Below, one piece after another: positions 1-64,000 of a DNA stretch of 64,000 bases. Every line of letters begins with the position of its first letter. Position 1 is the stretch's first letter. The position numbers and the translations under genes were made by a program. Under the pieces are notes generated by a model, which had not been told where the DNA came from, did not search any database, and worked only from the letters and a program-made list of their open reading frames with translations. The DNA lies in NCBI RefSeq assembly GCF_029760895.1, contig NZ_CP121679.1, positions 3,082,001 to 3,146,000 of the forward strand, given 5' to 3'. Origin of the DNA: Ancylobacter sp. WKF20. GTDB lineage: Bacteria > Pseudomonadota > Alphaproteobacteria > Rhizobiales > Xanthobacteraceae.

Positions 1-303
1 GAACATAGGGTCATCGCCGGTGGGAATGGTCTCGCGGGTTTCCAGCGTCGCCGGATCGAGCGCCAGAACGCTGGTCTCGGTGGCGCCGCGCGCGCCGGCG
101 GCGGCGACATAGACGCGGTTGGTCGAAGCGCCGAACACGATCTCGTAGAGGCCCTGGCCGGGCTTCACCTGCTTGACGAATTCCGGGTCCGCGAGCGCCG
201 CGCCACCGAGCGCCACCAGCGCCGTGGCGGAAAGCAGGGCCGAGCCCAGAAGGCGGAAGGACAGGCGGGCTTTAGGCCGGGAGGGCGTCGCGTCGATGGT
301 CAT
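1..303 (-). CDS. YncE-like beta-propeller exported protein (partial, C-terminus off the left edge)
   Basis: Reading leftward from an ATG at 303 gives 101 residues that run off the window. The N-terminus has a basic stretch followed by a hydrophobic core ending in an Ala-rich site (about residues 15-38), which is a signal peptide. After it come 'GLYEIVFGASTNRVYVAAAG' and a phrase about values 'ALDPATLETRETIP', the repeat pattern of YncE/YVTN-type seven-bladed propellers. Such proteins are periplasmic or surface-bound; E. coli YncE is iron-repressed. It lies 62 bp downstream of an iron-complex binding protein on the same strand, so joint transcription in an iron-uptake locus is plausible (inference). 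The ligand is not known. Confidence 0.75.
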   Translation of the reverse strand, partial: MTIDATPSRPKARLSFRLLGSALLSATALVALGGAALADPEFVKQVKPGQGLYEIVFGASTNRVYVAAAGARGATETSVLALDPATLETRETIPTGDDPMF

Positions 304-365
304 GGCGGTACTCCGTTGAGGATGTCGTTGGCGGCGTGCGAAGCTCCCGGCGAGCGACGCAGGTT

Positions 366-1514
366 TCAGTCGAGCGCAACCCAGTTCGGGCCCTCGATGG
401 GCACGGCAAGGAAGCGGGCATTGACCTCGGCGACGGTGGCGTCGACATCGAGGGCGCCGAAGCGCTCGGGGTGGATCCATTTGGCGAGGATTTCGACCGC
501 GAACAGGTCGAGCGCGGAATTCAGCATCTGGTGCGACAGGCCGTAGACCCGCTTGTCGCGCACCGCCGCCAGCCCTGCGAATCCCGGCCGGGCGATGACG
601 CGGGCCAGCGTCTCGCGGGCGCGCTCCGCGGTGTATTCCGGCCCGATCAGCAGCCCGCCCGTGCCTTCCATATGGCTGCCGCCGGTCGCGATATAAACCT
701 GCGGATCCTGGGCGATGACATATTCGAGGTTGAGCTTGCCGAAGGCGCGGGGAATGACCGCCGCGCCGATATTGGCGCCGCCCACCAGGTCGATGATCTC
801 GCCGACATTGCCGCGCCCCGGCGAATTGCAGCAATCCGCCGTCATCGCCGCGTGCGGCTCGAGGAAGACGCGCGGGCGCTCGGCGGGGGACAGGTTGGCG
901 AGTTTGCTGGTCACCGCCTCGAGATGGGCGCGGCGATAGGCCAGGAAGGCCTCGGCCTTCTCGGAGGCGCCGGTGGCGGCGCCGAGAAGGCGCAGGCTCG
1001 GCTCGGTATTGGTCAGCGGGTGGGTGAAGAAGTCGATCACCACCACCGGGATGCCGGCGGCCTCGATGCGGGCGCGCTCCTCCTCGCTCGGCTGGGAGCC
1101 GAGGGAGAACACGGCGAGGTCCGGGCGGGCGGCCACCACCTGCTCGACCGAGAGCGAGCCGGCCGAGCTCGCGACCTTGGCCAGCGTCTCGATGGCGGGG
1201 AATTTCGCCCGATAGGCGTCATAGGTGTTCTTGCCCAGCCGGTTGATGTCGCGCGGCCAGGCCGCCAGCACGCTCACCGGATCGGGCTGGATGAGGGCAA
1301 GGGCGACGAGGAAGCGGCCATCGTCGATCAGCAGGCGTTTGGCGGGGGCGGTGAGCGTCACCTGCCGGCCGGTGAGGTCGGTCAGCTGCACCTCCGCCCG
1401 CGACGGCAGCACCAGCGTCGTCCATGCCAGCAGGCCGGTCACCAGCGCGACCAGCAGCCGGGCGGGAGCGAGGCGCGGGCGGCGCGCCGGAAGGGCCGGA
1501 AGAGTGAAAGCCAT
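366..1514 (-). CDS. Iron-siderophore/heme/cobalamin-type ABC transporter substrate-binding protein
   Basis: 382 residues. It starts with a basic, Arg-rich tract and a hydrophobic segment ending 'VLPSRAEV', a signal peptide, and continues as a FecB/BtuF-type periplasmic binding protein (class III, Fe/B12 family): an early 'DLTGRQVTLTAPAKRLL' signature, 'VVAARPDLAVF' in the first lobe and 'IIDLVGGANI' in the second. It would capture a ferric chelate, heme or corrinoid and hand it to a membrane permease. No permease or ATPase is in the window, so partners are probably to the left. The ATG at 1514 is preferred over a TTG further upstream. The substrate cannot be read from sequence. Confidence 0.82.
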   Translation of the reverse strand: MAFTLPALPARRPRLAPARLLVALVTGLLAWTTLVLPSRAEVQLTDLTGRQVTLTAPAKRLLIDDGRFLVALALIQPDPVSVLAAWPRDINRLGKNTYDAYRAKFPAIETLAKVASSAGSLSVEQVVAARPDLAVFSLGSQPSEEERARIEAAGIPVVVIDFFTHPLTNTEPSLRLLGAATGASEKAEAFLAYRRAHLEAVTSKLANLSPAERPRVFLEPHAAMTADCCNSPGRGNVGEIIDLVGGANIGAAVIPRAFGKLNLEYVIAQDPQVYIATGGSHMEGTGGLLIGPEYTAERARETLARVIARPGFAGLAAVRDKRVYGLSHQMLNSALDLFAVEILAKWIHPERFGALDVDATVAEVNARFLAVPIEGPNWVALD

Positions 1515-1874
1515 CGCGAGGTCTGCTTGGATCAACGGGCATCGGATGCTGGCGTCATCCGCCTCGGGGACAGACGTGTCAACTAAACAATTTGTAACAG
1601 CTTGTTTTTAATTACTCTAAATAAGAATAAATACGGTAATTGTCGCGATACTTCCGAAACTATACGCGACATTACTGCCCCTGCGTCATCACGAGTGGGT
1701 CAACCGCGCGCGCTTCTCGGCAGGCTTGGCACGCCCGTCCAAAATGCCGCAGTGCAACCAGAAACGGTATCAGATGGGTGTGCCGCTCTCGCCGCCCGGC
1801 AGCGAATTTGCTAGGTACGCCACGCGCCGCCCTGCGGGGCCGGTGCTTCGGCATCTGGGGGATGGGATCACTTC
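1515..1874. promoter_or_regulatory. AT-rich divergent intergenic region with an imperfect dyad
   Basis: No gene is seen in these 360 bases between the iron-binding protein (leftward) and ugd (rightward). Bases 1580-1640 are strikingly AT-rich for this genome, as expected for a promoter. An inverted repeat TGTCGCG (1641-1647) / CGCGACA (1665-1671), flanked by matching ATA/TAT, could be an operator. It does not match a Fur, RirA or Irr consensus that I can assert. Confidence 0.4.
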
Positions 1875-3197
1875 ATGCGCGTTGCAATGATCGGTACCGG
1901 CTATGTCGGCCTTGTTTCCGGTACGTGCTTTTCGGACTTCGGCCATCACGTGACCTGCATCGACAAGGATGCCGGCAAGATCGAGCGGCTGAACCGCGGC
2001 GAGATTCCGATCTATGAGCCGGGCCTCGACGATCTGGTGCGCCGCAATGTCGAGGCCGGCCGGCTCGACTTCGCCACCGACCTCACCCAGGCGGTGAAGG
2101 AAGCCGAGGTGGTGTTCATCGCCGTCGGCACGCCCTCGCGCCGCGGCGACGGCCATGCCGACCTGTCCTATGTCCACGCCGCCGCGCGCGAGATCGCGCA
2201 GGTCGCGGAAGGCTTCACCGTCGTCGTCACCAAGTCGACCGTCCCGGTCGGCACCGGCACCGACCTCGAGCACATCATCCGCGAGGCGGCGCCCGAGGCG
2301 GACATCGCCGTGGTGTCGAACCCGGAATTCCTGCGCGAGGGCGCGGCGATCGAGGACTTCAAGCGCCCCGACCGCGTGGTGATCGGCACCAGCGACCCGC
2401 GCGCCCGCGAGGTCATGGCCGCGCTCTACCGCCCACTCTCGCTCAACGCCGCGCCGATCCTGTTCACCGAGCGCAACACCTCCGAGCTGATCAAATACGC
2501 CAGCAACGCCTTCCTCGCGATGAAGATAACCTTCATCAACGAGATGGCGGACCTGTGCGAGAAGGTCGGTGGCAATGTGCAGGAAGTCGCGCGCGGCATC
2601 GGACTCGACGGGCGCATCGGCTCGAAGTTCCTGCACGCCGGCCCCGGCTATGGCGGCTCCTGCTTCCCGAAGGACACGCTGGCGCTGATGCGCACGGCGC
2701 AGGAGGCCGGCTCCCCGGTGCGCCTCATCGAGACCGTCACCACGGTCAACGAGACGCGCAAGGCCGCCATGGGCCGCAAGGTGCTGGAAGCGCTGGAAGT
2801 GGCGCCGCGCGGGGCCACCGTCGCCGTGCTCGGCCTCACCTTCAAGCCGAACACCGACGACATGCGCGACAGCCCGGCGATCAACATCGTGCAGTCGCTG
2901 GTCGATCGCGGCGTCACCGTGCGCGCCTATGACCCGGAAGGGATGCACGAGGCCCGCAAGGTGCTGCCGCCCAGCGTAGTCTACACCGCCGGCGCCTATG
3001 AATGCGCCGAGGGCGCGGACTGCCTGGTCATCGTCACCGAATGGGACGCCTTCCGCGCCCTCGACCTCGACCGGCTGAAGGCCGTGCTCAAGAGCCCGAT
3101 CGTCGTCGACCTGCGCAACATCTACCCGCCCGTCGACCTCCTCAGCCGCGGCTTCAAATACACCGGCATCGGCCGGGGGAATGTCGTTCAGGAGTGA
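1875..3197 (+). CDS. ugd: UDP-glucose 6-dehydrogenase
   Basis: 440 residues, normal family length. It oxidises UDP-glucose to UDP-glucuronate with two NAD+ in the cytoplasm. The N-terminal Rossmann motif 'MIGTGYVGLVSG' opens the protein; the catalytic cysteine sits in 'GPGYGGSCFPKD' (about residue 262); 'LTFKPNTDDMRDSP' is the C-terminal UDP-binding signature. It is monocistronic and convergent with the O-antigen ligase-like gene. Its product would feed the GumK-like glucuronosyltransferase encoded at 9092-10264, so the locus probably makes a glucuronic-acid-containing polysaccharide (inference). Confidence 0.96.
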   Translation: MRVAMIGTGYVGLVSGTCFSDFGHHVTCIDKDAGKIERLNRGEIPIYEPGLDDLVRRNVEAGRLDFATDLTQAVKEAEVVFIAVGTPSRRGDGHADLSYVHAAAREIAQVAEGFTVVVTKSTVPVGTGTDLEHIIREAAPEADIAVVSNPEFLREGAAIEDFKRPDRVVIGTSDPRAREVMAALYRPLSLNAAPILFTERNTSELIKYASNAFLAMKITFINEMADLCEKVGGNVQEVARGIGLDGRIGSKFLHAGPGYGGSCFPKDTLALMRTAQEAGSPVRLIETVTTVNETRKAAMGRKVLEALEVAPRGATVAVLGLTFKPNTDDMRDSPAINIVQSLVDRGVTVRAYDPEGMHEARKVLPPSVVYTAGAYECAEGADCLVIVTEWDAFRALDLDRLKAVLKSPIVVDLRNIYPPVDLLSRGFKYTGIGRGNVVQE

Positions 3198-3218
3198 GGA
3201 AGGCGGATGCGGTGCTTG

Positions 3219-4514
3219 TTACTTGGAACGAGCAACAGGCACCGCATTACGATACCTAACAGGCATCGGAGCCGCCGGGCGGACGCGAACCGGCGGCTGT
3301 GACGGCTGAGCCAGGAGAGCAAATCCTCCGGCGGCGGACAGCCAGAAGATCGGCGCGGTGGCGAGACCGAACGAGTCGCTCATCTGGTTGAGGATTATGT
3401 AGAGCGCCGCACTCAGAAAGAGCCCAAGAGCGACAATCGACCCGCCCGTTGGCCGCAGCCAGAAACGTATCGCCGCGCTGACCAGACCTGTCAGAACACA
3501 AAGAAAAACGCCCGTAATACCGATGACTCCCCAGAGCCCCATCCCCCGCGCATAATCAAGAAAGACATTATGCGAGTGGGTAAGCCCGTCGACCATCGAC
3601 CCAGCACCTACGCCTGTGAGGGGATGCTCTAAGAAAAGCTCAATCGAAATGTCCCACACCACCATTCGAGACTCGACCGATTGATACTCAGCAATATCGG
3701 TTGCAAAAAGAATTGCATTAATCTTATCGTAGAGTAGAGGATTCCAGCTATCCAGCGAATTGTACACATACAATACAACAAAAAACGCAACAACAGACAT
3801 ACCAAAAATCTTAACTACAGCAATAGCCCCATCGCGACGTAGTAGCACAAAACAAAAAAGAGCAAAAGAAACAACCGGCGCAACACCAAGCGCGAATTTT
3901 CCGCCGCTAGCTAACAGCGAATACATCAAACCAAAAACGCCTAGGGCAGTAATTAGCTTACTCCCGGATTTTATATCGTTTTTTGCAAGTAACAGACTAA
4001 CCAAAAATGGCACCGGCGTAGCCGACAGGATCGCCATCTGGATCGGTCCATCGAGAAATCCTTTGAACCGATACGATCCGTAAAACATAGCTGCGATCTG
4101 GGAACTAAGCTGCGAACCGATGATCAAGGCCATATTTATGGCCACGCCGATGAGCACCACGCGCCGTACAAACATGATGCAAAAAATGCTTCCATAGAGG
4201 CGCTGGGCAACGAAGAAAAACGGAACAAGCACGAGGCCAAAAGCCTGCGCCAGAACGACGCGAAATATTCGAAACGGCTCAGGTGACTCGATCAGCGAGA
4301 TCACAGCAGCTAGCACCACGAAGCTCGACGCAAACAGCGCGACGAGCGGCAGAACCGGCATGCCGTCAGCCAGGATATGGCGCCCATTATAGCGCATTAG
4401 CAAAATCGGCGCCGCCATGAGAGGCAGGCAGATGACCATAAACGGAGCGGGGCCGACCTGGAGAAGGCCAGACATCCACAGCAGTGGCCCGAGAATGAAT
4501 GCCAAAGCCGACAC
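3219..4514 (-). CDS. O-antigen ligase / polymerase-like multi-pass membrane protein
   Basis: 431 residues, almost entirely hydrophobic segments (about 11-12 membrane spans) with one larger periplasmic loop. The motif 'LTHSHNVFLDYARGMGLWG' is the signature region of the Wzy/WaaL O-antigen ligase superfamily (Wzy_C). It starts at a GTG behind a strong AAGGGGGG ribosome site, 12 bp after the acyltransferase stop, so it is the last gene of the leftward polysaccharide run. Codon use is much more AT-rich than in the surrounding genes, suggesting transfer. Whether it polymerises repeat units or ligates the glycan to lipid A cannot be decided from sequence. Confidence 0.8.
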   Translation of the reverse strand: MSALAFILGPLLWMSGLLQVGPAPFMVICLPLMAAPILLMRYNGRHILADGMPVLPLVALFASSFVVLAAVISLIESPEPFRIFRVVLAQAFGLVLVPFFFVAQRLYGSIFCIMFVRRVVLIGVAINMALIIGSQLSSQIAAMFYGSYRFKGFLDGPIQMAILSATPVPFLVSLLLAKNDIKSGSKLITALGVFGLMYSLLASGGKFALGVAPVVSFALFCFVLLRRDGAIAVVKIFGMSVVAFFVVLYVYNSLDSWNPLLYDKINAILFATDIAEYQSVESRMVVWDISIELFLEHPLTGVGAGSMVDGLTHSHNVFLDYARGMGLWGVIGITGVFLCVLTGLVSAAIRFWLRPTGGSIVALGLFLSAALYIILNQMSDSFGLATAPIFWLSAAGGFALLAQPSQPPVRVRPAAPMPVRYRNAVPVARSK

Positions 4515-4526
4515 GGCGCCCCCCCC

Positions 4527-5621
4527 TTATCTGCCAGCGCGCGAGGCGCGGTCCGAACGCCGGAACCACCTCAGCAACGGCCGCTCAAGGAGAAGATATA
4601 CCACATGACCAGCCGAGATCGCCGCGATCACAGCGCACCCCGCATACGCCCAGCCAACCCAACTAGCGGAAGGCAGAAAATGCGTGAAGGCGATCTGCAG
4701 TGGACGCTGAACGAAGCGATGCGACAGATACAGCGAGTACGAACTATTTCCGAGTTCAACGAGTATGCCGGGCAACCGCTCTTCACGATCCGCTGGCCAC
4801 AAGAGCACGCCCGCTCCAACAATCAGTAAGGCCGGCAGGCCAGCGGTGATGAAGCGACTCAAGTCGAAGGGCAAAGGGGGAGTATTCAGCCACAGGAGAA
4901 GCCCGATACCCACGGCGAAACAGCCTAGCGCCATACCGACATTGGCAAACGACTTCCCGACCCGCTGGTAAACCATTGCCAACGCAACGCCCATGCCAAA
5001 CTCGATGATGATGCTATTCGTGATAAAATGCAGGGGGCTCGTCGGATCCGGGTCAATAATCTGACCGATCACAGACACTGAGACCAAAGCTCCAATAACG
5101 GAAGCGCCGAGATACCGCGGCGGCACCGCGACAAGAAGAATACCGAAAAGCAGATAAAACTGCATTTCATAGTTCAGCGTCCACCCCAGCGCCAACAAAG
5201 GAGCCAAGGCGCCCTCAGGGTTCGGATATGGAACGAATAAGTACGATGATATTATATGAGCTACACCATTAACCCCCTTATTGAGGGTTTTAGGAGAAAT
5301 AATTGCAGTAAACAAATATATTGTCGTAAAAATATAGTACAGAGGAACAACTCTTACAATGCGCAGATAAGCAAACCTGCGCACACCTAAGAGATACTGA
5401 CCACGAGAAACGCTGGAATAGTATATAATAAATCCACTTATTACAAAAAAGATATCAACCCCCTTGCCGAGGGCGACAAGACTGATGGGCAGGGCGAGGT
5501 GAAAAACCGATATCGCTTCCTCAAAGCCATGCGCGATTGTTACCATAATGGCGGCCAAGGCTCTGAGGCATTGAACCGAAAGAAGTTGCTTGCTTGGCAT
5601 CGGAAGATCGCGGCTTTTCAT
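4527..5621 (-). CDS. Acyltransferase family 3 (OafA/YrhL-like) membrane protein
   Basis: 364 residues from the ATG at 5621, whose ATGA overlaps the stop of the upstream glycosyltransferase. The start of the family domain is clear ('LLSVQCLRALAAIMVTIAH', with the catalytic-type His), followed by 'GKGVDIFFVISGFIIYYSS', the classic second signature, and about ten hydrophobic segments. Family members O-acetylate or otherwise acylate exported sugars. The 5' half is AT-rich like the following gene. An alternative ATG at 5600 would remove only seven residues. Confidence 0.88.
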   Translation of the reverse strand: MKSRDLPMPSKQLLSVQCLRALAAIMVTIAHGFEEAISVFHLALPISLVALGKGVDIFFVISGFIIYYSSVSRGQYLLGVRRFAYLRIVRVVPLYYIFTTIYLFTAIISPKTLNKGVNGVAHIISSYLFVPYPNPEGALAPLLALGWTLNYEMQFYLLFGILLVAVPPRYLGASVIGALVSVSVIGQIIDPDPTSPLHFITNSIIIEFGMGVALAMVYQRVGKSFANVGMALGCFAVGIGLLLWLNTPPLPFDLSRFITAGLPALLIVGAGVLLWPADREERLPGILVELGNSSYSLYLSHRFVQRPLQIAFTHFLPSASWVGWAYAGCAVIAAISAGHVVYLLLERPLLRWFRRSDRASRAGR

Positions 5622-6709
5622 AAGACGAATATCTGGCACAGGGTGCCCGCGCCCTGACGCCAACTGAAGCCAGCGTTCCGCGCGAGGCCCTTGTCGACCA
5701 AAGACTCGCGCGCCACGCTGCCCGACAGAAAGCGCCGGATCTGCGCCGCGCAATCCCCCTCATCGTCGCTGCGAAAATACAGCGCCGCGTCGCCGAGCAC
5801 TTCCGGCATGGCGGAGGAGTCGGAGGACAGCACCGGGCAGCCCAGCGCCATGGCTTCCAGCGGGGGGACGCCGAACCCCTCATAGCGCGAGGGAAAGAGG
5901 AACAGCCCGGCATTCTCGTAGAGCGCGCGCAGTTCGCCATCGCTCACCCGGCCGAGACGGGCGACGGAGGGGTGATCCTCCACCACGCCACCGGCGAAGA
6001 TCCGGTCCGAGCCGCCGCCGGCCACGGCGAGGCGCCAGCCTTCGGGAGCGGCGCGCACGAAGGCGCGGATGGCGAGGGCGATGTTCTTGTTCGGCGTCTG
6101 GTTGCCGACGGTGAGGCCGTACTGGCCGGGCGTCAGCCCATGCCGGGCAAGGATCGAGGCGTCCGGCTCGACCGAGAGGATGTGCTCGGCGCTGTCGGGA
6201 ATGATGGTGAAGGCGCTCTCCGGCACGCCGCAATAGCGCGCCAGCTCCCGGCGGGAGAATTCCGAGATGGTCACGAGCCGGCGCGCCCGGCGCGCGAGGC
6301 GCGGGCGCAGGAAGCGGTGCAGCGCGCGATAGGCGCGCGAGAAATGCTCGGGATGGGCGAACACCGCCGCGTCGTGCATCACCAAGATGGACCGGGAATG
6401 AGCCAGCGGGCCGGCGGAGATGAGGTTCAGCAGCACCCCGCCCCGCGCGGCGAGGGCGAGCTCGATCTGCTCCCAGGCATGGCCCTTGAGCCGGCCAACC
6501 TCGCGCACCGGGATATGCCGCCAGCCCGGCGCGCGCCGTTCGCCCGGCGGCACGAGGGCGACGGGGCGCAGCCGGGCGCGCAGCTCCGGCTCCGCGTCGA
6601 GCTTGGCGTCGAGCGCCCCCACCAGCTCCTGCGCATAGCGCTGCATGCCCGACAGCGGCTGCGTCAGGAAGCGGCCATTGATGAAGACGGGAAGACTGCC
6701 CGCGCTCAT
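5618..6709 (-). CDS. GT4-family glycosyltransferase (mannosyltransferase-like)
   Basis: 363 residues from the ATG at 6709, which overlaps the previous stop as ATGA. The N-terminus 'VFINGRFLTQPLSGMQRYA' is typical of retaining GT4 enzymes of O-antigen loci; the C-terminal donor domain has 'GNQTPNKNIALAIRAF' and the E-x7-E-type loop 'FLFPSRYEGFGVPPLEAMA' that binds the nucleotide-sugar. It is cytoplasmic or membrane-associated and adds one sugar to the lipid-linked repeat unit. Translationally coupled on both sides. The donor sugar is unknown. Confidence 0.9.
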   Translation of the reverse strand: MSAGSLPVFINGRFLTQPLSGMQRYAQELVGALDAKLDAEPELRARLRPVALVPPGERRAPGWRHIPVREVGRLKGHAWEQIELALAARGGVLLNLISAGPLAHSRSILVMHDAAVFAHPEHFSRAYRALHRFLRPRLARRARRLVTISEFSRRELARYCGVPESAFTIIPDSAEHILSVEPDASILARHGLTPGQYGLTVGNQTPNKNIALAIRAFVRAAPEGWRLAVAGGGSDRIFAGGVVEDHPSVARLGRVSDGELRALYENAGLFLFPSRYEGFGVPPLEAMALGCPVLSSDSSAMPEVLGDAALYFRSDDEGDCAAQIRRFLSGSVARESLVDKGLARNAGFSWRQGAGTLCQIFVL

Positions 6710-7845
6710 GCCGCAAGCTGCCGATAGACGCGCTCGATGCCGGCGCACATGTTCTCGACCTGCCAGCTGCTCATGTCGGAGGCACGCGCCCCCTCGGTCA
6801 GCCGGGCGAGCAGCGCCTTGTCCTCGATCAGCCGGATCGCGGCCTCAGCGGCGCCCACCATGTCGTCGGCGCCGGTGACGATGCCGTTGCGCCCGTCCTG
6901 CACCACCTCGTCGAGACCGGGAATATCAGAGACGATGCAGGCGCGCCCCGCGGCGAGATACTGCATGACGACGCGCGGCAGCCCCTCGCGGGTGGAGGTG
7001 AGCATGCAGAAATCGGCGAGCGCGATGAGCTTTTCCGGGTCGGTGCGGTAGCCGAGCAAGAGGGCATTACGGCCAAGGCCGAGCGCCGCGATCTTCGCCT
7101 CGACCTCGGCCCGGTGCGGCCCCTCGCCGGGCATGAGCAGGCGCACCTGCGGGAAGCGCGCGACCACGGCAGGGAAGGCTTCGAGGAACTCGCAATGGCG
7201 CTTGCGCGGCTCCAGCGCCGCCATCATCACGATGACCGGCGGCTTCTCCTCCTCCGGCCCGATGCCGAGGAGCGCGCGCCAGTCCTCCGGCGGCTCGCCG
7301 CCGGCGAAGCGCTTGAGGTCGAAGCCGGAATGGATGACGTGGTGCTGGTCGGGTCGGCCGACCTTGGCCTCGACGCAGACATCGCGCATGCCGCGCGAGA
7401 CGTCGATGAAGGCATCCGTCACCCGCGCCGCCGCGCGCTCGGCGGCCAGATAGATCAGCCGCTGGGCTTTGCCGACATTGATGAAGGGCACGATGTGCAC
7501 GCCATGCACGATATGCTTCACCCCGGCCGCGCTGGCGGCGAACCGCCCGACAATGCCCGCCTTGCTCTGATGGGTATGGACGATGTCCGGCCGGATGGTA
7601 CGGAAAAAGCGGCGCATCGCGGCGAAGGCCTTGGCGTCGGCGACAGGATCGAGCGGATGCACCAGCGAGTCGATCTTCACCAGCTCAAGGCCCGGCATCG
7701 GCGCCGCGTAATAGCGCGGGTCGAAATCCCGGCCGTGCACGAGATAGACCTGATGCCCGGCCTCGATCTGCCCGCGGCAGGAGGCCAGCGTGTTCTCCTC
7801 GGAGCCCGCGCGCAGCAGGCGTGTCAGAACGTGAACGATGCGCAT
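6706..7845 (-). CDS. GT4-family glycosyltransferase
   Basis: 379 residues from the ATG at 7845, chosen because AAGGGGG lies just upstream and the protein opens with 'MRIVHVLTRLLRAGSEENTL', the family's normal start. An in-frame ATG at 7878 is less likely. 'HTHQSKAGIVGRFAA' in the acceptor domain and 'ALEPRKRHCEFLEAFP', 'LTSTREGLPRVVMQYLAAG' in the donor domain fit EpsD/EpsF-like GT4 enzymes. Stop overlaps the next glycosyltransferase start. Role: sugar transfer in surface polysaccharide assembly; specificity unknown. Confidence 0.9.
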   Translation of the reverse strand: MRIVHVLTRLLRAGSEENTLASCRGQIEAGHQVYLVHGRDFDPRYYAAPMPGLELVKIDSLVHPLDPVADAKAFAAMRRFFRTIRPDIVHTHQSKAGIVGRFAASAAGVKHIVHGVHIVPFINVGKAQRLIYLAAERAAARVTDAFIDVSRGMRDVCVEAKVGRPDQHHVIHSGFDLKRFAGGEPPEDWRALLGIGPEEEKPPVIVMMAALEPRKRHCEFLEAFPAVVARFPQVRLLMPGEGPHRAEVEAKIAALGLGRNALLLGYRTDPEKLIALADFCMLTSTREGLPRVVMQYLAAGRACIVSDIPGLDEVVQDGRNGIVTGADDMVGAAEAAIRLIEDKALLARLTEGARASDMSSWQVENMCAGIERVYRQLAA

Positions 7846-7893
7846 GCCGCCCCCCTTACCCCAACCGAACCATGTCATTCCCTGGCAGCGGGC

Positions 7894-8886
7894 TCATGTA
7901 AAACGCCCTTCGCTCGCCTGCTTCCAGGCGACCAGCGCGCTCTCAATGTCGGTCTGGTAGGTGTAGCCGGCCTCCACCAGCGCGGTCGGCAGGATGTTAG
8001 TGGAGCGCACCAGCTTCCAGACCCGCTCGCGGTTGATCGAGGTCTTGAAGCCGAACTTGCCGAGCACCTCGAAGCCGAAGCCGGCGAGTAGCATCAGCTT
8101 CAGCGGCACCACGCGCGTCGGCGCGGCAAAGCCCGCCACCTTGGCGAAGGCCTGACAAATGGTCTCGGAGGTCGTGCGCTCGGGATAGGAGAGATTATAG
8201 GTGAACTCCCGGCGGCCGAGGCCACGGGCGAACTCCATCGAATTCACCAGCTCGCCGACATAGCCGCACGACTTGATGGTGTCCTTGCGGCCCGGATAGA
8301 CGAAACGCTTCTTGGCGAGCAGACCCGCGAGGCGGGTGAAATTGCCCCCCTCCCCCGGCCCGAAGATGACGGCGGGACGGACGATGACCAGCCGGCGGTC
8401 GGCGCCGTTCTCCAGCCAGCTCCGATGGATGCCTTCTGCCTGGAACTTGGAGCGGCCATAGGCCGAGACCGGGGCGGGCGGGGTGCGCTCGTCCACCGGC
8501 TCCTCGGTCGGGCCATAGACCGAGATCGAGGCGGTGAAGAGCAGGAATGAGGTGCCGATACGGCTGGCGAAATCGCACACATGGGTGGCGCCCAGCACAT
8601 TGGTCCAGAAATATTCCCAGTCCTCATGGCCCGGCGTCGTGTGCACCGCGGCGAGATTGTAGATTTCCGCGCCCGCCAGCTCACCCGCCAGACGGATCGG
8701 CTCGCGCACGTCGCCGATTATGTAGTCCACTCCGGCAACCGGGCGCTGCGGCGCGCGGATATCGTAGGAGATGAGCCGGCTATAGCGGCTGGTGGCTTTG
8801 AGATGGGCCAGCAGATGCGTGCCGATAAAGCCCGCACCGCCAAAAACAATGGCACAAAGACCATGACCATGAACGTCAGTAGGCAC
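7894..8886 (-). CDS. NAD-dependent epimerase/dehydratase (extended SDR)
   Basis: 330 residues from a GTG at 8886. 'GGAGFIGTHLLAHL' is the Rossmann cofactor loop and 'SAYGRSK' the YxxxK catalytic motif, with an upstream Ser in 'FTASISVYG'. Family members convert NDP-sugars (4-epimerisation, dehydration or reduction) in the cytoplasm. It is the first gene of the leftward run of glycosyltransferases, 48 bp before the next start. The sugar product cannot be named from sequence; the C-terminal half resembles NAD(P)-dependent oxidoreductases of glycan loci more than GalE. Confidence 0.85.
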   Translation of the reverse strand: MPTDVHGHGLCAIVFGGAGFIGTHLLAHLKATSRYSRLISYDIRAPQRPVAGVDYIIGDVREPIRLAGELAGAEIYNLAAVHTTPGHEDWEYFWTNVLGATHVCDFASRIGTSFLLFTASISVYGPTEEPVDERTPPAPVSAYGRSKFQAEGIHRSWLENGADRRLVIVRPAVIFGPGEGGNFTRLAGLLAKKRFVYPGRKDTIKSCGYVGELVNSMEFARGLGRREFTYNLSYPERTTSETICQAFAKVAGFAAPTRVVPLKLMLLAGFGFEVLGKFGFKTSINRERVWKLVRSTNILPTALVEAGYTYQTDIESALVAWKQASEGRFT

Positions 8887-9091
8887 TCAATTGCCCTCGA
8901 AAAAGTCAGCGCAACGCTGAAGGATTAAGGTGGGGAAGGCCGCGATATCTTTGGATTCCGGTTGAAAGCCGAACATCCGTCACTCCGATGACAGAGCCGA
9001 GACGGCATCCGGGCGAGCCAATCCATGCGACTCATCGAACACCCTCCTTCGATGGGCATTTTAGCCACCTGTGAAAACGAATTGGCAACAT

Positions 9092-10264
9092 TCATGCCAG
9101 CCGCGTTGAACGCGGCCGTTCCGGGGCGCTTCCCCCGCGCGGCAGGTTCAGGGCGTCGGTGATCATGTCCCGCACCTGCGTCCAGCGGGGCGGGGGCGCC
9201 ACAGGCTGGGTCGCGAGATCCATCTCGAACGCAGTAGCGTAGGCCGCCGCGATGGAGGCCTCATCGTCGGGATCATAGGGGATGATGTGCGCCATCCCGG
9301 CCCGTTGCTGGATGTGGCGTGGCGCGATGATCTTCTTGCCGAAGTAAGTATACTGGATGATCTTGTTGCTTGTTTCCGCCAGATATTCACTGCCGATACG
9401 CGGAATATAGGGCGCCAGGGCGATGTCGCAAAATGCCGAATAGGCGGCCGCCTGCTTAAACGGCAATTCTCCATGATAGATGATGTTGGCCAGCGCCACC
9501 CGGCTGGCGGCGCCGACATCGCCAATGACATGGAAATCCAGATCGGGGCGCACCTTCGCCGAGATGTGGATGAAGTTCGCATCGAACAGCGTCGATCCCA
9601 CGGACACCATCTTGGGGCGGGCCCGATCCGGGAAGGGATCCTGGAAGACGCCATCCGCAATCGCGCCGGGAATACCGTGACGGTGATGGCGCGCCTGCGG
9701 GAAGGCGGAAAAGCGCCCCTGAAGCATGATGTTGGAGGGCAGGCTGATCAGATCGAAGCGGGAAATGATCCGGTCTTCCTGCCGACGGATGACATCGCTG
9801 ACGGGAATGACGCGCAGATCATCGGATACGCGGTAAACGGTTTTCGCCGCCGGGGCGATCTTCCTGACGCGATCGAAGAACATCAGCGCCGCGCTCGATT
9901 CGAAGATCACGACATCGGCGCGTGCAAGGGTTTCCTCGACATCCTGGCTGAGACGCCGCCCATAGGATGCAAAGGCAATCGGCTCGAAAGCGGCCAGCTT
10001 GGGATGCGTCCGCACCGGGTGAACCAGCGGCATGAAAATGTGCGAGCGCACGCCATCGGCGCAGACCGTCGTGCGGTTGAGGTCCTCCTGCGCGACACCC
10101 AGGAGGCGGCGGTCGCGGCGCAGCTTCGACAGCCAGCTCAGCCCGGTGGTGACGAATGTCACCTGCCAGCCGCCCTGCACGAAGGCGTCGGCAAGTTCAT
10201 GGAACCCAGCACGCCGCCGGCTGGTGTAGAGCTGGTTCGATAGGAATACGACTTCGCCCGCCAT
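9092..10264 (-). CDS. GumK-like beta-glucuronosyltransferase (GT70 type)
   Basis: 390 residues from the ATG at 10264, which has GGAAGG upstream. It matches the layout of Xanthomonas GumK, which transfers glucuronate from UDP-glucuronate to a lipid-linked trisaccharide: 'VIFESSAALMFFDRV', 'YRVSDDLRVI', 'SVGSTLFDANFIHISAK' then 'DFHVIGDVG', and 'SNKIIQYTYFGKKIIAP'. It is probably a peripheral inner-membrane enzyme. It stands 205 bp upstream of the SDR gene and may have its own promoter. ugd in the same locus would provide its donor. Assignment is by recalled similarity, so the acceptor remains open. Confidence 0.8.
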   Translation of the reverse strand: MAGEVVFLSNQLYTSRRRAGFHELADAFVQGGWQVTFVTTGLSWLSKLRRDRRLLGVAQEDLNRTTVCADGVRSHIFMPLVHPVRTHPKLAAFEPIAFASYGRRLSQDVEETLARADVVIFESSAALMFFDRVRKIAPAAKTVYRVSDDLRVIPVSDVIRRQEDRIISRFDLISLPSNIMLQGRFSAFPQARHHRHGIPGAIADGVFQDPFPDRARPKMVSVGSTLFDANFIHISAKVRPDLDFHVIGDVGAASRVALANIIYHGELPFKQAAAYSAFCDIALAPYIPRIGSEYLAETSNKIIQYTYFGKKIIAPRHIQQRAGMAHIIPYDPDDEASIAAAYATAFEMDLATQPVAPPPRWTQVRDMITDALNLPRGGSAPERPRSTRLA

Positions 10265-10605
10265 CGTGCCCTTCCAGCCCCCCGACCTGAGCGCGAATGG
10301 TGGCGCGTCGAGACCGTGAACGTTGAATGCACGAGATGCAGGGTCGTCGCAACCGGCTACCGCCCGACCGCTCCGAGCGACACTCTTACCGCCCTGTCGA
10401 AGTTTGGTTATGTTGCGAACGGGCAACTAGCCACCGCGATGAGGGGTGGGCTTACCCCCCCCGAGGACGCCCGCGGGCAGCGCGCGCGTGCGTTCAGGAT
10501 AGCAAGCATGGCCGGACGGTCGACATCGCCGGCGGCGACGCGGCTTTCCCGCTCGCGGTGACGCGGCTGGAATGATCGGACGGAGAGAAAAGCCAGCGCG
10601 GTGGG
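10265..10605. other. Intergenic stretch left of the integrative element; no gene seen
   Basis: These 341 bases lie upstream of the GumK-like gene and outside the left attachment repeat. I see no coding pattern with a ribosome site, no clear hairpin and no repeat. It should contain the promoter of the leftward gene, but no confident -35/-10 pair stands out. Confidence 0.5.
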
Positions 10606-10676
10606 ATGGTGGAGCCGAGGGGATTTGAACCCCTGACCTCTGCAGTGCGATTGCAGCGCTCTCCCAACTGAGCTAC
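10606..10676 (-). repeat. attL: 3' tRNA-Ala fragment (71-bp exact direct repeat)
   Basis: Identical over 71 bases to 17634-17704. It keeps the D, anticodon and T arms and the encoded CCA, but the six bases needed to pair as the 5' acceptor strand are replaced by unrelated sequence (CGTTCG), giving mismatches at positions 1, 3, 4 and 6. It is therefore the displaced chromosomal tRNA 3' part, not a working tRNA gene. Confidence 0.92.
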
Positions 10677-11063
10677 CGAACGCTAAGCAGAAGGGTCGAC
10701 CACCCGAAGACCAACTAAACCCTGTCAAACCAACGGTTTACGCCGTGTATATAGCGCCGGCCGGCCGGTGTGACAAGACTGTTTCCGCTTCCGCTTTCGT
10801 CCCCGGCACCCGCCCCGGTGTGACCAGAGTGTGACAAGAGCGGCATGGGGGCACCCCCGGCTTCATTCAATAGGCGGCGGGAGGGGCACGGGGGGACACC
10901 AGTGAGGGCGGTCTAGAGATTGGGCCTCTCAGATTTTTTCGCCAAATTTGGACGGCGCAGACGCGGATATCCGACACGTCGTTCATTGCGCTTTTCCGCA
11001 GGTCTCCGCATACGCCGGCAACGGCTGCAGGCGTGTCGTTCGTAATTGCCTACTCAGGCGGCC
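10677..11063. repeat. Left end of the element: three TGAC(A/C)AGA direct repeats, no gene
   Basis: No gene is seen in these 387 bases. CCGGTGTGACAAGA (10765-10778) and CCGGTGTGACCAGA (10815-10828) are spaced exactly 50 bp, and a third GTGTGACAAGA follows at 10829-10839. Short direct repeats close to an attachment core are typical of arm-type sites for a tyrosine integrase or an excisionase; that role is inference. Confidence 0.45.
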
Positions 11064-12875
11064 TCAAGCCTCATCATCTGCCGAGAGCCATCGATCTCGA
11101 ATCCTTGTAATTTCCCGCTGATAAAAGTCCCGTACCGCTTCGCTTGTTCGCCGTGCCTCCTGCCCAGAAGCATCGCCGGAGTCCGCCAAGTTCCACAGCT
11201 TCGATGCTCGCGTCAGTTCGGCAAGAATACGTTGAGGGACAGGCTCTGGGGTCACCCGTAAGCGCTGAGGATATACACCCGTGATAACGTAAGGACGGCG
11301 GTTGCTGTTACCGTATACAGCGGACTGTGCAGCCCAAAGGGCGTGCGGCATCATTTTGCCGAACTGTTTTCCGAGTAGCTGAACGGCAACCGCTTCAGCT
11401 TCTGCATCTGTGACGGGGAACAACGTACCGACATATACCCGAGCACCGGCAAAAGTCAGCCGTTGGGCCAATTCATGCCAAGAGACGCAGGCATTATTAA
11501 TGATAATAGGGGTGCCTGTTGAAGCTAAGGAGCGATGCAATGCCAAATAATTATGGTCCGCCATACGCATAGCCGCTGAACCAACTACGCGTGAAACGCT
11601 ATCCTTTCTGACGGGTTTAATTGCGTCCGCCTCTATAAGAGACATGAAGTCGACTATAGCATTACCAACGTTGTAATTTTTCTTGGCTTCAGAATCAGTC
11701 CAATCTATGCCATCTAGAGAGTGAAACCGCATGAACTGATGAACTTTGACAATATTTGTTTCGTCCGTGTCAGACAAGCCTATAGCGATATCAACAACTA
11801 GCTCTCGCTCATATCCATCACTATCTTGAAAATTATAGGTCCATCTATGGCCACTAGCATCCCCACAGTGCGTAGAAATAATTAGTATATCGTACGGAAA
11901 ATATTCAACCATGTCGCTAATGTTACGCACTGTCGCTACTTGACCACTATATCCTCGCACGAATATTCGCCGGCCTGATAGTAACGTCGCCGCCGTTTTG
12001 ATTTCTGGTGCGCTGACCTGCTCTGGGTCCACCAAGACCGCAATATTGGTACCTCTAGCCCCTTCCCGCTCTGCGGCAAAGCCATTTGCGATACTAACCC
12101 CTAGGGCCGGGTAGCTAAAAAGGTGCGTCGATGGCAACTCAGGGAACGCGACACCAAATGGAAGCGACCTGCTGATGAAGGTAAGTGAACCACCCGCCGG
12201 CAATTCAACGTCTCCGCACATCTCCCTTAGCCGAGAGCCCAGCCGTGATCTAAGTTCAGTAGGGTTCTTGTTAGGATCGTCAATGCTATAATACGCCTCC
12301 AACATTTCTTCGCACTCGGCATCATCCACTTTATTTATGATGTGAAGGCCCGCGCCAAGTGAGAACGCGTAATTAGCGGCTATTATCTCTGAAAGCGGCT
12401 CGCCAGCCTCGCATATAACAAGGTGATTTGACTTCGGCTTCACACTATAACTTGGCGAAACCTTATCAGTGAAGTCAATAATTTCCTTCTCATAGAGCGC
12501 TTTTAGCAGACCAACTCCAATATTGTCTCGACCCCATACTAGCTTTCTTCTTGATTTATCATTGTTCGACATAAATAAACTTGGAATATCTCCTCGCGAG
12601 ACATGCCGCACTCGCCTATTGGGGAGAGCTTCAACTAAGGCGTTGCGCCCATCAGCATCCAGTTCTCCGATAATTATTTCTTGAACATTTGAGCGAACGA
12701 TCGCATTGCGCCTCTGCACAACCTCGCTGACGTGGTCTTGGCGTGTCATGCGTGGGCCGTCGAATATTGGTAGATAAACCCCGCGTTGGGCTAGGGCGCA
12801 TGAAAGGCCTGCAGCAAGCCACTCGCTGTCTGTAACGATGGCAACACTTGCTATGGCTGGACAGCGAAGCTTCAT
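11064..12875 (-). CDS. CHAT/caspase-like (clan CD) cysteine protease, island cargo
   Basis: 603 residues from the ATG at 12875 (a GTG two codons upstream is possible). The C-terminal third has the CHAT/C25-like layout: 'DILIISTHCGDASG' supplies the candidate catalytic His336 after a buried beta strand; 'PIIINNACVSW' supplies Cys463; 'FAGARVYVGTLFPVTDAEA' and a following helical 'ALWAAQ' match the end of CHAT domains. The first about 300 residues match no family I recognise and may be sensor or regulatory. No TPR, NTPase or membrane segment is evident. It is AT-rich, single, and placed just inside attL, away from the integrase, where satellites and islands usually carry cargo. Anti-phage defence by proteolysis is a reasonable hypothesis, not shown. 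Catalytic assignment is from motif shape only. Confidence 0.72.
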   Translation of the reverse strand: MKLRCPAIASVAIVTDSEWLAAGLSCALAQRGVYLPIFDGPRMTRQDHVSEVVQRRNAIVRSNVQEIIIGELDADGRNALVEALPNRRVRHVSRGDIPSLFMSNNDKSRRKLVWGRDNIGVGLLKALYEKEIIDFTDKVSPSYSVKPKSNHLVICEAGEPLSEIIAANYAFSLGAGLHIINKVDDAECEEMLEAYYSIDDPNKNPTELRSRLGSRLREMCGDVELPAGGSLTFISRSLPFGVAFPELPSTHLFSYPALGVSIANGFAAEREGARGTNIAVLVDPEQVSAPEIKTAATLLSGRRIFVRGYSGQVATVRNISDMVEYFPYDILIISTHCGDASGHRWTYNFQDSDGYERELVVDIAIGLSDTDETNIVKVHQFMRFHSLDGIDWTDSEAKKNYNVGNAIVDFMSLIEADAIKPVRKDSVSRVVGSAAMRMADHNYLALHRSLASTGTPIIINNACVSWHELAQRLTFAGARVYVGTLFPVTDAEAEAVAVQLLGKQFGKMMPHALWAAQSAVYGNSNRRPYVITGVYPQRLRVTPEPVPQRILAELTRASKLWNLADSGDASGQEARRTSEAVRDFYQREITRIRDRWLSADDEA

Positions 12876-13177
12876 GTTCACAAAAACCGCAGGTGCTTAA
12901 GATCCGGGATAGAGTGATATATTCCGCATGGTACGGATTATTTAGGTCAGGTTGAGGGGCTGGCCGTGTTTTTCACCGCAAGAATTACAGCCCTCGACAA
13001 ATTGCATCTCCGATTCGTCTCCATGCCTCATTGACTTGCAGGGATGAGCCGGGCCGCACCGTGCTCCCCGAAGGCATGACATTGCGTTTCCGCCTGTGAG
13101 CGGATTTGCATGGCGATGGGGTGTGTCGGGGGAGGCCCGGCGTTCCGGGGGGTCTCAGGGATAGAAGCTAAAGGGCG
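12876..13177. other. Intergenic stretch between the CHAT gene and the helicase; promoter region
   Basis: About 300 bases without a gene. The part next to the CHAT start (12905-12960) is AT-rich, with AATATATCA as a possible -10-like element on the minus strand. Nearer the helicase stop there are G/C runs but no textbook terminator. CHAT expression is therefore probably driven from its own promoter rather than by read-through alone. Confidence 0.4.
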
Positions 13178-14725
13178 TCAGAAGTCGTAAGGGTCGGGGG
13201 CAACCGCTTCGCTCGCGGCAAGGGCGAACTCCTGCATCACCTCGTCGAACAGCATCGCCGGAGACACCCAGCGACCATGCTCTGATGGCTCGCTCGGCAG
13301 ATAGTAAACTGGGCCGGTGTCATCCTCTGCCAATGACGGCTCTTGGAAAGCATCGGGATCAGCCTCAGGCGGCGCCTCAGGGGCCAAGCTGATGTGGGGC
13401 GTGAGGTGGTCAGCCGTTGGCGCCTTAGCCGCAGGGGCTGATCTGGCTGCCTCCCTGCGCTGGATCATTTCCGCCGCGCTCGCGCAGTCGAGCCACTCTT
13501 CAAGCAGCCCCCGCATCCGCTCTGAAGGGAGAAGCAGATTGATGGGCAAACCGTCCCTGATCCGGCTGCGCCAAATCCACTGCAGCATTTCGGAGAGGGC
13601 AAAGAGGTCTCCGTGCAGGGATATACCCTTATCCTCAAAGTAGCCTGCAATGTAAGGGTTGTAGTGTATGTTACACATATACGCTAAGGAGGCCTTGTGC
13701 TTGTGGTCATTCGTGGCCTTAGCGTTGCACGGTATGAACCCCTTAGCGTAGCCGGCACCACTTAGTTTCGGCCTATAGTCCTTGTATGTGGTCCATGCGT
13801 TTAGCTTAGCCTCTGTCTTAGCGTGTTTTTTAAACCAGTTTTGGATTGTTGCTCTAATTGCCTTTAATTCTTCGTCAGTTTGACGCTTGTACCAAGCCGA
13901 TGACAGCGGCTGTTCCTTGCTGGCGATGCGGCCGATATTGTTAGCACTACCCTTATAGACATTAATGAGTGACCTCAGTTGTTTTTTGTATTCGAGCTCA
14001 TTGCTAAATAGGTGCCAGTTCTTAATCTCCCCCTCATGGATCGTCAGTAGCTGATAATTGACACCCTTAGACTTGAAATAGGCCGCCATAGGTTGACCCT
14101 CAAACATGTAGGTCAGGACATAAGCATCACCTAGGATTCGAAAGAAATCTGGGGGTAGTGTCCAAAGTATGGTCTTGTTTCGATACATGAAGAGATTGCC
14201 GTTATCGCAAAACGACTTGATGTCAGCTAGCCGACCTCGATAATCCTCACCCTCAGTAGCTGCCCAGCGTAGACGCTTAGACTCATCATCAACGCATAAG
14301 ATGCCGCGCTCGATGAGCATCGTACGGTCACGTTTGGTCAGGCCTTCGAATATTCGGACACATTCCATAGCCTCATCAATGATGACCACATACCCCTTCT
14401 TCCGAATAGAAAGCAGTGTCTCTGTGGTGATGGCCTCAAACAAGACGTGGGTAGTTGCTATGTTCTGCCCCTCATCAACAAGAGCTTTGAAATGGTTAGC
14501 CTTAGACCGTATCACCTTAGGTAGACGAAAATGGAGGTCGGGGCAGGCTTCAGCGATACGATCAGCTTCAGACAATAGCGGCGTAACGAATATGAAGCGG
14601 GGAGGTTGGACCTCAGGCTGGCTGAAAGATTGACCAACATAGTTAGTGTACGCGTCATTCATCAGTTTAATGATAGCATTAGTCTTTCCTGACCCCATGA
14701 CAGAGTCGATAACCTTTATACACAT
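13178..14725 (-). CDS. Phage-type DEAD-like helicase/ATPase
   Basis: 515 residues. Walker A is 'DSVMGSGKTNAII' (GSGKT at 11-15), Walker B/DEAx is 'VVIIDEAMECV' (about 114-122), and 'QWIWRSRIRDG' (382-392) followed by 'NLLLPSERMRGLL' resembles motif VI and the tail of SF2-like proteins found in phage replication modules. The last about 95 residues are Pro/Ala/Glu-rich and probably disordered; this part is also more GC-rich than the rest. It begins with ATG at 14725, next to a repeat-rich non-coding stretch. Likely role: replication of the element. It could instead be a nucleic-acid translocase of another kind; no nuclease motif is seen. Confidence 0.7.
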   Translation of the reverse strand: MCIKVIDSVMGSGKTNAIIKLMNDAYTNYVGQSFSQPEVQPPRFIFVTPLLSEADRIAEACPDLHFRLPKVIRSKANHFKALVDEGQNIATTHVLFEAITTETLLSIRKKGYVVIIDEAMECVRIFEGLTKRDRTMLIERGILCVDDESKRLRWAATEGEDYRGRLADIKSFCDNGNLFMYRNKTILWTLPPDFFRILGDAYVLTYMFEGQPMAAYFKSKGVNYQLLTIHEGEIKNWHLFSNELEYKKQLRSLINVYKGSANNIGRIASKEQPLSSAWYKRQTDEELKAIRATIQNWFKKHAKTEAKLNAWTTYKDYRPKLSGAGYAKGFIPCNAKATNDHKHKASLAYMCNIHYNPYIAGYFEDKGISLHGDLFALSEMLQWIWRSRIRDGLPINLLLPSERMRGLLEEWLDCASAAEMIQRREAARSAPAAKAPTADHLTPHISLAPEAPPEADPDAFQEPSLAEDDTGPVYYLPSEPSEHGRWVSPAMLFDEVMQEFALAASEAVAPDPYDF

Positions 14726-15222
14726 CGTTTAACCTTGTTGTTGCTTGTGTTGGTGATACCTCCCCCTGTGAGACCTAGCCGTCTGGCGACTATGGGGTGT
14801 GACCGTCAGGCTTGACGCTATGTGCCACACACCATCCACCCTATCCTCTCTCTAAGGGAGGAGGCTAGAAACCTAGGTTTTACAAAGGCTTGCGGAGGGT
14901 TTGGTCCAATTTTTCTGGCTCTGGATTTGGACCCGAGCGACTAACCACCGGCTTCTCGGACCTGAAGCGGACGGGGTAGATGGAGTGTCTGAGGAGCCAA
15001 GGGGCTCAGGTAGGGTCTCAGCAGTTGGTGTTACAAGGCGTCACCCCGAAGGGTTAGGCGTGAAGGCCTCTGACCCAATCGCGTCACTCTAGGTGGGGGC
15101 CTTAAAGCTGTGTCACGTTCGGCTGTTTGATCGCGTCACGCAGCGGATCGGATGTGAATGATTACCGCACTAGCTAGGATAGCACTACCTTAGTCCATAA
15201 GCAGTTGTGGCCCGATACTAAG
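14726..15222. other. Structured, repeat-bearing non-coding region; candidate replication origin of the element
   Basis: About 500 bases without a credible gene, upstream of the helicase. It holds a perfect 12-bp palindrome AAACCTAGGTTT (14869-14880), an inverted repeat GGTCCAA/TTGGACC (14903-14909 / 14927-14933), and four G(C/T)GTCAC direct repeats at 15038, 15081, 15110 and 15133; two of them are extended to ATCGCGTCAC (15078-15087, 15130-15139). Iteron-like repeats next to a phage-type helicase suggest an origin or control region. Promoter for the helicase also expected here. Function is inferred only from position. Confidence 0.4.
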
Positions 15223-15290
15223 TCAGCTTAGGAGGATGTCGCGACCTCTGTTATTGGTGCACTTTTTTCGACGATTAGCTGTTTGCTTAG

Positions 15291-16232
15291 TCATCGGGTT
15301 CCCGCCTCTTCCATAGTGGGAGCCATAACGCATGGATGAGACCTGCTTGTCGGTGGCCTTACCCTGCTTACGCATAGGGGAGCTGGAAGCCGTGACGCTG
15401 TCGTTCTTAGTGGGGCACTTTTTTCTAGGCTGATTGCAGGGCACCACTTGTGGGGCGTGTCATGAGCGAACTGAAAGGTGAGGCGACTGCTCATGATCGC
15501 TAGGATGGTCGCTAGGGCCGCTTTCTGTTGTCTGACCCAAGAACCCAGCCTGACGAGTGCCGGGCGCTGGCGGGCTCTGTGGGATGCTGAAAACGATGAT
15601 GTTTGCCAGTCGAAGAGCGCAGGCTTGGCCGGGGCCTTAAGCCGGGCCTCCATCCGGTTGAACTGGTCGATGTAGCGGACCTTGAAGGCGAGCGCGGTCT
15701 TCCCGGCGAGACCCATGGCAAGCAGCGTGAAGCCATCGCGGGTCATTTCGTAGGCGGGGAGTGTGCGGCCGGTGCTGTCCTGATATTCACTCGATCCAAA
15801 ATTGGATGCAGTGGACGGGGCGTCCGCGATTAGCGCTCGGATGTCGCGGAGGACGTGGGTGTGCTGCTTCCCGAAGAACGCCGCAACGTCCCGGCTGGAA
15901 GCGAACACGGTGCCATCCCGTGAGTAGACGCGGATAACGTCGGCCCGAACCTGCTTTGCCCATTCGGTGCGGGACAGGAGACACACCAGCAAAGCCTGTT
16001 CCTCATTGAGGTAGTAGGCCATGCCGGGGCGTCCCCGCTTCCCGGTATTAATCTGGCGGCGGCAGACTATTCCGAACGCTTCCAACTCGCCCATGTTCGG
16101 GCGGATCACATGGGTACGGATGTTTTACGGCTTTGCCATCCCGAGCTTTTCGGCAAGGTCCGTGTCCAGAACGCGGGGTTCATCGTCAATCTGGGTGATA
16201 GTGAGGGCGCTGGAAAGGCTGAAGCCTAGCAT
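15291..16232 (-). pseudogene. Rha-family phage regulatory protein, interrupted by an in-frame TAA
   Basis: From the ATG at 16232 the reading frame gives 35 residues ending 'LAEKLGMAKP', then TAA (16127-16125), then continues in the same frame 'NIRTHVIRPNMGELEAFG'. That continuation is exactly what follows in Rha/ORF11-type proteins, including 'SSRDVAAFFGKQHTHVLRDI' and 'LPAYEMTRDGFTLLAMG' further on. Rha proteins are phage regulators that interfere with growth in IHF-deficient hosts. A GTG at 16109 could restart translation, leaving a 272-residue product. The last about 80 residues after 'LKAPAKPALFDW' look unlike the family, so a second lesion or a foreign tail is possible. Confidence 0.75.
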
Positions 16233-16281
16233 CAGCTAAGACCCCAGCCCGTCATGAACGTATCCCCAGCCTTCACCTGAC

Positions 16282-16482
16282 TTACTGCATGTTTTTCAGC
16301 AGGTTTAACGCCTCCACATCAACAGTTGTCTCATCAATAAGCTCAGCTATAAGCTCATTGGCTCGCTCACGGCTCGCCTCAATGATCTCAGACAGGGTGT
16401 TGATGAGCTGCACCTTGGTAAGGCCGTGGTTCGGATCGACGTGAATCCGCTGACCGTCGAAGCTAAACATCAGCTTGGACAT
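16282..16482 (-). CDS. Small protein of unknown function in the element
   Basis: 66 residues, start ATG at 16482, 51 bp after the integrase stop and 50 bp before the Rha gene. It has an opening beta-rich part ('MFSFDGQRIHVDPN') and an acidic helical C-terminus ('IIEASRERANELIAELIDE'). No helix-turn-helix of the excisionase type is obvious. Position between integrase and regulator suggests a control function, but I do not recognise the family. Confidence 0.5.
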   Translation of the reverse strand: MSKLMFSFDGQRIHVDPNHGLTKVQLINTLSEIIEASRERANELIAELIDETTVDVEALNLLKNMQ

Positions 16483-16533
16483 GAGTTTTTACTCTCAGTT
16501 CTAAGGGGTAATGGCGTGGTGGGTGATAGTGGG

Positions 16534-17529
16534 TTAGCCGGTAATGGCCTGCGCCAGCTTCTCAGCCACTCTCTCAGGGCGAAGATGGGTGTACCGGCTC
16601 AGCATCCGGGTATCGCGATGGCCACTGATCAGGGCGACCTCAGGCACGGATAAGCCGTACTCAAAGAAGCGGGACACGGCTTCATGCCTCAGGTCATGCA
16701 TCCGCAGACCCTCAAGCCCAGCACGTTTCCTCAGCCGAACCCATGCAAGCCGGACCGCATTGGGAGAGATTGAAAATACCCGCTCACACGAACGATCAAG
16801 TGTGGCGAGCAACTCAACCGCCTTGGGTGTCAGCGGGATCGTGCGGGGGTATCCGTTCTTGGTCTTGGCGATGTGGATCGTACGTGCCTTGAGGTCCACG
16901 TCCTTCCACCGAATTGACAGCAGTTCCCCCCGGCGCATACCCGTCTCGATCAGCAGCAGCACGAAAGGACGCAGATAGGCCGTAGCTGGGGTTGTCATGG
17001 CGTTCAGTAGGGATGCCCCGTCTCCGTCCTCCAAGCGCCTATCCCGGCCCTTCGAATCAGGTGGCATCGTGACCTGCTTAATCGGGTTGGTCTTGAGAGA
17101 GACACCCCATTCCTTCATGGCGGTATCGAAGCAATGGCGCAGGATGCTGAACTCGCGCCGGATGGTCGCGCCCCTCACCCGCTTAAGGCGTTCATCACGA
17201 TAGGCGGCAAACTCGGCTGTGGTCGCCTTGGACAAAACCAGCTGACTAAGCCTGTGCCTCAGGAAAGCCCCAAGCACCAAAGCCTCAATGTGGCCGCCCC
17301 GCTTCCTCGGGACAATCTCCGCGATATAGCGCTGAACGATGTCGGCAACCGTCGTCTGATTCGCCACCTTGGCATTGACCGGCAAATCGCCTCGGTCAGC
17401 TTCTAGCTCAACCTGCCGTGCCCATGCTTGGGCGTCTGACTTCTGGATGAATGAACGGGCAAGGGGCGGGCATCCTTTACGTCGGACTTGGACCTGCCAT
17501 TTCGCACCGCGTTTGCGGATAGTGGCCAT
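16534..17529 (-). CDS. int: Tyrosine-type site-specific integrase
   Basis: 331 residues with an N-terminal arm-binding 'MATIRKRGAKWQVQVRRKG' region, a core-binding SAM-like domain (about 60-150) and a complete catalytic domain: Arg199 in 'TGMRRGELL', His278 and Arg281 in 'HDLRHEA', His304 in 'GHRD', and nucleophile Tyr313 in 'SRYTHL'. It lies about 105 bp from the intact tRNA-Ala, the usual arrangement for an element whose attachment site is the tRNA 3' end. It should catalyse integration and excision between the two 71-bp repeats. Confidence 0.95.
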   Translation of the reverse strand: MATIRKRGAKWQVQVRRKGCPPLARSFIQKSDAQAWARQVELEADRGDLPVNAKVANQTTVADIVQRYIAEIVPRKRGGHIEALVLGAFLRHRLSQLVLSKATTAEFAAYRDERLKRVRGATIRREFSILRHCFDTAMKEWGVSLKTNPIKQVTMPPDSKGRDRRLEDGDGASLLNAMTTPATAYLRPFVLLLIETGMRRGELLSIRWKDVDLKARTIHIAKTKNGYPRTIPLTPKAVELLATLDRSCERVFSISPNAVRLAWVRLRKRAGLEGLRMHDLRHEAVSRFFEYGLSVPEVALISGHRDTRMLSRYTHLRPERVAEKLAQAITG

Positions 17530-17633
17530 CTCGCGAACCTCGACTGTGACCAGTGAGTGACGAGTTGGTCTGCAACGGCTTTGGATGGTGCCCGACGAAC
17601 TAGGCTAAGCCTTTGAGCTTAAACCTGTTCTGA

Positions 17634-17704
17634 ATGGTGGAGCCGAGGGGATTTGAACCCCTGACCTCTGCAGTGCGATTGCAGCGCTCTCCCAACTGAG
17701 CTAC
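17634..17704 (-). repeat. attR: 71-bp direct repeat within the intact tRNA-Ala
   Basis: Exact match to 10606-10676. At this end the repeat joins the chromosomal 5' acceptor bases (17705-17710), so a full tRNA gene is restored after integration. Confidence 0.92.
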
Positions 17705-17710
17705 GGCCCC
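17635..17710 (-). tRNA. tRNA-Ala (anticodon CGC)
   Basis: 76 nt including the encoded CCA. The acceptor stem GGGGCCG pairs with CGGCUCC and contains the G3-U70 wobble, the identity element for alanine. The anticodon stem CUGCA/UGCAG encloses AUCGCAC, giving anticodon CGC, which reads GCG codons. It is the integration target of the neighbouring element. Confidence 0.95.
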
Positions 17711-17976
17711 ACGCGTCAGGCCGCGCCTTGTACGGTTGCCGCCGCCCCGCTGTCAAGGCGCCCCGCCAAGGATCGTCACGAAGCTGTGCGACGACCGGCC
17801 GGGCTGTTGAAAACCCCGGTCAGACGCGCCCCGGCGAGCCGTCGCCCCACGCCGGGCGCACGCGCGCGGGCCCGCGTCACTGGATGGGGTTGCCGCCGGG
17901 CGGCGGCGCCTTTAAGCATCGTGCGACACGTATCGTCCCGACACGTCCTGCCCTGCGCCCCGCTTCGAGGCTCGCG

Positions 17977-18255
17977 ATGTATTCGCTTCTCTGGCTTTTC
18001 GACACGATCATCACGCTTTACGTCTGGATTCTCATCGCCTCGGCCATCCTGTCCTGGCTGGTGGCGTTCAACGTCGTCAACCCGCACAACCAGGTCGTGC
18101 GCAGCATCGGCGAGTTCCTGTGGCGCGCCACCGAGCCGGTGCTGGCGCCGCTGCGCCGTATCCTGCCCAATCTCGGCGGCATCGACATCTCGCCGGTGGT
18201 GCTGATCATCGGCCTCTATTTCATCCGCAATCTGGTGTTCGAGCTGTTCGTCTGA
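17977..18255 (+). CDS. YggT family membrane protein
   Basis: 92 residues with two hydrophobic hairpins: 'IITLYVWILIASAILSWLV' and 'ISPVVLIIGLYFIRNLVF', separated by the conserved 'VLAPLRRILPNLGGIDISP'. This is the YggT/Ycf19 fold, an inner-membrane protein linked to cell-division or membrane organisation in bacteria and plastids. It is followed 16 bp later by the DUF167 gene, a pairing conserved in proteobacteria (yggT-yggU). The ATG at 17977 is chosen because it gives the family's usual length. Confidence 0.88.
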   Translation: MYSLLWLFDTIITLYVWILIASAILSWLVAFNVVNPHNQVVRSIGEFLWRATEPVLAPLRRILPNLGGIDISPVVLIIGLYFIRNLVFELFV

Positions 18256-18271
18256 ACGGCCGGCACGCCCC

Positions 18272-18598
18272 GTGAGCGCCGGATCGCCATCCGCCTGGTC
18301 GGTGGCGGCGGATGGCCTCCTCGTGACCGTGCGGGCAACCCCGCGCGGCGGGCGCGACGCCATTGACGGGCTAGTGGACCTCGCTGACGGGCGGCGGGCG
18401 CTGAAGGCCCGCGTCAGCGTCGCGGCGGAGGACGGCAAGGCCAATGCGGCGCTTGCCCGGCTGCTCGCCAAGGGCGCGGGCATCGCTCCTTCCAGCGTCG
18501 AACTGGTGAGCGGCGCGACGGCGCGGCTGAAGACCTTCCGGCTCAAGGGCGACCCCGCCACCCTCACCGCCCGGCTTCAGGCTCTAGTCGGGGCGTGA
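18272..18598 (+). CDS. DUF167 (YggU-type) protein
   Basis: 108 residues from a GTG at 18272. The family core is visible: 'LLVTVRATPRGGRDAI', 'LKARVSVAAEDGKANAAL', 'VELVSGATARLKTFRL'. The domain is small, alpha/beta and of unknown function. It is probably cotranscribed with the upstream YggT gene. Confidence 0.85.
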   Translation: MSAGSPSAWSVAADGLLVTVRATPRGGRDAIDGLVDLADGRRALKARVSVAAEDGKANAALARLLAKGAGIAPSSVELVSGATARLKTFRLKGDPATLTARLQALVGA

Positions 18599-18632
18599 GG
18601 GGCGGCTTGCCGCGTCTCCGCCGCCGCACAAC

Positions 18633-18742
18633 GTCATCCCGGACGGCCGAAGGCCGATCCGGGATCGCATCCCATTCGACGACGCCCCTCTGCCACAACG
18701 GCCGACGATCCCGGCTCTCCGCTACGCTACGGCCGGGATGAC
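18633..18742. repeat. Composite palindromic repeat, copy 1 (GTCATCCCGG ... CCGGGATGAC)
   Basis: About 110 bp bounded by the inverted ends GTCATCCCGG and CCGGGATGAC. It has an inner hairpin at each end (GGCCGAAGGCC on the left). It lies in the 258-bp gap between two genes that converge, so it could fold at their mRNA ends. Confidence 0.8.
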
Positions 18743-18856
18743 GGGAGGGGTGCCGGGAAGCATTGGGGCGGCGTGCCGTGTTTGCGAAAACGGCGCTGGG
18801 ATGACGTCAGCGATGCCCCCTCGGCGGGGCCGTCGTCAGCGCGAGAAAATAAAGCC

Positions 18857-19366
18857 TCAGCCGTTCCAGCCGAAGGCGAGCTTTTCCAGCGTGCGGCCGC
18901 CGAAACTCTCGGACGAGCGGGCCACCCGCATGCCGCCCAGTGCCTTGTAGAAGCCGAGCGCGGGCTCGTTGTCGGCAAGCGCCCAGACGGCGAGCCCATC
19001 AAAGCCGGCGCTCACCAGCTCCTTGCGCGCATCCTCGAACAGGCGCCGGCCGAAGCCCAGCCCCTGATATTCCGGCCGCAGATAGAGCTCGTAGATCTCG
19101 CCCTCATAGGGCAGGCCGCGCGCGCGGTTGCGCCCGACATTGGCATAGCCCGCCACCGCGTCGCCGAAGGTCAGCACCAGCACGCGCGAGCCGCGCTTGA
19201 TCGCGGTCTCCCACCAGAGCGGGCCACGGCGCTGGACCATCTTCTCCAGCTCCATGCCCGGTATCAGGCCGCGATAGGTCGCGCGCCACGCCGCATCATG
19301 GATATCGGCGATGTCCGCGGCGTGGGCCGGGCGCGCCCGGCGGGTCTCGATAAGGAGCGTGCTCAT
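18857..19366 (-). CDS. GNAT-family N-acetyltransferase
   Basis: 169 residues from the ATG at 19366, which has a GGGGGG ribosome site; longer in-frame starts lack one. The acetyl-CoA-binding motif is 'LYLRPEYQGLGFGRRLFE', preceded by beta strand 4 'GYANVGR' and followed by 'ALADNEPALGFYKALGG'. The substrate is unknown. It is convergent with the DUF167 gene. Confidence 0.88.
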   Translation of the reverse strand: MSTLLIETRRARPAHAADIADIHDAAWRATYRGLIPGMELEKMVQRRGPLWWETAIKRGSRVLVLTFGDAVAGYANVGRNRARGLPYEGEIYELYLRPEYQGLGFGRRLFEDARKELVSAGFDGLAVWALADNEPALGFYKALGGMRVARSSESFGGRTLEKLAFGWNG

Positions 19367-19490
19367 CCCCCCGATGGGAGCAAAACCGCTCCTCCGGATC
19401 AAGGGGCTTGACGCGTGAATGCACGAAGCATTTGCGTGAGCGTGGCGCGGGCGCCACGCCGGCACCGCCGGAGCGGGGAAAGAGAGGGCG

Positions 19491-21320
<1,830 letters not shown>

Positions 21321-21453
21321 GAATAACACCAAAAAGCGGGCCCGAAGGCAGTTCGGACCCGCGCCAGAATTTTGCGGCGCACTATACTCAGAACCGCCCG
21401 GATATCAATGTCGCTGGGCCAAACGGCCCGCGAAGGGCCGCGCGGACGCGAGG

Positions 21454-21687
21454 TCAGCCCGCCGCGCGCAGCTCCCACAGGCGCCGAATCTGCGGCAGCT
21501 TCAATATGTTGCCCTCGCTGTCGCGCAGCCAGGCGAGTTCGCGATCGGCCGGCGACTGGGTCATCGCGAAGGCCACCGCGTCTTCCACGCTGTCGAATTC
21601 ATAGCTGTCGGGCCACGGGTCGGGCGCATCCACGGTGCGGGACGGCGGCCAGTACTGCAAGCGGACGGGTTCCTGATCGGGGGTCAT
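21454..21687 (-). CDS. Small conserved-looking hypothetical protein
   Basis: 77 residues, acidic, Trp/Tyr-rich, with 'YEFDSVEDAVAFAMTQ' and 'AWLRDSEGNILKLPQIRRL'. The pattern suggests a small globular alpha/beta protein with no signal or membrane segment. No family is recognised. It is transcribed away from the small gene at 21899. Confidence 0.55.
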   Translation of the reverse strand: MTPDQEPVRLQYWPPSRTVDAPDPWPDSYEFDSVEDAVAFAMTQSPADRELAWLRDSEGNILKLPQIRRLWELRAAG

Positions 21688-21718
21688 CAGCCTACCTCCT
21701 CGGTTGCGGGACGGTTGA

Positions 21719-22213
<495 letters not shown>

Positions 22214-22231
22214 CCTGCCCTCCCTTCCGCC

Positions 22232-23344
22232 TCAAGCCGTGGGCTTGCGGGCCCACGGGCCGAAGCGGCCCTCCGGTTGGGCGGCGCGCAGCATCATCAT
22301 CTCGCCGACATTCTCCGGCGAGAGCAGCCCCGCGAGCCGCCCCTCGCCATCGACCACACCCACCAGCGGCGCGCCGCTCTGGGTGATGAGCTTCAGCGCC
22401 CGGTCGAGCGGGGCGCGCATCGGCACGGTCGGCACTTCGCCCATCGCCTCCAGCACGGAGGAAGCCGGCCCCTTCGCCTGCAGCGCCCGTATCATCGCGT
22501 CGCGCGTAAGCACGCCGCGAAGATGCCCGGCGCCATCGACGATGGGGAATTCCTTCTGCGTGGTGCGGATCAGCGCCTCGGCGGCGTCCCCGACGCTCGA
22601 TTGCGGGCCCAGCGTCTCGAACTGGGTGATCATCGCGTCCTGCACCAGAAGGCCCTGCGCCACCTGCTTCATCTGCACCTGCCCGGCCTCGCCCGAAGCG
22701 GCGAGGAAGACGAAGACGGCGATGATGATCAGCATCGGGTTGCCGAAGATGCCGAGCAGGCCGAGGCCGACCGCCAGCGCCTGACCGATCGAGGCGGCCG
22801 CCTGCGTCGCCTGGGCATGGCCCATCTTCATGGCGAGCAGCGCGCGCAGCACCCGCCCGCCATCCATCGGAAAGGCGGGGATGAGATTGAACACGACGAG
22901 GAAGATGTTGGCGGCGGCGAGCTTGGCCATCAGGCTCGACTGCGGGTTCTCGATCTTCTCGATGTGCTCCATGCCGACATCGCCGCCGAGCAGCACCAGC
23001 AGCACCAGCGCGATCACCACATTCACCGCCGGCCCGGCGAGCGCCACCACCAGTTCCTCGGACGGCTTCTCCGGGATGCGCTCCAGCCGGGCGATGCCGC
23101 CGAACGGCCAAAGCGTCACTTCCGGCGTCTTCACGCCGTAGCGCCGCGCCGCAAAGATGTGGCCGAACTCGTGCAGCAGCACGCAGAGGAAGAGCAGCGC
23201 GACGAAGGCAACGCCGTTCCACGCCGCCCCAACCCCGCCCTGCTGGTAATAGGCGGCCCAGATCCAGATCAGGAACAGCAGGAAGGTGACGTGGATACGC
23301 ACGGCCGTGCCATAGACATAGCCGACGGTAAGCGACCAGGGCAT
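22232..23344 (-). CDS. Site-2 protease-like M50 metalloprotease with C-terminal CBS pair
   Basis: 370 residues from the ATG at 23344, behind GGAGGAG. The zinc motif HEFGH is at 58-62 in a membrane segment, and the second conserved motif 'NLIPAFPMDGG' is at 153-163. Residues about 240-360 form two CBS domains ('LLVQDAMITQFETL', 'GVLTRDAMIRAL', 'VGVVDGEGRLAGLL'), which bind adenylate nucleotides. Intramembrane cleavage of a regulator or peptide is the family role; CBS domains suggest control by energy state. Confidence 0.92.
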   Translation of the reverse strand: MPWSLTVGYVYGTAVRIHVTFLLFLIWIWAAYYQQGGVGAAWNGVAFVALLFLCVLLHEFGHIFAARRYGVKTPEVTLWPFGGIARLERIPEKPSEELVVALAGPAVNVVIALVLLVLLGGDVGMEHIEKIENPQSSLMAKLAAANIFLVVFNLIPAFPMDGGRVLRALLAMKMGHAQATQAAASIGQALAVGLGLLGIFGNPMLIIIAVFVFLAASGEAGQVQMKQVAQGLLVQDAMITQFETLGPQSSVGDAAEALIRTTQKEFPIVDGAGHLRGVLTRDAMIRALQAKGPASSVLEAMGEVPTVPMRAPLDRALKLITQSGAPLVGVVDGEGRLAGLLSPENVGEMMMLRAAQPEGRFGPWARKPTA

Positions 23345-23480
23345 GCGGGAACTCCTCCAAGTATTGCCCCAACAATAGCCGGGCCGTGCCAGAACACCAT
23401 GACATCGCGCAGCGATGACTGGCTCCGGCCGGAACCCTCGCCCCCGCCACGGGTTGCCTCTTCCGAAACAGGAGGCATTC

Positions 23481-23984
23481 ATGGACCACAGCGACAAGAC
23501 GACATCGGAAGCCATCGACACCGTCTGGGCGATGATGACGGAGATCCGCACCTGCATGCTGGTGACGAAGCAGGGCCTGACCCTGCGCGGCCGGCCGATG
23601 CACGCCTTCCCCTCGCGCGAGGAAGGCTGCATCTGGTTCCTCACCGACCGGCGCGGCCATGTCGATGACGAGCTGGCGCGCGACCCGCAGGGTTGCCTGA
23701 GCTTCGCCAAATCGTCGAGCGCCGACTTCCTCTCGGTCTCCGGCGAATGCGAGGTGCTCGACGATCGCGCCAAGGTGGATGAGCTGTGGAACGACGCCGC
23801 CCGCGCCTATTGGCCCGACGGGAAGGACGACCCGAACATCCGCGTGCTGCGCTTCCTGCCCTCCGACGCGGAATATTGGGACGGCACCGGCTCCTCGATC
23901 CTCATCACTATCAAGATGCTCGCCGCCCGCATGACCGGCGAGCGCGCCAATCTCGGCGAGAACCGCAAGGTGCCGCTGGACTGA
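23481..23984 (+). CDS. Pyridoxamine 5'-phosphate oxidase-like FMN-binding protein (general stress type)
   Basis: 167 residues from the ATG at 23481 behind GGAGG. The split-barrel FMN fold of the Pfam general-stress group is recognisable in 'MTEIRTCMLVTKQG', 'GCIWFLTDRRGHVDDEL' and 'SVSGECEVLDDRAKVDELW'. Related proteins bind FMN or F420 and answer stress. Divergent from the site-2 protease with about 136 bp between them. Confidence 0.85.
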   Translation: MDHSDKTTSEAIDTVWAMMTEIRTCMLVTKQGLTLRGRPMHAFPSREEGCIWFLTDRRGHVDDELARDPQGCLSFAKSSSADFLSVSGECEVLDDRAKVDELWNDAARAYWPDGKDDPNIRVLRFLPSDAEYWDGTGSSILITIKMLAARMTGERANLGENRKVPLD

Positions 23985-24030
23985 GGACGACGGGGAGGCC
24001 CTCCCCGCCCCTCCCTCCGGCCCCTTACGC

Positions 24031-24118
24031 GTCATGGCCGGGCTTGGCCCGGCCATCCACGCCTTCCCTCACGCCGCGCGCCCAAAGTCGTGGATCCCCG
24101 GGCACGCCCGGGAATGAC
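24031..24118. repeat. Composite palindromic repeat, variant B (GTCATGGCCGGGC ... GGGAATGAC)
   Basis: About 88 bp. The left hairpin GGCCGGGCTTGGCCCGGCC and the right CCCGGGCACGCCCGGG both fold on themselves. The ends GTCAT/ATGAC are shared with the main family. It is 32 bp from copy 2 in the same 357-bp gene-free stretch (23985-24341). Confidence 0.7.
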
Positions 24119-24150
24119 GTGGCTCTGGGAGGTAACAGCGCTCCCCTCGC

Positions 24151-24260
24151 GTCATCCCGGCCGAAGCGTAGCGGAGAGCCGGGATCGTCTGCGACAGCGG
24201 CCGAGGCGCGACGTAGGACGGGACACGATCCCGGATCGGCCTTTGGCCGTCCGGGATGAC
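24151..24260. repeat. Composite palindromic repeat, copy 2
   Basis: 110 bp from GTCATCCCGG to CCGGGATGAC, in the orientation opposite to copy 1: the GGCC-TTT-GGCC hairpin is now at the right end. It sits upstream of the marR promoter. Confidence 0.8.
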
Positions 24261-24306
24261 GCACTCGCCCTAACGCGAACACCTCCCACACCAAAAGTCG
24301 CAGTTG

Positions 24307-24327
24307 ATAGTAAGCCTACCTTACTAT
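24307..24327. promoter_or_regulatory. Perfect 8+8 inverted repeat operator in front of the MarR gene
   Basis: ATAGTAAG (24307-24314), spacer CCTAC, CTTACTAT (24320-24327), ending 14 bp before the marR start. The size and dyad symmetry match operators of MarR-family dimers, and the location would block the marR-MFS promoter. Self-control is therefore likely, inferred from position. Confidence 0.72.
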
Positions 24328-24341
24328 ATGTCCGACTTATC

Positions 24342-24788
24342 ATGATGGACATTCCTCTCGGCTTCATCCTCGTCGACGCCGCCCGACTCTACCGGGCGCG
24401 CATGGACCGCGCCTTCACCGACGCCGGTCTCGGCATCACGGCGGGCGAGGCGCGCACGCTGCTCCACCTCAAGATCAATCCCGGCCTGCGCCAGGGGGCG
24501 CTGGCCGAGCGCATGAGCATCGAGCCGATGACCATGGTCGGCTATCTCGACCGGCTGGAAGCGCTGGGCGTGATCGCCCGCGATCCCGACCCGAGCGACC
24601 GGCGGGCCAAGATCGTGCGGCTCACGCCCGACGCCGCGCCCTTGCTGGAGCGCATCCTTGCCGCCGCGGCGACCGCGCGCGAAGAAGCGCTGGACGGCGT
24701 CGCCCCCTCCGCGCGCGACGCGCTGCGCCACGCGCTCCAGCTCATCCGCGCCAATCTCTGCGCGCCCGGTCGGGGAGAAAGCGCATGA
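24342..24788 (+). CDS. MarR-family transcriptional regulator
   Basis: 148 residues from ATG at 24342 (a second ATG follows directly). The winged helix spans about 30-100: 'LTAGEART'-like helix, recognition region 'AERMSIEPMTMVGYLDRLE', and the wing 'RDPDPSDRRAKIVRLT', a classic MarR hallmark. Its stop overlaps the start of the MFS transporter (ATGA), so both are translated from one mRNA. It should repress the pair and release on binding a small phenolic or drug-like ligand. Confidence 0.92.
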   Translation: MMDIPLGFILVDAARLYRARMDRAFTDAGLGITAGEARTLLHLKINPGLRQGALAERMSIEPMTMVGYLDRLEALGVIARDPDPSDRRAKIVRLTPDAAPLLERILAAAATAREEALDGVAPSARDALRHALQLIRANLCAPGRGESA

Positions 24789-26107
24789 ACGCCCCCCTTC
24801 GCCCCGAGGCCGTGCCGGTGATGAGCGAACGGCGCACCGCCATTATCGGCGCGCTCATCATCGTCATTGGCCCCTTGAGCATGTCGCTCTACACCCCGGC
24901 CATGCCGGAGCTGGTGACCGCCTTTGGCAGCACCGCCTCGACATTGAAGCTGACACTCTCCGTCTATTTCGGCGCCTTCGCCTTGGCCCAGCTGCTGTGC
25001 GGGCCGCTGTCCGACGCCTATGGGCGACGCCCCGCCGCCATCGGCTTCTTCACCCTCTATGTCGCCGGCAGCCTGATCGCCGCCACGGCGCCCAGCGTCG
25101 GCTGGCTGATCGCCGGGCGCGTCCTACAAGGCATCGGCGTCGCCGCCGGGCCGGCCATCGCCCGCGCCATCGTGCGCGACCAGTTCATCGGCCAGCCCTC
25201 GGCGCGCATCCTCAACCTCATCGGCACCATGCTGGCGGTCGGCCCCGCGGTCGCACCGACGCTGGGCGGGGCAATCCTCGTGGCCTTCGGCTGGCAGCCC
25301 ATTTTCTACGTGATGGTGCTCTATGGCCTCGCCGCGCTCGGCCTCATCCTGCTCGCCGTGCCGGAGACCAACCCGCAGCCCGACCCGGCGCAGGCGCGTC
25401 CCCGGCGCATCCTCGGCAATTACGCCACGCTGCTGCGCAACGCCGGCTTCATGCGGGCGAGCCTGACCATCGGCTTCTCGGTCGGCGGCATCTACGCGCT
25501 CGGCGCCATCCTGCCCTTCGTGCTGATCGACGCGGTCGGCCTCACGCCCACCCAGTTCGGCCTCGCCATGATCTGCCAGACCGGCGCCTATATGGGCGGC
25601 ACGATCCTCGCGGGGCAGGCGATGAAGCGCATCGACGCCAACCGGCTCATCCCCATCGGGCTTGGCATGGTGACACTGGCCGGCGCGGCGATGGCGCTGT
25701 TCCCGCTCGTGCTGCCACTCTCCTTCGCCACGGTGATGGGGCCGGTCGCGGTCTGGGCCTGCGGCATGGCGCTGGTGATGCCGGGCGCGACCACGGCGGC
25801 GCTCTCCGGTTCGCCGGCCATTGCCGGTTCGGCGGCGGCGCTGATGGGCTGCCTGCAGATCGGCGGCGGCTTTGCCGGCTCGGCGGCCGCGAGCCTCTTT
25901 CCCTCGCCGACACTGGCGATGAGCGTGGTGATGCCCGGCATGGCGCTGATCGCGCTCGCCGCGCAGCTGCTGATGCGCCCGGCGCCGCGCCTGAACGCGC
26001 CTGCCGCCATCGACGAGACCGACCTCGAACTCGCCAACGACCCCGCCGGCATCATCGGCGCGGCGGGCGACGAGATCGAGGTGGGGGTCTTCAGAAAGTC
26101 GGCGTGA
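24785..26107 (+). CDS. Bcr/CflA-type MFS multidrug transporter
   Basis: 440 residues, 12 predicted membrane helices. The MFS A-motif 'GPLSDAYGRRPAAIG' follows helix 2, and 'GRVLQGIGVAAGPAIARAIV' is the Bcr/CflA subfamily motif of helix 4. It exports drugs by proton antiport across the inner membrane. Translationally coupled to the MarR regulator. A 30-residue hydrophilic C-terminal tail ends the protein. Confidence 0.92.
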   Translation: MNAPLRPEAVPVMSERRTAIIGALIIVIGPLSMSLYTPAMPELVTAFGSTASTLKLTLSVYFGAFALAQLLCGPLSDAYGRRPAAIGFFTLYVAGSLIAATAPSVGWLIAGRVLQGIGVAAGPAIARAIVRDQFIGQPSARILNLIGTMLAVGPAVAPTLGGAILVAFGWQPIFYVMVLYGLAALGLILLAVPETNPQPDPAQARPRRILGNYATLLRNAGFMRASLTIGFSVGGIYALGAILPFVLIDAVGLTPTQFGLAMICQTGAYMGGTILAGQAMKRIDANRLIPIGLGMVTLAGAAMALFPLVLPLSFATVMGPVAVWACGMALVMPGATTAALSGSPAIAGSAAALMGCLQIGGGFAGSAAASLFPSPTLAMSVVMPGMALIALAAQLLMRPAPRLNAPAAIDETDLELANDPAGIIGAAGDEIEVGVFRKSA

Positions 26108-26337
26108 GGCCGTTCGGATCGCTCCAGCGCCTTATCGGGCCGGCGCTTTCCGGCCTCTGGCTCCGCCTCACCAAAACCCTGCCACCAAGGGATTTTACGG
26201 TGGATCGCGAGGCTGCGTGCGCAGGGGGGCGGAGGACAATCCAACCAAAAATCGACACCTGGGTACCATAAATATGGCACCCACGGTTTGCGGCCCCGCT
26301 GCTAGGTGTAACCAGTGGTAATACCTGGGGGATTGGC

Positions 26338-29300
26338 GTGAGTCTGGGGCATCGCATCGGGGGCGAAAGCTCTCTCATTCTGTCGTGCAACCTTAGCACT
26401 CCGGGCGGCCGGCGCCGCGCCGCGCTCCTTGGCTCCCTCGCCGGCACGCTGGTTGTCGCCGCGCTGCTCGCGCCCCTCGCCCCCGCCCGCGCGGCGGATG
26501 GCGATGGTGGTGCGGGTGGCGTCTCGGTTTGGGTCGGCGCGGGCGTCGGCGGTTCGTCCAGCAGCACCGCGACGGGCGGCGATGGCGCCGCCGGATCGGA
26601 TGCGCAACAGACCACCGGCGGCGGTGGCGGCGGTAGCGGCATGTTCGGTGGTGACGGCGGCGCCGCCTCGCCGGGCGGCGGCGCTGGCGGCGGCGGTGGC
26701 GAGTGGGAAGGCGCCGGCGGTAACGACGGCGAGTCCGGCGGCGACAACAATTCCGGCGGCGGCGGCGGTGGCGGTGCGCATGGCTTCGTCGGCTTAATTG
26801 GCGACCTGACCAATTCCGTCACCGGCGGCAATGGCGGCAATGGCGGCGAGGCCGGCTTTGCCGGGGCGGGTGGCGGTGGCGGCGGCGGCGGCTTCGGCGC
26901 GGTGATCACCGGCCTCACCGGGACGACGGCCACGATCGACGCGGCCAATGTCAGCGCGATCACGGGCGGCACTGGCGGCAACTATGGCTGGGCGGCAACA
27001 GGCGGCAATGGCGGCAGCGGCCTCGTCATCTATCAGCCGACGGGCGACAACACGCTCACCATCGGCGCGGCGCTGGCCGGCGGTAATGGCGGCTCCGGTA
27101 TTGGCAGCGCCTCGAATCAGGGCGGCAACGGCGCGAGCGGCTTTGTGCTCAACGGCGCCACGGGCGACAACAGCGTCATTTTTGAAGGCACAGTGACCGG
27201 TGGCGCGGCTGGTGCGGGCGACTTTATTGGTGCGAATGGCGGCGCGGCCATCCTCCTGACCGGCACCAGTGGCGATACCACGCTGGTCATCAAAGCCTCC
27301 GTCACCGGCGGGTCGGCCACGGACGGCTTTTTCACCGGCGGCATCGGCGGTGCCGGCATCGACGCCACGGGCAGCACGGGGGCGACGACGATCCTCGTCC
27401 AGTCCTCCATCACCGGCGGCGCGAGCGGCACGGGGGCGAATCCGCAAGGGGGCGCCGGCATCACCGGCGCCAACCTCGGCATCATCCTCGACGGCGCTGC
27501 GGGCTCCATCATCGGCGGCACGCAGGGTTCGGGTAACGGGGCAGCCATCGCCTTCACCGGCGGCACCAATGTGCTGGAAATGCGGGCCGACAGCTCCGGC
27601 GACCTCGGCACGATTACCGGCGCCATCACCGGCGCCGACGGCAATGACATCCTGGTGCTCGCCGGCAGCAACAACGCCTCGGTGGACTTCACCGGCGCGC
27701 ACGGCACCATCGCCGCCAGCGGCTTCGGCACGCTGGAGAAGGCGGGCACCTCGACCTGGACCGTCACCGCTGGCGATGTCGGCAACGGCATGTCGGTCCT
27801 CGTCAGCGAGGGCACGCTGGCCCTGACCGGCGGTGCCTCACTGGCGGGCGCCACCCGCGTCACGGTGAACGACACGCTGGACCTGTCCGGCCTCACCAGC
27901 GGCACGACGCTTAACAACCTCTCCGGCGCCATGAGCGCGACCATCGACGCCGGCGCGACCGATCTCACCCTCAACCAGGCGACGGCCGGCACTTACACCG
28001 GCAGTATCACCGGCACCGGCACGCTGACCAAGACCGGCAGCGCCACGCTGACGCTGGGCACCGACCTCGGCTACACCGGCGGTGTCGTCATCAGCGAGGG
28101 CACGCTGAAGGTGACCAAGGCGACCACGCTCGCCGACGCCTCCAGCGTCACCGTGAACGGAACCTTGGGTCTCGACACCAATGGTGAGAATGTGACGATC
28201 GCCAACCTGTCGGGAACCTCGACCGACGCGGTGATCGACTATTACGGCGTCTTGACGGTCGCTCAGTCCGTCGACGGCACCTATGCCGGCGGGTTCAGCG
28301 GCTACGTCCAGCTGACCAAGACCGGCAGCGCCGAGCTGACGCTCACAGGCGACCTCACCAGCGTCAGCTATGTCTCCGTGCGCGAGGGCGAGCTTGCCGT
28401 GCGCTCCAGCGCGAATGCCGCCGATGGCACCGGCATCGGAACAAACGGGGCGACGGCCACGCTGACGGTCGGTCTGCCCGAGGGCGCCACCGCCGGCGAT
28501 ACCGTGACCTATTCGACCTACTCCATGAGTATGGATGGGAACGGCGCCACGAACACGGTCAACATCGAGGCCGGCGCCACGTTCGAGGTCGAGGATACGT
28601 TCTACCTGGACGGAAATGGCTCGACCCGCCATGTCTTCAACATCAGCGGCGATGCAACCTATGGCAGCGGCGTGCTGGAGACGGCGGGCCTCGCTGTTTT
28701 CGGCGGCGTCGCCACGATGAATCTCGACGGCGGCACCCTTCGCGCCCGCGCCGACACCGAGGGTTTCCTGTACGGCTTCGGCACCGGCAGCGTCACGCTC
28801 GGCACCGGCGGCGGCACGATCGACACCAATGGCTTCAACATTGGCATTGACGGCGTGTTCACCGGCAGCGGCGCGCTGGTGAAGGATGGCGCGGGTACGC
28901 TCACCCTCTCCGGCACCAACAGCTACACCGGCGGCACCGTGATCGAGGCGGGCACGCTGGCCATCGCCGAGGCCACGGCGCTGCCCTCCTCGGGTTCGGT
29001 GGCGCTGAACGGCGAGACGGCGGTGCTCGATATCTCCGGCGTTCCCGGAACGCCGGCGTCGGTTGCGTTCGGCTCGCTGTCCGGCACGGCGTCCGGCGCG
29101 GTGGTGACGACGGGTCTCACCAATTTCACCGTCAACCAGAGCACCAACGCCACCTATGCCGGCAGCTTCTCGGGCGAGGGCGATTTCAACAAGGCGGGCA
29201 GCGGCACGCTGACGCTCACCGGCACCTTCGACTATGACGGCTATCTCGTCTCGAGCGGCGGCGGCATTGAGATCCGCACCACGGACGGCATCTCCTTCAA

Positions 29301-32300
29301 GGGCATTTCCCTTGGTGCCACCAGCGGCGTCGCGTCGCTGACCGTCGGCTCCAAGGACGGCGGCAACGTGGTGTCCGAGCTCAGCACCAGCTTTGCCGGC
29401 ATTGATGTCGGACTCAACGGTGCGGGGTCGCTGACCATCGAAAAAGGCGGCCTTGTCACCACCTCGGCGGTCGTCGTCACGTCCTTCGAGACGGATACCG
29501 GCACGCTCACCCTTGAGGGCAACGCGACGGACGGCCGCGGCGTGCTGGCGACAGGCATGCTGATGGGCGGTGACGGCACGATGAACGTCACCTTCAACGG
29601 CGGCGTGCTGCGCGCCACGCGCAGCGAAGATTATTTCATCTATCTGTTCGACGCCGACAGCATCACCCTGGCAGCGGGGGGCGGCTATATTGACAGCAAT
29701 GGCTACGACATCGGCACCACCGGCGTGTTCACCGGCGTTGGCGCGCTGGTGAAGCAGGGCGAGGGCACGCTTACCCTCTCCGGCGCCAACAGCCATTCCG
29801 GCGGCACGGAAGTCGCCGGCGGGACGCTGGAGGTGACCGATGGCGGCGCCCTCGGCACCGGCGCGGTGAACCTCTCCGCCAGCACGGCGGTGCTGGAGCT
29901 GAACAATGTCGCGACCGACATTTACGGCCTCAACGGCGTCGCGGGCAGCGAGGTCTCGCTGGTGCTGGCCGGGTCGATCCACCTGATGGCGGACAGCGGC
30001 ACCTATGACTTTGCCGGCTCGATCACCGGCGGCGGCGGGCTGAGCCTGCTCGGCTCGGTGCTGCAGATGGGGACGGGCACGCAGATCCTCAGCGGCGTCA
30101 ACAACTTCACCGGCTATATCGGCGTGACCGCCGGCACGCTGGTGCTGGCCAATGATGCCGCCGCCACGGCCAATAATCTGGTCATCCTTGCGACGGGCAC
30201 GCAGCTGACCATCGACAATGTCGACGTCACCATCGCCGGTCTCCAGGGTGACGGGGACGGCTTCGCCAACGTGCTGATCGATGGCGGCAGCCTGACGCTG
30301 GGCGGCGCGGGGCCGGCGGTCTTCGCCGGCACGATCACCGGCACCGGCGCGCTCATTGTCGATAGCACGACGACGCAGACCCTCACCGGGGTGAGCGACT
30401 ATACGGGCGGCACGACCATCCTCGCCGGCACCCTGGCTCTCGCCGGCAATGGCGCGCTCGCCAGCAGCGGCGCGCTGGCCCTCAACGGCGACACCGCCGT
30501 GTTCGACATCGCCAACGCCGCAAATCCCGTCACCATCGGCGCGCTCTCCGGCACCGCCACCGGCGCGACACTCGCCCTCGGCAACCAGATCCTCACCACC
30601 ACGGTGGATGTGGCCAGCGTCTATGCCGGCGCCATCACCGGCACGGGCAGCTTCACCAAGCAGGGCGACGCCACGCTGACGCTGAACGGCATCTCCAGCT
30701 TCGACGGCCTCGTCACCGTGGCCGCCGGCAAGCTGGTGGTCGGCGATGCCAGCCATGCCGATGCGAGCATCGCCGGCGCGGTCTTCGTCGCCGACGGCGC
30801 GACGCTCGGCGGCATCGGCACCACCGGTGCGGTCACCGTCGCCAGCGGCGGCACGCTGTCGCCCGGCAACTCCATCGGCACCATTCACGTCACCGGCGAC
30901 GTCACCTTCCTGACCGGCTCGACCTATCAGGTGGAGCTGGCGGGCGACGGGACGAGCGACCTGATTGCCGCCACGGGCCAGATCGCCATCAATGGGGCGA
31001 CGCTGAACCTCGTCGCGCTCGACCCGGAGGTGAGCTATGTCGCCGGCCAGAGCTACACCATTCTGGAAGCCACCGGAGGCGTGACCGGCTCCTTCGCGGC
31101 GGTGACCACAGACTCCCTCTTCCTGCGGGCGCAGGCCGAGGACTTCGCCACCGGGGTGAATGTCGTCATCGCCGTGGCCTCGCCCGATGCCTTCACCAGC
31201 GTCGCGGTGACGCCGAACCAGATCGCCACCTCGGCGGCGCTGGGCACGCTGCCGCAGACCGGGGCGTCGCTCGCGCTGTACAACTCGGTGCTGTTCCTCA
31301 CCTCGGCCGGCGAGGCGCAGTGGGCCTATGACCAGCTCTCGGGCGAGGTGCATGCCTCGACGCAGAGCCTGTTCATGGAACAGTCCTCGCTCATTCGCGG
31401 CGCGCTGAATGACCGCCTGCGGGCGGCGCAGGGCGGCGTCGGGGCCTCCGCCGGTACGGTGGTCAATGTGGTCGAGACGTCATCGGGGGCGCTCGCCTAT
31501 GCGGCGCCCTCGCCCGTGAAGGTGGCGGCGGATCTCAGCATCCCCGTCAAGGCGGCCCCCGCTCTGGCCCCGGTCGAGCGCTTCGCGCTGTGGTCGACCG
31601 CCTTCGGCAATTGGGGCGACATGGACGGCAACTCGAACGCTGCCGGCGTCTCCGATTCCACCGGCGGCTTCCTGATCGGCGCGGACACATTGGTGGGTGA
31701 CGGCTGGCGCGTGGGTGTGGCCGGTGGCTACAGCTACACCGACTTCTCGATCTCGGGCCGCAACTCCTCCGGCTCGAGCGACAACTGGCATATCGGCGTC
31801 TATGGCGGCAACGCATGGGGCCCGCTCGCGCTGCGCACCGGCCTGGCCTATACGTGGCAGGACATCTCGACCAACCGGAGCGTGGCCTTCACCGGCTACA
31901 CGGACAGCCTGTCGGCCGATTATGACGCCGGCACGGTGCAGGCCTTCGGCGAACTCGGTTACCGCATTGACGCGGCCGGCATCGCCTTCGAGCCCTTCGC
32001 CAACCTCTCTTATGTCAGCCTGCACCAGGACGGCTACACGGAAGAGGGCGGCGCGGCGGCGCTGACGGGCGACTCGCAGACCATGGACACGACCTTCACC
32101 ACGCTGGGCGTGCGCCTCGCCAAGGAGGTGGCGTTCGGCTCGGTGGACGCCACGCTGCGCGGCGCGCTGGGCTGGCGGCATGCCTTCGGCGACATCGACC
32201 CGACGGTGACGCAGGCCTTTGCGGGCTCCGACGCCTTCACCGTCACCGGCGCGCCGATCGCCGAGGACGCGGCGGTGGTCGAGGCCGGGCTCGACGTGCT

Positions 32301-32400
32301 GATCAGCGCCACCGCGACGCTCGGCATCGCCTATACCGGGCAGTATGGCGACGGGGTCAGCGAGAACGGTTTCAATGCGCGGCTGAGCGTCAGGTTCTGA
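26338..32400 (+). CDS. Large autotransporter with PATR-type beta-helix passenger
   Basis: 2020 residues from a GTG at 26338 (GGGGGATT just upstream). An extended signal sequence ends near residue 52 ('APARA-AD'). Residues about 55-280 are extremely Gly-rich, with GGNGG and GGGGG runs. Repeats of the autotransporter-associated beta-strand type follow: 'GTLTLSGTNSYTGGTVIEAG' near 852, a near-copy near 1140, and another near 1345. The C-terminal beta-barrel is about 1747-2020 ('RFALWSTAFGNWGDMDG' to 'FNARLSVRF'), ending in Phe as required for BamA insertion. Type Va secretion to the cell surface, likely adhesion or aggregation (inference). No obvious protease catalytic motif was seen. Confidence 0.93.
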   Translation: MSLGHRIGGESSLILSCNLSTPGGRRRAALLGSLAGTLVVAALLAPLAPARAADGDGGAGGVSVWVGAGVGGSSSSTATGGDGAAGSDAQQTTGGGGGGSGMFGGDGGAASPGGGAGGGGGEWEGAGGNDGESGGDNNSGGGGGGGAHGFVGLIGDLTNSVTGGNGGNGGEAGFAGAGGGGGGGGFGAVITGLTGTTATIDAANVSAITGGTGGNYGWAATGGNGGSGLVIYQPTGDNTLTIGAALAGGNGGSGIGSASNQGGNGASGFVLNGATGDNSVIFEGTVTGGAAGAGDFIGANGGAAILLTGTSGDTTLVIKASVTGGSATDGFFTGGIGGAGIDATGSTGATTILVQSSITGGASGTGANPQGGAGITGANLGIILDGAAGSIIGGTQGSGNGAAIAFTGGTNVLEMRADSSGDLGTITGAITGADGNDILVLAGSNNASVDFTGAHGTIAASGFGTLEKAGTSTWTVTAGDVGNGMSVLVSEGTLALTGGASLAGATRVTVNDTLDLSGLTSGTTLNNLSGAMSATIDAGATDLTLNQATAGTYTGSITGTGTLTKTGSATLTLGTDLGYTGGVVISEGTLKVTKATTLADASSVTVNGTLGLDTNGENVTIANLSGTSTDAVIDYYGVLTVAQSVDGTYAGGFSGYVQLTKTGSAELTLTGDLTSVSYVSVREGELAVRSSANAADGTGIGTNGATATLTVGLPEGATAGDTVTYSTYSMSMDGNGATNTVNIEAGATFEVEDTFYLDGNGSTRHVFNISGDATYGSGVLETAGLAVFGGVATMNLDGGTLRARADTEGFLYGFGTGSVTLGTGGGTIDTNGFNIGIDGVFTGSGALVKDGAGTLTLSGTNSYTGGTVIEAGTLAIAEATALPSSGSVALNGETAVLDISGVPGTPASVAFGSLSGTASGAVVTTGLTNFTVNQSTNATYAGSFSGEGDFNKAGSGTLTLTGTFDYDGYLVSSGGGIEIRTTDGISFKGISLGATSGVASLTVGSKDGGNVVSELSTSFAGIDVGLNGAGSLTIEKGGLVTTSAVVVTSFETDTGTLTLEGNATDGRGVLATGMLMGGDGTMNVTFNGGVLRATRSEDYFIYLFDADSITLAAGGGYIDSNGYDIGTTGVFTGVGALVKQGEGTLTLSGANSHSGGTEVAGGTLEVTDGGALGTGAVNLSASTAVLELNNVATDIYGLNGVAGSEVSLVLAGSIHLMADSGTYDFAGSITGGGGLSLLGSVLQMGTGTQILSGVNNFTGYIGVTAGTLVLANDAAATANNLVILATGTQLTIDNVDVTIAGLQGDGDGFANVLIDGGSLTLGGAGPAVFAGTITGTGALIVDSTTTQTLTGVSDYTGGTTILAGTLALAGNGALASSGALALNGDTAVFDIANAANPVTIGALSGTATGATLALGNQILTTTVDVASVYAGAITGTGSFTKQGDATLTLNGISSFDGLVTVAAGKLVVGDASHADASIAGAVFVADGATLGGIGTTGAVTVASGGTLSPGNSIGTIHVTGDVTFLTGSTYQVELAGDGTSDLIAATGQIAINGATLNLVALDPEVSYVAGQSYTILEATGGVTGSFAAVTTDSLFLRAQAEDFATGVNVVIAVASPDAFTSVAVTPNQIATSAALGTLPQTGASLALYNSVLFLTSAGEAQWAYDQLSGEVHASTQSLFMEQSSLIRGALNDRLRAAQGGVGASAGTVVNVVETSSGALAYAAPSPVKVAADLSIPVKAAPALAPVERFALWSTAFGNWGDMDGNSNAAGVSDSTGGFLIGADTLVGDGWRVGVAGGYSYTDFSISGRNSSGSSDNWHIGVYGGNAWGPLALRTGLAYTWQDISTNRSVAFTGYTDSLSADYDAGTVQAFGELGYRIDAAGIAFEPFANLSYVSLHQDGYTEEGGAAALTGDSQTMDTTFTTLGVRLAKEVAFGSVDATLRGALGWRHAFGDIDPTVTQAFAGSDAFTVTGAPIAEDAAVVEAGLDVLISATATLGIAYTGQYGDGVSENGFNARLSVRF

Positions 32401-32412
32401 GCATCCGGTTCT

Positions 32413-32493
32413 GAGGGGAGGGCCTGTCGCCCTCCCCTCACCGTCCCGCACAAACGAAAACCGCCCCGCATCGCTGCGGGGCGGTTTGTTTTT
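32413..32493 (+). terminator. Rho-independent terminator after the autotransporter
   Basis: A G+C stem GAGGGGAGGG/CCCTCCCCTC (32413-32439) is followed by a 13-bp perfect stem, AAACCGCCCCGCA (32458-32470), loop TCGC, and its complement to 32487, then TTTGTTTTT. The second hairpin flanked by A and T runs works in both directions and also serves the convergent argG. Confidence 0.9.
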
Positions 32494-32535
32494 AGGTGAC
32501 GCTGAGGCCGAGCGATCAGCCGGCGCGCCCGGATC

Positions 32536-33762
<1,227 letters not shown>

Positions 33763-33885
33763 GTCGAAGGATTCCGCACGAGAGAGAGGCATGAGCTTTA
33801 AAGGCGCGCGGACTATAGGCATGGCGCGCCCGCGCGCAAGTACCGCGCGCCGTGACCGGTGGCCTGGCAGGGCAAGCCGCCGGGC

Positions 33886-34401
33886 TCAGTCCTGCGGCGG
33901 GATGCGCGGCGGCGGGGCACCGGAAATGTCGTGCGGCGAGGCCACGGGATAGGCGCGCCCGATCGGCTTCCAGAAACCGGCGCTCCAGCCTGCCACCGCC
34001 CAATAGGCAAGGCCGCCGGCCAGCCCCGCGCCGACAATGTAGAGCAGGCCGTCAAACGGCACCGGCGTATCGGGGAAGGGCGGGAAGATCTGCGAAGCGA
34101 TCCAGGCCGAGAGCGCGCCATTGGCGGTATGGAAGATCCACGAGCGCACCGCGAAGGCTTCGGCGAACAGGATGCCGATCAACGCGATGCCGCCCATCAC
34201 CAGCACCACCGCCATCATCACGAAGGCGGCGGCAGAGAGAGCCTCCATCAGCGCGAGGAACTCCACCTCGGGCGAACCGGAGAGCACATCGCCCAGCTGC
34301 CAGTAGCCGACCATGATGACGATCAGCGCCGCCGTCATGCCGACAACACCGCCGAGCGGCACGAGGACGAGGCGCAGCAGGAGCCGCAGCAACGAATCCA
34401 T
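33886..34401 (-). CDS. Hypothetical membrane protein
   Basis: 171 residues with about four hydrophobic segments ('LVLVPLGGVVGMTAALIVIM', 'FVMMAVVLVMGGIALIGILF', and two in the C-terminal half) and a Pro-rich tail. 8 bp downstream of rlmN, so cotranscribed. No family is recognised. Confidence 0.72.
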   Translation of the reverse strand: MDSLLRLLLRLVLVPLGGVVGMTAALIVIMVGYWQLGDVLSGSPEVEFLALMEALSAAAFVMMAVVLVMGGIALIGILFAEAFAVRSWIFHTANGALSAWIASQIFPPFPDTPVPFDGLLYIVGAGLAGGLAYWAVAGWSAGFWKPIGRAYPVASPHDISGAPPPRIPPQD

Positions 34402-34409
34402 GCGCCCGC

Positions 34410-35648
34410 CTATTCCGCCGCCGCCGCCATCGCCCTAAGGGCAAGGCGCTCACGGGCGGTGAGCTTCTCGGTCTCGCTCTTGAGCTGGCCGCAGGCGGCG
34501 AGGATGTCGCGCCCGCGCGGCGTGCGCACGGGGCTGGAATAGCCGGCGCGGAACACGATGTCGGAGAAGGTCTCGATCGTCTCCCAGTCCGAGCACTCAT
34601 ATTTGGTGCCCGGCCACGGGTTGAACGGGATCAGGTTGATCTTGGCGGGGATGCCGGCGAGCAGCTTCACCAGCGCCTTGGCGTCGGCCGGTGAATCGTT
34701 CACGCCCTTGAGCATGACGTATTCGAAGGTGATGCGCTTGGCGTTGGAGGCCGGCGGATAGGTCCGGCAGGCCTCCAGCAGCTCCTTCAGCGGGTACTTC
34801 TTGTTGATCGGCACCAGCACGTCGCGCAGTTCATCATGCACCGCGTGCAGCGAGATGGCGAGCATCGGCCCGACCTCGCGGCCGAGCTTTTCAATTTCCG
34901 GCACCACACCGGAGGTGGAGACGGTGATGCGGCGCTTGCCAATGCCGAGGCCCTCGCCATCGGCCAGCACCTCAATGGAGGTCGCCACCGAGTCATAGGC
35001 ATAGAGCGGCTCGCCCATGCCCATGAAGACGATATTGGTCACCAGCCGGTCGCCCTCGGTCGGCAGGCCGGGGCCGACCGCGCGGGCCATGCCGGGATAG
35101 TCGCCAAGCCGGTCGCGCGCCACCATGACCTGCGCGATGATCTCGGCCGCCGTGAGGTTGCGCACCAGGCGCTGCGTGCCGGTATGGCAGAAGGAGCAGT
35201 TCAGCGTGCAGCCGACCTGAGAGGAGACGCACAGCGTGCCGCGGTCGCTCTCGGGGATATAGACCATCTCGACATCATGCGGCTTGTCGCCGGCGATGTC
35301 GGGGGGCAGGCGCAGCAGCCATTTGCGGGTGCCGTCATTCGACACCTGCTCGACCACCACTTCCGGCCGGGCCAGCGTGAAGGCGTCGGCGAGCTGGGTG
35401 CGCAGGCCCTTGCCGACATTGGTCATATCGTCGAACGAGGTGACGCCGCGCAGATAGATCCAGTGCCAGAGCTGGGCGACGCGCATCTTGCGCTCGCGCT
35501 CGGGCACGCCGATCTCGGCCAACGCCGCGCCAAGGCCGGCGCGGTCGAGCCCGGCGAGGGAGCGCTTGGCAAGCGGGCGGTCGGCGGGAGCCGTCGTCGC
35601 GATGCCGGCCCCGGCGGCAGCGGCCGCTGTGGTATCGATCAGGTTCAT
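34410..35648 (-). CDS. rlmN: 23S rRNA/tRNA (adenine C2) methyltransferase RlmN
   Basis: 412 residues. The radical SAM cluster cysteines are C147, C151 and C154 ('CTLNCSFC'), and the methyl-carrying cysteine near the end is about C386 ('DILAACGQL'). It methylates A2503 of 23S rRNA and A37 of some tRNAs. The first about 25 residues are Ala/Thr-rich and extend the family core; a start slightly downstream is possible. Confidence 0.96.
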
Positions 35649-35748
35649 GGCTTTATCGAAGGTGTCCGTTTGCGCGCCTCATAGCACAGGGGAGCCGGCA
35701 TGGCGACTGCGCCCCGCGCGGGGTGGCTGTGCAGCGATGGCGGCGAGC

Positions 35749-35843
35749 GTCATCCCGGCCGAAGCGCAGCGCAGAGCCGGGATCGCTGACCCGTATCGCC
35801 GTACGCGATCCCGGATATGGCCTGCCGGCCATTCCGGGATGAC
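35749..35843. repeat. Composite palindromic repeat, copy 3
   Basis: 95 bp from GTCATCCCGG to CCGGGATGAC, with GAGAGCCGGGATCG-type inner arms. It lies in the gap between rlmN (start side) and the stop of the GyrI-like gene. Confidence 0.8.
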
Positions 35844-35875
35844 GATCTCCGCGGAGCAACGATCTCGTCAGATCC

Positions 35876-36619
35876 TCACTTCAGCGGCACCCAGATGTCG
35901 ATCACCAGATCGTCCGGCGGTGTCGTGCGGGGGTCGGAGCGGTATTCCTCGACATAGAGATCCTGCGCTTCCAGATCCTTGGCGTCGAGCAGGTTGGCGA
36001 TCTGCTCATAGGTCGGGTCCATCGCGTCATAGGGTCCGCGATGGGTGAAGCGCAGCGCCTTGCCGGCGGGCGAGGCGGAGAACACCACGCCATTGCCGGG
36101 CTTTTCCGTCGTCGCCCCGGCGAAGGGTACGGCAACCTCGTAGTCGAAGCTCTCCTCGCCGGTCGCGGTGTAGATGACGAAGGGCGCGCCGTTCGGCTTC
36201 AGGCCGAGCCGCGTCACTTCCGCGTCCACCTGCTTGAGCGTCGCGACAATGCTGGTGAAGGCGTCGTCCCAGCCGCTCTTGGAAGCCTTCATCAGCACCG
36301 GCACGGGCTTGAGCTCGGCGACGTCGCCAAAGCCATCCGGGCGCTTCAGCGGATCGTCCGCCGGGACGACGGCCTGCGTCTCCACCGATTTGGGATCGAT
36401 CACCGGCGGGGCCACCATGTCGTCATCGTCGAGCGGCGCGCTGTCGGTCCCGCCGGTCGCCGGCGGGGTCGCGGGAGCGGCCGGCGGAGTGGAGGGCGCG
36501 GGGCTTTGCGCCTGCAGCGGTGCGAGGGGCGCGGCGGCCAGAATGAGCACCAGCAGCACCGCCAGCATCGAGACGAGCCGGCACGGCCGGGCGCGGGCGG
36601 AGAGAGGCGAGAACGTCAT
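35876..36619 (-). CDS. Exported GyrI-like (AraC effector-binding fold) protein
   Basis: 247 residues. A signal sequence (about 1-37, '[19 protein letters not shown]') is followed by a Pro/Ala/Thr-rich linker and a GyrI/SOUL-like ligand-binding domain: '[23 protein letters not shown]', '[20 protein letters not shown]', 'VIDIWVPLK'. The fold binds small hydrophobic or cationic ligands; export to the periplasm is unusual for GyrI but known for related stand-alone domains. Ligand unknown. Confidence 0.75.
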
Positions 36620-36826
36620 CGGATCACCGGGGCGCGAGAGCCCCTCCTTCTAGCATCCCCGCCCCCGCTTCGCGACGGGCGCAACGGCGCCGAGCGCATG
36701 TCGCACGCAAACGTGGCCGTTTCGCCGCACCGGCCCGCGCGCCCCGATGCGGGCATTGCCGCTGGCCATTTCCCGGCGCTTCGCCATATAAGAGCGGCAC
36801 TCCGTCCACAGACGCTGACCAGCCCC

Positions 36827-37693
36827 ATGCCCGCGCTCGACAACCGCCCCTTCGTGAAGATGAACGGCCTCGGCAACGAGATCGTGGTGCTGGACCTGCG
36901 CGACGCGCCGGTCGCGGTGCCACCGGAGGAAGCGCGCGCCATCGCCCGGCCGGAGGTGGTGCCGTTCGACCAGATGATGGCGCTCTACCCGCCGAAGACG
37001 CCGGGCACGAGCGCCTTCGTGCGCATCATCAATTCGGACGGCTCGGAATCCGGCGCCTGCGGCAATGGCACGCGCTGCATCGCGCTCTATGAGGCGGGCC
37101 GCACCGGGGTGGACCATCTCGTCTTCGAGAGCGTGGTCGGCCCGCTCGACTGCCGCGTGAGCGGGGCGACGGTGACCGTCGATATGGGCGTGCCGCGCTT
37201 CGGCTGGCACGATATTCCGCTCGCCGGCCCGGTGGACGACACCCGCGCCATCGAGCTTCAGGCCGGCCCGCCTGAAGCACCCGTGCTGCGCGGCCCTTCC
37301 GTCGCCAATGTCGGCAACCCGCACGCGATCTTCTGGGTCGAGGACATCGACGCCATCGACCTCAGCCATTACGGGCCGGAGCTGGAACATCACCCGATCT
37401 TCCCCGAGCGCGCCAACATCTCGGTGGCGCAGCTTGTCGGACCCGATCACATCCGCCTCAAGGTCTGGGAGCGCGGCGTCGGCCTCACCCGCGCCTGCGG
37501 CACCGCCGCCTGCGCCACCGCGGTCGCCGCCGCCCGCAGCGGCATTACCGGCCGGCGCGTCACCATCACGCTCCCCGGTGGCGATCTCGTCATCGACTGG
37601 CGCGCCGACGACCATATGCTGATGACCGGCCCGGCCGAATTCGAGTTCGAGGGCCGTCTCACCGCCGCCATGCTGGGCGCGACCGCCGGGTGA
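36827..37693 (+). CDS. dapF: Diaminopimelate epimerase
   Basis: 288 residues from the ATG at 36827. The catalytic cysteines are C78 in '[10 protein letters not shown]' and C224 in 'TRACGTAAC'. It converts LL- to meso-diaminopimelate for lysine and peptidoglycan synthesis. First gene of a dapF-mtaB-ftsY operon with 13 bp to mtaB. Confidence 0.96.
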
Positions 37694-37706
37694 GGCGGGT
37701 GCGATC

Positions 37707-38981
37707 ATGACGCTGGACGTCGTCTCCTTCGGCTGCCGCCTCAACGCGCTGGATGCCGCCACGGTGAAGGCCCTCGCCCGCGACGCGGGGGTCGAGCGCG
37801 CCGTGGTGGTGAACACCTGCGCTGTCACCAGCGAAGCGGTGAGCCAGGCGCGCCAGACCATCCGCCGCCTGAAGCGCGAAGATCCGGCCCGCCGCATCCT
37901 CGTCACCGGCTGCGCGGCGCAGACCAGCCCGGCCGACTTCACCGCCATGGCGGAAGTCGACCGCGTGCTCGGCAATGAGGAAAAGCTGTCGCCAGCCGCC
38001 TGGGAGGCTACCCGCGCGGCGCTGGATTTCGGACTCAGCGAAAGCCCCAAGGCGCTGGTCGGCGACATTATGAGCGTGCGCGAAATGGCGCCGCACCTTC
38101 TCGACGGCGCGGGCGAGAGCGTCGAGGGCCATAGCCGCGCCTTCGTGCAGGTGCAGACCGGCTGCGACCACCGCTGCACCTTCTGCATCATCCCCTATGG
38201 ACGGGGAAACTCCCGCTCCGTGCCGATGGGCGCGGTGGTGGAGCGTGTGCGGGGGCTGGTGCAACAGGGTTTCGGCGAAGTCGTGCTGACCGGCGTCGAT
38301 CTCACCTCCTATGGCGCGGACCTGCCCGGCGCGCCGCGCCTCGGGGCTCTGGTGCGCGCGCTGCTCCGCCACATACCGGACCTGCCCCGGCTGCGGCTTT
38401 CCTCCATCGATTCCATTGAGGCCGATGGCGACCTCATCCGCGCCTTTGCTGAGGAAGAGCGGCTGATGCCGCATCTGCACCTCTCGCTTCAGGCCGGCGA
38501 CGACCTCATCCTCAAGCGCATGAAGCGCCGGCATTTGCGGGCAGACGCCATCCGCTTCTGCGGCGAGATGCGCCGGCTGCGGCCGGACATGGTATTCGGC
38601 GCCGATCTCATCGCCGGCTTCCCGACCGAGACCGAAACGCAGTTCCGTGCCTCGCTCGATCTCGTCGACGAATGCGGGCTGACGCATCTGCACGTCTTCC
38701 CCTACTCGCCCCGTCCGGGCACGCCGGCCGCGCGCATGCCGCAAGTGGCCGGCCCGCTGATACGCGAGCGCGCCGGCCGGCTGCGCGCCAAGGGCGCGGA
38801 TGCGCTGCGCCGTCACCTCGCCGGCGAGATCGGTACGCTGCGCGACGTGCTCGCCGAGCGCGGCGGCATCGCCCGCACCCCCGGCTTCACCCCCGTGCGG
38901 CTCGCCCGCCCCCTCGCTCCCGGCGCGCGCGCCCTCGTGCGCATCGCCGGCCATGACGGAACAAGGCTGCTCGCCGCATGA
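37707..38981 (+). CDS. mtaB: tRNA t6A37 methylthiotransferase MtaB
   Basis: 424 residues. An N-terminal UPF0004 cluster uses C10, C38 and C69; the radical SAM cluster is C153, C157, C160 ('GCDHRCTFC'); a TRAM-like C-terminal domain follows. It makes ms2t6A at position 37 of tRNAs that read ANN codons. Its stop overlaps ftsY (ATGA). Confidence 0.93.
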   Translation: MTLDVVSFGCRLNALDAATVKALARDAGVERAVVVNTCAVTSEAVSQARQTIRRLKREDPARRILVTGCAAQTSPADFTAMAEVDRVLGNEEKLSPAAWEATRAALDFGLSESPKALVGDIMSVREMAPHLLDGAGESVEGHSRAFVQVQTGCDHRCTFCIIPYGRGNSRSVPMGAVVERVRGLVQQGFGEVVLTGVDLTSYGADLPGAPRLGALVRALLRHIPDLPRLRLSSIDSIEADGDLIRAFAEEERLMPHLHLSLQAGDDLILKRMKRRHLRADAIRFCGEMRRLRPDMVFGADLIAGFPTETETQFRASLDLVDECGLTHLHVFPYSPRPGTPAARMPQVAGPLIRERAGRLRAKGADALRRHLAGEIGTLRDVLAERGGIARTPGFTPVRLARPLAPGARALVRIAGHDGTRLLAA

Positions 38982-39931
38982 ACGACACCCCTGACGACAC
39001 GACGGGCTCCAGGCCCGGCTTCTGGAAGCGGCTGACGCAGGGGCTCACCCGCACCGCGTCCAGCCTCTCCACGGGGATCACCGACCTCTTCACCAAGCGC
39101 AAGCTCGACGCGACGACGCTGGAGGATCTCGAAGACATCCTCATCCGCGCCGATCTGGGCGTGGAGACCAGCGCCCGCATCGCCGAGGCGGTCGGCAAGG
39201 GCCGCTATGAGAAGGGGATTGACCCGGAAGAGGTGCGCGCCCTCGTCGCCGCCGAGATCGAGGCGGTGCTGACGCCCATCGCCACGCCGCTGAGCTTCGA
39301 GACGGCCAGCAAGCCCTTCGTGCTGCTGATGGTCGGCGTCAACGGCTCGGGCAAGACCACCACCATCGGCAAGCTCGCCTCGACGCTGCGCGCGCAGGGC
39401 AAGAAGGTCGTGCTGGCGGCGGGCGACACCTTCCGCGCCGCCGCCATCGAGCAGCTCAAGGTCTGGGCCGACCGCACCGGCGCCACCATCGTGTCGCGCG
39501 AGCCGGGCGCGGATGCCGCCGGCGTCGCCTTTGACGGCCTTGCCAAGGCCCGTGCGGACGGGGCCGACGTGCTCATCATCGACACCGCCGGGCGGCTGCA
39601 GAACCGCGCCGAGCTGATGGCGGAGCTGGAAAAGGTGGTGCGCGTCATCAAGAAGCAGGAGCCGGGCGCACCCCATGCGGTGGTGCTGACGCTCGACGCC
39701 ACGGTCGGCCAGAACGCGCTGTCGCAGGTCGAGGCGTTCACCCGCGTCGCCGGCGTCACCGGCCTCGTCATGACCAAGCTCGACGGCACGGCGCGCGGCG
39801 GCATTCTGGTGGCGATCGCCGCCAAGCACCGCCTGCCGGTGCATCTGATCGGCGTCGGCGAGGGCATTGACGACCTCCAGCCCTTCGCCGCGCGCGACTT
39901 CGCCCGCGCCATTGTCGGGCTCGACAGCTAG
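38978..39931 (+). CDS. ftsY: Signal recognition particle receptor FtsY
   Basis: 317 residues with a short N-terminal region (about 1-40), then the NG domain. The G1 loop is 'GVNGSGKT' (120-127), G3 is 'DTAGR', G4 'TKLDG'. It delivers SRP-ribosome complexes to the membrane. The acidic A domain is almost absent, as is common in alphaproteobacteria. ATGA overlap with mtaB. Confidence 0.96.
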   Translation: MNDTPDDTTGSRPGFWKRLTQGLTRTASSLSTGITDLFTKRKLDATTLEDLEDILIRADLGVETSARIAEAVGKGRYEKGIDPEEVRALVAAEIEAVLTPIATPLSFETASKPFVLLMVGVNGSGKTTTIGKLASTLRAQGKKVVLAAGDTFRAAAIEQLKVWADRTGATIVSREPGADAAGVAFDGLAKARADGADVLIIDTAGRLQNRAELMAELEKVVRVIKKQEPGAPHAVVLTLDATVGQNALSQVEAFTRVAGVTGLVMTKLDGTARGGILVAIAAKHRLPVHLIGVGEGIDDLQPFAARDFARAIVGLDS

Positions 39932-40110
39932 GATCACGGACGGGGTCAGCCGGCGGGCGTTAACCGGAACGAGGGAAAATGACCCCGACGCCGCCGCCGC
40001 AAGCCCCGCACGCCGCCGGACTGCCTTATATTTTCCCTCGGCACGCCCCGCGTGAGGGTGCAGGGTCATCCGGCCGGACCATCGGACGGGCCGCGTCTCG
40101 GGAGTGAAGC

Positions 40111-41151
40111 ATGGACAAGCGCGAACCTTCATTGGACGAGGCTCGGGACAATGCGCGGCCGGCGGACGCCCCGACCGAGGGGCGCGAGGGCGCGGCCCCG
40201 GAGGTGCGGCACAACCCGGCCGGTCCCTCCGCCCCGCCCCGCGCACCGGCCGCCTCGCCCCAGCCGGCCGCCGCCGCTCCCGCCGCACGCGCCAAGGGGC
40301 CGCCGGCTGATCCGGTCGAATTCGAGCGCTGGCTCGGCATCGAGCAGCTCAAGGTCAACATGCGCCGGCTCGAGGTGGAAAGCCGCCGGCTGGAGCTGGA
40401 GAACCGCCGCGCCGCCGGTGCCGTCGAGCCGCCCGGCCCGACCGCCGCCGCGCCGGAAGCACCCGCCCGCGCCAGCGCCGGGCGCCTGATGACCATCATC
40501 GTCGGCATTCTCGCGCTGGTTCTCGGCGCGCTCGCCGGCATCAGCGCGCAGCAGACCGCCGCCCAGCGCACCGAGGTCGCGGCGCTGCGCGGCGAAGTGA
40601 CGACCTTGCGCAGCGCGCTCGCCTCGCTGGAGAACCGCGTGGCGGATGCCGAGACGCGCGCCGCCGAGCTGGCCGCCGCCCCGCCCGCCGCGCCGCAGCC
40701 CGCCCCGGCGGCACCCGCGCCCGAAGCGCCCGCCGCCGCGCCGGCCGACCCCTCGGCGGCGAGCGCGCCCGCGCCGGTCAATGGCACGACGCCCGCACCG
40801 GAGACCGCCGCCGGGCCGGAAGCGCCGGCCCGCCCGGCGCTGATGGGCAGCGGTTACACGGTCCGCCTGTTCGCGCCGGTGAAGAACCTGCCGGCGGCGC
40901 GGATCGACGCGATCACCAATATTCTCAAGGGCGCGGGCTTCGAGGTGATGGTGTCCGACACCGGCATCGCCGCGCCGACCTCCAACACGCTGTCCTATCA
41001 CGCGGCGAGCACGGACGAGGCGAACAAGCTGGCGAGCCTCATCCAGTCCAAGCGCCCCTCGCTCGACATCGAGCTGCGCGCCTCGCCCTCCATTCCCGCC
41101 GCCGCGCGGCAGGTGCTGATCCTGAACCTGACCGAGGACGCGCTGCGCTGA
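40111..41151 (+). CDS. Membrane-anchored Ala/Pro-rich protein with coiled coil
   Basis: 346 residues from ATG at 40111. Residues 1-60 are Pro/Ala-rich and disordered; a cytoplasmic helix (about 70-105, 'LKVNMRRLEVESRRLELENR') precedes one membrane helix ('LMTIIVGILALVLGALAGIS', about 126-145); a coiled coil follows (about 150-185). After a second Pro/Ala linker comes a small globular domain (about 250-346) with beta-alpha-beta character like LytR_C or SPOR, 'YTVRLFAPVKNLPAARIDAI'. Probable envelope protein of unknown role. Convergent with rpe. Confidence 0.7.
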   Translation: MDKREPSLDEARDNARPADAPTEGREGAAPEVRHNPAGPSAPPRAPAASPQPAAAAPAARAKGPPADPVEFERWLGIEQLKVNMRRLEVESRRLELENRRAAGAVEPPGPTAAAPEAPARASAGRLMTIIVGILALVLGALAGISAQQTAAQRTEVAALRGEVTTLRSALASLENRVADAETRAAELAAAPPAAPQPAPAAPAPEAPAAAPADPSAASAPAPVNGTTPAPETAAGPEAPARPALMGSGYTVRLFAPVKNLPAARIDAITNILKGAGFEVMVSDTGIAAPTSNTLSYHAASTDEANKLASLIQSKRPSLDIELRASPSIPAAARQVLILNLTEDALR

Positions 41152-41185
41152 TCGCGCCGCAAGTCTAGGCCGCCGCCCGGGAGTC

Positions 41186-41857
41186 TTACGCCGCTGCGCG
41201 CACGTGCGCGCAGGCGCTGCGGATCGCCTGGATATTGGCGCGGTAGCCTTCCACGCCGCCCTTGAACACGGCGGAACCGGCAACCAATACATTGGCGCCC
41301 ACCGCCACGCATTGCGCGCCGGTCTGCGGGTTCACCCCGCCGTCGATCTCGAGGTGAATGGGCCGCTCGCCGATCATGGCGCGCAGCCGCGCCACCTTGG
41401 GCAGCACGTCGGGGATGAAGCTCTGCCCGCCAAAGCCGGGATTGACCGTCATGGCGCAGATCAGGTCGCATTTGTCGAGCACATAGGCGACCGTGCTCTC
41501 GGGCGTCGCCGGGTTCAGCGCCACGCCCGCCTTCTTGCCGAGCGAGCGGATGAGCTGGAGGCAGCGGTCGAGATGGCGGGTGGCCTCCGCCTGCACGGTG
41601 ATGACATCGGCGCCCGCCTTGGCGAAGGCCTCGATATAGGGCTCCACCGGCTCGATCATCAGATGCACGTCGAACACCTTGTCGGTGTAGGGGCGGATCG
41701 CCTTGATGATGTCCGGCCCGAAGGTGAGGTTCGGCACGAAGTGCCCGTCCATCACGTCGAGATGGATCCAGTCGGCACCCGCGCTCACCACATCGCGCAC
41801 CTCCTCGCCGAAGCGGGCGAAGTCCGAGGCCAGCATGGAGGGGGCGATGACGGGCAT
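41186..41857 (-). CDS. rpe: Ribulose-phosphate 3-epimerase (CbbE)
   Basis: 223 residues, a TIM barrel. '[17 protein letters not shown]' opens it; '[18 protein letters not shown]' gives the metal-binding His and Asp; '[10 protein letters not shown]' and 'DGGVN' supply the phosphate site. It interconverts ribulose- and xylulose-5-phosphate, regenerating RuBP precursor. Last gene of the cbb operon, 154 bp after cbbX, with a palindromic repeat in the gap. Confidence 0.95.
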
Positions 41858-41910
41858 GGGAGGTCTCCTTGCTAAAGATCGGTGGGTCCTGGCAGGCCAC
41901 TTGGCGCGCC

Positions 41911-41996
41911 GTCATCCCCGGGCTTGGCCCGGGGATCCACGACTTTTGTGTGTGCCCGGCCAAGACGTGGATGGCCGGGCCAAGCCCGGCCATGAC
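41911..41996. repeat. Composite palindromic repeat, variant B, between cbbX and rpe
   Basis: 86 bp: GTCATCCCCGGGCTTGGCCC hairpin on the left, GGCCGGGCCAAGCCCGGCC on the right, ends GTCAT/ATGAC. The transcript of the cbb operon must cross it before rpe. Confidence 0.75.
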
Positions 41997-42011
41997 GGGC
42001 GCTTCTAGCTG

Positions 42012-42959
42012 TCACCGCGCCGGCAGCGGCGGGTAGCTGTCGATGCCGCCGGAGAACACCCGGCTCGCCAGAATGTCCTCGGCCTCGATGGTGCTGAGGT
42101 CATCAGCCGTCACCGGCTTGTCCCCGGCGAAGAGCCGGTTGGCCTGGCGCAGGCGGGCGCGGTCGAGCGCGTTGCGCACCGAGCGACCATTGGCGAAATG
42201 CGGCTGCACCATGCGCAGCGCGACATAGCGGTGGAACGCCTCCTGCGCCGCTGGGCTCAGGCGGTAATTCATCTGGCCGAGAATGCGTCCGCCAATCGCT
42301 TCCAGCTCGCCGCCGGAATAGTCAGGGAAGTCGATGTGATGGGCAACGCGCGAGCGGAAGCCGGGATTGGCGGTGAAGAAGCGCTCCATCCGGTCGGCAT
42401 AGCCGGCGAGGATGACGACGAGATCGTCGCGCTGGTTCTCCATCACCTGCAGCAGGATCTCGATGGCCTCCTGCCCGTAATCGCGCTCGTTCTCCGGCCG
42501 GTAGAGATAATAGGCCTCGTCGATGAACAGCACGCCGCCCATCGCCTTTTTGAGGATTTCCTTGGTCTTCGGCGCGGTGTGGCCGATGTACTGGCCGACC
42601 AGATCGTCGCGGGTGACGGTGACGAGATGGCCTTTGCGGACATAGCCGAGCCGGTGGAGGATCTGCGCCATGCGCAGCGCCACCGTGGTCTTGCCGGTGC
42701 CGGGGTTGCCGGTGAAGCTCATATGCAGGGTCGGGCTCACCGCCTGAAGCCCGAAGCGGGCGCGGGCGCGGTCGACCAGCAGCAGCGCGCCGATCTCACG
42801 CAGGCGGCCCTTCACCGGGCCAAGGCCGACAAGATCGGTGTCGAGCTCGTCCAGCACCTCGGCGAGGCCGCTGGTGACGAATTCGGCGCGCAGATCAATG
42901 GCCTCGGGCGGCGCGAGCGGGGGCGCGGCGGCAAGAGGTTCGTCGGTCATGGCATCCAT
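42012..42959 (-). CDS. cbbX: Red-type RubisCO activase CbbX (AAA+)
   Basis: 315 residues from the ATG at 42959, which has GGAGGG just upstream; an ATG four codons earlier lacks that. Walker A is 'GNPGTGKTT' (84-92), Walker B '[13 protein letters not shown]', with an arginine finger region in '[14 protein letters not shown]'. The hexamer threads the C-terminal tail of CbbL and removes inhibitory sugar phosphates. Its activity needs RuBP. It directly follows cbbS in the operon. Confidence 0.95.
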
Positions 42960-42977
42960 GAGGCCCTCCATTCATTC

Positions 42978-43075
42978 GTCATCCCGGAGGCGGCACAGCC
43001 GCCATCCGGGATCGCGGAAAAGTCCACCTGGCGGCTTGCTATCCCGGATCACGCCGTCGGCGTGTCCGGGATGAC
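42978..43075. repeat. Composite palindromic repeat, copy 4, between cbbS and cbbX
   Basis: 98 bp bounded by GTCATCCCGG and CCGGGATGAC. It occupies the cbbX-proximal half of the 309-bp gene-free stretch 42960-43268. Confidence 0.8.
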
Positions 43076-43102
43076 GACCCGAAGGGTGGAGAGAAAGGAA
43101 AG

Positions 43103-43140
43103 GGGACCGGTTCCGGGCGCGGCATTCCGGAACCGGTCCC
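43103..43140 (-). promoter_or_regulatory. Strong stem-loop downstream of cbbS (mRNA processing/attenuation candidate)
   Basis: GGGACCGGTTCCGG (43103-43116) and CCGGAACCGGTCCC (43127-43140) form a perfect 14-bp stem with a 10-nt loop, 129 bp past the cbbS stop on its transcript. No U-run follows, so it more likely stabilises or partly attenuates the abundant cbbLS message than fully terminates it (inference). Confidence 0.65.
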
Positions 43141-43268
43141 TCGCGGCCGGGGAGGAAACCGAGGCGGCCGCGATAGTTCCGTCGGGGGAGTAGTAGGGAG
43201 ACCGACGGATGGGGGTGCGCCAGCGGCGGGAGGATGTCAGGAGGCGGCCGCCGCCGGCGCGAAAGGCA

Positions 43269-43688
43269 TCAGTAGCGCGCGCCCTCCGGGCGGTTCGCCG
43301 CATAGGCGCGCGTGGTGTAGCGCACCGAGCGCCCGTCGATTTCCTGACGCTCCAGCGTGAAGCCGGGCTCGTCCGCGGGGCGGTCGGTGATGAAGGACAG
43401 GCGCAGCGATTCCCACGTATGGGTCGCGTCGAAGGCGCTGATGCGGATGTAGTGCCGGCCCGCATAGGCCTTGCGGCACTCGTTCAGCTCGAACAGTACG
43501 CCGGCGGCGTCCTTCACGTCGAACATCGGCATGCCCCACATCTCCCAATAGGTGTTGCGGGGGTGCGGATCGTCGGTGAACTCGATGTTCACCGCCCAGC
43601 CCTTGTCGATGCAGTACTGCACCTGGCTGGCGATCTGCGCATCGGTGAGGTCGGGCAGGAAGGAGAAGGCTCCCTGGGTCAGGCGCAT
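43269..43688 (-). CDS. cbbS: RubisCO small subunit, red type
   Basis: 139 residues. The start 'MRLTQGAFSFLPDLTDAQI' and the long C-terminal beta-hairpin extension ('PGFTLERQEIDGRSVRYTTR') are typical of form IC/ID red-type small subunits. It caps the L8 core to make L8S8. 147 bp after cbbL, with a palindromic repeat in the gap. Confidence 0.97.
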   Translation of the reverse strand: MRLTQGAFSFLPDLTDAQIASQVQYCIDKGWAVNIEFTDDPHPRNTYWEMWGMPMFDVKDAAGVLFELNECRKAYAGRHYIRISAFDATHTWESLRLSFITDRPADEPGFTLERQEIDGRSVRYTTRAYAANRPEGARY

Positions 43689-43706
43689 GGTGGTGTCTCT
43701 CTCTTC

Positions 43707-43809
43707 GTCATCCCGGACGGCCGAAGGCCGAGCCGGGATCGGGTCCAGAAGGAGGGCGCCCCTGTCGGCTTGCGATCCCGGATCACGCCGCTAGCGTGTC
43801 CGGGATGAC
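43707..43809. repeat. Composite palindromic repeat, copy 5, between cbbL and cbbS
   Basis: 103 bp from GTCATCCCGG to CCGGGATGAC with the GGCCGAAGGCC hairpin at the cbbS end. It fills most of the 147 bases between the two RubisCO genes, which are normally closely spaced. Confidence 0.82.
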
Positions 43810-43835
43810 GCCCTTGATTGGGTTCAGCCTTCAGT

Positions 43836-46495
<2,660 letters not shown>

Positions 46496-46509
46496 GATCG
46501 CTCTCCGGC

Positions 46510-48525
46510 TCAGGCGCAGGTCAGAAGCTCGCAGGTCGCATCGACCACGGCTTCCGGTGTGATGTTGAACTGCTCGTAAAGGGCGGACGCCGGCGCGGAG
46601 GCGCCGAAGCCGGTCATCCCGACGAAGCGGCCACGCTCGCCGATCCAGCGGTCCCAGCCGAGCCGGGCGGCGGCCTCGATAGCCACGCGCGGGGCGGTGC
46701 CGAGCACGGCGCGGCGATAGTCCGGGCTCTGCTTCTCGAACAGCTCCCAGCAGGGCATGGAGACGATGGCAGCATCGACCCCGCGCGCTTCCAGCAGCGC
46801 CGCCGCCTTGAAGGCGATCTCGACCTCCGAGCCGGTGGCGAGCAGCGTCACGTCGCGCCGGCGCTTCGGCTTCTTCGCCACATAGGCGCCGTAACCGGTG
46901 AGGTTCTCTTGCGCGTGCTCGGTGCGGAAGGTCGGCAGGTTCTGGCGGGACAGAGCGAGCACCGAGGGCGTGCCCTCCGCATGCAAAGCGAGCTGCCAGG
47001 CTTCCAGCGTCTCGACCGCGTCGGCGGGGCGGAACACGTTGAGGTTCGGCGTCGCCCTGAGCATGGCGAGATGCTCGACCGGCTGGTGCGTCGGCCCGTC
47101 CTCGCCAAGGCCGATGGAGTCGTGGGTCAGCACATAGACCACACGCTGGCCCATCAGCGCCGAGAGCCGCATCGCCCCGCGGGCATAGTCGGAGAACACC
47201 ATGAAGGTGCCGCCATAGGGGATGAAGCCGCGATGCAGAGCGAGGCCGTTCATCACTGCGGCCATGGCGTGCTCGCGGATGCCGTAATGCAAATAGCGGC
47301 CGGCATAGTTGCCGGGGCTCACGGAGACCAGACCCTTGGTATGGGTCAGGTTGGAGTGGGTGAGGTCGGCCGAGCCGCCGAGGGTGAGGTCGGTCGCGGC
47401 ATTCACCACGCCCAGCACCATTTCGGAGGCCTTGCGGCTGGCGACGCTCGGGGCGGTGTCGCTCAGCTCCTTCTTGTAGGCGACCAGCTTCTCGTCGAAA
47501 TCGGCCGGCAGTTCGCCGTCGATGGCGACCTCGAAGGCGCGGCGCTGGGGCGAGGCGGCAAGCCGTGCTTCCCAGGCCTCGCGGGCAGCGCGGCCACGCT
47601 GGGCGACGCTTGCCCAGGCGGCGCGCACGGTCTCCGGCACCTCGAAGGGCGGGTGGTTCCAGCCGAGCCGGGCGCGGGCGCCCTCGATCTCCGCGGCGCC
47701 GAGCGGGGCACCATGCACGGCTTCCGTGCCCGCCTTGGTCGGCGCGCCGAAGCCGATGGTGGTGCGGCAGGCGATCAGAACGGGACGCTCGCTCTCCCGC
47801 GCCTCGGCAATGGCGTCGATCACCGCATGGGGCGCGTGGCCGTCCACCGCGAGCGCGTCCCAGCCGGCGGCGCGGAAGCGGGCGAGCTGGTCGGTCGAGG
47901 TCGAGAGCGTGGTGCGCCCGTCGATGGAGATGCCGTTATCGTCCCACAGCACGATGAGCTTCGACAGCTTCAGGTGCCCGGCGAGGTCGATCGCCTCCTG
48001 CGAGATGCCTTCCATCAGGCAGCCATCGCCGGCGATCACATAGGTGTAGTGATCGACCAGTTCGTCGCCGAAGCGGGCATTCATCATGCGCTCGGCGAGC
48101 GCCATGCCGACCGCCGTGGTGAGCCCCTGGCCGAGCGGGCCGGTGGTGGTCTCCACCCCCAGCGTGTGGCCATGTTCGGGATGACCGGCGGTGATGGCGC
48201 CGAGCTGGCGGAAGCTGCGGATCTGCTCGATCGGCATGTCCGCATAGCCGAGCAGGTGATGCATGGCGTAGAGCAGCATCGAGCCATGGCCGGCCGAGAG
48301 AATGAAGCGGTCACGGTCGGGCCAGTCGGGCCGGCTCGGGTCGATGGTCATGAAGCGGCTGAACAGCGCGGTCGCGACATCGGCCATGCCCATGGGCATG
48401 CCGGGATGGCCGGACTTGGCCTTCTCCACCGCATCCATGGAGAGGGCGCGCAGGGCGTTGGCCATCTCGTGCAGCGGGGTCTCGCCGAGCGCGTCGGGCG
48501 TGGTCTGGGTCTGGCTGGTGAGCAT
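46510..48525 (-). CDS. cbbT: Transketolase (CbbT)
   Basis: 671 residues from the ATG at 48525 with GGAGG upstream. '[17 protein letters not shown]' and the thiamine-diphosphate motif '[19 protein letters not shown]' are in domain 1; '[20 protein letters not shown]' lies in the pyrimidine domain. It shuffles two-carbon units in RuBP regeneration. 14 bp from prk. Confidence 0.97.
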
Positions 48526-48539
48526 GGTGTCCTCCCGGA

Positions 48540-49415
48540 TCAGGCGGCGCGCCGCTTCTTCTCGACGAGGTTGAGGATCATCGGGGTGAGGATGAGCTGC
48601 ATCGCGATGTCGAGCTTGCCGCCGGGGATCACGATGGAATTCGCCCGGCTCATCCACGAGCCCTGGATCATCGAGAGCAGGTACGGGAAGTCGATGCCGC
48701 GCGGGCTCCTGAAGCGGATGACGACGATGGATTCGTCCGCCGTCGGGATCCACCGCGCGATGAACGGGTTGGAGGTGTCCACCGTCGGCACGCGCTGGAA
48801 GTTGATGTCGGTGTGGGCGAATTGCGGGCAGATGTAGTTCACGTAATCCGGCATGCGGCGCAGGATCGTGTCCGTCACCGCCTCGGTCGAATAGCCCCGG
48901 TGCGAGCGGTCGCGGTGGATCTTCTGGATCCATTCGAGATTGATCACCGGCACGACGCCGATCTTCAGGTCGGCATAGCGGGCGACGTCGATATTGCCGC
49001 TCACCACCGCGCCGTGCAGGCCCTCATAGAACAAGAGGTCCGTCGGCTTCGGGATCGCCTCCCATTCGGTGAAGGTGCCGGGCGCGCTGCCATATTCCTC
49101 GGCTTCCTTGTCGTCGTGAATATAGTGGCGGGACTTGCCGGTGCCGGTCTTGGAATAGGAGCGGAAGGTCTCCTCCAGCTCCTCGAACAGGTTCGAATCG
49201 GGGCCGAAATGGCTGTAATGGTGGTTGCCCCGCCCGGCCTCCTCGGCCATGACGCGCCGCATCTCGAAGCGGTCATAGCGGTGGAAGGCGTCGCCCTCGA
49301 TATAGGCGGCGGTGACGTTCTCGCGCCGGAAGATCTGCTCGAAGATGCGGCGGACCGAGGTTGTGCCCGCGCCCGAGGAGCCGGTGACGGAGATGATCGG
49401 GTGATGGATCGACAT
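48540..49415 (-). CDS. cbbP: Phosphoribulokinase (CbbP)
   Basis: 291 residues from the ATG at 49415 behind AAGGAG. P-loop 'GSSGAGTTS' (12-20), '[11 protein letters not shown]', 'LLFYEGLHG' with the catalytic-type acidic residue, all as in proteobacterial (octameric) PRK. It makes RuBP from ribulose-5-phosphate. 11 bp after cbbF. Confidence 0.97.
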
Positions 49416-49426
49416 GCCCGTCTCCT

Positions 49427-50452
49427 TCAGGCGCGCAAGAGGCCGCGGCGCCCGAACAGCGGCGAGCGTTCGGGCATGGCGGATGCGTTGTGGTGATAGC
49501 GGGCGATGCACTCGACCTCGCTGCGCGAGCCAAACACAAGCGGCACGCGCTGGTGCAGATGGGTCGGCTGAAGCGCGAGGATCGGATCGTGACCGTCGGT
49601 CGCCGCGCCCCGGGCCTGCTCCAGCAGGAAGGCGACGGGGTTCGCTTCATAAACGAGGCGCAGCCGGCCGGTGTGGTAGCCCTGGCGCGCATCGCCCGGA
49701 TAGAGATAGACGCCGCCGCGCACGAGGATGCGGTAGACATCGGCCACCATGGAGGCGACCCAGCGGGTGTTGAAATCCTTCGCCCGCGGACCGTCGGCGC
49801 CCGCCCGGCAATCATCGACATAGGAACGGATCGCCGGATCCCAGTGCCGCTCATTCGAGCCGTTGACCGCGTACTCGCCGGTCTCGGGCGCGACCTGCGC
49901 CTGCGGCTCGGCCAGCAGGAACTCCCCGCTCGCCCGCTCCAGCACGAAGATCTGCGTGCCCGCGCCCACGGTGAGCACCAGCGAGGTCTGCGGCCCGTAG
50001 ATCAGGAAGCCAGCGGCGAGCTGGGCGCTGCCGGGCTGCAGCAGCGCGTCCGGGCCGACATGCGGCAGGATCGAGAAGATCGTGCCAACGGTCATGTTGG
50101 CGTCGATGTTGGAGGAGCCGTCCAGCGGATCGACCGCGACGGCCAGCGTGCCGGCCTCGTTCAGCGGCTCGGCCGCCTCGGCCTCCTCGGAACCGTATAG
50201 CGCCACCGGCGCGGCGCGCAGCGCCTCGCGCACCAGATCGTCGGCGATGACGTCGAGTTCCTTCTGGCTGTCACCGTCCTCGTGATAGCCGCGCACGGTC
50301 GCAAGCTGCCCCGCGAGGGGACCGGCGGCGAGAAGCTCGGAAATTCGGATACCAGCGCCGGCAAGGGCGCGGATCGCGGCCGCGACGTCGCGGCGCAGGG
50401 CGTTCGTCTGCGACCACCCCTCAAGGTGGTCGTGCAACGTCGGGCGTGTCAT
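49427..50452 (-). CDS. cbbF: Class 1 fructose-1,6-bisphosphatase (CbbF)
   Basis: 341 residues from the ATG at 50452. The metal/active-site motif 'AVDPLDGSSNIDANM' and 'YGSEEAEAAE', 'GGVYLYPGDA' are canonical. It hydrolyses FBP (and probably SBP) in the Calvin cycle. First gene of the leftward operon cbbFPTALSXE. Confidence 0.97.
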   Translation of the reverse strand: MTRPTLHDHLEGWSQTNALRRDVAAAIRALAGAGIRISELLAAGPLAGQLATVRGYHEDGDSQKELDVIADDLVREALRAAPVALYGSEEAEAAEPLNEAGTLAVAVDPLDGSSNIDANMTVGTIFSILPHVGPDALLQPGSAQLAAGFLIYGPQTSLVLTVGAGTQIFVLERASGEFLLAEPQAQVAPETGEYAVNGSNERHWDPAIRSYVDDCRAGADGPRAKDFNTRWVASMVADVYRILVRGGVYLYPGDARQGYHTGRLRLVYEANPVAFLLEQARGAATDGHDPILALQPTHLHQRVPLVFGSRSEVECIARYHHNASAMPERSPLFGRRGLLRA

Positions 50453-50634
50453 TGGCGTTTCCCCAGTGTTGTGAGGGCTTTTTGCCCTTTGGCGTGTCGT
50501 TTCCGTTGAGCCTTCGAGTGGGGGACCCGAAGCGGCGGACGCCTCTTGTTGCTGACACACTGCCCGAGTTGCTGGGCTAAGGAAATTCGAATATTCTTTG
50601 ATGTCTTTTCAATTTAGCTGAAGTGTAATGTTGC
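50453..50634. promoter_or_regulatory. cbbF-cbbR divergent control region
   Basis: 182 bp between divergent cbbF and cbbR. The cbbR-proximal half is AT-rich and holds TTA-N9-TAA (50614-50628) and the palindrome ATTCGAAT (50585-50592). CbbR is known to bind T-N11-A/TNA-N7-8-TNA type sites here, with RuBP, PGA or NADPH as effectors. The exact site is a guess. Confidence 0.6.
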
Positions 50635-51549
50635 ATGCGTAATGCCACGCTCAAGCAGCTTCGCGCCCTCGCCGCCATCGTCGAGACCGGCACGGTCACC
50701 GGCGCGGCGCGCAAGCTCAATGTCACGCCACCGGCGGTGACCATGCAGGTGCAGCAGCTCGAGGAGCATCTCGGCCTGCCGCTGCTTGACCGCGCGGGCG
50801 ACCGCTTCCAGCCCAGCGCCGCCGGGCGCGAGGTGCTGGCCGCCGTGTCGCGCATCGAGGCGGCGATGTCCGATTGCGGCGCCGCGCTCGACGCCATGAA
50901 GGGGCTGCGCTCCGGCCGCGTCTCCGTCGGGCTGGTGTCGACGGCCAAGTATTTCGTGCCGAGCGCGCTCGGCGCCTTCGCCCGGCTGCACCCCGGCATC
51001 GACGTTGTGCTCAGCGTCGGCAATCGCGAGGAGATCATCGCGGCGCTACGCGGCGATGCCATCGACCTCGCCATCACCGGCCGTCCGCCGGTCGATATGG
51101 AGGTCGACAAATACCCGATCGGCGAGCACCCGCATGTCATCATCGCCCCGACCGACCACCCGCTGCTCGGCCGGCGCATCGCCCCGGCGGCGCTCGCCAG
51201 CGCCAGCTTTCTGGTGCGCGAGCCGGGTTCGGGCACGCGCGGGCTGATGGAGCGGTTCTTTCAGGATGCCGGCATCGAGCCGCGCATCGCCATGGAGATC
51301 GGCTCCAACGAGACCATCAAGCAGGCGGTGATGGCGGGGCTCGGCCTCGCCTTCCTCTCTGCCCACACCATTGCCGCCGAGATCGCCGACCACCGGCTGG
51401 CGACACTCGACGTCGAGGGGCTGCCGGTGGTGCGGCAATGGTTCGTGGTGAAGCGCACCGCCAAGCGGCAGACCCCGCCGGCGGCCGCGCTCACCGAGTT
51501 CCTGTCACGGCGCGGTGCCGAGTTCCTCCCCGACGCCGGCACGGCCTGA
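50635..51549 (+). CDS. cbbR: LysR-type regulator of CO2 fixation
   Basis: 304 residues. HTH at about 5-63 ('QLRALAAIVETGTVTGAARK', then 'TPPAVTMQVQQLEEHLG'), effector domain 'SGRVSVGLVSTAKYFVPSAL' onward. The similarity and its divergent position before cbbF make it CbbR with good confidence. Its last 45 bases overlap the convergent SDR gene. Confidence 0.94.
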   Translation: MRNATLKQLRALAAIVETGTVTGAARKLNVTPPAVTMQVQQLEEHLGLPLLDRAGDRFQPSAAGREVLAAVSRIEAAMSDCGAALDAMKGLRSGRVSVGLVSTAKYFVPSALGAFARLHPGIDVVLSVGNREEIIAALRGDAIDLAITGRPPVDMEVDKYPIGEHPHVIIAPTDHPLLGRRIAPAALASASFLVREPGSGTRGLMERFFQDAGIEPRIAMEIGSNETIKQAVMAGLGLAFLSAHTIAAEIADHRLATLDVEGLPVVRQWFVVKRTAKRQTPPAAALTEFLSRRGAEFLPDAGTA

Positions 51550-52524
51550 GACCTGCGGCGCCGTGAGGCAGCCAAGGCCGATGAGGCTCGCCCGCACCGC
51601 CGGATCGAGCGGGGTGTGCGGCTCCGTCCCCAGCGTGGCGCGCAGCCGGGCATTGTCCAGCCGGACCGGCTCCTGCCAGAGATAGCGCATCTCCATCAGC
51701 TCGCGGAACAGCGGCACCACGGGCGAGGCGAGGCGCGCCAGCATCCAGGGGAACGCCGTCACCGGCAGATCCGGCACACGGAGCACCCGGCGGATGGCGC
51801 CGATCATCTGCGTGCCGTCCCCGTCCCAGTGCCCGTCCATGTGGAAGCGCGCGAAATCGGGCAGGTCGTCGCGCTCGACCAGCTGCGCCATGGTCTGCGC
51901 GACATCGGGGAGATAGGCCCATTGATGACCGATCCCGGCGCGGCCGGGATACTGGATCGCGCGCGGGGCCTGCCCGGCCTTCACCAGCACCTGGCTGAAC
52001 CAGTTATTGGCGGCGCGCGGGCCGAAATAATCGCCGGCCCGCACGATCAGCGCCCGGCACGCGCCGCGCGCCGCCGCCTGCTCCATCTGCCACTCCAACG
52101 CCACGCGAATCCGCCCCTTGCGGGTCAGCGGGGCCTGCGGCGCGTCCTCATCAATCGAAGGCTGGCCGGGAGCGACGACGTCCGGTCCGTAATTATAGAC
52201 CGTTCCCGGCAGCAGGACCCGCGCCCCGCCCGCCGCCTGCGCCGCCGCGAGCGTGTTTGCCATCATCGGCACGACCAGCTTGTCCCAGTGGCGATAGCGG
52301 GGCGGGTTCACGGCATGGACGATGACCGACACGCCCTCCGCCGCGTGCCGCACGGATGGCCCGTCCATCGCATCGCCGCGCACCCACTCGATCCCCGCGC
52401 GCAGACCGGTCGGCCCCGAGCGGGTGAGCGCGCGCACCTGCCAGCCGCGGGCGAGCAGCGTGCGCGCCATTTCCCCGCCAATCCCGCCCGTCGCCCCCAG
52501 CACCAGAACCATCTTCGCCGCCAT
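51505..52524 (-). CDS. NAD(P)-dependent epimerase/reductase (atypical SDR)
   Basis: 339 residues from ATG at 52524 behind AGGAGG. 'VLVLGATGGIGGEMARTLL' is the Rossmann loop, and a VDxxxY-like active site is replaced by 'LPGTVYNYGPDVV'; the C-terminal part 'MDGHWDGDGTQMIGAIRRV' fits NAD-dependent epimerase/dehydratase or NmrA-like proteins. Substrate unknown. Divergent from its LysR neighbour (92 bp), which may control it, and its 3' end overlaps cbbR. Confidence 0.82.
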   Translation of the reverse strand: MAAKMVLVLGATGGIGGEMARTLLARGWQVRALTRSGPTGLRAGIEWVRGDAMDGPSVRHAAEGVSVIVHAVNPPRYRHWDKLVVPMMANTLAAAQAAGGARVLLPGTVYNYGPDVVAPGQPSIDEDAPQAPLTRKGRIRVALEWQMEQAAARGACRALIVRAGDYFGPRAANNWFSQVLVKAGQAPRAIQYPGRAGIGHQWAYLPDVAQTMAQLVERDDLPDFARFHMDGHWDGDGTQMIGAIRRVLRVPDLPVTAFPWMLARLASPVVPLFRELMEMRYLWQEPVRLDNARLRATLGTEPHTPLDPAVRASLIGLGCLTAPQVSGRAGVGEELGTAP

Positions 52525-52616
52525 CGCGACCTCCTCTTGGCTTGATGGGGCGATGATCGGCCGGCAAAGAGCTCAACGGAATTGTCGAAATCCGTGGCGG
52601 TGCTATACGTAAATCT

Positions 52617-53507
52617 ATGACTGACGAGCCGGGCTGGGATCTCTATCGCTCCTTCCTCGCCGCGCTGGAGGCGGGCTCGCTCTCCGGCGCCGCCCGCCGG
52701 CTCGGGCTGACGCAGCCAACCCTCGCCCGCCATCTCGACGCGCTGGAACAGGCGCTGGGCGCGCAGCTTTTCCTGCGCTCGCCACGCGGGCTCATCCCGA
52801 CCGACCTGGCCCGTGAGCTCGGCCCCCATGCCCGCGCCCTCGCCGCGCAGGCCGCCGCGCTGCGGCGCGCCGCGACGGGGGCGGCCGGGGAGATACGCGG
52901 CACGGTGCGGATCAGCGCCTCGGAAGTGGTCGGCGCCATCCATCTGCCGCCGGTGCTGGCGGGCTTGCGGGCGCGCCATCCCCGCCTCGTCCTCGAGCTG
53001 GTGTTGACCAATGCGGTGGAGAATGTGCTGGAGCGCGCCGCCGATATCGCCGTGCGCATGGCCCCGCCGGCGCAGCAGGCGCTGCTCGCCCGCCGCCTGC
53101 CGCCGCTGCGCGTCGGGCTGCATGCCCACCGCGCCTATGTCGCGCGCAAGGGCCTGCCGGCGACGCTCGACGACCTCGCCGGGCATGATCTGATCGGCTT
53201 CGACACGGAGACGCCGGCGATCCGCGCGGTGCTGGCGCGCTTTCCCATGCTGGGGCGCGCCGCCTTCGCGCTGCGCACCGACAGCGACCTCGCGCAGTTG
53301 GCGGCCATCCGCGCGGGTCTCGGCATCGGCTTCTGCCAGGCGGTGATCGCCGCGCGCGAGCCGGACCTCGTGCCGGTGCTGGCCGACGCCTTCGCGCTCG
53401 ACCTGCCGGTGGCGATCGTCATGCATGAGGATCTAAAAGCCAGCGCGCCGCACCGGGCGGTGTTCGACGCGCTGGTCGAGGGCATGCGGGCGGTGGCGGG
53501 GGGCTGA
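52617..53507 (+). CDS. LysR-family transcriptional regulator
   Basis: 296 residues. HTH at about 7-65 ('LAALEAGSLSGAARRLGLTQ', 'PTLARHLDALEQALG'), then a substrate-binding domain with 'GEIRGTVRISASEVVGAIHL' and the pattern typical of regulators that act on the divergent gene. Probable target: the SDR at 51505-52524. Confidence 0.9.
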   Translation: MTDEPGWDLYRSFLAALEAGSLSGAARRLGLTQPTLARHLDALEQALGAQLFLRSPRGLIPTDLARELGPHARALAAQAAALRRAATGAAGEIRGTVRISASEVVGAIHLPPVLAGLRARHPRLVLELVLTNAVENVLERAADIAVRMAPPAQQALLARRLPPLRVGLHAHRAYVARKGLPATLDDLAGHDLIGFDTETPAIRAVLARFPMLGRAAFALRTDSDLAQLAAIRAGLGIGFCQAVIAAREPDLVPVLADAFALDLPVAIVMHEDLKASAPHRAVFDALVEGMRAVAGG

Positions 53508-53527
53508 CCGCCACAACCCATCCCGTC

Positions 53528-53615
53528 GTCATCCCGGACGGTCCACAGGACCGATCCGGGATCGCGCCGTACGGAGGGCGCTCCCGGATCGCCGCTTTGC
53601 GGCGTCCGGGATGAC
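53528..53615. repeat. Composite palindromic repeat, copy 6
   Basis: 88 bp from GTCATCCCGG to CCGGGATGAC, with inner hairpins GGTCCACAGGACC and CCGCTTTGCGG. It lies between two convergent genes, just past both stops. Confidence 0.8.
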
Positions 53616-53631
53616 GAGGGTGCCGGCGTGG

Positions 53632-55851
53632 CTACGCCTTGAAGTCTTCGAGCTTGAAGGGCAGCGAGCGCAGCCGCTGGCCGGTGGCGTCGAAGATGGC
53701 GTTGGACAGCGCCGGGGCGACGCCCGGCACGCCCGGCTCGCCAATGCCGGTGGGGGCGTTCGCGGAGGGCAGGATATGCACCTCGACCTTCGGCATTTCC
53801 GACATGCGCAGCGGGATATAGGTGTCGAAATTGGCCTGCTCGACCACGCCCTTGTCGAGCGTGATCTCGTCATGCAGCGCCGCGCCGAGGCCGAAGCCGA
53901 CGCCGCCCTCGATCTGCGCCGCCACCACATCCGGGTTGATGGCGATGCCGCAATCGACCGCGCAGATCACGCGCTCGACCTTGATCTGGCCGTTCACCAC
54001 CGAGACGTCGATGACGCTGCCGACCACCGAGTTGAAGCTCTCGTGGAGGGCGATGCCGCGCCCCTTGCCCTGCCCGGCCTTCGGCCCCCAATTCGCCTTC
54101 TCGGCGAGGAGCTTGAGCACGGCGGTATGGCGCGGCTTGTCCTTCAGCAGCTCCAGCCGGAACTCCACCGGGTCGCGCCCCGCCGCATGGGCGAGGTCGT
54201 CGATCATCACCTCCACCACATGGGCGGTGTGGGTGTGGCCGACCGAGCGCCACCAGAGCGTCGGCACTTTCACCTTCGGCGTGTGCAGATCGACCGCGAA
54301 GTTGCCGATGGCGTAGTTGGTGTCCGCGGCGCCCTCCACCGAGGTGCCGTCCACCCCTTCCTTCACCATGAACGCCTCGAAGGGCGTGTCGATGATGAAG
54401 GACTGGCCGACGATCCGCTGTTCCCAGCCGGCGATCTTGCCGTCGGCGGTCACGCCGGCGCGCACCGTGTGCAGGAACATCGGCCGGTAGAAGCCGCCCT
54501 TGATGTCATCCTCGCGGGTCCAGACGAGATGCACCGGGGCACGCCCGTCCGTCGCCTTGAGGATGGTCGCGGCCTCGGCGATGTAGTCGGCGGGGATGTT
54601 GGCGCGCCGGCCGAAGGAGCCGCCGGCCCACACCGTCTCGATCTTCACCTGTTCGGGCTTGAGGCCGAGAATGGCCGCCGTCACGCCCTGCTCGATGGTC
54701 TGGAACTGCGAGCCGGTGGTGATGGTCACGCCATCCGCCGTCTTCTCGATGACGCAGTTGAGCGGCTCCATCGGCGCATGGGCGAGATAGGGGAAGGCGA
54801 ACTCGGCCTCGATGGTCTTGGCCGCGCCGGCCAGCCCCTTGGCCGCGTCGCCCCGGCGCGACGCCGGCTTGCCGGGCGTCTTGGCAAGGGCGCGGTACTC
54901 CGCGAGCAGCTCCGTGGTGCCGCGTGTCTCCGCAGTGGCCTCATCCCAGACGATGCCGGTCAGCGCCTCGCGGCCCTGCATCGCCGCCCAGGTATTGGTG
55001 GCGAGCACGGCGATGCCGCTCGGCACCGCCACCACATCGACGACGCCCGGCACCTTCTTCGCCGCCGCGGCGTCGAAGCTCTTTACCGTGGCGCCGAAGC
55101 GGTCCGGGCGGCGCACCACGGCGGTGAGCATGCCCGGCCGGCGCACATCGAGCGCGTAGATCGCGGTGCCGTCGGTCTTGGCGACGGAATCGAGGCGCGG
55201 CAGCTTGGTGCCGATGAGCTTGAAGTCCTTCGGGTCCTTCAGCGTTACCTCGGTCGGCACCGGCCGCTTGGCGGCGGCCTCGGCGAACTCGCCGAAGGAG
55301 CCGGACCGGTTGCCGCTCTTCAGCACACCCTTCTCGATGGTGATGCTGGAGGCCGGCACGCCCCATTTCTCGGCGGCGGCGGCGATCAGCATCTGGCGGG
55401 CGGCGGCGCCGGCCTTGCGCAGCTGCTCCCAGCTATTGGCGGTCGAGGTCGAGCCGCCCGTGCCCTGGATCGGGCCGAACAGCAGGTTGTTATAGACCTG
55501 CGGATTGGCCGGGGCGAAGGCCGCGCGCACCTGGCTCCAATCGGCGTCGAGTTCCTCGGCGACGATGGTGGCAAGGCCGGTGGTGACGCCCTGGCCCATG
55601 TCGAGATGCTTGACGAGAACCGTCACCGTGCTGTCGGGCGCGATGCGCACGAAGGCATTCGGCGCCGGCGGGATGGCCGGCGCGGCGGCGGTGGTGTTGG
55701 CGAAGGCCTTGCCGGCCTGGAAATGCACGCCGATCACCAGCGCGCCGCCGGCGGCGGCGAGACCCTTGATGAAGTTGCGGCGCGAGGGAACCGTCGCCGG
55801 CGCGAGGCTCGCCAGCATCTGGCGGTATTGATCCGGTGTGATGAGGTGCAT
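53632..55851 (-). CDS. Xanthine dehydrogenase-family molybdopterin-binding subunit (isoquinoline 1-oxidoreductase beta-like)
   Basis: 739 residues from ATG at 55851 (a GTG three codons upstream overlaps the previous stop). A Tat-type signal '[19 protein letters not shown]' lies near residue 25, so the enzyme is exported folded. 'GSFGRR' and '[15 protein letters not shown]' are cofactor-site motifs of this subfamily. With the 2Fe-2S subunit it would oxidise an N-heterocycle or aldehyde using Mo-cytosine dinucleotide; the substrate is not evident. Confidence 0.9.
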
Positions 55852-55856
55852 GGCGC

Positions 55857-56309
55857 TCACGCGAGGTTGGAGGCAGCGTCGTGAATGGCGGCCCGGATGC
55901 GCTGATAGGTGGCGCAGCGGCACACATTGCCATCCATCGCGGCGTCGATATCGGCATCGCTCGGCTTGCGGTTCTCGCTGAGCAGGCCGATGGCGGACAT
56001 GATCTGGCCGGACTGGCAGTAGCCGCACTGCACGACGTCGAGCTTGCGCCAGGCGGCAACCACCGCCGTGCCGACCTCGCCGCCCACGCCCTCGATGGTG
56101 GTGACGCTCTTGCCTTCGACATCCGCCAGCGAGGTCTGGCAGGAACGGACGGGCGCCCCGTCCACATGCACGGTGCAGGCGCCGCACAGCGCCGCGCCGC
56201 AGCCGAATTTGGTGCCGGTGAGACCGACAATGTCGCGGATCGCCCAAAGCAGCGGCATGTCGCCCGCCGCCTCGATCGTCCGCTCGGTTCCATTGAGTGT
56301 AAATTTCAT
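55857..56309 (-). CDS. 2Fe-2S subunit of the molybdenum oxidoreductase (isoquinoline 1-oxidoreductase alpha-like)
   Basis: 150 residues. First cluster: C37, C42, C45, C57 ('[10 protein letters not shown]'); second: C95, C98, C130, C132 ('CGYCQSGQ', 'VCRC'). It passes electrons from the Mo site. Stop overlaps the start region of the large subunit, so they are coupled. Confidence 0.93.
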
Positions 56310-56447
56310 GTCGCCCTCTCCTTGGGGGATGAGGACGCAGCAAGGGGGAGCCGTCGGGCATCCCGGCCCGCGGCGACTCCCGAATGTGCGCTCCCGTGCG
56401 GAAGCTAGGATATGATGACAGCCATCATCTAATCACCGTTCGGTGAG
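56310..56447. promoter_or_regulatory. Control region with two inverted repeats between TetR and the molybdoenzyme
   Basis: ATGATG-ACAGC-CATCAT (56412-56428) and TCACCG-TT-CGGTGA (56433-56446) lie just upstream of the 2Fe-2S gene. The second has the ACCG-N2-CGGT core common in TetR-family operators. Either could be the site by which the neighbouring TetR controls the operon (inference). Confidence 0.55.
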
Positions 56448-57110
56448 CTATATCCGAGCGTTTACAAGACCTTCCGCATTCGCACGCACCGGCACCGTTA
56501 TCGGCGCGACGCCCAGCATGACCGGCACGAAATCGGCGAGATCGCGCACATCCTCGATGATGCGGTCATCGCCGCGGCTGGCCGAAGCGAAAAAGATACC
56601 GTCGAGCACGAGGCCGATGCGCCGCGCGGTCTTGGCCGTGTCGAGCGGGGGAAAGGCGCCGCTGGCGACGCCGCGCTCCAGCGCGTCCTCAAGCAGGATT
56701 TTCTCGCGCGCATAAAAGCCGGCGATCAGCGTATCGAGCTCCGGGTCGCGCAGGCCGGAGGTGGCGTAGTCGGCCATCAGCTTCACCATGCGGGTGATGG
56801 TGGGGGTGATGGCGGCGTGCGTTTCCACCCAGGCGAGGATCTGCGCCAGCGGCTCGCCGCTCGCCAGCCGGCGTGCCTCATAGCCCGCCACCAGCTCGTC
56901 AATGGCGTGGGCAAGGGCGCGGCGGACGAGGTCCTCCTTGTTGTCGAAATAGTGGTAGAGCAGCCCAACATTGATGCCGCAGACCTGCGCGATGTCGCGC
57001 ACCGCCACCGTCGCGAAATGGCGCTCGGCGAACAGCCGCAACGCTTCGTCGAGGATCATGGCGCGCCGTTCGCTCGGCTGGAGGCGCTTGCGCGCGGCCT
57101 TGGCGGTCAT
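56448..57110 (-). CDS. TetR-family transcriptional regulator
   Basis: 220 residues. HTH 'FATVAVRDIAQVCGINVGLL' then 'YHYFDNKEDLVRRAL' is the TetR signature. The C-terminal ligand domain is about 70-200. It is followed in the same direction by the molybdoenzyme genes and preceded by a perfect dyad, so it likely controls itself and perhaps them. Confidence 0.93.
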   Translation of the reverse strand: MTAKAARKRLQPSERRAMILDEALRLFAERHFATVAVRDIAQVCGINVGLLYHYFDNKEDLVRRALAHAIDELVAGYEARRLASGEPLAQILAWVETHAAITPTITRMVKLMADYATSGLRDPELDTLIAGFYAREKILLEDALERGVASGAFPPLDTAKTARRIGLVLDGIFFASASRGDDRIIEDVRDLADFVPVMLGVAPITVPVRANAEGLVNARI

Positions 57111-57120
57111 GCTCTCTCCC

Positions 57121-57136
57121 TCCGTAATTCTACGGA
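57121..57136. promoter_or_regulatory. Perfect inverted repeat upstream of tetR (TCCGTA-N4-TACGGA)
   Basis: TCCGTA (57121-57126), ATTC, TACGGA (57131-57136), starting 10 bp from the tetR start codon. Position and symmetry suit an autoregulatory TetR operator. A second dyad TTAGGC-N6-GCCTAA (57175-57192) lies further up toward the substrate-binding protein gene. Confidence 0.6.
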
Positions 57137-57255
57137 ATTTTTTGCCTCGCCCATATGCTAGGCGTGCTCAATTGTTAGGCTTGCAGGCCTAATTAAGTCA
57201 ACGTTTAATAACCTGGTCCCGCCCGCCCCGCCTAGAGCGACCAGGAGCCGTCCCC

Positions 57256-58338
57256 ATGAAGCGCATGTTTAGGGCCGCCGTGCTGTTCGCCGGCCTGACC
57301 GCCGCCCTCACCGGCGCCGCCCAGACCCCGGCCGACGCCGCCCCCAAGAAGAGTTTCAAGGTCGCCTACACCGTCTATATCGGCTTCATGCCCTTCGCCT
57401 ACATGAAGCAGTCGGGCATCATGAAGAAGTGGGCCGACAAATACGGCATCGAGGTCGATCTGCTGCAGACCAATGATTATGTCGGCGGCGTCAACCAGTT
57501 CATCGCCGGCGATATCGACGCGGTCGGCGTCGCCTCGATGGACGGCCTGACCATGCCGGCGGCCGGCGGGGTGGACACCTCGGTGTTCCTCATCACCGAT
57601 TATTCCAACGGCAATGACCTCATCGTCTCCAAGACCGCCAAGGACGTGAAGGAACTCGCCGGGCAGGACGTGTACCTGCTGCAATATTCCGTCTCGCACT
57701 ACCTCCTCAACCGCGCGCTGCAGAAGGCCGGCATCGAGGATCCGGCCGCCGCCAAGGCGATCAACATTTCCGACGCCGAGATCGCCGCCGCCTTCATCTC
57801 GCAGGACGCGATGAAGCACGCCGTCTCGTGGAAGCCGCTCACCGAGGACATGCTGAAGGTGAAGGGCGCCACCAAGCTCTTCGACAGCGCGCAGATTCCC
57901 GGCGAGATCATGGACGTGTTCATCGGCAAGACCGATGTGCTGAAGGACAACCCGGACTTCGCCAAGGCGGTGATCGGCGCCTGGTATGAGGCGCTCGGCA
58001 TCCTCAAGGCCGGCGGCGCCAAGGGCGAGGAGATGCGCTCGGTGATGACCAGCGCCATGGGCACCGATGCCGGCGGCCTGCAGGCGCAGCTCGACACCAC
58101 CCATTTCTTCTACACCCCGGCGGAAGCCTATGACTTCCTGACCGCGGCCGAGAACGCCAAGATCTGGGACAGCATCCGGACCTTCTGCTTCCAGCAGGGC
58201 CTGTTCGGCCAGGGCGCGACCAGCGTCGATTCCATCGGCATCGAGGTCGCCAGCGGCGCCGTGCTCGGCGACAAGGGCAATATCAAGATGCGCATCAACC
58301 CGAGCTTCACCAAGCTGGCGGTCGACGGGAAGCTGTGA
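57256..58338 (+). CDS. ABC transporter substrate-binding protein, urea-carboxylase-region type
   Basis: 360 residues with a signal peptide (1-29, ending near 'ADAAP'). 'YTVYIGFMPFAYMKQSGIMK', 'VSHYLLNRALQKAGI', 'TKLFDSAQIPGEIMDVF' follow the family of binding proteins found beside urea/guanidine carboxylase genes. It should capture a small N-rich solute in the periplasm for the permease and ATPase just downstream. No carboxylase is in the window, so the ligand here may differ. Confidence 0.82.
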   Translation: MKRMFRAAVLFAGLTAALTGAAQTPADAAPKKSFKVAYTVYIGFMPFAYMKQSGIMKKWADKYGIEVDLLQTNDYVGGVNQFIAGDIDAVGVASMDGLTMPAAGGVDTSVFLITDYSNGNDLIVSKTAKDVKELAGQDVYLLQYSVSHYLLNRALQKAGIEDPAAAKAINISDAEIAAAFISQDAMKHAVSWKPLTEDMLKVKGATKLFDSAQIPGEIMDVFIGKTDVLKDNPDFAKAVIGAWYEALGILKAGGAKGEEMRSVMTSAMGTDAGGLQAQLDTTHFFYTPAEAYDFLTAAENAKIWDSIRTFCFQQGLFGQGATSVDSIGIEVASGAVLGDKGNIKMRINPSFTKLAVDGKL

Positions 58339-58614
58339 GCTGGCCGGCGGCACGCCGTGCCGCCCGCGCCCCGGACAAGCGACGCGCAGCGGAGCGATGA
58401 TCCGGGGCCCAGGGTAAAGCTCGGCGAAGCCGGCAATCCCGGAGCGTGACGGCCTGATCCACCGCCAGAGGCTTTGCCGAAGAATTTTACGCTGGATCCC
58501 GGCTCGGCGCTCCGGCTTCGCCTCCGCTGGGCCGGGACACGAAAGCAGCCCCCTCACCGACCCGCTTCGCGGGCCACCTCTCCCCGTCGGGGAGAGGGAA
58601 GTAGAGGCCACACC
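58339..58614. repeat. Repeat-rich gap with palindrome CTCTCCCC-GTC-GGGGAGAG
   Basis: 276 bases between the binding protein and its permease, unusually long for such an operon. It carries CTCTCCCCGTCGGGGAGAG (58578-58596), the hairpin CCCGCTTCGCGGG (58561-58573) and a GGATCCCGGC...GCCGGGAC stem (about 58494-58537). These are insertions of dispersed palindromes rather than a promoter I can define. Confidence 0.6.
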
Positions 58615-59433
58615 ATGCGTCGCATCATCAATTACGCACCCCGGCCCGGCGTGAAGCTGATCCTCGCGGCCCTGCCCTTCGTGGCGGTGATCGCGATCTA
58701 TCTCATCGCCTCGAACGCCCGGCTCGCCATCGAGCCGAACGACAAGCTGATGCCGGGCTTCGCCTCCTTCTATGCGGCGATGCTGCGGCTGGCGACGACG
58801 CTGGATATCGCCACCAAGCAGTATTTGCTGTGGTGGGACACCTGGCTCTCGCTCTGGCGGCTGTTTGTCGGGCTCGGCATCGCCGCCGTGCTCGGGCTGG
58901 TGCTCGGCGTCACCGTCGGCTTCGTCCCTTACCTCCGGGCGATGTTCGAGCCGTTCTTCGCCGCCTTCTCGCTCATCCCCCCGCTCGCCGTGCTGCCGAT
59001 CCTGTTCATCATCTTCGGCCTGGGCGAAGCCTCGAAGATCGTGCTGATCGTCTTCGGCATCGCGCCCTTCATTATTCGCGACGTGATGCTGCGCGTTGCC
59101 GCCATCCCGACCGAGCAGATCATCAAGGCGCAGACGCTGGGCGCCTCGACCTGGCAGATGGTGACGGGCGTGGTGCTGCCGCAGGTCATGCCACGCCTCA
59201 TCGATTCCGTGCGGCTCTCGCTCGGCGCGGCCTGGCTGTTCGTCATCGCCGCCGAGGCGATCACGGCGGAGGGCGGGCTCGGCTACCGCATCTTCCTGGT
59301 GCGCCGCTATCTCGCGATGGACGTGATCCTGCCCTATGTCGTCTGGATCACGCTGCTCGCCTTCCTGATGGATTGGGGCCTGCGCAAGCTCGCGGCCGCC
59401 GCCTATCCCTGGGACCGGATCAAGGCGGCCTGA
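58615..59433 (+). CDS. ABC transporter permease (NitT/TauT type)
   Basis: 272 residues, six membrane helices. The EAA loop is 'RVAAIPTEQIIKAQTLGAST' then 'VVLPQVMPRLID'. First-gene signals are weak because the ATG at 58615 follows a repeat. It pairs with the ATPase 3 bp downstream. Confidence 0.93.
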   Translation: MRRIINYAPRPGVKLILAALPFVAVIAIYLIASNARLAIEPNDKLMPGFASFYAAMLRLATTLDIATKQYLLWWDTWLSLWRLFVGLGIAAVLGLVLGVTVGFVPYLRAMFEPFFAAFSLIPPLAVLPILFIIFGLGEASKIVLIVFGIAPFIIRDVMLRVAAIPTEQIIKAQTLGASTWQMVTGVVLPQVMPRLIDSVRLSLGAAWLFVIAAEAITAEGGLGYRIFLVRRYLAMDVILPYVVWITLLAFLMDWGLRKLAAAAYPWDRIKAA

Positions 59434-59436
59434 CCC

Positions 59437-60306
59437 ATGACCACGATCCTCTTCGACAATGTCTGGAAGGAATATGACGAGCGCATCGTGCTCGAGCAGG
59501 TCAACCTGTCGCTCGACGACCACGAATTCCTCGTCATCATCGGCCCCTCGGGCGTCGGCAAGACCACGCTGCTGCGCCTCCTGCTCTCCCAGGAAGTGCC
59601 CACGCGTGGAAGAATCCTGATCGACGGCGAGCCGATCGCCGCCGAGCCGACCGCCGATCGCGGCGTGGTGTTCCAGCGCTACTCGGTGTTCCCGCACAAG
59701 ACCGTCTTGGAAAACGTGATGCTCGGCCCGCAATGGGCGGGGTCGCCGATCCTCGGCCGGTTCTTCGGCGCGAGGCGCCGGACGCTGGAGGCGCAGGCCA
59801 TGGCACTCCTTACCCGCGTCGGCCTTGGCGAGCACGCCGACAAATACCCCGCCCAGCTCTCCGGCGGCCAGCAGCAGCGGCTTGCCTTGGCGCAGGCGCT
59901 CATCATGAAGCCCAAGGTGCTGCTGCTCGACGAGCCCTTCGGCGCGCTCGACCCCGGCACCCGCAAGTCGATGCATCAGCTGGTCAGCGAGCTCTGGGAA
60001 GAGAACCGCATGACCATCGTCATGGTCACGCATGATCTGCCCGAGGCCTTCCTGCTCGGCACCCGCGTCATCGCGGTGGACCGCCCACGCAAGGACCCGC
60101 AGGCGCCGGAGCGCTTCGGCGCCACCATCGTCTCCGATTACGAGGCGAAGTGCCGGATCGTGCGCGAATCCCGCGAATTCGAGGCCGAGCGCGAACGCGT
60201 GCGCCTCACCCTCGTTTCCTCCACCCCCACTCCCGCGTCACCGATCCCGTGCCGCCCCCGCGCCGGCGCGGCTTCTCGTGAAGGACTGAACGATGTCTGC
60301 CTCTGA
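59437..60306 (+). CDS. ABC transporter ATP-binding protein (NitT/TauT type)
   Basis: 289 residues. Walker A 'GPSGVGKTT' (36-44), signature 'LSGGQQQRLALAQAL', Walker B 'VLLLDEPFGALD', switch 'VMVTHDLPEAF'. Its C-terminal 14 bases overlap the monooxygenase gene. It powers import with the permease. Confidence 0.95.
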   Translation: MTTILFDNVWKEYDERIVLEQVNLSLDDHEFLVIIGPSGVGKTTLLRLLLSQEVPTRGRILIDGEPIAAEPTADRGVVFQRYSVFPHKTVLENVMLGPQWAGSPILGRFFGARRRTLEAQAMALLTRVGLGEHADKYPAQLSGGQQQRLALAQALIMKPKVLLLDEPFGALDPGTRKSMHQLVSELWEENRMTIVMVTHDLPEAFLLGTRVIAVDRPRKDPQAPERFGATIVSDYEAKCRIVRESREFEAERERVRLTLVSSTPTPASPIPCRPRAGAASREGLNDVCL

Positions 60307-61633
60307 CACGGCCCCCATCCCCGCCCCCAAGCCTTTCCACCTCGCCTGGTTCATGAACTTCACGCCCGACGAGTGGCGCGAACCCTTCGGCCAGGGCGGC
60401 AATCCGTGGGACGGCCAGTTCTATATCGAGATGGCCCAGGCCATGGAGCGCGCCTGCTTCGATCTCATCATGATCGAGGACAAGCTGATGGTGCCGGAGA
60501 CCTATGGCGGCTCGCGCGACATTTCGCTCAAGCACGCCATGATGGTGCCGAAGGCCGATCCCGCCCCGCTCGCGGTCGCCATGGGCATGGCCACCAAGCA
60601 TCTCGGCGTGGTCGCCACCATGTCCACCATGGCCTACCCGCCCTTCATGCTGGCGCGGCTGTCCTCCACGATCGACAGCCTGACCAAGGGCCGTTTCGGC
60701 TGGAACGTCGTCACCTCGGCCGAAGACCTGATGGCGAAGAATTTCGGCATGGACAAGCTGCCTCAGCGCGAGGACCGCTACGCCATGGCCGAGGAGTATC
60801 TGGAAGTCTGCGACAAGCTGTTCAACAGCTGGGAGCCGGACGCCGTGGTGCTCGACCGCAAGAACGGCATCTATGCCGACGGCTCCAAGGTCCACACCAT
60901 CGACCACAAGGGCACCTATTATCAGGTGCGCGGCCCGCTCAACACCGTGCCCTCGCCGCAGCGCCGCCCGGTCTACCTCCAGGCCGGCGCCTCCCCGCGC
61001 GGGCGTGACTTCGCCGCGCGCTATGCCGACGCCATCGTCTCGGTCGCCAATGGCGTCGAGGGCATGAAGGCGTTCCGCTCGGACATCCGCGCCCGCGCCG
61101 AGAAGCTCGGCCGCAACCCTGACGACATCAAGGTGTTCTTCTGCATCTGCCCGAGCCTCGGCGAGACCGAGGAGGAGGCCCATGCCCGCTACCGCAACGT
61201 CACCATGTCGGACAATTTCGTCACCGACGTGCTGATCTCGATTTCCGCCATCACCGAGATCGACTTCTCGCAATACCCGCTCGACAAGCCGCTGCCGGAA
61301 AAGCTCGTCACCAACGGCGAATCCGGCACGCTCGACAAGTTCCAGCAATGGGGGTCGGGCAAGACGCTGCGCGAGCTGGCGGCGGCGGGCGGCGGCGGCC
61401 TCGTCTCCTCCATGGAGCTGATCGGCACCCCCGCGCAGGTCGCCGAGAAGATGGGCGCCGCCATGGCCGAGGTCGGCGGCGACGGCTTCCTCATCACCAC
61501 GCCGGTGCTGCGCGTCTCGCGCCGCTACATCACTGAAATCTGCGACGGGCTGGTGCCGGAGCTGCAGGCCCGCGGCCTGACCCGCAAGGAATACAAGCAC
61601 CAGCTCCTGCGCGACAATCTGCGCGAATTCTGA
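60293..61633 (+). CDS. LLM-class flavin-dependent monooxygenase (NtaA/SnaA/DszA family)
   Basis: 446 residues; 'GAAGGA' upstream. 'FHLAWFMNFTPDEWREPF', 'GRFGWNVVTSAEDLMAKNFG' and 'PVYLQAGASPRGRDFAARYAD' are the family's FMN- and substrate-site regions. It uses reduced FMN and oxygen to hydroxylate or cleave C-S or C-N bonds. Fused in one operon with an uptake system and a flavin reductase, it probably acts on the imported compound. Confidence 0.9.
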   Translation: MSASDTAPIPAPKPFHLAWFMNFTPDEWREPFGQGGNPWDGQFYIEMAQAMERACFDLIMIEDKLMVPETYGGSRDISLKHAMMVPKADPAPLAVAMGMATKHLGVVATMSTMAYPPFMLARLSSTIDSLTKGRFGWNVVTSAEDLMAKNFGMDKLPQREDRYAMAEEYLEVCDKLFNSWEPDAVVLDRKNGIYADGSKVHTIDHKGTYYQVRGPLNTVPSPQRRPVYLQAGASPRGRDFAARYADAIVSVANGVEGMKAFRSDIRARAEKLGRNPDDIKVFFCICPSLGETEEEAHARYRNVTMSDNFVTDVLISISAITEIDFSQYPLDKPLPEKLVTNGESGTLDKFQQWGSGKTLRELAAAGGGGLVSSMELIGTPAQVAEKMGAAMAEVGGDGFLITTPVLRVSRRYITEICDGLVPELQARGLTRKEYKHQLLRDNLREF

Positions 61634-61716
61634 GCCGCGTCGCGATTCAAGGGAGGGACGGCACCGCCGCCCCTCCTTAGTCGGCTTACAACCCATAATG
61701 CCGAAGGAGGCGCTTC

Positions 61717-62277
61717 ATGGGACAGTGGCAGCCGGCGGGCTCCGCCGAGACGATCATTCCGGTTCCCGCAGCGGAACCGGCCCCCGCGGTGACGCGGCAG
61801 GAGTACCGCGACGCCATGGCACGCCTCGGCGCCGCCGTGAACATCGTCACCACCGACGGCCCGGCCGGGCGGCACGGCTTCACCGCCTCGGCGGTGTGCT
61901 CGGTCACCGACCAGCCGCCGACGCTGCTGGTGTGCCTCAACAAGGGCTCCTCGGCGAGCGCCGTGGTCCACGCCAATGGCGTCATCTGCGTCAACACGCT
62001 GGCGCCGGGCCATGAGACGCTCTCCAACATGTTCGGCGGCGGCAAGCCGGTCGAGGAACGCTTCGCCGCCGGCGAGTGGCGCACCTCCGCCACCGGCGCG
62101 CCGATGCTGGTAGGCGCGCTCACCGCCTTCGACTGCCGCATCACCCGCACCGTCGAGGTCGGCACCCATGACGTGCTGTTCTGCGAGGTGGTGGGCCTCG
62201 CCCATGGCGACGCGCGCGAGGGGCTGATCTATTTCAGCCGCCGCTACCACGCCATCAACGGCGCGAGCCCGGACTAG
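61717..62277 (+). CDS. NAD(P)H:flavin reductase (two-component monooxygenase partner)
   Basis: 186 residues, AAGGAGG before the ATG. The split-barrel flavin reductase domain: 'RLGAAVNIVTTDGPAGRHGF', 'SVTDQPPTLLVCLN', 'HDVLFCEVVGLAHGD'. It supplies FMNH2 to the monooxygenase. 83 bp downstream of it. Confidence 0.92.
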   Translation: MGQWQPAGSAETIIPVPAAEPAPAVTRQEYRDAMARLGAAVNIVTTDGPAGRHGFTASAVCSVTDQPPTLLVCLNKGSSASAVVHANGVICVNTLAPGHETLSNMFGGGKPVEERFAAGEWRTSATGAPMLVGALTAFDCRITRTVEVGTHDVLFCEVVGLAHGDAREGLIYFSRRYHAINGASPD

Positions 62278-62685
62278 GCGCGCGCCGGCGGGCTGAACCG
62301 GCGCTCGCTTTGCGTGCATCCGGCGAGGCGCGCCGCGCGCGGACCGCAGGGCGCAGGTGACGCGGATCGCGCGCGACCAAAGCAAAGGCGCGGGGATTCA
62401 TGGCCCAACGCCTTACCTGCGGCGCCCGGGCGCTGATACAGAAACAGGCGCACGCCGCCCAAAACATAGGCGTGCCTAAGAAAGCGTTTCGGCATAGCGT
62501 TTTTGCCACTTCCCTAAGCTGGCGAATGCCGTCTCACGGAAGCTAACTGTTTGCCGCTAGGCCGGTTTCGCGGTGCTAAAGATAGACACTCCCGATCCCG
62601 ACCCAGCCGAGTTCACCACCGGGTGCCGCCAGCCTCATGGCCCGGCGTCGGCCCCGGAGAGTACCGGATCCACAGGGAGACCATC
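62278..62685. other. Intergenic stretch; probable promoter of the second uptake operon
   Basis: 408 bases without a gene that I can support. Bases 62440-62560 are somewhat lower in GC and hold runs of A/T around 62500, where a promoter would be expected. No riboswitch motif or clear operator was recognised. Confidence 0.5.
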
Positions 62686-63672
62686 ATGCTGACCACTGCC
62701 TTCCGCCGGTGCCTTGCCGGCGCCGTCACCGGAGCCGTTCTCGCGGTTGCCGCCGCCCAGCCGGCTGCGGCCGGCAAGATCTCCATCGGCCACACGGTGT
62801 GGGTCGGCTACGGCCCGCTCTACCTCGCCAAGGAGCTCGGCTTCTTCAAGGAGAACGGCGTCGACGTCGAGCTTCAGGTGGTCGACGATTCCGCCCTCGC
62901 CATGGCCGCCCAGGCCGCCGGCAAGCTCGACGGCACCGCCACCACGCTGGACGAGATCCTGAAGTACCGCTCGGAGAACTTCTGCTTCAAGGCGGTCGCC
63001 CTGTTCGACGAGAGCCATGGCGGCGACGGCATGGTCTCGCTCAAGGAGATCAACTCGCTGGCCGACCTCAAGGGCAAGACGGTGGCGCTGAACGAGGGCT
63101 CGACCTCGCAGTTCTGGTTCTCCTACCTGATGAAGAAGCAGGGCCTGCCGCTCAAGGATGTCGAGGTGCTCAACATGAGCGCCGACGCCGCCGCCGCCGC
63201 CTTCATCGCCGGCCAGGTGCCCGCCGCCGTCACCTGGGAGCCGAACCTCACCCTGGTGAAGACCAAGAATGTCGGCAAGGTGCTGACCGACAGCGCCGCC
63301 ACGCCCGGCGTCATCGTCGACGTGCTGGAAATCTCCTGCTCGGTCATCAAGGACCGCCCGAAGGACGTGAAGGGCTTCGTGGTCGGCCTGCAGAAGGCGG
63401 TCGACTACATCAAGACCAACCCGGAAAAGGCCTATGCCATCATGGCCAAGGGCGTGGGCGGCTATCTTTCCGAGCCCAAGGACTTCGCCGACGCCGCCTC
63501 GGGCGTGAAGTTCTACGACAAGGCGATGACCATTGATTACCTCGGCACGCCCGACAAGCCCGGCAAGGTCACGGAAGTGATCGCCCTCGGCAACGAGATC
63601 TGGACCGACCTCGGCAAGATCAAGAAGCCGATCACCTATGCCGAGATCATCGACCCGTCCTTCACCCAGTGA
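62686..63672 (+). CDS. ABC transporter substrate-binding protein (NitT/TauT/ThiY type)
   Basis: 328 residues with a signal peptide ending 'QPAAAG'. 'ISIGHTVWVGYGPLYLAKEL' and 'VALNEGSTSQFWFSYLMKKQ' mark the Type II binding fold for nitrate, taurine, sulfonate or pyrimidine-type ligands. It starts a second uptake operon, with the permease 79 bp later. Ligand unknown. Confidence 0.88.
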   Translation: MLTTAFRRCLAGAVTGAVLAVAAAQPAAAGKISIGHTVWVGYGPLYLAKELGFFKENGVDVELQVVDDSALAMAAQAAGKLDGTATTLDEILKYRSENFCFKAVALFDESHGGDGMVSLKEINSLADLKGKTVALNEGSTSQFWFSYLMKKQGLPLKDVEVLNMSADAAAAAFIAGQVPAAVTWEPNLTLVKTKNVGKVLTDSAATPGVIVDVLEISCSVIKDRPKDVKGFVVGLQKAVDYIKTNPEKAYAIMAKGVGGYLSEPKDFADAASGVKFYDKAMTIDYLGTPDKPGKVTEVIALGNEIWTDLGKIKKPITYAEIIDPSFTQ

Positions 63673-63751
63673 TGCCCGAGGGGGCGCCCCCTGAGGGCGC
63701 CCCTTCCTCCGCCCGCGTCCCCGACCGTTCGAGACAGCCTGAGACAGCCCT

Positions 63752-64000
63752 ATGGCCCGCAAGCGTTCCACCCTTGATCTCTGCCTCACCCCCAAGGAGG
63801 AGGTGCCGGCGGGGCTGCGCTATCTCGTCTCGACGCTGGTCTGGATCGTGGTCATCGGCCTGTGGTCGTTCGCCACCTATGGCGGCTTCATGCAGGAGAT
63901 CTTCCTGCCCTCGCCCACCGCCGTGGTCAGCGCCTTCTTCCGCCTGCTGGATGACGGCACGCTCGCCCAGCACATCTGGGCCAGCCTTCAGGTCGTCGTC
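63752..64000 (+). CDS. ABC transporter permease (partial, right edge)
   Basis: 83 residues seen. A cytoplasmic N-terminus is followed by a membrane helix ('LVSTLVWIVVIGLWSFATY') and 'IFLPSPTAVVSAFFRLLDDG', the standard start of NitT/TauT-type permeases. It continues past the window. It is the partner of the preceding binding protein. Confidence 0.9.
   Translation, partial: MARKRSTLDLCLTPKEEVPAGLRYLVSTLVWIVVIGLWSFATYGGFMQEIFLPSPTAVVSAFFRLLDDGTLAQHIWASLQVVV

Follow-up and report, generated by a model that had tools for sequence, protein, structure and literature searches.

A tRNA-integrated element and its genes

The window analysed here, a stretch of 64,000 nucleotides from Ancylobacter sp. 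WKF20, holds a mobile element of 7,028 bp inserted at a tRNA-Ala(CGC) gene, and this element carries, at the end far from its integrase, the gene of a predicted CHAT-like cysteine protease (11064..12875, minus strand). The element is bounded by a perfect 71-nt att repeat whose two copies are spaced 7,028 nt apart. The copy at the integrase end (17634..17704) overlaps the intact tRNA-Ala(CGC), which is the integration target (17635..17710, minus strand), and the copy at the distal end (10606..10676) is identical to the 3' part of this tRNA. Reading inwards from the tRNA, the minus strand encodes a tyrosine integrase adjoining it (16534..17529; Pfam Phage_integrase, 6.7e-30; PHROG 1, 1.4e-61), a possible small protein of 66 aa to which we give low weight (16282..16482; no Pfam or PHROG match), a Rha-type phage regulator (15291..16109; Pfam Phage_pRha, 3.5e-32; PHROG 518, 1.3e-31), a protein of the PHROG family phrog_2467 (13178..14725; 6.5e-67, plus a weak DEAD-like match at E 0.061) and the CHAT-like protein itself, which has 603 aa from an ATG start, with an in-frame GTG two codons upstream, at 12881. 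The element has a GC content of 0.543, its CHAT-like gene one of 0.498 and the window outside the element one of 0.676.

A query from the right flank matched all 30 genomes of the genus that were searched, our own included, and in four out of four congeners examined (from the 29 other matching genomes) the site is uninterrupted and present in a single copy. Since the att site is empty in these congeners, the element is an insertion. No virion genes were found among the frames scanned, which were the larger ones (six against Pfam, five against PHROGs). The original description of a tRNA-integrated element of about 7 kb is borne out by the att repeats, the integrase and the empty sites; an integrase, an att site at a tRNA and larger frames free of virion genes would fit a phage satellite, a name that also implies dependence on a helper phage. 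Both the element and the gene are real: a chance frame or an ordinary chromosomal gene is ruled out by the att repeats, the empty sites and the conserved, full-length relatives described below.

The other genes of the element have separate affinities. In the Rha-type frame the family match is restricted to residues ~60-160 and the remainder does not look like Rha; the gene may therefore have changed and the element be in partial decay. The phrog_2467 family is without an assigned function; relatives of our protein occur in 55 phage records (SPbeta-group Bacillus phages and others), in two of 249 genomes, own included, and in none of the viral contigs searched. Its identity to the proteins of the SPbeta-group phages, whose hosts are far from the alphaproteobacteria, is ~37%. 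When five proteins of the element were compared with the PADLOC defence models, the phrog_2467 protein matched weakly twice (E 0.01 and 0.087) and the others not at all at E up to 1. None of ten host proteins of the window matched PADLOC at E up to 0.001.

The integrase has a 59% identical relative within the same family and relatives at eight loci in viral contigs. At the eight loci outside our genome that carry the nearest integrases, a tRNA lies within ~150 nt of the integrase in five, and a search at E up to 1e-4 returned no relative of the CHAT-like, Rha-type or phrog_2467 proteins. PADLOC matched three of nine proteins scanned at such loci (two of four at L070, one of two at L075, none of three at L071), which suggests that integrases of this type come with diverse cargo that is in part defence-like. 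A 7.2-kb element with a related integrase, from another genus of this family (L071:2435-9658), occupies tRNA-Ala(CGC) between perfect 62-nt repeats and encodes a 932-aa protein, primase/helicase-like by eye, and, also by eye, an HTH gene. A stretch of ~11 kb between two tRNA-Val copies (L070:6332-17435; 100-nt excerpts of the copies are identical) likewise has a related integrase, encodes NsnA/PD-T4-2-like and PDC-S11-like genes and is possibly a defence island.

Two halves of the CHAT-like protein

The protein is composed of an N half (residues ~1-245), a C half (residues ~270-540) and a helical, poorly conserved tail (residues ~546-600). In the translation, the His of STHCG (334-338, His336), the Cys of NNACVS (460-465, Cys463) and the downstream motif AGARVYVGTLFPV (476-488) all lie in the C half, where they had first been noticed. 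His336, Cys463 and their surroundings are invariant in the nine sequences that cover this half, and alignment and structure model together place the His at the end of one strand and the Cys at the end of a later one, as in CHAT proteases.

Similarity to the CHAT domain is weak but repeated. The Pfam model (PF12770) matches the query with 20.3 bits (E 4.1e-4), below the gathering cut-off of 24 bits, and the gene went unreported when the own genome was searched in six frames with this model at E <= 0.001; among ten members of the family it matches six at E up to 1, the best at 6.3e-8. Comparison of profiles with five ordinary CHAT domains gave E 8.4e-4, with an hhalign probability of only 24%, and two wider comparisons gave E 0.0021 and 0.012. 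In the profile alignment His336 pairs with the His in the CHAT motif ATHG and the Cys motifs are not superposed. The same His motif aligns between our family and five ordinary CHAT proteins from the order, L020-L024, encoded in three genomes, and a core of the form LA-x-x-F-x-F-AGAR after the Cys appears, by eye, to be shared (NNACVSWHELAQRLTFAGARVYVG in the family, SACNTA...LA-x-AF-YAGAR in ordinary CHATs). By contrast, His and Cys are 126-129 residues apart in 9/9 family sequences and 47-55 in the five ordinary CHATs, and the wide spacing goes with a conserved beta-rich insertion at residues ~340-390, seen in alignment and model, which our family adds. We describe the C half as probably CHAT-like, of clan CD, and distinct from an ordinary CHAT: the invariant His and Cys uphold the CHAT/clan CD arrangement originally proposed, and their spacing departs from that of ordinary CHATs.

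Armadillo-repeat matches returned by phmmer and hmmsearch fall on the Ala-rich helical part from residue ~488 onwards and were judged spurious. They disappear when residues 271-545 are searched alone; as this query omits most of the Ala-rich part, their rejection is a matter of judgement.

A first structure model, built on a two-row alignment (pLDDT 39), was discarded, and the one used is of mediocre quality (mean pLDDT 68, pTM 0.55). In it a strand at 277-281 is followed by a helix, a strand at 305-308, a second helix and a strand at 330-333 that leads to the His, and a further strand (457-463) ends at Cys463. This is the order of caspases, so the predicted arrangement fits a caspase-like fold, with pLDDT below 50 at 335-338 and 461-480, that is, around both putative catalytic residues, whose adjacency in space the original proposal expects.

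Unlike the C half, the N half matches no family in the libraries searched, as had been claimed: Pfam, PDB sequences at E up to 10 and profile comparisons yielded no sequence relatives, and sequence comparison finds no relation between it and the CHAT domain. Its conservation is strong, with D39-G-P-R42, H151, C155-G158 and IAANYA (165-170) invariant in the eight full-length proteins, and its predicted strand and helix order suggests alpha/beta units that look Rossmann-like by eye. A Foldseek search of the PDB placed four chains of the SAVED-CHAT filament 8tl0 at the top (E 3.0e-5, 1.9e-4, 1.7e-3 and 9.2e-3), in alignments of 578-596 columns, near the whole length, with 13% identity and TM-scores of 0.21-0.27; aspartate transcarbamoylases (E 0.027 and worse) and human separase (0.087) came next, and a viral fold library gave no match at E up to 0.001. 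Because these TM-scores are low and the alignment is known without its residue pairing, the likeness of the N half to SAVED or CARF is only a hint. Pfam finds no SAVED in the protein and profile comparison reaches it with E 0.24-0.44, to three HNH-SAVED-type proteins only. That the first 300 residues might act as a sensor, as originally supposed, is likewise only hinted at by this near whole-length fold alignment.

Relatives: rarity, settings and movement

We counted eight independent relatives (L008, L009, L010, L011, L012, L014, L015 and G234), taking two contig pieces of G234 as one gene and merging the duplicates L008 = G015 and L012 = L013, which were judged by length and match position and not letter by letter. 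They are 42-54% identical to the query over the full length, or over the two contig fragments in G234. Across the eight full-length proteins, query included, 133 alignment columns are invariant, with 52 in residues 1-270 and 78 in residues 271-543. Between three close copies, pairwise dN/dS is 0.09-0.26, a sign of selection on the protein; for two of these pairs dS approaches saturation.

The family is rare. Own genome included, relatives were found in 3/397 genomes of the order sample (2/396 others), 1/385 of the class sample (0/384 others) and 2/398 of the phylum sample, where the second is a weak match of 59 residues (E 0.008). A scan of genome contigs from 84,980 species, which rests on two short peptide patterns, recovered five loci from 61 pattern matches. 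Successive queries of viral contigs returned 0, 1, 3, 3 and 1 loci, three of them distinct, and 72,556 plasmid records and 50,697 phage records, queried with the focal protein (P0001) and L015, contained no relatives. The family has no name, and none of the open PMC papers that the literature search returned seemed to describe it. The word 'undescribed' in the original prediction therefore holds for the protein family, as far as searched, and fails for a CHAT protease in defence as such, since one is already listed, under Borvo, in a table of PMC10952713.

The settings in which the relatives sit are mixed: three lie in prophages, two beside recombinases and one among core genes, and two are without clear assignment. 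In the prophages (L012, L014 and L015), all ten proteins scanned match phage families, nine of them head, packaging or tail proteins and one an integrase. The gene adjoins terminase, portal and head protease genes in L012, from Ruegeria, whose prophage is Mu-like by eye; it is accompanied by tape measure, tail fibre, tail lysozyme and integrase genes in L014, and it adjoins both terminase subunits and the major head protein in L015. A resolvase and tRNA-Ser are found at L008, a resolvase and an integrase at L011. L009, next to an SRAP gene and, by eye, UmuC and UmuD, is without a clear mobile marker, and at L010, from Ahrensia, where a DUF2971 gene matches PADLOC, no mobile marker was seen. 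G234, with a malic enzyme/PTA gene upstream, SRAP downstream and GlnD- and MutS-like genes by eye, is a core-like setting and a counterexample to the mobile ones. A preponderance of core, non-mobile contexts would have spoken against the proposal; virion or recombinase genes lie near five of the eight relatives and G234 alone is among core genes.

Two associations seen at these loci are recorded here in their own right. In two relatives an SRAP (SOS-associated peptidase) gene and the CHAT-like gene are arranged tail to tail (L009:3030-3698 and L006:4454-5146), and in L011 a third SRAP gene lies ~6 kb away; this proximity may be coincidental. The 220 nt upstream of nine copies of the CHAT-like gene contain no match to five LexA-type patterns, and control by the SOS response was set aside. 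In the Ruegeria prophage an HSDR_N-type protein (L012:5985-7097), apparently cargo and without a PADLOC match, is encoded directly upstream of the CHAT-like gene.

Defence genes lie near three of the eight relatives. At E up to 0.001, PADLOC matched four of eleven neighbour proteins, in three of six loci: PD-Lambda-4_A at L011 (1312 bits), IetA and IetS at L014, separated from the CHAT-like gene by a GAF-domain gene, and PDC-S31 at L010. The neighbours were chosen by size and nearness, not at random, and those of L015 and G234 were left out, so these matches count as support and not as a measured enrichment. Many kinds of cargo are found clustered with defence genes. The query itself matches none of the PADLOC families at E up to 1, and at E up to 0.1 ten members match no defence model, the only match being to a homing-endonuclease model (1/10, E 0.032). 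The suggestion of a phage-defence factor is in this way favoured by the mobile setting and the defence genes near relatives, and receives nothing from PADLOC defence models, none of which matches any member.

DNA comparison bears on how the gene travels. L010 and L012 share 2,046 bp at 91% identity, spanning the gene and ~80-130 nt on each side, with no further match at E up to 1e-8 (on one side L010 extends only 365 nt past the match), and L011 matches both over the gene only. The gene appears to travel by itself between prophages and islands that are unrelated. The carriers L010, L011 and L012 have no substrate, regulator or antitoxin in common. A toxin-antitoxin pair, or a protease with its own substrate, was rejected for want of a shared partner in L010 and L012, the sole pair close enough at the DNA level; the co-conserved small substrate that had been sought did not appear in this one pair either.

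Possible functions of the protein

Because several of its relatives are located in unrelated prophages or close to antiviral genes, a role in phage defence carried by one gene is probable, and we somewhat favour the reading that this self-contained, caspase-like (CHAT-like, clan CD) cysteine protease is a single-gene defence cargo of mobile elements. In bacterial immunity a CHAT protease often has a partner that senses or is cleaved, such as a CRISPR complex, a cyclase or a gasdermin. If a gene of 2 kb appears to move alone, sensor and effector should share one chain, and the target should be one that many hosts offer; as no partner is common to the carriers, we infer that trigger and target come from the host or the infecting phage. 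The protein would be made and stay idle in the lysogen or island carrier, with the N half packed on the protease half. On infection by another phage, the N half would sense either a phage protein or a small molecule that is possibly nucleotide-like. The protease, through His336 and Cys463, would then be switched on and cut a host or phage protein, and this cleavage would keep the phage from growing and probably sacrifice the cell, as in abortive infection.

Known systems offer partial parallels. The protein may work in the manner of SAVED-CHAT or Borvo, but SAVED goes undetected at the sequence level, the gene has no linked synthase and PADLOC's defence models do not match it, so it is not assigned to either. 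The SAVED-CHAT protease of type III CRISPR/CBASS (PDB 8tl0) is described in passages of PMC11229360 and PMC11417357. The fold match to it is near whole-length and, if the alignment is right, both proteins would have one or more alpha/beta units followed by CHAT in one chain. Our protein differs in giving no SAVED match in Pfam and a poor one by profile comparison, and its element has no cyclase or CRISPR gene among the proteins scanned. In the own genome, neither SMODS nor SAVED was found. The one Cas10-like protein found there (L049, C1:2427916-2428350), unlinked to the element, has AADE at the place of GGDD, the usual Cas10 motif, so this host protein perhaps performs no cyclic-oligoadenylate synthesis; the same Cas10 palm model also matches 5 of 14 control genomes, including E. 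coli. The frame next to it is Cmr3-like by eye.

TPR-CHAT/Craspase (Csx29) of type III-E is, according to PMC9729208 and PMC10952713, a CHAT protease acting in phage defence. That protease is the likeness; our protein, in contrast, has no TPR match in Pfam, and neither gRAMP nor Csx30 was found among the proteins of the element that were scanned. Borvo is a single-gene system and PADLOC-DB includes a model of it; no PADLOC defence model matches our family, which also differs in its N half without a known family. The likeness to Borvo, listed with PF12770, CHAT protease, in the table of PMC10952713, is again a CHAT protease in phage defence.

An extension of the defence reading, which we hold tentatively and think rather improbable, makes the protein a one-protein immune pathway. 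Its N half would be a diverged SAVED/CARF-like (double Rossmann) ligand sensor on a caspase-like protease, triggered by a molecule made or changed during infection, with neither a cyclase nor a CRISPR complex of its own, and passed on as a single gene.

It is unlikely, in our estimate, that the protease instead serves its carrier, either cutting a repressor (its own Rha-type regulator, or that of a helper or co-resident prophage) and so timing excision or induction, or blocking a rival prophage. The frequent virion or recombinase genes near relatives would fit, as would the Rha-type regulator of the window element; the carriers, however, seem unrelated to one another, ranging from tailed prophages of different kinds (one is Mu-like by eye) through islands with a resolvase to a core-like locus, the DNA shared by L010 and L012 is confined to the CHAT-like gene, and the eight loci of the nearest integrases have no Rha-type, phrog_2467 or CHAT-like relative at E up to 1e-4. 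We give slightly less credence to a protein that is not an active protease and acts as a CHAT-like scaffold, as a ligand-binding protein or in some other housekeeping role. The wide His-Cys spacing, the low confidence of the modelled active site and the weak CHAT scores are compatible with it, and the core-like G234 copy might suggest housekeeping, but the His and the Cys proposed as catalytic are invariant, together with the residues around them. Least probable is counter-defence, in which a phage or island protease destroys a host defence protein: the gene is found in prophages and a protease cargo would fit, yet defence genes lie near three relatives and the conserved, unrelated N half suggests regulation.

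What is new here, as far as searched, is the protein family; CHAT proteases in defence systems (SAVED-CHAT, Craspase and Borvo) are already known. The family defines a CHAT-like subfamily with an unrecognised N half and a new insertion and, if single-gene phage defence is its role, it would offer a small, testable model of a caspase-like protease that is both detector and executioner.
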